From a virus, in the IMG/VR virus record IMGVR_UViG_3300031696_000032, positions 1 through 31,617 of that record: a DNA stretch of 31,617 nucleotides; one strand, written 5' to 3'. Of the stretch, positions 1-31,617 are shown one piece after another. Each line of letters starts with the position of its first letter. Positions within the stretch are counted from its first letter, which is position 1. The notes below the pieces were generated by a model, which searched no databases, was not told the DNA's origin, and worked only from the letters and a program-made list of their open reading frames with translations. Made by a program: the position numbers and the translations under genes.

Positions 1-1626
1 AAACACTTTGATAAGCCTGTAGAAGAAGTAGAAAAGAAAGTTACAAAAATTATAGAAACCCAACCTGCTCCTGTAGTAGCTCCTGTAGTAGATCCTGTAG
101 TAGATCCTGTAGTAGATCCTGTAGTAGCTCAAGGAGTACCTGATAGAGATCCAAAGTTGTTAGGTGAAATGGGTGTAAGCGAGGTTCCTATAGCTCCTGT
201 AATAGCTCAAGAAGTACCTGATAGAGATCCCAAGTTGCTAGGTGAAATGGGTGGAAGCGAGTTGCTAGGTGAAATGGGTGCAAGCGAAGATGTTGTTGTA
301 CGAGATTTCCTAGGTAATGTAGTTGAGGGCGGTACAACGGATAGGCTTATTTCAGAAGTTGAGGGACAAATTCCTGATGTAGTATACAATAAAGAAGCGT
401 ATGAAGAAAGGCTACTTCAAGAAGATCAGGAATTCAGGGATATGATTTCGGGAATGGATTCTAATGAAATTAATAAATTAATAGCAGATGAAGACGTTGA
501 TAATAAAAAGAAAGATGCCTTAGCTCTTGCTATAGAAGAAGAGTATGAAGTTGAGCTAGGAAAAAGTGGTATCTTAGCTGACTTAGGAATTAGTGATGCA
601 GAAAATACAGAGATTGACCAAGCACAGACTATTAAGAGACTTAGTTTAGAGTTAGGTTTATCCTATGATTATGTAAAAAGGGCTATACAGGATAGTAAGA
701 TAGGCAACAGTACTCAACTTAACACTGACTTTGAAGAAGTGGCAGCAGGAACGTCAGATAGATTGGCAAAGATTAATATTATGAAAGCCCAACAGCTAAG
801 TGATAAGACAGCAGCTAAGAGTGCTGCAGATAAGATAGCAGCAGATAGGAGATCTTATTTATTATCGCAGGCTCAACAGGTAGATAAAGTAAATGCTGCT
901 GCTAAAGCTGAAGCTGAAGCTACCCGACTTGCTGCTGCTGCTCAAGCAGAATCTGACCGACAGAATTCTATTATAGCCCAAGCAGAGGCCGACCAGCAGA
1001 ATGCTATTATAGCTAAAGAAGAAGCTGACCGAAAAGCAGCTGTTAAAGCAGAGGCAGACCGACAGAATGCTATTATAGCCCAAGCAGAAGAAGAAGAAGC
1101 AGGACTAACTAGACAACAGAGAATAAGGGAAGAGGAGCTTTCAATAGAAGCTGAAACTCAACGGTTGCTAGACGAGAGCGCAGCATTGACAGCAAAGATA
1201 GCTAAAGCCACAGCAGATAAAAAAGCTAGATTGCAGGGGGACAGGACTCCTACTCCTACTCTTCCTAACACACCACCTCCGGAAACAGGTGGTGGAGGCC
1301 ACCCTAGTGCTGGTAGTGGTGGAGGCAACAATGGTAGTGGTGGTTACACTCCACCATCAGGCCACCCTAGTGCTGGTAGTGGTGGAGGCAACAATGGTAG
1401 TGGTGGTTACACAGGGGGTTGGGGTAATTCCGGCTATAGCCAGAAGAAAGCTAAGGAGACAGGCAACGGGTATATTAATGCAGCTAAAGGTGGCTTAATT
1501 GGTAAGGCAGATAAACCTAAAGTCAAGAAGATGCGTTCTGACAATACCTCAGGACTCGCAGCTAAGAAGAAATCAAAACAGAAAGCACAAGCTAAAAAGG
1601 GAGCTTTGGCAGCAAAACGAACTTAA
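1..1626 (+). CDS. Repeat-rich coiled-coil protein, 5' end outside window
   Basis: The frame is open from base 1, so the first ATG (157) is internal and the true start lies upstream; at least 541 residues are visible. In order there are PVV(A/D) repeats, two full and one partial copy of a DRDPKLLGEMG-type repeat, an acidic helical region, a long Ala/Glu/Gln coiled coil with repeated AEADRQNAIIAQ-like units, two copies of a Gly/Ser/Asn-rich segment, and a Lys-rich tail. The tail contains AAKGGLIGK, a motif type that recurs in other proteins here. It ends 82 bp before the scaffold gene, where T7-like phages place the portal or a small head protein. It could be the C-terminal extension of the portal or a separate head protein; I do not recognise a domain. 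That it is coding is clear, the role is not. Confidence 0.8.
   Translation, partial: KHFDKPVEEVEKKVTKIIETQPAPVVAPVVDPVVDPVVDPVVAQGVPDRDPKLLGEMGVSEVPIAPVIAQEVPDRDPKLLGEMGGSELLGEMGASEDVVVRDFLGNVVEGGTTDRLISEVEGQIPDVVYNKEAYEERLLQEDQEFRDMISGMDSNEINKLIADEDVDNKKKDALALAIEEEYEVELGKSGILADLGISDAENTEIDQAQTIKRLSLELGLSYDYVKRAIQDSKIGNSTQLNTDFEEVAAGTSDRLAKINIMKAQQLSDKTAAKSAADKIAADRRSYLLSQAQQVDKVNAAAKAEAEATRLAAAAQAESDRQNSIIAQAEADQQNAIIAKEEADRKAAVKAEADRQNAIIAQAEEEEAGLTRQQRIREEELSIEAETQRLLDESAALTAKIAKATADKKARLQGDRTPTPTLPNTPPPETGGGGHPSAGSGGGNNGSGGYTPPSGHPSAGSGGGNNGSGGYTGGWGNSGYSQKKAKETGNGYINAAKGGLIGKADKPKVKKMRSDNTSGLAAKKKSKQKAQAKKGALAAKRT
70..129 (+). repeat. 12-bp tandem repeat, five units (PVVA/PVVD)
   Basis: Five in-frame copies of CCTGTAGTAG(A/C)T encode PVVA-PVVD-PVVD-PVVD-PVVA. 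The unit is a multiple of three, so loss or gain of copies would keep the reading frame. Confidence 0.9.
138..285 (+). repeat. Imperfect repeat encoding LLGEMG-x-SE
   Basis: Two copies of a unit encoding VPDRDPKLLGEMG are separated by a PIAPVIAQE linker (about 138-180 and 216-258). A third, shorter copy (ELLGEMGASE) follows directly. DNA identity between copies is high, suggesting recent duplication inside the gene. Confidence 0.8.
1297..1412 (+). repeat. Exact 53-bp direct repeat (Gly/Ser/Asn-rich segment)
   Basis: Positions 1297-1349 and 1360-1412 are identical over 53 bp and are separated by 10 bp. They encode a GHPSAGSGGGNNGSGGYT segment twice, probably a flexible linker. The copy-plus-spacer distance is 63 bp, so the frame is kept. 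Confidence 0.92.
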
Positions 1627-1652
1627 TACCCTTTATTGGCTACCTAAGATCA

Positions 1653-1679
1653 GGGGTGTACAATCTCGTACACTTCCCC
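1653..1679 (+). other. Hairpin between first gene and scaffold
   Basis: GTGTAC (1656-1661) pairs perfectly with GTACAC (1668-1673) across a 6-nt loop. GGG (1653-1655) can pair with CCC (1676-1678) beyond a TT bulge. No U-run follows, so it is not a standard intrinsic terminator. It could be an RNase processing site or mRNA-stabilising element between the upstream gene and the scaffold gene. The rest of the 82-bp gap shows nothing beyond the scaffold ribosome-binding region. Confidence 0.5.
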
Positions 1680-1708
1680 ACTGTTAGCCCCAACAAGAGA
1701 GTAAAATT

Positions 1709-2560
1709 ATGCAAGCAGTAAAGAACACACCAGAAGTAAAAGGTTTCATGCGAGTTAATACTAAGCAACAGCGTATGGATAATGACGAAGCAGAGCTAGC
1801 AGAATTAAAAGCAAAGCATGGAATGTCACCAGAAGAAAAAGCGGATGATGAAACTCCTGATACAGCGGAAGAGCGATCTTTCAAGAAGAGGTATGGGGAT
1901 CTACGTAGGCATCAGCAAGAGCAGAAGAGTGACTTTGAAGAGCAGATTAAAGCTTTGAAAGGGGAACTTAAAGCTACATCAACAGGTGATATGGAATTGC
2001 CTAGCACTGAAGAAGAGATTGCAGCTTGGGCAGGTAAGTACCCTCAGGTAGCTAACATCATGCAGACAATGGCATTAAAGGCTGCAAAGGATCAAAACGA
2101 AACTTTATCTAGTCGTATGAAAGAGATTGATGATCTTCAATTAAGTGCAAACAAAGGGAAAGCAGAAGCTAAGCTACTACAGATCCATCCAGACTTTGAG
2201 CAGATTCGTGAAGAAGATGCATTCCATGATTGGGTAGATGAACAGCCTAAGTGGGTTCAAGATTCGTTGTATCATAATGAGTCTGACGCAACTAGTGCTG
2301 CCAGAGCTATAGACCTGTATAAGTTAGATGCAGGTATTAATAAAAAGAATAAAGGTAAGAAGGGTAATAATCGTAGTGCTGCACAAGACGTTAGTTCCCG
2401 TGGAGGTTCTACACCTACAGAAGGTTCAGGTGAACAGCAATATGTTGAGTCTGATGTAGCAGCTATGACCATTAGCGAGTATGAAGAACACCAAGATGCT
2501 ATTGCCAAGGCAATGCGTAGTGGTAACTTTGTATATGACATATCCGGTAGTGCGCGTTAA
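1709..2560 (+). CDS. Putative capsid scaffolding protein
   Basis: The 283-residue protein is strongly charged and helical, as scaffolds are. It has an acidic Glu/Lys/Asp-rich N-terminal half including a coiled-coil segment around RYGDLRRHQQEQ (about residues 61-72), an IHPDFEQIREED stretch (about 158-169), a Lys/Asn/Gly-rich hinge (KNKGKKGNN, about 213-221), and a short C-terminal helical segment. Scaffolds act inside the procapsid and bind the coat through their C-terminal end. Its position directly before the major capsid gene is the T7 gp9/gp10 order. The start has a weak purine-rich AAGAGAG upstream. Assignment rests on position and composition rather than a recognised sequence motif. Confidence 0.75.
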   Translation: MQAVKNTPEVKGFMRVNTKQQRMDNDEAELAELKAKHGMSPEEKADDETPDTAEERSFKKRYGDLRRHQQEQKSDFEEQIKALKGELKATSTGDMELPSTEEEIAAWAGKYPQVANIMQTMALKAAKDQNETLSSRMKEIDDLQLSANKGKAEAKLLQIHPDFEQIREEDAFHDWVDEQPKWVQDSLYHNESDATSAARAIDLYKLDAGINKKNKGKKGNNRSAAQDVSSRGGSTPTEGSGEQQYVESDVAAMTISEYEEHQDAIAKAMRSGNFVYDISGSAR

Positions 2561-2584
2561 GTTTAAATAAAGTTTAAATAAAGC

Positions 2585-2612
2585 TTGACATTTATATAAA
2601 AATCAGTATAAC
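2585..2612 (+). promoter_or_regulatory. Sigma70-like promoter for the capsid gene
   Basis: A perfect -35 box TTGACA (2585-2590) and a -10 box TATAAC (2607-2612) are separated by 16 bp. Just upstream, the 11-bp unit AAGTTTAAATA occurs twice in tandem (2559-2569, 2570-2580), an A/T-rich placement like an UP element. The same boxes, spacing and flanking bases occur on the minus strand before the ribonucleotide reductase gene (30526-30553). Transcription should start near 2619. Whether it is read by the host enzyme or a phage factor cannot be told from sequence. Confidence 0.75.
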
Positions 2613-2618
2613 TGTATT

Positions 2619-2891
2619 TTAAACCTCTAGTGTAATTAGACCGATCCTCTGGTTACACTAGTACGTTACGGAAGAGTAGGCTCCACTCGGCTACCCTACA
2701 CAGAGTAACACAATATGTTTTGCAAATTCGTGTATAACATATAAGCAATTACAATAGTAAATAGACAAACCTGATACACTACAGCCCAGATCTTACATTA
2801 AGTCGATCAACTTATAAAGACTGCACCTGTAGAATAACAGCCTCTATGATATTGTTATAGCTCCATTACAATTTATATAGGAGTATATATC
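2619..2891 (+). other. Long untranslated leader of the capsid mRNA with hairpins
   Basis: About 270 nt from the predicted start site to the capsid ATG hold no credible gene. A strong hairpin lies at 2627-2661: 14 base pairs counting two G-U pairs, with CTAGTGTAA matched by TTACACTAG and a 7-nt loop. A weaker inverted repeat ATATGTT/AACATAT lies at 2713-2719/2736-2742 and another short one at 2844-2860, just before the ribosome-binding site AGGAG (2879-2883, 8 nt before ATG). A 5'-terminal hairpin often protects phage mRNAs; that role is inferred. Confidence 0.6.
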
Positions 2892-3965
2892 ATGGCTTTC
2901 GCAAAAGCGAGTGGTTATACCAACTTAAACTCAGGTAATTTCTCACCTGTAATTTATAGCAAACAAGTACAGATGGAATTTCGTAAGTCAGCAGTCTGCG
3001 AAGCGATCACTAACAGTGATTACTTTGGTGAGATTGCCAATGCTGGTGATTCTGTACGTATTATTAAAGAGCCTGAAATTACTGTCTTAGCATACACCCG
3101 TGGTACTGCTATCGCTACTCAGGATTTAACTGACGTTGATTTCACTTTAACTGTAGACAAGTCTAACTACTTTGCATTTAAACTGGATGACATTGAAGAG
3201 CAACAGACCCACATCAACTGGCTAAGTATGGCTAGTAATCGTGCGGCCTATCGTTTGGCTGACCAGTATGACCAAGAAATCTTGGGTTACTTGTCTGGTT
3301 ACAAGCAATCTGCTCTACATGCTAACGCTGCTGCAGTTAACAACGTAATCTCTGGTACTAAGGCTACGGCTGCTGCTGGAACAGATGAACTACTTACAGC
3401 TAACAAGCTAATCAAGTCTTCATTTGGTAACATCACTACTAGTTCTGCTGCCGATCACTCTATCCCACTAGCTGCCCGTATGGCTGGAGCAACTGCTGCT
3501 GCTACTGCAACTGCAACTCCGTTGCAAATGGTAGCTCGTATGGCTCGTTTGATGGATCAGAACAATGTTGATAAGGCAGGTCGTTGGTTAGTTGTGGATT
3601 CTGTATTCCAAGAAATCCTAGCTGACGAAGATTCTCGTCTATTGAACATGGACTGGGGACAGTCAGGTGGACTACGTAATGGTTTGATGTTGGACAACTT
3701 GCATGGTTTCCGTGTATATGTTTCTAACAACTTGCCTTCTGTAGGTTCAGGTTCAGCTACTGCTGGTACTGCTAACCAAAACGCCAACTATGGTGTTATT
3801 GTTGCAGGTCATGACTCTAGTGTTGCTACTGCTCAGCAGATCAACAAGACTGAGACTTACCGTGATCCAGATAGCTTTGCTGATATTGTACGTGGTATGC
3901 ACCTTTATGGTCGCAAGATCCTACGTCCTGAAGCAATAGTTACTGCTAAATACAACGTAGCCTAA
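2892..3965 (+). CDS. Major capsid protein (HK97-fold type)
   Basis: The 357-residue protein has the pattern of podovirus major capsid proteins: an N-terminal arm (MAFAKASGYTNL), then YSKQVQMEFRKSAVCEAI, a GDSVRI strand, an I-A-T-QDLT segment near residues 74-80, FKLDDIEEQQ near 96-105, and a late REPEATED-strand region ending GRKILRPEAIVTAKY. These segments match the usual order of the HK97 fold (N-arm, E-loop, P-domain, A-domain) in this family, as far as I recall it. It would form the icosahedral shell. It has a strong ribosome-binding site, its own promoter upstream and a terminator 13 bp after its stop, so it is probably the most highly expressed gene here. No programmed frameshift product like T7 gp10B is apparent. 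Confidence 0.88.
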   Translation: MAFAKASGYTNLNSGNFSPVIYSKQVQMEFRKSAVCEAITNSDYFGEIANAGDSVRIIKEPEITVLAYTRGTAIATQDLTDVDFTLTVDKSNYFAFKLDDIEEQQTHINWLSMASNRAAYRLADQYDQEILGYLSGYKQSALHANAAAVNNVISGTKATAAAGTDELLTANKLIKSSFGNITTSSAADHSIPLAARMAGATAAATATATPLQMVARMARLMDQNNVDKAGRWLVVDSVFQEILADEDSRLLNMDWGQSGGLRNGLMLDNLHGFRVYVSNNLPSVGSGSATAGTANQNANYGVIVAGHDSSVATAQQINKTETYRDPDSFADIVRGMHLYGRKILRPEAIVTAKYNVA

Positions 3966-3977
3966 GCGTTGTCACTG

Positions 3978-4010
3978 AGGGGGTGGGCAATCTGCCCCCT
4001 TTCTTTTATT
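3978..4010 (+). terminator. Intrinsic terminator after capsid gene
   Basis: AGGGGG (3978-3983) pairs with CCCCCT (3995-4000), and the stem extends inward by G-U and G-C pairs. It is followed by TTTCTTTTATT. This is a classic rho-independent terminator, in the same place as T-phi in T7 (just after gene 10). It would separate capsid expression from the tail genes, at least partly. Confidence 0.9.
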
Positions 4011-4028
4011 ATGTAAAGAGTAATTATA

Positions 4029-4751
4029 ATGGCAACATATGTCTCACTTGCAAATGAAGTTCTAAGACGACTTAATGAAGTACAGATTGATGCTGCTGGT
4101 GACGGTTTTGATACTCTTAGAAATGTACAAGCTCTTGCTAAGGATGCTATCAATAGTAGTATTAGACGTATACTGCAAGATGGTCAAGAGTGGCCTTTTA
4201 TTAAAACAACTACAACACAAACGCTAACAGCAGGCGTTACTACTTATTCTTTCCCCTCAGACTACTCAAGCTCTGACTGGGATACCTTTTATATTAAACA
4301 ACTAGCAGCTAAAGGTAATACACCTACAGTGCTACAACCTATACCTTATGAATCATATATTCAGATACATAGATCCACAGACGATGTTGCACCAGCCACG
4401 GGATTGAGTGCTCCAACATCAGTATTCCAAACATATAATTCTACCTTCGGTGTTACACCAGTTCCTGATGCTGCATATGAAGTAGAATATACCTATTGGA
4501 GTTCACCTGCCAGCCTTAACTTATACAACGATGTAAGTGTTATACCTGAGAGATTCTCTCACGTAGTCATTGACGGTGCTATGATGTATATGATGCAGTT
4601 CCGTTCAAACGCACAGAGTGCTCAAATGCACCAGCAATATTTTGAAGATGGTATAAAAGCAATGCGTAACGTACTAATGGATGATACTTTAACAATGCGA
4701 TCAACTTATATTGTAAGGTCACATCTATCTACCTCTGTAGGAATGGTATAA
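4029..4751 (+). CDS. Tail tubular protein A-like head-tail adaptor
   Basis: The 240-residue protein begins with ANEVLRRLNEVQIDA followed by AKDAINSSIRRILQDGQEWPF (about residues 38-58), the hallmark opening of T7 gp11/P22 gp4-like adaptors. A beta-rich middle and a helical C-terminal region containing FSHVVIDGAMMYMMQFRSN follow. The protein forms a ring under the portal and links it to the tail nozzle. It is the first gene after the capsid terminator and lies 4 bp before the nozzle gene, the expected gp11-gp12 order. I am confident of the family. Confidence 0.88.
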   Translation: MATYVSLANEVLRRLNEVQIDAAGDGFDTLRNVQALAKDAINSSIRRILQDGQEWPFIKTTTTQTLTAGVTTYSFPSDYSSSDWDTFYIKQLAAKGNTPTVLQPIPYESYIQIHRSTDDVAPATGLSAPTSVFQTYNSTFGVTPVPDAAYEVEYTYWSSPASLNLYNDVSVIPERFSHVVIDGAMMYMMQFRSNAQSAQMHQQYFEDGIKAMRNVLMDDTLTMRSTYIVRSHLSTSVGMV

Positions 4752-4755
4752 CGCC

Positions 4756-6294
4756 ATGCCTGATCAATTATCTATACAAAAAGTTTTCTGTAAGGGAGGT
4801 TTAGATACTAGTCGTGACGTTCTAGCTCAAGGGGAACAATCTTCGGGTAGTGCTACTCAGTTAATTAACTATGAAAGTTCTGTGACAGGTGGCTACAGAC
4901 GCATTAGTGGCTTTGCCAATTCATATGGTACTGTTCCGGGTGTTGGCAGCACCTTAGGTGTCAACGTAGTAAACGGCATACGAGATGGCATACTAGCTTG
5001 TCGTAAGCCAGCTTCTGGTAATAACTACTTACATTATTGGAACAACTCTACCTCTGCATGGGTAGCTGCTACTTGTGGTGGTTCACCTACTATGACTGGT
5101 GTAGGCAAAGTTCGTTTTTCTAATTACAATTATGGTACTAAGAAAGTAATACTTACAGATGGTATTAATCCTGCTGCTACATATGATGGTACTACATACA
5201 CACAGATAACACATTCGGGCGCACCTACAGATCCCAAGTATGCTGTAGACTTCGCTAATCATATGTTCCTTGCAGGTGATCCAACACATCCTACTAAGTT
5301 ATTCTTTAGCGCACCTTTAGCAGAGACAGACTTTGCTACAGGTAATGGTGCCGGAGTAATTAATGTAGGCTTTGACATAGTAGCTATTAATCAGTTCCGT
5401 GATTCACTATACGTGTTTGGTACTAACACAATAAAAGCACTGAAGGGTACTTCAGCAGCAACCTTTTCATTGACGGGTGTTACCCACGACTTAGGTTGTA
5501 TTGCCACTGATAGTGTAATTGAAATTGGTGGAGACTTATTATTTCTTAGTCAAGATGGTATGCGCCCTATAGGTGGAACAAACAAAATAGGTGATGTAGA
5601 GCTAGAGACAGTATCTAAAGGTATTCAATCTTTGTTTCAAGACATATCTATTAACGAAGACTTAAATGGATTATCTGCTGTTGTCATTCGCCAGAAGTCC
5701 CAGTTTAGAATATTCTTTGCAGCATCAGAATCTCAGGGTATAATAGGTTCTATGCGTAATTCTCAAGAAGGATTCTCTTATGAGTTTAGTCAGCTACTAG
5801 GTATTGAAGCTACTTGTGCTTCTAGTGGTTACATAGGTCAGTTTGAACATGTAATACACGGGACATCTACAGGTAAGGTACACAGACAAGAAACTGGTAG
5901 TTCCTTTGCAGGTGCAGATATACTTAGCATATATCAAACTCCTTACTTGTACATGGAGAATCCTGAACAACGTAAGATATTTCATAAGGTTAATACTTAC
6001 CTTAGAACAGAGGGCGATAACAATATTATTTTATCCGTAGTATATGACTATGAAGATATTAATGTACTAAACCCCACAAACTATACAATGACTACTACAG
6101 GTGCAGCAGCTTATTATAATGAAGCTACTTATAATACTACGGCTGTATTCAGTGGCAACCCCTCGCCAATACAGGCAACTAATATATCTGGATCTGGTAA
6201 GTCTGTATCTTTTAAATATGTAACAAACAGTCAAGATGCTAGTCATAGCATACAAGGCTTAGTAATAACTTATGGCACTGGAGATCTAAGATAA
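4756..6294 (+). CDS. Tail tubular protein B-like tail nozzle
   Basis: The 512-residue, beta-rich protein starts with QKVFCKGGLDTSRDVLAQGE, then NYESSVTGGYRRISGF and VPG. The pattern GGL, N-x-E, G-x-YRRI-x-G is typical of podovirus nozzle proteins at the tip of the short tail. It follows the adaptor gene by 4 bp and abuts the first fibre gene (stop and next ATG are adjacent at 6292-6297). It is shorter than T7 gp12 (about 790 residues) but close to the nozzle proteins I recall from marine podoviruses. No strong ribosome-binding site is seen, so translation may be coupled to the adaptor gene. Confidence 0.8.
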   Translation: MPDQLSIQKVFCKGGLDTSRDVLAQGEQSSGSATQLINYESSVTGGYRRISGFANSYGTVPGVGSTLGVNVVNGIRDGILACRKPASGNNYLHYWNNSTSAWVAATCGGSPTMTGVGKVRFSNYNYGTKKVILTDGINPAATYDGTTYTQITHSGAPTDPKYAVDFANHMFLAGDPTHPTKLFFSAPLAETDFATGNGAGVINVGFDIVAINQFRDSLYVFGTNTIKALKGTSAATFSLTGVTHDLGCIATDSVIEIGGDLLFLSQDGMRPIGGTNKIGDVELETVSKGIQSLFQDISINEDLNGLSAVVIRQKSQFRIFFAASESQGIIGSMRNSQEGFSYEFSQLLGIEATCASSGYIGQFEHVIHGTSTGKVHRQETGSSFAGADILSIYQTPYLYMENPEQRKIFHKVNTYLRTEGDNNIILSVVYDYEDINVLNPTNYTMTTTGAAAYYNEATYNTTAVFSGNPSPIQATNISGSGKSVSFKYVTNSQDASHSIQGLVITYGTGDLR

Positions 6295-8988
6295 ATGGCT
6301 GGCTATACTAGACAATCGGCAGCAGAAATAGTTGCAAACGCAGTAATAAAAGCGGCTCCCGTTAACGCAGAGTACAATGCGCTACGAGATGTTTTCGCAT
6401 TCGCAACTGGTCACAAGCATGACGGCTCTTCTACTGAGGGGGCTTATATACCTCTCATTGCAGACGTTGATGCACTAAACAAAGTAGTCATTGATACTAC
6501 TAACAATCGTATTGGATTCTTCTCACAGGTAGGATCAGGTACAGTAGAGCAACTACGCATTCAAGATGGGGCAATCGTACCCGTCACTGACTCTGACATA
6601 GACCTTGGTGCTTCTGGCTCTGAGTTCAAAGACTTATACATTGATGGTATAGGTTACATTGACACCCTTACAGTACATGAAAATGCTACCATTGCTGGTA
6701 CTCTAGGTGTCACAGGCTTATCAACACTGGCTAGTGTAGATATTAATGGGGGTAACATTGATGCTACTGTCATTGGTGCTGCTACTCCTGCTGCTGCTAC
6801 TATTACTACCCTTGTAGCTACTACTGCTGACATTAATGCAGGTACTGTTGATGCTACTATTGGTGGGACTACGCCAGCAGCAGGTACATTTACTTCAGTA
6901 ATTGCAGCCACTGCAGACATTAATGCTGGCACAATAGATGCTACTACTATCGGTGCTTCTACTCCTGCTACTATCGTTGGTACAACCATTACAGGTACTG
7001 CCTTTGTAGGCCCAATTGCTGGTGCAGTAACAGGAGCAGTAACAGGTGATGTATCTGGAGATCTAACAGGTGATTCTACAGGTGCTCACACAGGTACAGT
7101 TGCTGGTAATGTAACTGGTAACTTAGCTGGTAATGTAACAAGCACAGGTAATAACGTATTAGCTACTGTTGATATTGGTGGTGGTACTATAGATGGTACT
7201 CAGATTGGTGCTACGGCTACAAGTACTATTGTTGGTACAACCGTAACAGCTAGTAACTTTGTAGGCCCAATTGCTGGTGCAGTAACAGGTAACGTAACGG
7301 GTAATACTGCAGGTGTTCACACTGGTGCAGTTACTGGTAATGTGACTGGTAATATCACTGCAGGTTCAGGTACAAGTTCATTTACTAATGTAACCATCAA
7401 TGGTTCATTGAATATGAATGCTTCTACTTCTGCCACGGTAACTGGTCTATCTAATCCTGTTCAAGGTTCTGATGCTGCTACTAAGACTTATGTTGATGCC
7501 GAAGTTGCTGCAGTACTAGACTCTGCTCCGGGAGCTTTGAATACTCTAAATGAATTGGCCGCTGCTCTGGGGGATGATGCCAACTATGCTTCTACTACTA
7601 CTGCTGCAATAGCTACAAAGCTAGCTAAGGCAGGTGGAACCATGAGTGGTGCCATTGCTATGGGTAACAACAAAGTTACTGGCCTAGGCGCTCCTACGGC
7701 TGGCACAGACGCTGCACACAAGACTTATGTAGATGCAGGTGATGCACTTCAGGTAACTAAAGGTGGTGACACCATGAGTGGTGTCTTAGCAATGGGTGCT
7801 AACAAGATTACAGGTGTAGCTGATCCTACTACTAACCAAGATGCTGCCACTAAGGTCTATGTTGATACCATCCTTGGTTCAGCTACTGTTGCTGCTACAA
7901 GTGCCGCTAATGCATCCACTAGTGAGACAAACGCAGGAAACTCTGCTACTGCTGCGGCTGCTAGTTATGATGCATTTGATGACCGTTTTCTTGGGTCAAA
8001 GAGTTCTGATCCTACTGTAGATAATGATGGAGCTTCTTTACTAACAGGTGCTATGTACTACAGTTCTTCTAGTTCAGCTATGAAGGTATATACTGGCTCT
8101 GCTTGGGTAGCAATGGCTCCTAGTGCTGCTAATCAAAGTTTAATTAATATTGTTGGTGGGGAGCTTGTTTATACAGAGGACTTAGGTTCTATCACAGCTT
8201 CCGTTACAACAGGCTCTGGTAACAATATCACTGTTGTTGGTGGAGCAATTGCTAATGTTAATACAGTTGCTGGTATAGCCTCTAATGTAACAACGGCTGC
8301 TGGTATTTCAGGTAACATAACTACTACAGCAGGTATCTCTTCTAATGTAACTACAGTTGCTGGTATCTCTTCTAATGTAACTACAGTTGCTGGTATCTCT
8401 ACAGATGTAACTACAGTAGCAGGTAAAGCCGCTCAAGTAACTTTGTTAGGCACTTCAGATGCCGTAGCTGATATGAACACCCTAGGTACAGCAGATGTAG
8501 TATCTGATATGAATACCCTCGCAGCTATATCTAGTAATGTTACCTCAGTTGCAGATAATGCTTCAAACATAAATAGTGCAGTGTCTAACTCTTCAAACAT
8601 TAACAGTGCAGTATCTAATGCAGCAAACATTAACAGTGCAGTATCTAATGCTTCAAACATTAACTTAACTGCTGGTTCCATTAGCAACGTAAACATAGTC
8701 GGTGCTTCTATAGCTGACGTTAATAGATATGCAAATCAATACACTATTTCTTCTTCGGCTCCTTCTAGCCCTGATGCTGGTGACTTATGGTATGACTCTT
8801 CCTCTGGTGTAAACACTTTGAAATATTACACCAGTAGTGTATGGGCATCTATTGCTGCTGGCATAGCGTCTGTAGCTGGTGACACATCCCCTCAATTAGC
8901 TGGCACTTTAGATGGTCAGAATAACAACTTGACAAATATCGGTACTGTATCTGGTACTAACTTACAGATGGACTTTGGAGGTCTATAA
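6295..8988 (+). CDS. Tail fibre protein, repetitive
   Basis: The 897-residue Thr/Ala/Gly/Asn/Val-rich protein starts with a conserved fibre head (APVNAEYNALRDVFAF, then GHKHDGSSTEG at about residues 41-51). Repeats of IDATxIGAxTPAA and NVTGN type, a module KTYVDAEVAAVLDSAPGALN (about 399-418), TMSGAIAMG repeats, and 10-residue ISSNVTTVAG and NINSAVS repeats near the C terminus follow. Such proteins form elongated trimeric fibres that attach to the virion by the N terminus. It follows the nozzle gene without a gap and has GGAG before its ATG. It lacks an evident receptor-binding tip, so the next gene may supply it. Confidence 0.85.
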   Translation: MAGYTRQSAAEIVANAVIKAAPVNAEYNALRDVFAFATGHKHDGSSTEGAYIPLIADVDALNKVVIDTTNNRIGFFSQVGSGTVEQLRIQDGAIVPVTDSDIDLGASGSEFKDLYIDGIGYIDTLTVHENATIAGTLGVTGLSTLASVDINGGNIDATVIGAATPAAATITTLVATTADINAGTVDATIGGTTPAAGTFTSVIAATADINAGTIDATTIGASTPATIVGTTITGTAFVGPIAGAVTGAVTGDVSGDLTGDSTGAHTGTVAGNVTGNLAGNVTSTGNNVLATVDIGGGTIDGTQIGATATSTIVGTTVTASNFVGPIAGAVTGNVTGNTAGVHTGAVTGNVTGNITAGSGTSSFTNVTINGSLNMNASTSATVTGLSNPVQGSDAATKTYVDAEVAAVLDSAPGALNTLNELAAALGDDANYASTTTAAIATKLAKAGGTMSGAIAMGNNKVTGLGAPTAGTDAAHKTYVDAGDALQVTKGGDTMSGVLAMGANKITGVADPTTNQDAATKVYVDTILGSATVAATSAANASTSETNAGNSATAAAASYDAFDDRFLGSKSSDPTVDNDGASLLTGAMYYSSSSSAMKVYTGSAWVAMAPSAANQSLINIVGGELVYTEDLGSITASVTTGSGNNITVVGGAIANVNTVAGIASNVTTAAGISGNITTTAGISSNVTTVAGISSNVTTVAGISTDVTTVAGKAAQVTLLGTSDAVADMNTLGTADVVSDMNTLAAISSNVTSVADNASNINSAVSNSSNINSAVSNAANINSAVSNASNINLTAGSISNVNIVGASIADVNRYANQYTISSSAPSSPDAGDLWYDSSSGVNTLKYYTSSVWASIAAGIASVAGDTSPQLAGTLDGQNNNLTNIGTVSGTNLQMDFGGL
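8332..8400 (+). repeat. 30-bp tandem repeat in fibre gene
   Basis: Positions 8341-8370 and 8371-8400 are identical 30-mers encoding the 10-residue SNVTTVAGIS unit. The last 9 bp of a further copy precede them at 8332-8340, and diverged copies continue on both sides. Another 30-bp family (NINSAVSNAA type) follows at about 8568-8665. Confidence 0.92.
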
Positions 8989-8990
8989 CA

Positions 8991-11480
8991 ATGAGTAAAT
9001 TACTACAACTACGTGGTGGCACGACTTCCGAACATTCATCTTTTACAGGTGCCTTACGTGAAGTTACTGTTGACACAACTAAAGACACTTTGGTAGTTCA
9101 TGATGGTTCTACTGCAGGGGGTTTTCCTTTACCTAGAACTGCTGCTGAGATTGTAGCTTTGATTTCTAATGATGCTATTGATAGTCAACACTATGCTGCA
9201 GGATCTATTGATCTTGAACATATGAGTGCTAACTCTGTTGACTCTGATCAGTATGTAGATGGATCTATTGATCTAGTACATATGAGTGCTAACTCTGTTG
9301 ATTCTGATCAATATGTAGATGGGTCTATTGACCTTGTTCATATGAGTGCTAACTCTGTTGATTCTGATCAATATGTAGATGGATCTATTGATCTAGTACA
9401 TATGAGTGCTAACTCAGTTGACTCTGATCAATACGTGGATGGTTCTATTGACCTTGTTCATATGAGTGCTAACTCCGTTGATTCTGATCAATACGTAGAT
9501 GGATCTATTGATCTAATACATATGAGTGCCGAATCTGTTGACGAGGACAACTTGCATATCTCTAACGCAGGTGCTAATGGACAGTACCTACAAAAACAAA
9601 CAGGGAATGCAGGTGGACTAACTTGGACGACTGTTGATCTAACAACTTTGTCTGCTGCAAGTCTTACTTCTGGCATTGTGCCTACTGCCCGTATTAACGC
9701 CTCTAGTATTGCCAATGACTTACTTGACAGCCAGCACTATGCTGCTGGTAGTATTGACACAGAGCATTTAGCTGCTGATGCAGTTACAGGTGCTAAGATT
9801 GCAGATGACGCAGTTGATAGTGAGCATATTGCAGCAGGAAGTTTGGATACGGAACACTATGCTGCAGGTTCTGTTGATACCGCAGCATTAGGTGCAGACT
9901 CTGTAACTACTGCTAAGATTGCCGACAGTGTTGCACTTGGTGGTAGTCCAACTACTACTACACAGAGTGCTGGTGATAACACAACTAAGGTAGCCACTAC
10001 AGCTTACACAGACTCTGCTATTGCCGCCCTAGCTGACACAGCCCCTGCAGCCCTTAACACGTTGAATGAACTGGCTGCTGCTCTTGGTGATGATGCCAAC
10101 TATGCAACAACTACAACTACTGCTATTGGCTTGAAAGCACCACTTGCTTCTCCCACATTTACGGGCAACATTAGTATGCCTAACGGCTCCATTGACTTGG
10201 CTATGATGAATGCTAACTCTGTCGATTCCAACCAATATGTGGACGGTTCTATTGATGCTGCTCACATTGCTGCTAACACTATCACTGCTGGACAACTAGC
10301 TGCTGACTGTGTAGGTGCAAGTGAACTAGCAAATGATTCGGTGGGTTCTGCCAATATCATTGCTAACTCTATCGCTGCCGGGGATATTGCACCAGATGCT
10401 GTTGGAGCTAGTGAATTAGCAAACAACTCTGTTTCCACTGCTAACATCATTGATGGTTCTATTGTAGGTGGTGATCTTGCTACTGGCACTATTACCGCTG
10501 CCCAATTAGCAGCTAACTCTGTTGGTGCTTCTGAGATTGCAGCAGGGGCTGTTGGTGCTTCTGAGATTGGAAATGATGTAGTTAACTCACAGCATTATGC
10601 GGCTGGTTCTATAGACAACGAACATATTGCAGATAATGCTATTAACTCAGAGCACTACGCAGATGGTTCAATTGATCGTGCTCACTTAGCTGCTGATATA
10701 ATTGATGGTACTAAAATAGCCAACGATGTTATTAACTCAGAACATTATGTTGCTGGCTCTATAGACAATGAACACATCAACACAATGGCAGCTAGTAAGC
10801 TAACAGGTGCTTTACCTGCTATTAGTGGTGCTAACCTTACAGGTGTCGATCCTTTCCCTAGTGGCACAGTGATGGTGTTTTATCAATCTGCTGCACCCAC
10901 AGGTTGGACTAAAAGCACAGCACAGAACGACAAAGCTTTACGAGTAGTCAGTGGATCAGGTGGTGGTACAGGTGGTTCACATAACTTATCTAGTCCACCA
11001 AGCACAGCTCACACGCATACAGGTGGATCACACAGTCACACAAGTGCTGCTCACACGCATGGTCAACCATCGCACACACACAGTATTGGCGCTCACAGTC
11101 ACGGTAATAACTTGTCTGCTGCTGCTCATACGCTTAGTACAGCTCAGATGCCAAGTCACGACCACCGCCAGCGTGAAATGAACTCAGGCAATCAGGATCA
11201 CTACCCATATACAGGCTTCGATGTCAGAGAGCGGGGCCAAAACCAAAAAACTTCTGCTATTGATACCTTAAACACAGGTGGTGGTAGCTCGCATAGTCAC
11301 GGTATGTCTGGTAGTGTAAGTAACTCGTCTGCGTATAACTCTGGATCTGGTGGCAACCAAACCACTAACTCAACAACTCCGGGCGCTACTGGTGCATCAG
11401 GTACACAAACTACTAGTTCGGCTGGCCCAACTGCATTTGCACCTAAGTATATTAACGTTATAATTTGCGCTAAGGACTAG
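8991..11480 (+). CDS. Tail fibre with C-terminal collar domain and HxH metal motifs
   Basis: This 829-residue protein opens with LQLRGGTTSEHSSFTGA and VHDGSTAGGFPL, the N-terminal domain seen on many phage fibre and tropism proteins. Near-identical 20-residue repeats (VDSDQYVDGSIDLVHMSA) follow at about 60-180, and related repeats run to about 600. A phage tail collar domain begins near residue 621 (PFPSGTVMVFYQSAAPTGW) and the protein ends KYINVIICAKD. Between residues 674 and 770 there are seven HxH motifs, the arrangement that binds iron in the T4 gp37 fibre tip. It is probably the receptor-binding fibre. A strong GGAGGT ribosome-binding site lies 9 bp before the ATG. Confidence 0.87.
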   Translation: MSKLLQLRGGTTSEHSSFTGALREVTVDTTKDTLVVHDGSTAGGFPLPRTAAEIVALISNDAIDSQHYAAGSIDLEHMSANSVDSDQYVDGSIDLVHMSANSVDSDQYVDGSIDLVHMSANSVDSDQYVDGSIDLVHMSANSVDSDQYVDGSIDLVHMSANSVDSDQYVDGSIDLIHMSAESVDEDNLHISNAGANGQYLQKQTGNAGGLTWTTVDLTTLSAASLTSGIVPTARINASSIANDLLDSQHYAAGSIDTEHLAADAVTGAKIADDAVDSEHIAAGSLDTEHYAAGSVDTAALGADSVTTAKIADSVALGGSPTTTTQSAGDNTTKVATTAYTDSAIAALADTAPAALNTLNELAAALGDDANYATTTTTAIGLKAPLASPTFTGNISMPNGSIDLAMMNANSVDSNQYVDGSIDAAHIAANTITAGQLAADCVGASELANDSVGSANIIANSIAAGDIAPDAVGASELANNSVSTANIIDGSIVGGDLATGTITAAQLAANSVGASEIAAGAVGASEIGNDVVNSQHYAAGSIDNEHIADNAINSEHYADGSIDRAHLAADIIDGTKIANDVINSEHYVAGSIDNEHINTMAASKLTGALPAISGANLTGVDPFPSGTVMVFYQSAAPTGWTKSTAQNDKALRVVSGSGGGTGGSHNLSSPPSTAHTHTGGSHSHTSAAHTHGQPSHTHSIGAHSHGNNLSAAAHTLSTAQMPSHDHRQREMNSGNQDHYPYTGFDVRERGQNQKTSAIDTLNTGGGSSHSHGMSGSVSNSSAYNSGSGGNQTTNSTTPGATGASGTQTTSSAGPTAFAPKYINVIICAKD
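9168..9530 (+). repeat. 60-bp tandem repeat, six units, in fibre gene
   Basis: A diverged first unit (63 bp) is followed by five near-identical 60-bp units encoding NSVDSDQYVDGSIDLVHMSA-like segments; a partial unit (ESVDEDNL) follows. The copies differ mainly at third codon positions, for example GATCTAGTA versus GACCTTGTT. Units 2, 4 and 6 resemble each other more than their neighbours in places, which may reflect expansion by pairs. Confidence 0.92.
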
Positions 11481-11528
11481 AGAATGATATAGTAACAAGG
11501 ATGTTATTATTAATTAAGGAAGAATACT

Positions 11529-11828
11529 ATGGTTATGAAGGTAGAGCATACCTGCCCTTTGGGGTCTGAATGTGAAACAGCAGAGAACAATGTAATTAAG
11601 CGGTGTGCTTGGTTCACTAAGTTAGCTGGCACAGATCCTGTAACAGGGAAAGAAATAGAGGATTGGGGTTGTGCAATAGCATGGCTTCCAACATTGCTTA
11701 TTGAAGGTGCTGCACAATCTAGAGGCACTTCAGCGGCTGTAGAGTCATTTCGTAATGAGATGGTTAAATCAAATGATTTATCTAGGGAGTTGCTGATTTC
11801 CACGGATAATAACTTAATAGGTAAGTAA
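11529..11828 (+). CDS. Small conserved phage protein with four cysteines
   Basis: The 99-residue protein has cysteines at about 9, 15, 26 and 48 (HTCPLGSEC, KRCAW, DWGCAIAW), which could bind a metal. It is followed by an SFRNEM helical segment. I recall similar small proteins (TCPLGSEC, then CAWFTKLAG) in other marine phages near the tail genes, without known function. AAGGAAG precedes the ATG. It sits 1 bp before the next gene, so they are probably translated together. Confidence 0.72.
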   Translation: MVMKVEHTCPLGSECETAENNVIKRCAWFTKLAGTDPVTGKEIEDWGCAIAWLPTLLIEGAAQSRGTSAAVESFRNEMVKSNDLSRELLISTDNNLIGK

Positions 11829-11829
11829 A

Positions 11830-12198
11830 ATGGCAACAGTAAATGTAGTAACAGAAGATAAGGTAATTGTTGTAGATGGTGAGGCACGTAGTGCTGATTA
11901 CACATTCCCGACCGCCCTATGGGCTATTCAATGGAATGGATCTGCTGGTCATGCTGAATGGACTAATGGGCCAAACACAGACCTCGTGGCTGCAGATGTT
12001 GATTCGTACATTGCGATGTGGACAGCAAATCCTCCAACAGCAGAGATTCCGCTTACTGCTCAAGAAATAATTAACATGGACAGCTTGGCCTATTTATCTG
12101 GAACTGATTGGTATGTAACTCGCTTTGCTGAGACAGGTGTGGCTATTCCAGCAGATGTGACTACAGCTAGGGCTAATGCTAGGGCAGCTATTGCATGA
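11830..12198 (+). CDS. Small protein, possibly tail-fibre assembly-like
   Basis: The 122-residue protein has a beta-rich first half (DKVIVVDGEARSADY, then ALWAIQWNGSAGHAEWTNG), a middle helix, and an end that reads SGTDWYVTRFAETGVAIPAD followed by an Ala/Arg-rich helix. The DWYV-R-x-E-TG-x-AIP ending resembles the end of phage tail-fibre assembly or fibre-tip accessory proteins. Its position right after the fibre genes agrees with that. Its stop overlaps the start of the oxygenase gene (ATGA, 12195-12198). The functional label is tentative. Confidence 0.6.
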   Translation: MATVNVVTEDKVIVVDGEARSADYTFPTALWAIQWNGSAGHAEWTNGPNTDLVAADVDSYIAMWTANPPTAEIPLTAQEIINMDSLAYLSGTDWYVTRFAETGVAIPADVTTARANARAAIA

Positions 12199-12749
12199 GT
12201 CACTTCATAAGCGTTTATGAAAATGCTGTTTCTGAAGAGTTCTGTGATGCTTTAATTGAGAGGCATTTGCAGCTTCAAGAAAAATCAATAGAAGCCCCAG
12301 CTAGGGGGCAAGACGTTAATAGTCAGCGAAAAGACATAGCCTTTTATTTTGATATAGAAGACCCAGAAATGGCTGATTCGCTTATGTCGGTAATTTCTGA
12401 CTATTCAAATAGGTATATAGACGATCATCCTTCTTTAGCGTGGATGAACTTGCGCATTGTTGATGTTAAAGTGCAAGAAACAAGACCTAAAGGCGGCTTT
12501 CATACCTTTCACGCCGAGCGTGGCTTAAACCGTCATTCGCTTAGGGAGCTGGTATATACTGTATACCTTAACGATGTTGTTGAAGGTGAGGGCGAGACAG
12601 AGTATTTGGAGCAAGGTCTTAAAGTTAGGCCAAAAAAAGGAACTATTGTTATTTTTCCATCTGCATGGACTCATACACATAGAGGCAATCCTGTTTATTC
12701 GCAAAATAAATACATAGCAACTGGCTGGTTAGTTTGTGACGATGCGTAA
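12195..12749 (+). CDS. 2-oxoglutarate/Fe(II)-dependent oxygenase (prolyl hydroxylase-like)
   Basis: This 184-residue protein has the layout of the small 2OG-Fe(II) oxygenases common in marine phages. The first iron-ligand motif is H106-x-E108 (FHAERG), with Glu where most families have Asp. ELVYTVYLND and GEGETEYLEQ strands follow, then KKGTIVIFPSAW, distal His in THTHRGNP (H160/H162), and K172 in NKYIATGW as the probable 2-oxoglutarate anchor. It would hydroxylate a protein or other substrate in the infected cell; the target is unknown, though the fibre gene neighbours make virion proteins candidates. Start overlaps the previous stop. Confidence 0.85.
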   Translation: MSHFISVYENAVSEEFCDALIERHLQLQEKSIEAPARGQDVNSQRKDIAFYFDIEDPEMADSLMSVISDYSNRYIDDHPSLAWMNLRIVDVKVQETRPKGGFHTFHAERGLNRHSLRELVYTVYLNDVVEGEGETEYLEQGLKVRPKKGTIVIFPSAWTHTHRGNPVYSQNKYIATGWLVCDDA

Positions 12750-13269
12750 ATTAGCGCTTATAGCTTTTCTATTACCTGCGTTGGCTCATGCCGAGCCTAT
12801 CGTTACGGACTCTACGACTAAAAGTACAGTTCACACGACAGGCTCAGTGACTACAACACTCAAGTCGCCACCGCCATCTGCTATATCACCGTCCCTTGGC
12901 GGTAATAACTCTGACTCTTGTACAGTTGGAGTGGCAGGTGCAGTGCAGACACAGATCCTAGGTATCTCGGCAGGTACTACTTCCCGTGACCTTAACTGTG
13001 AACGATTGAAGAATGCTAAGACACTCTATGATATGGGTATGAAGGTAGCCGCAGTATCAGTACTATGTCAGGACTTACGAGTCTTTGATGCAATGCTAAT
13101 GGCAGGTACTCCCTGTCCTTACAACGGTATCATTGGTGCTGATGCTAGAATAGCATGGGAGAATGACGAAGGTGAGATGCCTGTAGCAGAGAAGACTTCA
13201 GAGTTTGACTCTAAGGAATTCTTACTCAAGGTAGGTGGTGCTCTCCTAGGCTTACTGCTATTACTATGA
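12742..13269 (+). CDS. Exported protein with C-terminal membrane anchor
   Basis: I chose ATG 12742 over GTG 12736 because it gives a clean signal peptide (MRKLALIAFLLPALAHA, cleavage after about residue 17). The 175-residue product has a Thr/Ser-rich linker, a conserved-looking core (PPPSAISPSLGG, CTVGVAGAVQTQILGIS, NCERLKNAKTLYDMGMKVAAVS) with several cysteines, and a Leu/Gly-rich hydrophobic C terminus, probably one membrane segment. I recall similar proteins in other marine phages but no function. It overlaps the oxygenase by 8 bp and the next gene by 4 bp (ATGA), so it belongs to the same operon. Confidence 0.72.
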   Translation: MRKLALIAFLLPALAHAEPIVTDSTTKSTVHTTGSVTTTLKSPPPSAISPSLGGNNSDSCTVGVAGAVQTQILGISAGTTSRDLNCERLKNAKTLYDMGMKVAAVSVLCQDLRVFDAMLMAGTPCPYNGIIGADARIAWENDEGEMPVAEKTSEFDSKEFLLKVGGALLGLLLLL

Positions 13270-14123
13270 AGAAGTTAATTGCTGTGGGCTTGTTAGCCGT
13301 ATATGCTACAAGTGCTCACAGTGAATACCTTTATGGTATCAGTGGTAACATGGCAGGAACTGGACATACTTGGGGCATGAATGCTATTGGCCCTAGTAAT
13401 ACCAGAGGATTAAGGATTAACGGGGTCTACTATCAGTATACACCTGTTAAGAATACAGAAGATGATATGTTAGTTCATGTCAGGAACAAGAAAGTAGGTG
13501 GCGGTTACATCTTCTCAAGTACGGATGATTGGAGTAAGTTATCAGGTGGTATCCCTATAACCAAAGGATTCTTAATAGACAACCTTCCCATTGAATTATG
13601 GGGTGACGGTTCTATTGATGTTGAGGGTGACGGTTCAGTTGTTGATGCTAATGTTATTTATAGCTACAAGTATAACAATGATTGTTTAACCCCTATGTCA
13701 GATCCATCTTGTCCCGGTTACACGGATGCAGTTCTATCCATGATGGGTGACCATACTATTGAAGCTTATGATCCAATGAGTGACGATAATATTCAGGATG
13801 TAATAGAAGAGAAGGCAGACTTAGAGGAAGAGCCTGAGGAAGAAGCTTCAGACAAAGAGATGTTACAGAAGATCTTAAGTAGTGTAGATGAATCAGTTCT
13901 CACTGCCAATGTACTCTCTCAGAACTTGTTGTTGTTTTCTATGACTCGCTCAGTCACTTTGAATCCCTATTATGATAAGAAGTTAGCTGGTGGTACTTAC
14001 AAAGAGACAATTGTTCTTGATGGAGGTAACTTACCAGATAATAAGAAAGGCGCTAGAGTAGGTCTAGCTCAACAGTTATTACACACCAAGATGGTGGGTA
14101 TGCAGTATGAATCAACGGAGTAA
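13266..14123 (+). CDS. Exported protein of unknown function
   Basis: The 285-residue protein has a signal peptide (MKKLIAVGLLAVYATSAHS), then YLYGISGNMAGTGHTWGMNA. A beta-rich domain follows with YIFSSTDDWSKL and ELWGDGSIDVEGDGSV (about residues 115-130), a CLTPMSDPSCPGY segment that could hold a disulfide, an acidic Glu/Asp run (about 178-197), and a helical C-terminal part ending GLAQQLLHTKMVGMQYE. I do not recognise a functional domain. It is flanked by other exported proteins, with a 4-bp overlap upstream and a 3-bp gap downstream, so the group probably acts together in the periplasm or outer membrane. Confidence 0.72.
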   Translation: MKKLIAVGLLAVYATSAHSEYLYGISGNMAGTGHTWGMNAIGPSNTRGLRINGVYYQYTPVKNTEDDMLVHVRNKKVGGGYIFSSTDDWSKLSGGIPITKGFLIDNLPIELWGDGSIDVEGDGSVVDANVIYSYKYNNDCLTPMSDPSCPGYTDAVLSMMGDHTIEAYDPMSDDNIQDVIEEKADLEEEPEEEASDKEMLQKILSSVDESVLTANVLSQNLLLFSMTRSVTLNPYYDKKLAGGTYKETIVLDGGNLPDNKKGARVGLAQQLLHTKMVGMQYESTE

Positions 14124-14126
14124 CAC

Positions 14127-14624
14127 ATGAAGAATGTACTAATAGCAAGTTTGCTACTCACCTCATCTGCAGTAATACTTGCAGCAGAGGCACCAATCGT
14201 AGGTAATGTGCAAACACGTTGCTTAATCACTACAGATACTAATGGTGTATTCGGTAACCCTGTACCTAGCAAACTAAGTACAGCTTCTGCCGATGGTGGT
14301 GTTGTACCTGTTGTGCGCTATGATGTTACACTTGCAGATTCTTATCTAGCTAAGGTAACTACTCCTACTGCTTTCAGCACAAGCCCTGCACTAGCAGATG
14401 CTGTTACATGGACAGGCTCTACAACAGTCACTAAGACGACTGATGCTGGTATGGCTGCTTATGAAACAGGTAAGGTAACTTATGGCTCAACTACTCAGTA
14501 TGACTTAACAATTGCTGGTTCTACTTGGTTCTCCTCTGAAGCAGCTGCGGTGTATGGAGTTAGTAAGTCATTCCCCGGTGGTAGTTATACCGCTGTTATA
14601 GTAGCTGAATGTATTGCTAAGTAA
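14127..14624 (+). CDS. Exported pilin-like or coat-U-like protein (tentative)
   Basis: The 165-residue product has a signal peptide ending near residue 20 (VILAA), a mature part rich in Thr, Ala, Ser and Val, one Cys near the mature N terminus (C32) and one near the C terminus (C162), and a last strand FPGGSYTAVIVAEC. Small size, signal peptide, Cys-beta-Cys layout and a GxY-tatv final strand are features of spore-coat-U/fimbrial subunit proteins. The resemblance is structural and weak. It overlaps the next gene, also exported, by 11 bp. GGAG precedes its ATG. It could be secreted or surface displayed, or an outer-membrane-directed factor. Confidence 0.62.
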   Translation: MKNVLIASLLLTSSAVILAAEAPIVGNVQTRCLITTDTNGVFGNPVPSKLSTASADGGVVPVVRYDVTLADSYLAKVTTPTAFSTSPALADAVTWTGSTTVTKTTDAGMAAYETGKVTYGSTTQYDLTIAGSTWFSSEAAAVYGVSKSFPGGSYTAVIVAECIAK

Positions 14625-14985
14625 CATAAGGGCCATTGCGCTACTAGCACTTATACCATTTGGTAGTGCAGTAGCACATGAGATGACACCGACATACCCA
14701 AAGTTTGAGATGTCTTATATGGCAGGTATCTCAGTTACTACACTGAATATATTTAACAAGAGGAAGGATGTTTCATACTATGAGGTAGGGGTATTTAATG
14801 TGGATTGGGAACCCGTCCCTTTTGTATCCCAGTATAAGATAGTACCTTTGAAGTATTTAGATACGATAGCTGTTGATGTGTATGTAAGTAATACCTCTCT
14901 TAGTTCAGTAGAGTACATTTGTTCTGTATCACAGCTAAAGGTTGGGTCTACTGTTTCATCAAAGATTTGTTCAAGGGTTAAGTAA
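14614..14985 (+). CDS. Exported protein, possibly chaperone-like (tentative), TTG start
   Basis: The only start that keeps the signal peptide (LLALIPFGSAVAH) is TTG 14614, inside the end of the previous gene. The first in-frame ATG would remove it, so TTG or translational coupling is preferred although no ribosome-binding site is visible. The 123-residue product has alternating beta-strand patterns (ISVTTLNIFNKR, YYEVGVFNVDWEPVPF, YKIVPLKYLDTIAVDVYVSN) and ends YICSVSQLK...SKICS. The N-terminal immunoglobulin-like domain of pilus chaperones has a similar strand order, and the partner gene upstream looks like a subunit. This is inference; the Arg/Lys pair of true PapD chaperones was not identified. 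Confidence 0.6.
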   Translation: MLSNIRAIALLALIPFGSAVAHEMTPTYPKFEMSYMAGISVTTLNIFNKRKDVSYYEVGVFNVDWEPVPFVSQYKIVPLKYLDTIAVDVYVSNTSLSSVEYICSVSQLKVGSTVSSKICSRVK

Positions 14986-15404
14986 TGAGATACCTACTTG
15001 CAGTATATGTGCTTTTTCTGGGACTACTCACGTTAAGCACCAATGTACTTGCAAATAACTCGCTATCTCTGCAACTACCAAGCAGTAATAACAGCTACCA
15101 GTCAGACAAGTTTAAGACAGGTGACCTTGATTGTTCTAATGCTATAGGTGGTACAGTTAACCTAGAATTTGGATTGACAGGGATTGTCAATAATGCGACT
15201 AGCATATTCAACTCAGCTTCTGCTGGGACTCCTAGGTCAAAGGATCTTGGCTTCTTTGCTAGAATAGTAATGCCACTGAATGCACCTAAAGAGCGGATCA
15301 ACTGTAATACACTCTACCTACTAGAGTTGAGCAAGAAGAGACTTGAGATACTTAAATTGGAAACGGAGCTAAATGCCCTTAGGCGGCTACAGTTAGGGGG
15401 ATAG
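14985..15404 (+). CDS. Exported protein with C-terminal helix
   Basis: This 139-residue protein has a signal peptide ending VLA (about residue 23), a polar stretch (SLSLQLPSSNNSYQSDKF), DLDCSNAIGG and EFGLTGIVNN segments, ARIVMPLNAPKERINCNTLY near residues 91-110, and a C-terminal helix LSKKRLEILKLETELNALR likely to form a coiled coil. The two cysteines (DLDC, INC) may form a disulfide. I recall relatives in marine phages next to the same neighbours, without known function. ATG overlaps the previous stop as TAATG, and the next gene starts 1 bp after its stop. Confidence 0.72.
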   Translation: MRYLLAVYVLFLGLLTLSTNVLANNSLSLQLPSSNNSYQSDKFKTGDLDCSNAIGGTVNLEFGLTGIVNNATSIFNSASAGTPRSKDLGFFARIVMPLNAPKERINCNTLYLLELSKKRLEILKLETELNALRRLQLGG

Positions 15405-15405
15405 A

Positions 15406-15969
15406 ATGGCAGAGATAGAGTACGGTGGTGTTAAGTTAGGGGGCAGTAAGCTACTCTTAATAGTACCACTGATAGGAACAATAGTAGGCGGTCTATGGGG
15501 TGGCTTTGAAGCTTACCAAAGATACCTTAGTATGGAAGCGAGGATCAGTGAGTTTGTTACACCAGATCTCTCAGACTATGATAAGCGTATCGCTGTCATG
15601 GATGGGAAGTTTGCCGTAATAGACAAGACACTTACTCTACTAAAAGATGAAATCTCCTCGATTAAAGACACCTCAGAGGGGCAGTACGTTACGATAAAAG
15701 ACCTTAAGAACTCCATTAGGGATGACATTAATAGGCAAGAAAAGATTATAGATAAGGTAGAGGATGACATCTCAGGTATTGAAGAAGATGTTAGGGCTAC
15801 CATAGATACAGCTGAAGGTCGCTTTGAAAGTAAGCGTGACCAGCTACAGAAAGATTACGTACAGAAGTCTGACACTATCCGTGAGGATGTAGAGAGAAAG
15901 ATTACTGATCTGGAAACAAGATTGAATAAGAAGTTACAGCGTTCACTAGATAACCCGTTGGCTAATTAA
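15406..15969 (+). CDS. Membrane-anchored coiled-coil protein
   Basis: The 187-residue product has a conserved-looking start (EIEYGGVKLGGSK), one membrane helix at about residues 15-34 (LLLIVPLIGTIVGGLWGGF), and then some 140 residues of charged helical sequence. Heptad-like spacing runs through IAVMDGKFAVIDKTLTLLKD to ITDLETRLNKKLQ. One N-terminal transmembrane helix with a long coiled coil is the layout of inner-membrane spanins, but no matching outer-membrane lipoprotein (lipobox Cys) is seen, so that is only a possibility. Its place after three exported proteins and before a second membrane protein suggests a role at the envelope, perhaps lysis. Confidence 0.72.
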   Translation: MAEIEYGGVKLGGSKLLLIVPLIGTIVGGLWGGFEAYQRYLSMEARISEFVTPDLSDYDKRIAVMDGKFAVIDKTLTLLKDEISSIKDTSEGQYVTIKDLKNSIRDDINRQEKIIDKVEDDISGIEEDVRATIDTAEGRFESKRDQLQKDYVQKSDTIREDVERKITDLETRLNKKLQRSLDNPLAN

Positions 15970-15982
15970 AAGGATTTACATA

Positions 15983-16201
15983 ATGTCAGGTATGTCAGAC
16001 TTTGAAACAGGACAGTTAGTACATGTAGTTACTCAACTCACTAAAGATGTTGAGAGTTTGACGGTTACCATGATTAAGCTTAATGAGAGGCTGGCTGTGC
16101 AAGAGTTACAGTTAGCTAAGGGCAAAGGTATGGCGGCAGGTGCATTAGCCTTAGCAGCCATTCTAGGAGGCCTCAGTGCCTACCTTATGGGTAAAGTATA
16201 A
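15983..16201 (+). CDS. Small membrane protein, XhlA/holin-accessory-like layout
   Basis: The 72-residue protein starts MSGMSDFETGQLVHVVTQLTKD, has an amphipathic helix of the coiled-coil type (about residues 12-45), and ends in one membrane helix (MAAGALALAAILGGLSAYLMG, about 50-70). A soluble helix followed by a C-terminal anchor is the layout of XhlA-like hemolysin/holin accessory proteins. With the preceding membrane coiled-coil protein it may form a pair. AGGA precedes the ATG at a good distance. Its stop overlaps the next ATG (TAATG at 16199-16203). Confidence 0.68.
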   Translation: MSGMSDFETGQLVHVVTQLTKDVESLTVTMIKLNERLAVQELQLAKGKGMAAGALALAAILGGLSAYLMGKV

Positions 16202-16284
16202 TGGTCATATGCAAAATCTGTGGTTCGTATGATGTTAAAGCAGGGCATGATGTATGCAGGAACTGCACTAAGAGGAAAAAGTAA
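16201..16284 (+). CDS. 27-residue Cys4 mini-protein, possible zinc ribbon
   Basis: A very short gene: it starts MVICKICGS, ends CRNCTKRKK, and is 27 residues in all. The two CxxC pairs (C4/C7 and C19/C22) are spaced like a zinc ribbon or knuckle. Its ATG overlaps the stop of the gene before (TAATG) and its own stop overlaps the ATG of the gene after (TAATG at 16282-16286). That nested coupling and the four conserved-type cysteines argue that it is real despite its size. It could bind zinc and nucleic acid; role unknown. Confidence 0.6.
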   Translation: MVICKICGSYDVKAGHDVCRNCTKRKK

Positions 16285-16559
16285 TGGCTATAGAATATAG
16301 AGGGGAGAAGTTTGAAGGGTATAATAAACCTAAAGCTTCTTCTAAAGGTAAGAAATCTCATGTAGTTCTTATCAAGGATGATGGTAAAGATCGAATGATA
16401 CGCTTCGGTGAGAAAGGCGCTAGCACAGCAGGTAAGCCTAAAGCTGGTGAGTCAGATGCAATGAAAGCTAAACGTAAATCTTTTAAAGCACGACACGCTA
16501 AGAACATTGCAAAGGGTAAAACTAGTGCAGCTTATTGGAGTAATAAAATTAAATGGTAG
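16284..16559 (+). CDS. Small basic phage protein
   Basis: The 91-residue Lys/Arg-rich protein has a first half with a GEKFEGYNKPK and KSHVVLIKDDGKDRMIRFG beta-like stretch. The second half reads KAKRKSFKARHAKNIAKGKT followed by SAAYWSNKIKW. The KSFKARHAKNI-KGK-SAAYW ending is one I recall from many tailed phages, mostly annotated as hypothetical. The charge suggests DNA or RNA binding, possibly packaged with the genome. Next comes a series of three further Lys-rich genes, with a ribosome-binding site GTAGGAGG (16556-16563) for the following one. Confidence 0.75.
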   Translation: MAIEYRGEKFEGYNKPKASSKGKKSHVVLIKDDGKDRMIRFGEKGASTAGKPKAGESDAMKAKRKSFKARHAKNIAKGKTSAAYWSNKIKW

Positions 16560-16568
16560 GAGGCTACA

Positions 16569-16715
16569 ATGGGTTTATATTCAAACATACATGCTAAACG
16601 TAAGCGTATTAAAGCAGGTTCTAAAGAAACAATGAAGGCAGTAGGAGCTAAGGGTGCGCCTACTGCTAAGAACTTTAAACAAGCTGCTAAGACAGCAAAG
16701 AAAAAGAAGGTATAG
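16569..16715 (+). CDS. 48-residue Lys-rich mini-protein
   Basis: The product starts MGLYSNIHAKRKRIKAGSKE and ends AAKTAKKKKV; about a third of its residues are Lys or Arg. AGGAGG (16558-16563) lies just ahead of the ATG. The GLYxNIHAKRKRIxxGS start is one I recall from cyanophage and other marine phage mini-proteins, with no known role. It lies 9 bp after the preceding gene and 3 bp before the next, on the same strand. Confidence 0.72.
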   Translation: MGLYSNIHAKRKRIKAGSKETMKAVGAKGAPTAKNFKQAAKTAKKKKV

Positions 16716-16718
16716 ACT

Positions 16719-16889
16719 ATGAAGAAGAAAGGGTTACCTAAATCAGGATATATGTCAGGTGGAATGGCTATGAAGCCTACAGGATACAACATGGGTGGAA
16801 TGCCTGAGAAGACTATGGGCTATGCCAAAGGTGGTTACGTAAACTGTGGGGCATCAATGAAACCTTCTCAGAAGTCTAAGGGGAAGTAA
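16719..16889 (+). CDS. 56-residue Gly/Met/Lys-rich mini-protein
   Basis: The 56-residue product starts MKKKGLPKSGYMSGGMAMKP and carries GYAKGGYVNCG and a C-terminal Lys-rich tail (SQKSKGK). GYxxGGM/GYAKGG repeats make it glycine and methionine rich. The YAKGGYV segment matches the A-x-GG-x motif found in three other virion-region proteins here. It starts 3 bp after the preceding stop. Likely a small virion or DNA-associated protein; function unknown. Confidence 0.68.
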   Translation: MKKKGLPKSGYMSGGMAMKPTGYNMGGMPEKTMGYAKGGYVNCGASMKPSQKSKGK

Positions 16890-16890
16890 C

Positions 16891-17058
16891 ATGGCTAAGG
16901 GTGTAAAGCATTACTTAAAGAATGGTACAGAGTATAACGGCCCAGTCCATAAGACTGCAGGTATGGCTATGACAGGTGCTAAGCATACTAAGGCTAGTAA
17001 AGACCTGTTCCATAAGAAAGACTTATCAGATGCAGTAAAGAAGAAGATGAAGAAGTAA
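16891..17058 (+). CDS. 55-residue Lys-rich mini-protein
   Basis: The product starts MAKGVKHYLKNGTEYNGPVH, continues KTAGMAMTGAKHTKAS, and ends VKKKMKK. It is strongly basic and lies 1 bp after the preceding stop and 10 bp before the holin-like gene. GGGGAAG before the ATG could act as ribosome-binding site. I recall similar HYLKNGTxYNGxxHK proteins in marine phages, without a function. The size and basic charge are like its two neighbours. Confidence 0.7.
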   Translation: MAKGVKHYLKNGTEYNGPVHKTAGMAMTGAKHTKASKDLFHKKDLSDAVKKKMKK

Positions 17059-17068
17059 GGGGCATACT

Positions 17069-17503
17069 ATGTTTGGATTACCAATGGAAGCTATCACCAT
17101 GATAGGTAGCACCTTAGGTGGGGCAGGGTTAAAGTTGTTTGCACAAGCTCAAGCGGATAAGGCTGAGCAACAGAAGCAGCTAATGGCACGATTTGATGCA
17201 TCAGAAGGTAGCGTTGAGAGTGCAAGAGCACACCAGAATCCTAATGCTCAATGGATACGCAGGTTCCTTGTAATATCTTTTATGGGTATGGCGGCATTCA
17301 TCTTACTAGCTCCTGTACTAGGTTTTAATACTACAGTACCAATAGATGTAACAACAGGATTCAGTATATTGTTCTTTGACTTTAAGAACACTGTTACTGA
17401 GTATGTACAACTTAGTGGTATGGTAACACCAGTTTGGTTACCCCATGCAATTATGTCAGTAGTTGGTATGTACTTCGGGCAATCTATTGTAGCAAGAAAG
17501 TAA
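17069..17503 (+). CDS. Holin-like membrane protein
   Basis: The 144-residue protein has an N-terminal amphipathic helix (ITMIGSTLGGAGLKLFAQ), a charged stretch, then NPNAQWIRRFLVIS leading into a membrane helix (about residues 65-86). A second helix lies near 121-140 (VWLPHAIMSVVGMYFGQ). The NPxAQxxRR entry into the first membrane helix and the Gly-rich last helix resemble the three-helix holins of gene-transfer agents and some phages. It may make the membrane lesion for lysis. AAGGGG lies 7-12 bp before the ATG. It could instead be a non-lytic membrane protein. Confidence 0.6.
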   Translation: MFGLPMEAITMIGSTLGGAGLKLFAQAQADKAEQQKQLMARFDASEGSVESARAHQNPNAQWIRRFLVISFMGMAAFILLAPVLGFNTTVPIDVTTGFSILFFDFKNTVTEYVQLSGMVTPVWLPHAIMSVVGMYFGQSIVARK

Positions 17504-17605
17504 TTTATGTCTTTACTTTTGTTTGATTGGGTGTTATTCTAGTGAAACCCCCACCCCCCGTGATACATATACAACTTAGTAAACTAATATAAGAGATAAT
17601 ATAAT

Positions 17606-20600
17606 ATGCCTCAACAAGAATTCAAGGGTTATAGTGATGACCAGAAGAAGCGTATAGCTTCTAAGCTGGGGCATACGGGTGATATGGCTTCATTTGATTC
17701 CTACTTACAGAGTAACCCTGCTGCTAAGGCTAAGTTCTTTAAGTTCAAGACTGCTACTGAGCAACGCTATGCTAGAGGTGGTGCAGTTAATAAAGCTGGC
17801 TTTAGAGAGGGTGGCCTTAATGATGGTATTTCTAAAGCAGCTTATACAAGCAACCCATACAGTGATTTCTTTCCTGATACTGAAAAGCCACCTGCTATGC
17901 AGACTCAGGACATTAGAAAGTATACTGACCCATTCACTGGGGAAGAGAAGTCTGGCTCCTCTACACAGATTGATTGGATCAATTCCATGTCAAAGAAGTA
18001 TGGTGGTACATCCGGAGGTGGCTCTACAAAACCTACCCCTCCTAATGTAGTATCTAGAGAGATGCAAGGTTCTTACATACCACCTGCCGCGATGACACAA
18101 GAAGGATCCACATTAGATAATACTGCCATGAGCAGAGTCTTTGAACCCGGCTTAGCTGAAGGTACTCAGACTAAAGCTTTCAGTACTGGCTATGAATCTA
18201 ACCAAGCCGTTGATTCTTCCTCAGGTCAGGTTTCAGGGTATGACCCCTCTGCTCCTCTTACGCAGGCAGGTACTAGTACTGCGGCAGTAGGCCAAGACGG
18301 TGTATATAAAGACATCTCCACGGACACCTCAGCCTCTGCTGTTAAAGGTGTAACTGATGGTGTTAGAGGTGCTACAGGCCAAGTAACAGATACAGTACAA
18401 GCTCAGCAAGGCACTGTAACTAAAGAAGCTAAAGCAGAGACAGGTACAGCAGGTACAGTAGAAGATACAGATAAACTTAATTTCAGTGAAGGACAAAAAG
18501 TTATAGCTGCCACAGGGGAATCTACTACTTCTGAAGCACAGACTTCTGGTAATACTTTTGCAGCAACTGGTACTACCTTTGATTCAGATACACCAGAAGC
18601 TAGGGCAGCTGAAGCATATGAACTAGAGCAAGCTAAATCAGCAGAGATGGGTGAATACAAGGTAATGGATCCTGCTAAGGCTGGCACTATACCTGTAGCT
18701 GATGTGGTTCAATCTGATGCTAAGTCTGGTGTAGCTGCACAAACACGTACTATTAGTAACAAAGAGTTAGTAGATGTATCTGACTTACAGCTAGACGAGC
18801 CTGTTGCTGCTGTTGCTGCCACCATGAATGCTTTAAATGAAGAAGCTAAGATGATTGCTCAGAAGGGTACATTCTCTCAAGAGCTTGCTACAGATAGGCA
18901 AGGTGCTGTTACTGCTTCATCTACCATGCAAGGTCAGATGGAGGCATTGATGAATCAATTCAATGATGGTACTCCAGCTTGGGCTGCAGGGGCTATGCGT
19001 AACGCTACTGCTGCTATGGCCTCCCGTGGTATAGGTGCATCTTCTATGGCTGGTGCTGCCCTTGTGCAGGCGGCTATGGAATCTGCTATGCCTATTGCAC
19101 AGAATGATGCTGCAGTATTTGCTAACATGGGTATTGCTAACTTAAATAACAGACAGCAGACTTCCTTATCTAATGCAGCAGCACAACAGAATTTGTCACT
19201 TACCAATTTATCTAATGAGCAACAATCAGCACTACAGAATAGCACTAACGCTTTCTCACTGCAGACTGAAAGCTTATCCAACTTACAGTCCGTAGTACTA
19301 TCTAACCAGCAAGTAAAAGCTGCAGCTAAAGGTATGAACTTAACAGCTAAGACACAAACATCTTTAGCTAATGCGGCAAAGTATGCTGAAGTAAACAATA
19401 TTAACTTAAGTAACACACAACAGTCTAACCTTGCTAAGTCAGCAGAAAATCTTACTGTAGATATGTCAAACCTATCTAATGCCCAATCAACTGCTTTGTC
19501 AAACTTACAAGTTCGTGCTTCACTAAAGGGGCAAGAGCTAACTAATGATCAGCAGATGGCTATGATAGAGACTACTCAGAGCTTTGAAGCCGCGTCCTTT
19601 GATGCTACTACACAGCAAGCTGCCTTCATGCAAGATGCTGCTGCTGATGCAGCTATGAAAGGTCAAGTTTTATCTAATCAACAACAAGTTTCTTTATTCA
19701 ATGTATCATCTCAGTTATCTGAGAGGGAGTTAGAGTTATCTAGTGAGCAACAAACTAAGCTATACAACACAACTAACGCTATGCAAATGGATGTTACTAA
19801 CTTATCTAATAAGCAACAGACTGCACTAGCTAACGCACAGATTGATGCATCCATTAAAGGTCAAGAGTTATCTAATAAGCAGCAGACTAATGTTCTAAAT
19901 GCTTCTCGTATATCTGAGATTGCCAACATGAACTTCACGGCAGAACAAAGCAAAGCTATACAGAATAGTAATCTAGCACAGACTATGGACTTAGCTAACC
20001 TGTCTAACAAGCAAGCTACACAGCTAGCCAACGCAGCTACCACAGCTAATATGGATATGGCTAACTTAAACAATAGGCAGCAAGCTGAAGTACAGAACGC
20101 CCAGTCATTCCTTGATGTTGATATGGCTAACTTAAACAATGAACAGCAAGCTACTATGTTTAAGGCACAGTCTCGTATAAGTTCTATTATGTCTGACAAA
20201 GGTGCTGCTAATGCTACTAAGCAATTCAATGCTTCTTCTTCTATTCAGGTAGATCAGTTCTATGATAATATGGCAACTACCATGTCACAGTTCAACGCTA
20301 CACAGAAGAATGCACAAGCACAATTCAACGCAGGTGAAGCAAATGCGGTGGCTAAGTTTAATGCTGAGGTACAGAATAACAGGGATCAGTTTAACGCTAC
20401 CAATCGTATGGCAGTAGATCAGTCTAACGCTACTTGGCGTAGAGAGATAGCTACTACAGATACAGCTGCTTTGAATAGAGCTAACGAGATTAATGCTAGG
20501 GCTGCTCTTGATATATCTAACAGTGCTTACAATGATCTCTGGCAAGAACACAGGGATGAAATGGATTGGGTATATGAAATAGCAGAAGGAGATGCAGATC

Positions 20601-20731
20601 GCATGAATCAATTAGCTAGAGCCGTTATATCCGCAGAAGCTTCTAAGGCTGTCGCAGGCGCAACAGTAGATGCCGCCACCTCAACGTCCATTGGTAACTT
20701 CCTTACCAAATGGATTTTTGATGATGAATAA
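17606..20731 (+). CDS. Large internal virion/structural protein with 22- and 11-residue repeats
   Basis: The 1041-residue protein has an N-terminal part with YARGGAVNKAGFREGG (about 54-69), a Thr/Ser/Ala-rich middle (about 100-420), then MEALMNQFNDGTPAWAAGAMRN and SRGIGASSMAGAALVQAAMES (about 445-492). From residue 512 to 863 sixteen 22-residue units of NLSNxQQ type run without any insertion or deletion, and from 873 to about 982 ten 11-residue units of QFNA type follow. The C terminus reads YNDLWQEHRDEMDWVYEIAE. The same architecture is known to me from a structural protein of T4-like cyanophages. Here it lies in the internal virion protein slot of T7-like phages, so a helical ejection-core role is inferred. 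The 102-bp gap before it holds a C-rich tract but no clear promoter. Confidence 0.8.
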   Translation: MPQQEFKGYSDDQKKRIASKLGHTGDMASFDSYLQSNPAAKAKFFKFKTATEQRYARGGAVNKAGFREGGLNDGISKAAYTSNPYSDFFPDTEKPPAMQTQDIRKYTDPFTGEEKSGSSTQIDWINSMSKKYGGTSGGGSTKPTPPNVVSREMQGSYIPPAAMTQEGSTLDNTAMSRVFEPGLAEGTQTKAFSTGYESNQAVDSSSGQVSGYDPSAPLTQAGTSTAAVGQDGVYKDISTDTSASAVKGVTDGVRGATGQVTDTVQAQQGTVTKEAKAETGTAGTVEDTDKLNFSEGQKVIAATGESTTSEAQTSGNTFAATGTTFDSDTPEARAAEAYELEQAKSAEMGEYKVMDPAKAGTIPVADVVQSDAKSGVAAQTRTISNKELVDVSDLQLDEPVAAVAATMNALNEEAKMIAQKGTFSQELATDRQGAVTASSTMQGQMEALMNQFNDGTPAWAAGAMRNATAAMASRGIGASSMAGAALVQAAMESAMPIAQNDAAVFANMGIANLNNRQQTSLSNAAAQQNLSLTNLSNEQQSALQNSTNAFSLQTESLSNLQSVVLSNQQVKAAAKGMNLTAKTQTSLANAAKYAEVNNINLSNTQQSNLAKSAENLTVDMSNLSNAQSTALSNLQVRASLKGQELTNDQQMAMIETTQSFEAASFDATTQQAAFMQDAAADAAMKGQVLSNQQQVSLFNVSSQLSERELELSSEQQTKLYNTTNAMQMDVTNLSNKQQTALANAQIDASIKGQELSNKQQTNVLNASRISEIANMNFTAEQSKAIQNSNLAQTMDLANLSNKQATQLANAATTANMDMANLNNRQQAEVQNAQSFLDVDMANLNNEQQATMFKAQSRISSIMSDKGAANATKQFNASSSIQVDQFYDNMATTMSQFNATQKNAQAQFNAGEANAVAKFNAEVQNNRDQFNATNRMAVDQSNATWRREIATTDTAALNRANEINARAALDISNSAYNDLWQEHRDEMDWVYEIAEGDADRMNQLARAVISAEASKAVAGATVDAATSTSIGNFLTKWIFDDE
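19139..20194 (+). repeat. 66-bp-phase protein repeat, sixteen 22-residue units
   Basis: Units begin with NLNNRQQ, NLSNEQQ, SLSNLQS, NLTAKTQ, NLSNTQQ and so on, each exactly 22 residues after the last, through NLNNEQQ at 20129. DNA of the units is diverged; only the protein phase is strict. 22 is twice 11, the repeat of right-handed coiled coils. Confidence 0.92.
20222..20551 (+). repeat. 33-bp-phase protein repeat, ten 11-residue units
   Basis: Consecutive 11-residue units begin QFNAS, QFYDN, QFNAT, QFNAG, KFNAE, QFNAT, QSNAT, TTDTA, EINAR, NSAYN. They lie 9 residues after the 22-residue series and share its basic period. The last three units are more diverged. Confidence 0.88.
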
Positions 20732-20755
20732 TAAAGCACACTAGAGATAATAGTT

Positions 20756-20944
20756 ATGTCAAAAGAAATAAATAATATATACAAGAAAATGAATGCTCAC
20801 TTAAGTAAAAAGCCTTCAACTACATCTACTCCTAATATTGGCTTAGTTGCTAAGCGTGAATTAAAAGGAGATGACGAGATGACTATTGTAGGCTATGTTA
20901 AAAAGATACGAGATGTTAGAGGGGAATTTAATGCTTCCAAGTAA
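20756..20944 (+). CDS. Small Lys-rich protein of unknown function
   Basis: This 62-residue protein has a basic helical N terminus (KEINNIYKKMNAHLSKKP), a Thr/Ser linker, and a short strand-like C-terminal part (GDDEMTIVGYVKKIRDVRG). I do not recognise it. It starts 24 bp after the large structural protein and overlaps the next gene by 14 bp, whose ribosome-binding site GAGGGGA lies inside it. Position suggests a minor virion protein. Confidence 0.6.
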   Translation: MSKEINNIYKKMNAHLSKKPSTTSTPNIGLVAKRELKGDDEMTIVGYVKKIRDVRGEFNASK

Positions 20945-21419
20945 TGATCCACTATTAGACGCGCCTATTCCGGGTCAATCTTTAACTAAAGAACTAGGGT
21001 CTAGGGCTTGGGAGCAATCACCTAAGCTAGGTACAGTAGAAGAAGTCATAGACAAGTACCTCACATTATTTGATGACGAGGACACAGTAATTGAGTTAGT
21101 TAACCAGATGGAATCTGGATTGCCCATCTCTACTATGGTCACTGTCTTTACCAGAGGAGGAGTCATGGGAGGACTACACAGTATTGACACAGGGTTGCTA
21201 GCCTCTCCTGTATTAATTGAGATGATGATTAGTGTAGCTGAAGCAGCTGGCGTGGACTATGTAATAGGTACGGAAAATACTAAAGGCACTAAGCCCCCTA
21301 TGGGAGCCATACAAGAGTCCTTAGAGGACTTTAAATCTGATAGTACTATGGTGGAAGAAGAGATTGTAGAGGAGCCTGCAGAAGCTCCTATGGGCATGAT
21401 GGAACGGAGGGGTGTGTAA
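20931..21419 (+). CDS. Virion protein of the PIPGQSLT family
   Basis: I chose ATG 20931 because GAGGGGA lies at the right distance before it and the product then starts MLPSNDPLLDAPIPGQSLTK; an ATG at 20895 would add 12 residues without a ribosome-binding site. The 162-residue protein continues with GSRAWEQSPKLGTVEEVIDK, a helical region, SMVTVFTRGGVMGG-like and ASPVLIEMMISVAEAAG segments, and an acidic tail (EEEIVEEPAEAP). DAPIPGQSLTxExG-x-xxWExPP is a signature I recall from T4-like cyanophage structural proteins. In this phage it sits between two internal virion genes. Stop overlaps the next ATG (TAATG). Confidence 0.75.
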   Translation: MLPSNDPLLDAPIPGQSLTKELGSRAWEQSPKLGTVEEVIDKYLTLFDDEDTVIELVNQMESGLPISTMVTVFTRGGVMGGLHSIDTGLLASPVLIEMMISVAEAAGVDYVIGTENTKGTKPPMGAIQESLEDFKSDSTMVEEEIVEEPAEAPMGMMERRGV

Positions 21420-23125
21420 TGGGGTTTAGTTTAGGTAGTTTTCTAGGTGGTGCAGCAGATGCCGCATCTGAAAGTATGGACAATGCCAAGGTTGACAGGG
21501 AGAAAGAAAGAAAGAAGGTAGAAGATATGATATTCTCGACTTCTGCTAGGCTATTTGAGAATGCAAGTTCTGTACAAAAATCCCGTAGTGCAAAGAAAAA
21601 AGTTGATGATGAATTTATGAATACCCTAATTTCTTCTGCACCTTCCATGCAAAATGACCCTGCAAAACAGGCCTTTGTATTAAGTTTAGATGAAACCGCT
21701 AGAAATGATTTATTAACTATGGTTATTGATCCCTCTTTTAATGCAGAGCGGAGGCCTTTAGTAGATTACTTAGATGCTATAGACGATCCTATTGAATTTA
21801 AAGACCCCGTTACTTTGAATCAACGAGTACAGGGTAAAGTAGTAGACCGTCCTCTGGATAAGAGTTCTTACTATGGTGTGTCTAATACAGAGGATAAAGA
21901 AGTAGATAAGATTGTGTCCTCCTATACAAATTCTTTCAGTGTAGCATATGACATGTCAGCTGCTAAGGCACAGGGACTGCTGGCTAGTGCAACTAACGAA
22001 GTAAAGGTTCAGAGCTTCACTATTGATTGGGTAGTAAAGAGGCGTGATAGAGCACAAGTCGTTGCCCAGACAGCTGCACAGGTTGCTACAGCCCAGCTAG
22101 GAACGGCAAATGGAAAAATGGCTGTCACAGCATCTATGACTACTTCAGCTAATAAACAAATAGAAGCTACCCGTTTAAACTATATACGGAATAGTGGGCA
22201 AAGTGAAGAGTTGTTTGATATTCAGCCAGAAAATCAAGCTAAATTCTTAGCCTCTGCAGAATACAAGGCTGCCACTAAAGCAATCATTACATCTGCTGTC
22301 CAGCGTATGGAAGAAAACCCTGTCATAAAGGAAAGTACTGAGAGGTTCCTAGCGGATTCCTTCCCCGGTAAGTGGGGTGGACGAGTCGGTGGTAAGGATA
22401 TAGAAACTGTAGATAAACTAAAAGATAATGTTTATTACGAAGGTACTTTTACTAATGGGACGGGAATAGCTTTGGGTTCTGTAATTAAAGCTGCGGCTGC
22501 TGATGCTGGTGCAGGTTCACAAGGTAACACAGGTAGTACGGGTCAAGTTAATGTGAAAGATCAAACAATTGTATCTGAGAAAGGTTCAACATACAATAAT
22601 GGAGATGTAACTAAACCTAATAAAGTAGACGAGGGAGTTACTACACCTAAAGATACTAAAGAAATTGTACGTATGAATAATGAATTGAAAACAGCTACAG
22701 GTTCCTATAAAAAGTACCTTGAGCGTCAGCTGGGTGACGATGTAGGCTTTACTATTAAAACTACACCTAGTGAACAAGCTGACCAAGCCGTTAAGGACTT
22801 AAAGAGGCAAGGCATTGAGCTAAAAGAAACAGGGTTTGATACGTGGGAAGAACTAAAGGAATCCTTGTTAGATAATACGGTAGAAGAGAAAATAGGTGGA
22901 TTTGGTAGACGAATTAAATATGTACCTGAATCACTAAACTTACGTACCAATGAAACATCAATGGAAATTGCTATAGAAGAAGGTGATGCGGATAAGGTAC
23001 AGCAGATACTGGATAACCTACAACGTATGTCAAATGCTGGCCCATCCTTTGATATGATGAAGAAGATAGGTGGTGTACGGGGCGATGGTCTACGAGCTTT
23101 AAAGTCTTTATCACAGGATAAATAA
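21419..23125 (+). CDS. Putative internal virion protein
   Basis: The 568-residue protein starts with a Gly-rich, amphipathic segment (MGFSLGSFLGGAADAASESM) followed by a charged helix (KVDREKERKKVEDMIFS). Largely helical, charged sequence follows with an Ala/Gln-rich stretch (RAQVVAQTAAQVATAQLG, about 217-234), a flexible Gly/Thr/Ser region (about 360-400), and a helical C-terminal part. No catalytic motif is seen. Its length and position are compatible with the middle internal core protein of T7-like virions (gp15 is 747 residues), but I find no sequence signature for that. Confidence 0.65.
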   Translation: MGFSLGSFLGGAADAASESMDNAKVDREKERKKVEDMIFSTSARLFENASSVQKSRSAKKKVDDEFMNTLISSAPSMQNDPAKQAFVLSLDETARNDLLTMVIDPSFNAERRPLVDYLDAIDDPIEFKDPVTLNQRVQGKVVDRPLDKSSYYGVSNTEDKEVDKIVSSYTNSFSVAYDMSAAKAQGLLASATNEVKVQSFTIDWVVKRRDRAQVVAQTAAQVATAQLGTANGKMAVTASMTTSANKQIEATRLNYIRNSGQSEELFDIQPENQAKFLASAEYKAATKAIITSAVQRMEENPVIKESTERFLADSFPGKWGGRVGGKDIETVDKLKDNVYYEGTFTNGTGIALGSVIKAAAADAGAGSQGNTGSTGQVNVKDQTIVSEKGSTYNNGDVTKPNKVDEGVTTPKDTKEIVRMNNELKTATGSYKKYLERQLGDDVGFTIKTTPSEQADQAVKDLKRQGIELKETGFDTWEELKESLLDNTVEEKIGGFGRRIKYVPESLNLRTNETSMEIAIEEGDADKVQQILDNLQRMSNAGPSFDMMKKIGGVRGDGLRALKSLSQDK

Positions 23126-23127
23126 TA

Positions 23128-26100
23128 ATGCTAAACAAATTAGACTTTAACCTGCCTACGGATGAAGATCTTGTAGAGCAGGAGAGAGAAGAGGGTTCAT
23201 TAGGCTTTGCTCTAACGCCCTCTATGGACTCCACCGAAGATGATTACAAATTAGACTTCGCCTTGCCTGATACAACATCTGTACCCCCACCTCATATGAC
23301 TGAGCTTGAACCCTATGAAGAGGAGGACTATCTAGCACCTGTATCTAGGGATAAGGTTAAGATGCTTACCTCACTAGGGGAAGACTACAGTGTGGATAAC
23401 ATAGCAAACCATCACGGCCTAGTTCAGACTATGGAGTCCTACTTGACTAAGCGCATAGGTGAAGATGGTATTCGTAAAGAGGGTGAGACTGAGAAAGATG
23501 TAGTAGAGAGATTCCTTACACATATGCGATTTGTTGAAGGTAACACTATTGACACTATGCAAGAGGTAGACTTTTTAAAGGATGAAAAGACTAGTCAACA
23601 AACTAAAGACAACTTTAATATCCTATATACTATGTACCAAGAGATGCCCAACTTTGCTTCTGAAGGTGGTGGTGGATTCTGGTCAGGTGCTAGTGATGTA
23701 CTAACGGCTGCTGTATTTGATCCTGCTACTGCAGTAGGTCTAGGCTTTGGTGGCCCCATAGGTTCTGTTGTTACACAGGCTGTGAAGCAGGCAGGTAAGG
23801 GGGCAGCTACAAGGGCTATATTAGCTACCGCATTGAAGGGTAACCTTGGCAAGATTACTGCTATGACTTCAGTAGAGGGTCTGCTTGGTGCTATGAGTGA
23901 ATCACAGCGTCAGGAAGTTAAACTTGAAGTAGGCATGATGGCCTCTAAAGATTGGAAGGCTATTGGTGCAGCAGGCGCATTAGGTGGGGTGGGTTCTTTA
24001 ATTGGATTCCCACTAGGCATCTCAGCTGCTAAGAAAGGCCTTGCTTCTGCTGGCTTACGTTCAGGTGATCAAGTATTAGCAGATCGCATTAACTCTAAGG
24101 TAACTCGTTCAGGTCGTAACCCTGAAACCCCTGAGGAGATAGCTAACTTTGACCCTATTACGGGTGGTACGTTTGATAGAGAGGGTGCTGAACGCATTCG
24201 GGATGCCCTGTCCATGCCGGACGCCCCGTTTACTCCTCAGATAATGGATGACATTACTAGGGTAAGCACGATAGCTGTTGGAAACCTTATGAAGGATATG
24301 CCACAGAAGTATTTCCAAGATGAAGGAGAGAAAATATCAGATACGGTAATGAGAATTTTAGGAAACTCTGGTGATATAGACGAGGATGTATTAGAGAGAG
24401 CCTTAACTACGACAGGTCTAAACATGGAGGAGTTCTCCCAGTTAGAGAGGCTTACAACAAGTGACGCTGGTAAAACATTGCAACATTACAGTGCATTGAA
24501 ACGGAAAATAAATGTGATGGCAGGTAACAACCCTGAACTCAAGAAGAAGTTAAGGGAAATTTATGGTGAGGGGGATAAAACACGTAGCGTATTCGGTACA
24601 TTCACTGGCTTTGTTAAACGGTTAGATCGTGAGACACGGGCAATGATGGTGTCACAGCTATCCACCACAGCCCGTAACGTAATCTCTGCAGGTGCCTTCC
24701 TTACCTTTGGTGCTGCATCTAAGGCTATAGAGAGTACAATATACCATGCTGCTAGGGGCGTGTCTTCTGCCTTAGGGGGCAATGCTTCTATTCAAGGGAC
24801 TAAGAAGGGTATGCTTGAGATAGGAGAGGATGCATTTAGTACTCTGGGGCAGATGGTTACACCTAAGCAGAACAAGGCATTAGCTGACATGCTACTAAAG
24901 AATAACTCTAGGCTATCCAATACACTATTCCGAACTATGCAAGAGACAGGTGACCAAGATCTAAGTCGTGTTACTAAATGGATGAATGGTTTGAACATGG
25001 CACAAGATCAAGTAATCCGTTCAGGTGTTTTCACTGACAGTGTTAACAGGCAGATGAAGAAGCTTGACTTGGATATGTATGATTACATTGCTAACCATAA
25101 GCCTATTCCAATTGAGGTATTAAAGAAGGGTACTGATGATGCACTAGAAGCTACCTTTGCGAAGATGCCAGAGGCTGGGTTAGCTCGTAAATTCGTAGAG
25201 TTTGTAGAGAGTATGCCACTAGTTCCTGTAATAGGTACACACCAGTTCCCGTTTGCACGATTCATGGCAGACGCAATGTTATTCCAATACAAGTACAGCC
25301 CATTGAACTTCCTTAATGCTGCCAGTGTAGGCATACAAGGTGGGGCAAAAACTATCAAAGCTACTAGGGCATTAGCCTCAGGCACTTTGGATAAGAAAGG
25401 CAAGGCTATGGCAGAATCCGCATTAGTACAGGGTAAGAAGGGTGTAGCGGAATCTGTAGAACGTATCTCTAAAGGTACAGTAGGTAGTGCAGCCCTATAT
25501 GCAGCTTACTTATATCGGGACGAGAATCAAAACTCTGCTTGGTACAACATGAATGATACTAACGAGAACAATAAACCTGTAGATATACGTGCTGTATTCC
25601 CTATGGCACCTTACTTGGCAGTTGCTGACTTACTTGTTAAATGGAAGAATGGAGATTTGGATAGTTCCGAACCTGCAGGACAACTAATGGCAGGTATAGC
25701 AGGTAGCCAGTGGAAGCCTTCACGGGTGCAAGACTTTGTAGGGGATTTATTTGAAACACTAGTTGATGCAGATACCGACACAGTTACTGGGGAGAAGATA
25801 GGTGCTATCTTAGGTGACTGGGCTGGTTCAGTAGCTGGCAGGCCTTTCACTGCAGCACAGATTGGTAGAGATATATACTCTGCCTTTGATGATACTGAAG
25901 CTATTGTACGTGAAACACGGATGGTGAAGGGTGAGGGTATGCAAGAGGTTATGACTAACTCATTCCTGAATCACCTAAAGTCTAAGGTTCCTGTATGGCA
26001 GAGAGACTTACCTGAGTACAGGTCACCTACTACAGGTGGCACAGTACGTAGGCAGAGTGCTGCAATGGCACAGTTCAGTGGTATTAAATACCTTCCTGCA

Positions 26101-26541
26101 CTATCCGAGGTAGAGACAGAGTTGGCTAGGCAGGGTATTGAATCCTATACCATAGTACCTAAGACAGGTAACAAGCAAGCAGACTACTATGCTAAAAAGA
26201 GTATGCCACCTTATGTGAACATGTTACTTAGTAGTACCATTGTATCCCCGTGGTATAAGTCTCAGCCTAAGTTTAAGCAGAGACTAATTATAAAAGGGCA
26301 AATAAACGAAGCAAAGAAGATAGCTAAGATGGTAGGTGAAGGTGAGGCATCCTTAGATGCTATGCGTAATGGAGAAGGATACACTACCTATGATAAAGGT
26401 AAGTGGGCTAAGACACCAAAGGAATCTAGGAAATTAGCAAATGAATACTTTATGAATAACTATGGTAAGACTGTAGAAGAAATGGGTGCCTTTGCAGCTG
26501 GTGCTAAGATTGGCAGAGCATTAGCAGGGGTGTATAAGTAA
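23128..26541 (+). CDS. Large putative internal virion/ejection protein
   Basis: The 1137-residue protein begins acidic (LDFNLPTDEDLVEQEREEGS). It then has Gly/Ala-rich hydrophobic stretches that could insert into a membrane: about 183-215 (AVFDPATAVGLGFGGPIG), 278-305 (AIGAAGALGGVGSLIGFPLG) and 516-535 (NVISAGAFLTFGAASK). Long helical regions fill the rest, including SMPLVPVIGTHQFPFARF around 690-710. It ends with a basic part (GKWAKTPKESRKLANEYF). Size and place match T7 gp16, which spans the host envelope during DNA entry, but no transglycosylase motif is evident; a lysozyme domain is in the next gene instead. Stop overlaps the next ATG (TAATG at 26539-26543). Confidence 0.68.
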   Translation: MLNKLDFNLPTDEDLVEQEREEGSLGFALTPSMDSTEDDYKLDFALPDTTSVPPPHMTELEPYEEEDYLAPVSRDKVKMLTSLGEDYSVDNIANHHGLVQTMESYLTKRIGEDGIRKEGETEKDVVERFLTHMRFVEGNTIDTMQEVDFLKDEKTSQQTKDNFNILYTMYQEMPNFASEGGGGFWSGASDVLTAAVFDPATAVGLGFGGPIGSVVTQAVKQAGKGAATRAILATALKGNLGKITAMTSVEGLLGAMSESQRQEVKLEVGMMASKDWKAIGAAGALGGVGSLIGFPLGISAAKKGLASAGLRSGDQVLADRINSKVTRSGRNPETPEEIANFDPITGGTFDREGAERIRDALSMPDAPFTPQIMDDITRVSTIAVGNLMKDMPQKYFQDEGEKISDTVMRILGNSGDIDEDVLERALTTTGLNMEEFSQLERLTTSDAGKTLQHYSALKRKINVMAGNNPELKKKLREIYGEGDKTRSVFGTFTGFVKRLDRETRAMMVSQLSTTARNVISAGAFLTFGAASKAIESTIYHAARGVSSALGGNASIQGTKKGMLEIGEDAFSTLGQMVTPKQNKALADMLLKNNSRLSNTLFRTMQETGDQDLSRVTKWMNGLNMAQDQVIRSGVFTDSVNRQMKKLDLDMYDYIANHKPIPIEVLKKGTDDALEATFAKMPEAGLARKFVEFVESMPLVPVIGTHQFPFARFMADAMLFQYKYSPLNFLNAASVGIQGGAKTIKATRALASGTLDKKGKAMAESALVQGKKGVAESVERISKGTVGSAALYAAYLYRDENQNSAWYNMNDTNENNKPVDIRAVFPMAPYLAVADLLVKWKNGDLDSSEPAGQLMAGIAGSQWKPSRVQDFVGDLFETLVDADTDTVTGEKIGAILGDWAGSVAGRPFTAAQIGRDIYSAFDDTEAIVRETRMVKGEGMQEVMTNSFLNHLKSKVPVWQRDLPEYRSPTTGGTVRRQSAAMAQFSGIKYLPALSEVETELARQGIESYTIVPKTGNKQADYYAKKSMPPYVNMLLSSTIVSPWYKSQPKFKQRLIIKGQINEAKKIAKMVGEGEASLDAMRNGEGYTTYDKGKWAKTPKESRKLANEYFMNNYGKTVEEMGAFAAGAKIGRALAGVYK

Positions 26542-28211
26542 TGGGGATAATGTCACAGAAGGTAATTGAAGATGAAGCACTTAGCATGGATACTCCTACT
26601 GACTTCACTCTCAGTGGTGGCTTACCCGAAGAGAAGTCCACTTGGGAAGATGTTGTTAGTCGAGGCAAGGGCCGAGTAGATGATGCGGTGCAGTATGGGA
26701 CAAACCTTGTTGAAAAAGGGGCTGATATGGCCCTTAGTGCAGGCAAGGATATTGCGGAAGATGTTATTGAGTACGGAGCAGATGCGCTAGGGTTTGGGCC
26801 GGAGAAACAAATCTCTATTACGCAAGAGGCAGTACTCCTTACAAATGAAATGGTGGATGCTGGATTAATACCGCAACGATACAGAATGCAAATGTTACTG
26901 CCTGAGGTCGGAGTAACGGTGACTAGGGAAAACATTAGTATTGATGGAGAGGACGACAGTGTATTCAATGCTGTGAACCATGCTCTATTCTCCTATGAGG
27001 CAGGGCAGAGTAAGGTTACTGCTGTAGCTAGCCAAGCCAAAGAAGTATATCAGGGTGTAAGTAAGAAGCTAAGTGGGTTAGACCCTAAGACTGAATACCT
27101 TGATTACTTTAACAATAAGTTCGGGTTTAACTTGGCAGAGCAGGGGTTGAGTCGGGAAGAAGCTAAGAATGCTATCATGGATTCTATTGGAAATATAGAC
27201 CAGAAAGGTGCAAGTGGTAAGCTCAGTCGGGGTGAGCCGCTTGTTGGGGGTGAAGTGTTAGCTATTAATCAAGACAATATAGAGTATGGCTTTGCCGCAG
27301 GAGGACTTGTAGCTAATGAAGAACTTAATGTGGATACCCTTAGTGGCTACTCTCTCAGTGGTGGCTTACCCAAAGCAGTCACCCCTGTTGAAGGGGATGA
27401 TACGGCTGCATTGAATGCTGCTATTACAGCTATGCGTAAGGAAGAAGCTAAGGGGTCGGAGCCTACCTTCTATGATATGGATGATCAGGACTTCCCAGAG
27501 GAGTATGCAGCACCTACCCCTACTACTGCTATTACCCAGACAGAAGAAGCTCTTGTAGCGTCTACTGTGGCGCGAGAGGGGGATAGAGGGCTGTCTATAG
27601 GCTCAGTTAACACCGTAGATGAAGCAGTAACCAATGCTGTGTATACAACTGTACAGATGGCAGAGAATGGAGTCCGTTCAGGCTGGAGTAAAGACACTAG
27701 GAAATGGTTACCGCATGACTCTGCTGAAGGTGGTACACCTACTATAGCGTATGGTCACAAGTTTGCTACACAAGCGGAAGCAGATGCCGTTACTGCAAGT
27801 GGGGGCATAACTGAAGCCAAGGCTATTGAGTGGTTCAACGAGGACATGGGTACTGCAAAGGATAGGGCTAAGAGTCAGTATGAAGCAGAGTATACTAATA
27901 AAGAGTGGAAGGACTTAGACGTATTGGGTAAGCTAATGCTTACAGAGGTTGTGTTTAACATCGGTACATTGAAGGATGATGCAGGTGAATACGGGTGGCC
28001 TAGCTTGACTACTGCAATACATGATAAGGACTTCAGTGTAGCTAAGGATCAGTTATCCCGTACATACACTAAGCCTGATGGCACTGTAGAGTCTCTTGTG
28101 AATAGGACAACTGCGTTACAGGGTATATATGAAAAGGTTATACCATTAACTGATTGGACTATAGAACCCAAGCCTGTTGACCTAACTGACTGGGACAATA
28201 TGATAAACTAA
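26541..28211 (+). CDS. Virion protein with C-terminal lysozyme-like domain
   Basis: The 556-residue product has a helical N-terminal part, a middle part with FAAGGLVANEE (251-261), two related segments FTLSGGLPEE (22-31) and YSLSGGLPKA (270-279), an acidic linker, and a C-terminal domain from about 350. That domain has MAENGVRSGWSKD, then PHDSAEGGTPTIAYGHKF, matching the E...D...TIGYGH pattern of GH24 phage lysozymes. Candidate residues are E375, D393 and T401, with a longer E-to-D distance than in T4 lysozyme (18 versus 9). LTEVVFNIG near 467-475 fits the second-lobe helix of such enzymes. It likely cuts peptidoglycan during DNA entry; a role in lysis is possible since no separate endolysin is visible in the window. 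Confidence 0.75.
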   Translation: MGIMSQKVIEDEALSMDTPTDFTLSGGLPEEKSTWEDVVSRGKGRVDDAVQYGTNLVEKGADMALSAGKDIAEDVIEYGADALGFGPEKQISITQEAVLLTNEMVDAGLIPQRYRMQMLLPEVGVTVTRENISIDGEDDSVFNAVNHALFSYEAGQSKVTAVASQAKEVYQGVSKKLSGLDPKTEYLDYFNNKFGFNLAEQGLSREEAKNAIMDSIGNIDQKGASGKLSRGEPLVGGEVLAINQDNIEYGFAAGGLVANEELNVDTLSGYSLSGGLPKAVTPVEGDDTAALNAAITAMRKEEAKGSEPTFYDMDDQDFPEEYAAPTPTTAITQTEEALVASTVAREGDRGLSIGSVNTVDEAVTNAVYTTVQMAENGVRSGWSKDTRKWLPHDSAEGGTPTIAYGHKFATQAEADAVTASGGITEAKAIEWFNEDMGTAKDRAKSQYEAEYTNKEWKDLDVLGKLMLTEVVFNIGTLKDDAGEYGWPSLTTAIHDKDFSVAKDQLSRTYTKPDGTVESLVNRTTALQGIYEKVIPLTDWTIEPKPVDLTDWDNMIN

Positions 28212-28221
28212 GCACAATAAA

Positions 28222-28245
28222 AAGCCCCAATTAAGGGGCTTATTT
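28222..28245. terminator. Bidirectional intrinsic terminator between convergent operons
   Basis: AAGCCCC (28222-28228) and GGGGCTT (28235-28241) form a 7-bp stem around a 6-nt loop. T-rich sequence follows on the plus strand (TATTTGTTT), and on the minus strand the complement of AATAAAAA gives a U-run. It lies 10 bp after the end of the structural operon and 9 bp after the last minus-strand gene, so it can stop both. Confidence 0.9.
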
Positions 28246-28253
28246 GTTTCTAC

Positions 28254-28472
28254 CTAGTGTGTCCACAACTTCTCTGGAGGTGTCCAGCCTAGCTCTATGA
28301 GTGCAGCAATCGTTGCTTCATCTTCAAGCTCTACTATCTTAGTATGCATTGCCTCCTCAATAGACTTCATTGTGATACCTGATACCAACTCAAGTGAACC
28401 ATGATCCTGATTCAGTGTAGGCCTAACAAAGACCTCGCCTCGGAACACTCCCTCCTCGTCTTTAGTACTCAT
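28254..28472 (-). CDS. Small acidic protein, end of minus operon
   Basis: I chose the ATG at 28472 (MSTKDEEGVFRGEV) because it overlaps the stop of the preceding gene as ATGA; a TTG 12 codons upstream is possible but less likely. The 72-residue product is acidic, with a helical region KSIEEAMHTKIVELEDEATI and an ALIELGWTPPEKLW ending. I recall such xLxELGWTPP endings in small phage proteins, but no function. It is the last gene before the shared terminator. Confidence 0.62.
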   Translation of the reverse strand: MSTKDEEGVFRGEVFVRPTLNQDHGSLELVSGITMKSIEEAMHTKIVELEDEATIAALIELGWTPPEKLWTH

Positions 28473-28684
28473 TCTTCCAGCCCCTCTACTATTAAGTTGT
28501 TGTTCCAATCATACCTTATGGGAGCATCTTGCATACATACTATGCTTAAGGGTTCCTTTGGGGTTTCTTCTATACCCTGCCAAAAGAGTATGTAAAGGGT
28601 GCCTGTCATTAGCACACCCCCTAGTAGGCTAGTTGCTGCAAAGCTAAATAAGCTCACAAGCCCCACCACCACAGGCTGCTTCAC
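28469..28684 (-). CDS. Small single-pass membrane protein
   Basis: The frame from GTG 28684 gives 71 residues; it overlaps the end of the reductase gene by 41 bp. Later GTG codons in the same frame, for example at VSLFSF, are also possible starts, the last with GGGG in front. A membrane helix covers about residues 6-34 (GLVSLFSFAATSLLGGVLMT). The rest, TPKEPLSIVCMQDAPIRYDW, is polar. The stop overlaps the next ATG (ATGA). Function unknown; no lipobox is present. Confidence 0.55.
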   Translation of the reverse strand: MKQPVVVGLVSLFSFAATSLLGGVLMTGTLYILFWQGIEETPKEPLSIVCMQDAPIRYDWNNNLIVEGLEE

Positions 28685-30494
28685 CTGCTAGATCTGTTTC
28701 ATCTACTGCCTCAATAACCTTGGTCAAGTCAATGTCATTCAAGCTACGCTCTAGCATGTTGAATCGTTCCTCAGTTATATCTTCAAAGGGTGCTTGTGTA
28801 TAAGTACCCCCATTGTATGGCAGTACAGCAATACCATTGAAGGTGTTACGGTTCTTCCACATCCACTCACCTACATCAGGCCACTCAGTATCCTTAACAG
28901 AGATAGTGCAAGACACATTGTGTGAGTTCTGCCCTTCTCTATGGCCTACCTGTACCCAGTCGGTATTGAATAGACGTACACGTTCTAGCAAGTCTAGTGC
29001 ATTCTCAGTACGTAGGATAGATCCTAGTGGAGCTTTCTGTGGTATCTCTACTACAGCCTGTCCCTCAGGGTTAAAGAACTCGTCTTCCACTAGCTCTGGA
29101 TGGTGCTTAGCTAAGTGCTGGTACAATGCTTCGTTCTTTCCTAGTCTTTGCCTACGAATATAATAGTCGTTGTGCCAAGCATGAATGCCACTAGAAGTCC
29201 CAAGTACACAGCTACTGGTTCCCGAAGGCTTGACAGTAGTGCAACGAGCAGCAACATTAATGCCAAGAAGTAGAGCAACTCTCTCGTTCTCTTTCTTAAC
29301 TTCTTCAGCCGCTTCAACGAGGTCATAGGATAGTATAACGCCAGAACCAATTCCCGTTTGACCAACTCCAATGAGAGCATCACGCTCTGTCGTTTCTTTC
29401 CACACATCACGGAGATAGTGGAAGTCAGTGTACCCAGCTTGTAACGTACCAATAAGAGAAGCTGCTCTTGATCGTTCATTCAAGTCCTCCTGTGATGTTA
29501 TATCACTCACGTTTAGCTCGACTAAATTACAGAATTGATATGGGCGTAACCCGATTTCGCAACATGGATTTGTCCCCCAGTCTTTATCATTACTGAAATA
29601 AACTCCGGGTTCACCTGACCCACTCGCCTCTACTCTCTTCCACAACTTAAGGAAGTCATCTTTAGTAGCACGATGCCGTAGAATAACTGCACTGTTATTA
29701 GCACGACCACGTTGAGGGTTGTCTTCATACCAAGTGCCTACCTTACATGACATCATATCAAGATCATCCATGCTGAACAAGGAGATCAATGCAGCCCTAC
29801 GTATGCCACCTGCTAACACTGCATCTGCAATGTAACACATGAGGTCATGCACTTCTAATGTACTAAGCTTGCGTCCTTTAGCTTCGTCTAGCACTGACTT
29901 AAGTTTGTGAATACAGTCCTTCAATGGTTGAGGGCCGGGAGCCTTACCACCTGAGGTAATCAACATGGCACCCTTAGGGCGTATGTCACGATAGTCAAAC
30001 TCAACTTCCATAAGGCCATTGAAGTAAGACTCCATCAGTACCTTTACTGCATCTGCCCAGCCTTCTATGTTGTCAGACACTAGGAACCTACGCTTACGTT
30101 CCTTAGGGCCACGTACCTCAGGTAGCTGGGTAACATGGTGACGCTGCACAGAGTACCCTACACCTGTACCACCTAGCAGTAAGAACATTGTCTCACTAAA
30201 GGCTTCTACTTCTGACACGGGCAGGTATGCACAGTTAAAGATTCGGTTAGGTGCTAGCTCAATAGGTGCTCCACCAAACTGGAGAGAGCGCATAGACGGT
30301 AGGGCTTTCTTAGCATACACAAACTTATATGCGTCCTCAATCTCTGTGACCATATGCGGATACTTACGCTGGTGCATATGCTTGTTACGGGTTACTAACT
30401 CGTCCCATGTCTCACGCCTCTGTAAGGTGGGGATGTACTTAGCATACTTAGAGAATACTGTAATGTCGCTAAGTATCTTGTTCGATGTTTCCAT
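28644..30494 (-). CDS. nrdJ: Class II (adenosylcobalamin-dependent) ribonucleotide reductase, monomeric type
   Basis: The 616-residue protein keeps the catalytic set of the Lactobacillus leichmannii triphosphate reductase. C88 (FNCAY) and C322 (FCNLVELN) are the reducing pair (C119/C419). N309-P-C311-C-E313 carries the thiyl-radical Cys and Glu (C408/E410), 11 residues before C322 as in that enzyme. C608-x4-C613 at the C terminus (ACGGGACELI) is the swinging thiol pair. SGGKAPGPQPL and VKPSGTSSCVLG are further family motifs. It converts ribonucleoside triphosphates to deoxynucleotides without oxygen or a second subunit, so it depends on cobalamin from the host. AGGAAAG precedes the ATG, and a promoter lies just upstream. 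It is shorter than the 739-residue bacterial enzyme. Confidence 0.92.
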   Translation of the reverse strand: METSNKILSDITVFSKYAKYIPTLQRRETWDELVTRNKHMHQRKYPHMVTEIEDAYKFVYAKKALPSMRSLQFGGAPIELAPNRIFNCAYLPVSEVEAFSETMFLLLGGTGVGYSVQRHHVTQLPEVRGPKERKRRFLVSDNIEGWADAVKVLMESYFNGLMEVEFDYRDIRPKGAMLITSGGKAPGPQPLKDCIHKLKSVLDEAKGRKLSTLEVHDLMCYIADAVLAGGIRRAALISLFSMDDLDMMSCKVGTWYEDNPQRGRANNSAVILRHRATKDDFLKLWKRVEASGSGEPGVYFSNDKDWGTNPCCEIGLRPYQFCNLVELNVSDITSQEDLNERSRAASLIGTLQAGYTDFHYLRDVWKETTERDALIGVGQTGIGSGVILSYDLVEAAEEVKKENERVALLLGINVAARCTTVKPSGTSSCVLGTSSGIHAWHNDYYIRRQRLGKNEALYQHLAKHHPELVEDEFFNPEGQAVVEIPQKAPLGSILRTENALDLLERVRLFNTDWVQVGHREGQNSHNVSCTISVKDTEWPDVGEWMWKNRNTFNGIAVLPYNGGTYTQAPFEDITEERFNMLERSLNDIDLTKVIEAVDETDLAGEAACGGGACELI

Positions 30495-30525
30495 AATCTT
30501 TCCTGTTAATTTATCGGGCTGTATA

Positions 30526-30553
30526 GTTATACTGATTTATTGGTAAATGTCAA
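30526..30553 (-). promoter_or_regulatory. Sigma70-like promoter before nrdJ
   Basis: On the minus strand, TTGACA (30553-30548) and TATAAC (30531-30526) are separated by 16 bp. The expected start site lies about 25 nt before the nrdJ ATG. The element matches the capsid promoter (2585-2612) at 28 of 33 positions including the flanks, with AAATCAGTATAACT identical. It lets nrdJ be expressed separately from the upstream endonuclease genes. Confidence 0.75.
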
Positions 30554-30565
30554 GACCTATTTGTA

Positions 30566-30628
30566 CTAATCTAATATTATCCCTGCTATTAAGAATAAGA
30601 CTATGCCCCCTGATATTACATACTCCAT
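30566..30628 (-). CDS. 20-residue hydrophobic mini-ORF after endonuclease I
   Basis: The ATG overlaps the stop of the endonuclease I gene (TAATG) and the frame runs 20 codons to TAG. The product starts MEYVISGGIVLF and ends IILD; nearly all of it would be one membrane helix with acidic residues at both ends. Start-stop coupling and composition support it, but at 20 codons chance is a real alternative. It ends 13 bp before the -35 box of the nrdJ promoter. Confidence 0.4.
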   Translation of the reverse strand: MEYVISGGIVLFLIAGIILD

Positions 30629-31170
30629 TAATCTAGCCCTGCTTTAAAGTGCTTCATAAAATGATCCATCTTACTCTCGTATGTGTAGGCAAATTTATTC
30701 TCCAGTAACCAGTCCTCCATACATCTACGTGTGCCATTCTTCCGCTTCTGTGCTCCGGGTAAGGCTACGTTCTCTGAGTGAAGTACAAATACTATGACTG
30801 CCATTGGGTTAGACTTACGCACATGGAGGTACTTGTCCATCTCATGTCGTGTTCTGAATCGCCCCTTGACCTCAAACCATACGTTACCCTTCACTCCGTC
30901 AGGTGTGTACTTACGGTGCTCCACTACTTCATAGTCCACCTTGATAGGCTCATAGGGTACATCCCACATAGGGCCACCAGCAAACAACCTAAACTCTAAC
31001 CATGAACGGTAGGGCTTAGGCTGGTCACGGTTAGTGGCAAGGTAGTCACTCCATGAGTTATAGGGTGCAGGGGGTATCTCCTTGCAGTTAACACCACAGG
31101 TCTTACCTAGTATGCTAGGTGTTACCTTTCTATGCTTAACCTTCTTCACCCTTTTTGCAGGGTACTTCAT
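30628..31170 (-). CDS. T7-type endonuclease I (Holliday junction resolvase)
   Basis: The 180-residue protein has the PD-(D/E)xK nuclease core of T7 gp3: E59 (SWLEFRLF), PYEPIKVDYEV, PD at 90-91 (KYTPDG) and E100-V-K102-G (WFEVKGRF). These correspond to E20, D55, E65 and K67 of T7 endonuclease I, with similar spacing. A basic N-terminal extension (KRVKKVKHRKVT) with C25 and C29 and a helical C terminus (CMEDWLLENKFAY) complete it. It resolves branched phage DNA before packaging and helps break down host DNA. It overlaps the DUF3310 gene by 4 bp (ATGA) and is translated with it. Confidence 0.85.
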   Translation of the reverse strand: MKYPAKRVKKVKHRKVTPSILGKTCGVNCKEIPPAPYNSWSDYLATNRDQPKPYRSWLEFRLFAGGPMWDVPYEPIKVDYEVVEHRKYTPDGVKGNVWFEVKGRFRTRHEMDKYLHVRKSNPMAVIVFVLHSENVALPGAQKRKNGTRRCMEDWLLENKFAYTYESKMDHFMKHFKAGLD

Positions 31171-31487
31171 AGGCAGTCCAGTAACTTGTTCATATACCAG
31201 ATAGCTTTCTGAATGTTAGTACGTACATCCTGCTTCCTGTTTGCCCTCCATGTGTACTTGATGTTGTTACCCTTACAGAAACCTTGGAACTCCTCCTCTG
31301 TTAGTGCTGCTTGGATAGCGTCAATACATTCAATGTCGCCCACACCATCTGACTTGTAGTGATTAGGGTGGTTAACCAAGTCTTCCAATGCCGCATCTAA
31401 GTTAGCCACATTGAAGTTCTCTTCTACCCTACTTTGTGTAGCTCTGCTTGAGCCTTCATAATCTAACATATTACCATCCCGAATCAT
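31167..31487 (-). CDS. DUF3310 protein (T7 gp1.7-like nucleotide kinase family)
   Basis: The 106-residue protein contains the DUF3310 signature: VNHPNHYK (38-45), ECIDAIQAAL (53-62), FQGFCKGNNIKYTWR (67-81) and KAIWYMNKLL (94-103). The family includes T7 gp1.7, a nucleotide kinase, though this version is just the short domain. A strong AAGGAGAAGG lies ahead of the ATG. Its ATG overlaps the stop of the upstream gene (TAATG). Role in nucleotide supply fits the neighbouring reductase and endonuclease, but activity is not shown by sequence alone. Confidence 0.85.
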   Translation of the reverse strand: MIRDGNMLDYEGSSRATQSRVEENFNVANLDAALEDLVNHPNHYKSDGVGDIECIDAIQAALTEEEFQGFCKGNNIKYTWRANRKQDVRTNIQKAIWYMNKLLDCL

Positions 31488-31617
31488 TATCCTTCTCCTT
31501 CACACTTAGTGTCAAAGTCTAGGGTTATTACATTGCCAATCTTGCTAACTATCTTATCAGTAGCGGATACAAGTTGGTCATCCCCTGCTGCAAGGCCTAG
31601 ACTGTCTACCATAGCTG
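31487..31617 (-). CDS. Partial gene, unknown function
   Basis: The frame runs from the window edge and stops at 31489-31487. It has an ATG at 31612 that would give 41 residues (MVDSLGLAAGDDQLVSATDK, then a Val/Ile strand and an acidic end, CEGEG), but the frame continues upstream, so the true start probably lies outside. The stop overlaps the DUF3310 ATG. Too short to identify. Confidence 0.5.
   Translation of the reverse strand, partial: AMVDSLGLAAGDDQLVSATDKIVSKIGNVITLDFDTKCEGEG

Follow-up and report, generated by a model that had tools for sequence, protein, structure and literature searches.

The protein described here, encoded by a putative member or close relative of the HMO-2011-type podoviruses, contains an array of 22-residue units with a repeat hierarchy of 11 < 22 < 110 residues (5 x 22), and across its homologs the length of this array keeps an 11-residue phase and usually changes by whole steps of 110 residues. 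The 110-residue super-repeat is a level beyond the 22- and 11-residue repeats that a sequence-only reading of the same DNA had picked out. Our working interpretation, held tentatively and with a chance close to even of being right, is that this is an internal virion protein, the product of the first gene of an HMO-2011-type ejection cassette, with a modular rod of predicted helix-turn units. It is a large protein of abundant marine phages that has no assigned function, and the quantised array offers a direct experimental handle on it.

A gap-free 22-residue array in an orphan phage protein

The window, by which we mean the whole of virus record IMGVR_UViG_3300031696_000032, is 31,617 nt (31.6 kb) long. 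By gene order and best relatives (Puniceispirillum phage HMO-2011, Roseobacter CRP phages, Pelagibacter HTVC phages, Sinorhizobium phiM6, Vibrio CHOED and Aeromonas MQM1), its virus is placed among or near the HMO-2011-type podoviruses, short-tailed phages that are regarded as belonging to the most abundant and most widely distributed viral groups in the sea (PMC9038755). The repeat protein (Table 1) has all the hallmarks of the HMO-2011-type repeat protein family: the domain upstream of the array, the 22-residue array itself, a C-terminal part with the QFNA motif, and a gene that lies before a three-gene cassette. Searches of Pfam and PHROGs left the window protein without a family, with scattered hits in relatives only and mostly in the variable N-terminal part; a PDB sequence search returned a single marginal, unrelated hit, and no clear transmembrane segment was found in the protein. 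The family is an orphan one. HMO-2011 gp25, CRP-1 gp35, CHOED gp13 and phiM6 gp25 belong to it and share the gene position, are annotated only as hypothetical, and have arrays of 6, 6, 2 and 3 units, respectively, shorter than the 16 units of the window protein. The domain directly before the array carries the motifs PAWAAGAMR...ARGLGASSMAG...ESALPIA and, depending on the relative, begins anywhere from residue 93 to residue 874.

Table 1. Layout of the repeat protein gene and of the three genes that follow it in the window.
Feature	Position (nt)	Strand	Remarks
Repeat protein gene	17606..20731	+	1041 aa; homolog of HMO-2011 gp25 (phage1322_25)
Residues 1-58, small N-terminal helical domain	17606..17779	+	Common to many relatives; AlphaFold2 pLDDT ~93 over most of it; phmmer matches to relatives' N-termini
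Residues 60-435, linker, predicted mostly disordered	17783..18910	+	AlphaFold2 pLDDT mostly <50; length and content hypervariable among relatives
Residues 436-511, most conserved domain, directly before array	18911..19138	+	Invariant alignment columns; HMM anchor
Residues 512-863, sixteen 22-residue units	19139..20194	+	Most units predicted as one ~16-residue helix and a turn
Super-repeat block 1, units 1-5, 110 residues	19139..19468	+	Unit identity peaks at 5-unit lags
Super-repeat block 2, units 6-10	19469..19798	+	Unit identity peaks at 5-unit lags
Block 3 and closing unit, units 11-16	19799..20194	+	Six-unit core, the entire array in most relatives
Residues 864-872, 9-residue joint	20195..20221	+	Array end at constant distance from conserved NAxW motif
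Residues 873-949, seven clear 11-residue units (QFNA motif)	20222..20452	+	Predicted long helix
Residues 950-982, three weak 11-residue units	20453..20551	+	By inspection
174-residue neighbour	20895..21419	+	Same place in relatives
568-residue neighbour, gp15-like by position only	21419..23125	+	About 290-1020 aa in relatives
1137-residue neighbour, gp16-like by position	23128..26541	+	Two relatives match PHROG 6651 'internal virion protein'

The sixteen 22-residue units that had been reported from the sequence alone for residues 512-863 proved exact in their coordinates, and all sixteen align in register without a gap. Self-identity over these residues reaches 0.276 for a lag of 22 and 0.247 for a lag of 44, far above shuffled sequences (99th percentile of the best lag, 0.16); over residues 864-990 it is 0.216-0.234 at lags 11, 22, 33 and 44, the corresponding 99th percentile after shuffling being 0.20. 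The same reading had counted ten 11-residue units after a 9-residue joint; by eye, seven of them are clear, and the three at the end, from which the QFNA motif is gone, are weak.

N, Q, S and T make up 47% of the array and charged residues just 13%; in each 22-mer, positions 2 and 10 are hydrophobic and nearly invariant. Apolipoprotein 22-mers (2 x 11) and synuclein 11-mers have periods like that of the window array, and a membrane-lying amphipathic helix of their kind had been put forward for it. On composition such a helix is unlikely, as the array, in contrast to those proteins, combines few charges and many polar residues with a lack of proline and has no evident lipid-binding face. Nor does its hydrophobic moment stand out: at 3.67 residues it is 0.132, under the shuffled 99th percentile of 0.14.

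Array length is quantised across homologs

We measured the array between the two conserved flanking domains, used as HMM anchors, in 161 distinct homologs. Its length is a multiple of 11 residues in every one of the 161 and a multiple of 22 in 158, which upholds the earlier suggestion that the period is under constraint. The lengths found were 44, 66, 88, 121, 132, 154, 198, 242, 308, 352, 418, 462, 572 and 682 residues, that is, from 2 to 31 units, a roughly 15-fold range. A main series of 6, 11, 16, 21, 26 and 31 units takes in 139 of the 161 homologs, and in a second series of 9, 14 and 19 units (HTVC104P (L089) and L266, 9 each; L263, 14; L265, 19) the step is again five. Because unit numbers fall in these two series, the usual step is 110 residues; lengths of 2, 3, 4, 5.5 and 7 units occur as well. 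Three homologs (L003, L071 and L075) that appeared to be exceptions to the step were errors of the downstream-HMM projection, and reading their units restored it. Beyond the array, the distance from its end to the NAxW motif is 75 residues in 93 of the 95 sequences in which the motif was found; in the two remaining sequences it is shifted by -11 and +44.

In a tree of 96 sequences built from the flanks only, 26 changes of unit number are required, with the caveat that, since phages recombine, the flanks may not share the history of the array. All six-unit rows had formed one clade in an earlier tree, and this wider tree breaks that clade. Longer arrays tend to go with longer N-terminal parts (rho 0.50, uncorrected for kinship); array length shows no clear correlation with that of the gp15-position neighbour (rho -0.18, P 0.05) or the gp16-position neighbour (rho 0.01). 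The idea that the array is a ruler for the neighbouring proteins was dropped for lack of a clear correlation between the lengths.

A super-repeat of five units

When unit identity was computed by lag in arrays of at least 11 units, the mean peaked at 0.391 for units five apart and stood at 0.365 for units ten apart, with most other lags at 0.26-0.34 and lags 3, 8 and 13 intermediate (0.33-0.34). The excess identity at multiples of five units is 0.082, compared to a maximum of 0.017 in 200 shuffled trials. By reading, the five unit types terminate in GK/GQ, NNI, GK, NDI and VDMA. At the DNA level, similarity within long arrays peaks at a lag of 330 bp, reaching 0.81 over 200 bp, and the adjacent 330-bp blocks 3 and 4 of homolog L009 are 78% identical, the outcome of a comparatively recent whole-block duplication. 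Given this peak and the L009 duplication, recombination contributes to the 110-residue step; at the same time, since evolution mainly gains and loses five units together, the array has the look of a genuine modular unit of construction.

Predicted fold of the array

In a set of 650 distinct units, 97% have S, T, D or N at the third position of the 22-mer, proline is absent, and 127 of the 207 glycines lie at position 21, near the unit end. The residues at positions 3 and 21 would fit a helix N-cap and C-cap in every unit. AlphaFold2 predicted a helix of ~16 residues followed by a turn for most 22-mers, both in the full-length protein and in the array alone, where the run used 60 gap-free in-phase sequences and gave a pTM of 0.64; between array residues 50 and 250, most pLDDT values were 80-93. 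The fifth helix of each block is shorter in these models, and the final units of the array have low confidence in both runs. Both were runs on monomers, for which a compact fold may be invented for a polar repeat. Residues 879-1038, in the 11-residue part, are predicted as long helices with moderate pLDDT, and this part may form a long helix. The sequence-only reading had envisaged one continuous helix of about 470 residues; the predictions agree that the protein is helical, and because of the predicted helix-turn units and the N-cap/C-cap pattern a single helix of that length is not supported for the 22-mer array.

Fold searches gave no PDB match at E<=0.001, and a predicted homolog in BFVD superimposes on the model with a TM of 0.83. 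VIA-align 2 returned IE1 and five-helix domains of the cyclin-box/TFIIB type over array residues 67-177 with Z of 4-6.3, a likeness that we rejected as lying within the background for helical models. What bears on a comparison with alpha-solenoids and other helical repeats is the helix-turn units of the AlphaFold2 models, at the pTM given above, and a VIA Z of at most 6.3.

Gene neighbourhood

In relatives, too, the repeat gene lies ahead of these three genes, from which one or two additional genes sometimes separate it. In relatives whose cassette was read through, the three downstream proteins have ~140-210, ~290-1020 and ~800-1700 residues, ranges that depend in part on the size filter applied. 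The repeat gene is a member of a cassette ending in a very large protein with internal-virion-like relatives, and it adjoins these internal-virion-like genes rather than lying within the tail-fibre cluster. Podovirus ejection genes form small operons of this sort (PMC8954989). When the repeat protein and the neighbouring proteins were compared with T7 gp13-16 and P22 gp26/14/7/20/16 (hmmsearch, hhalign), no significant match emerged, and the literature searched yielded no virion proteomics for any family member.

We also note several other genes in the window. Just upstream of the repeat gene, positions 17069-17503 encode a protein of 144 residues that has a strong transmembrane segment and is possibly a holin; a lysozyme, an endolysin or a gene annotated as holin lies nearby in some relatives. 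Directly after the gp16-position gene, positions 26541-28211 encode a 556-residue protein that has a C-terminal phage lysozyme domain and contains the motif TLSGGLP/SLSGGLP twice; few of the relatives listed have a gene of this size at the same spot. A tail fibre with an N-terminal Mtd_N domain is encoded at positions 8991-11480.

Possible roles of the repeat protein

From the gene neighbours we infer that the protein is located in the virion and acts in ejection. Docking to the particle and to partner proteins would then fall to two parts, the conserved domain that precedes the array and the conserved helix of 11-residue units at the C terminus, with a modular helical rod between them. Each 22-residue unit of the rod would contribute one helix and turn, and five units would make one module; a rod whose length changes mostly by whole 330-bp modules would leave the flanking domains and the 11-residue phase in an unchanged relation. 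Against this reading count the absence of significant matches to the T7 and P22 ejection proteins, of a clear transmembrane segment in the repeat protein and of a clear scaling of array length with the neighbours. A more specific proposal, that five single-helix units form a 110-residue module gained or lost whole in order to preserve the rotational relation of the docking domains of an ejection protein, giving an adjustable element of 132 + 110k residues, strikes us as rather doubtful. If the five units did turn out to be a structural module, they would provide an example from nature of a helical repeat with quantised length, and would hint at how DNA is delivered by short-tailed marine phages. 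The step of five may instead be an effect of recombination, with unequal crossover between duplicated 330-bp blocks and without any structural need for five, an explanation that is compatible with any role of the protein and that the 330-bp similarity peak and the L009 pair make a substantial possibility, if somewhat short of even. It has to contend, however, with a 1+5k phase that persists through deep divergence and many changes, even where blocks share only 40-50% DNA identity, and with an 11-residue phase that is never lost, including in the two C-terminal changes described above.

As to the role itself, the main rival to an internal virion protein is a surface fibre or appendage anchored to the particle by its C-terminal part, with the array as an adjustable stalk and the variable N-terminal half facing outward. 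The fifteen-fold range of the array in whole units would suit a stalk, and the hypervariability of the N-terminal half, with adhesin-type or calcium-binding matches (DUF4214, RTX, EF-hand-like) in some relatives, would suit an exposed part; moreover, the phi29 head fibre gp8.5 is a virion protein whose stem is a repeating helix-turn-helix (PMC6542822), although that stem is short, belongs to a capsid-surface trimer with N-terminal beta-barrels, and is absent among the fold-search matches listed. We nevertheless consider a fibre unlikely, as the gene lies outside the tail-fibre cluster, both ends of the protein are conserved with no variable terminal tip found, and the EF-hand and dockerin matches fall under curated cut-offs. 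Still less probable is the proposal of the sequence-only reading, a continuous right-handed (hendecad) coiled coil whose oligomers would make up a long rod or tube: the 11-residue period, the hydrophobic positions 2 and 10 and the long helices predicted for the C-terminal 11-mers fit it, but the near-universal N-cap residue, the gathering of glycine at one position and the breaks in most units of both AlphaFold2 models, predictions as these are, all count against it for the 22-mer array. The accompanying idea of a conduit for DNA ejection survives in part, in that a place among internal or ejection proteins is plausible from gene order and the PHROG 6651 matches; a conduit of defined, envelope-matched length is argued against by arrays of 44-682 residues in related phages of Gram-negative hosts. 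Least probable of all, in our view, is a non-virion or assembly role, for instance as a chaperone or scaffold that groups the ejection proteins during head assembly, which would agree with the low hydrophobicity and the predicted disorder in the N-terminal third, whereas the size, constant position and conservation of the protein would be unusual for an assembly factor and nothing supports the role positively.

Comparison with known systems

Tape measure proteins have a variable number of 11-residue units with the aromatic markers W/F (PMC3271669), and the repeat protein resembles them in its F-marked (QFNA) 11-mers and in the C-terminal spacing that differs by multiples of 11 in two relatives. 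It differs in belonging to a podovirus without a long tail, in a main unit of 22 residues with a 110-residue step, and in a predicted helix-turn fold, and no sequence link is shown. The T7 proteins gp14, gp15 and gp16 and DEV gp72 and gp73 are likewise helical and likewise come from a cassette with one very large protein (PMC8954989, PMC10925440); the window cassette, however, has four genes, and no mention of such a repeat was found for T7 or DEV. The repeat was not found described in PMC9038755, PMC6918029, PMC6256558 or PMC10410586, and no description of the 11 < 22 < 110 hierarchy with quantised length was found in the literature searched.

Individual relatives show further features. Within the variable N-terminal part, DUF4214 scores above Pfam cut-offs at residues 88-133 of L002 and 94-137 of L006; an RTX calcium-binding repeat does so at residues 249-274 of L054, and L011 has EF-hand and dockerin matches below the cut-offs. 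A distant match with 11-residue repeats of the QFNAGQQN type, which may be a low-complexity resemblance, lies at 7581-9086 of L271, from a Brevundimonas albigilva chromosome, perhaps in a prophage. Finally, the homolog at 8179-10770 of L094 (MW202701.1) is annotated in GenBank as 'huntingtin', apparently through an automatic match to a helical-repeat protein.
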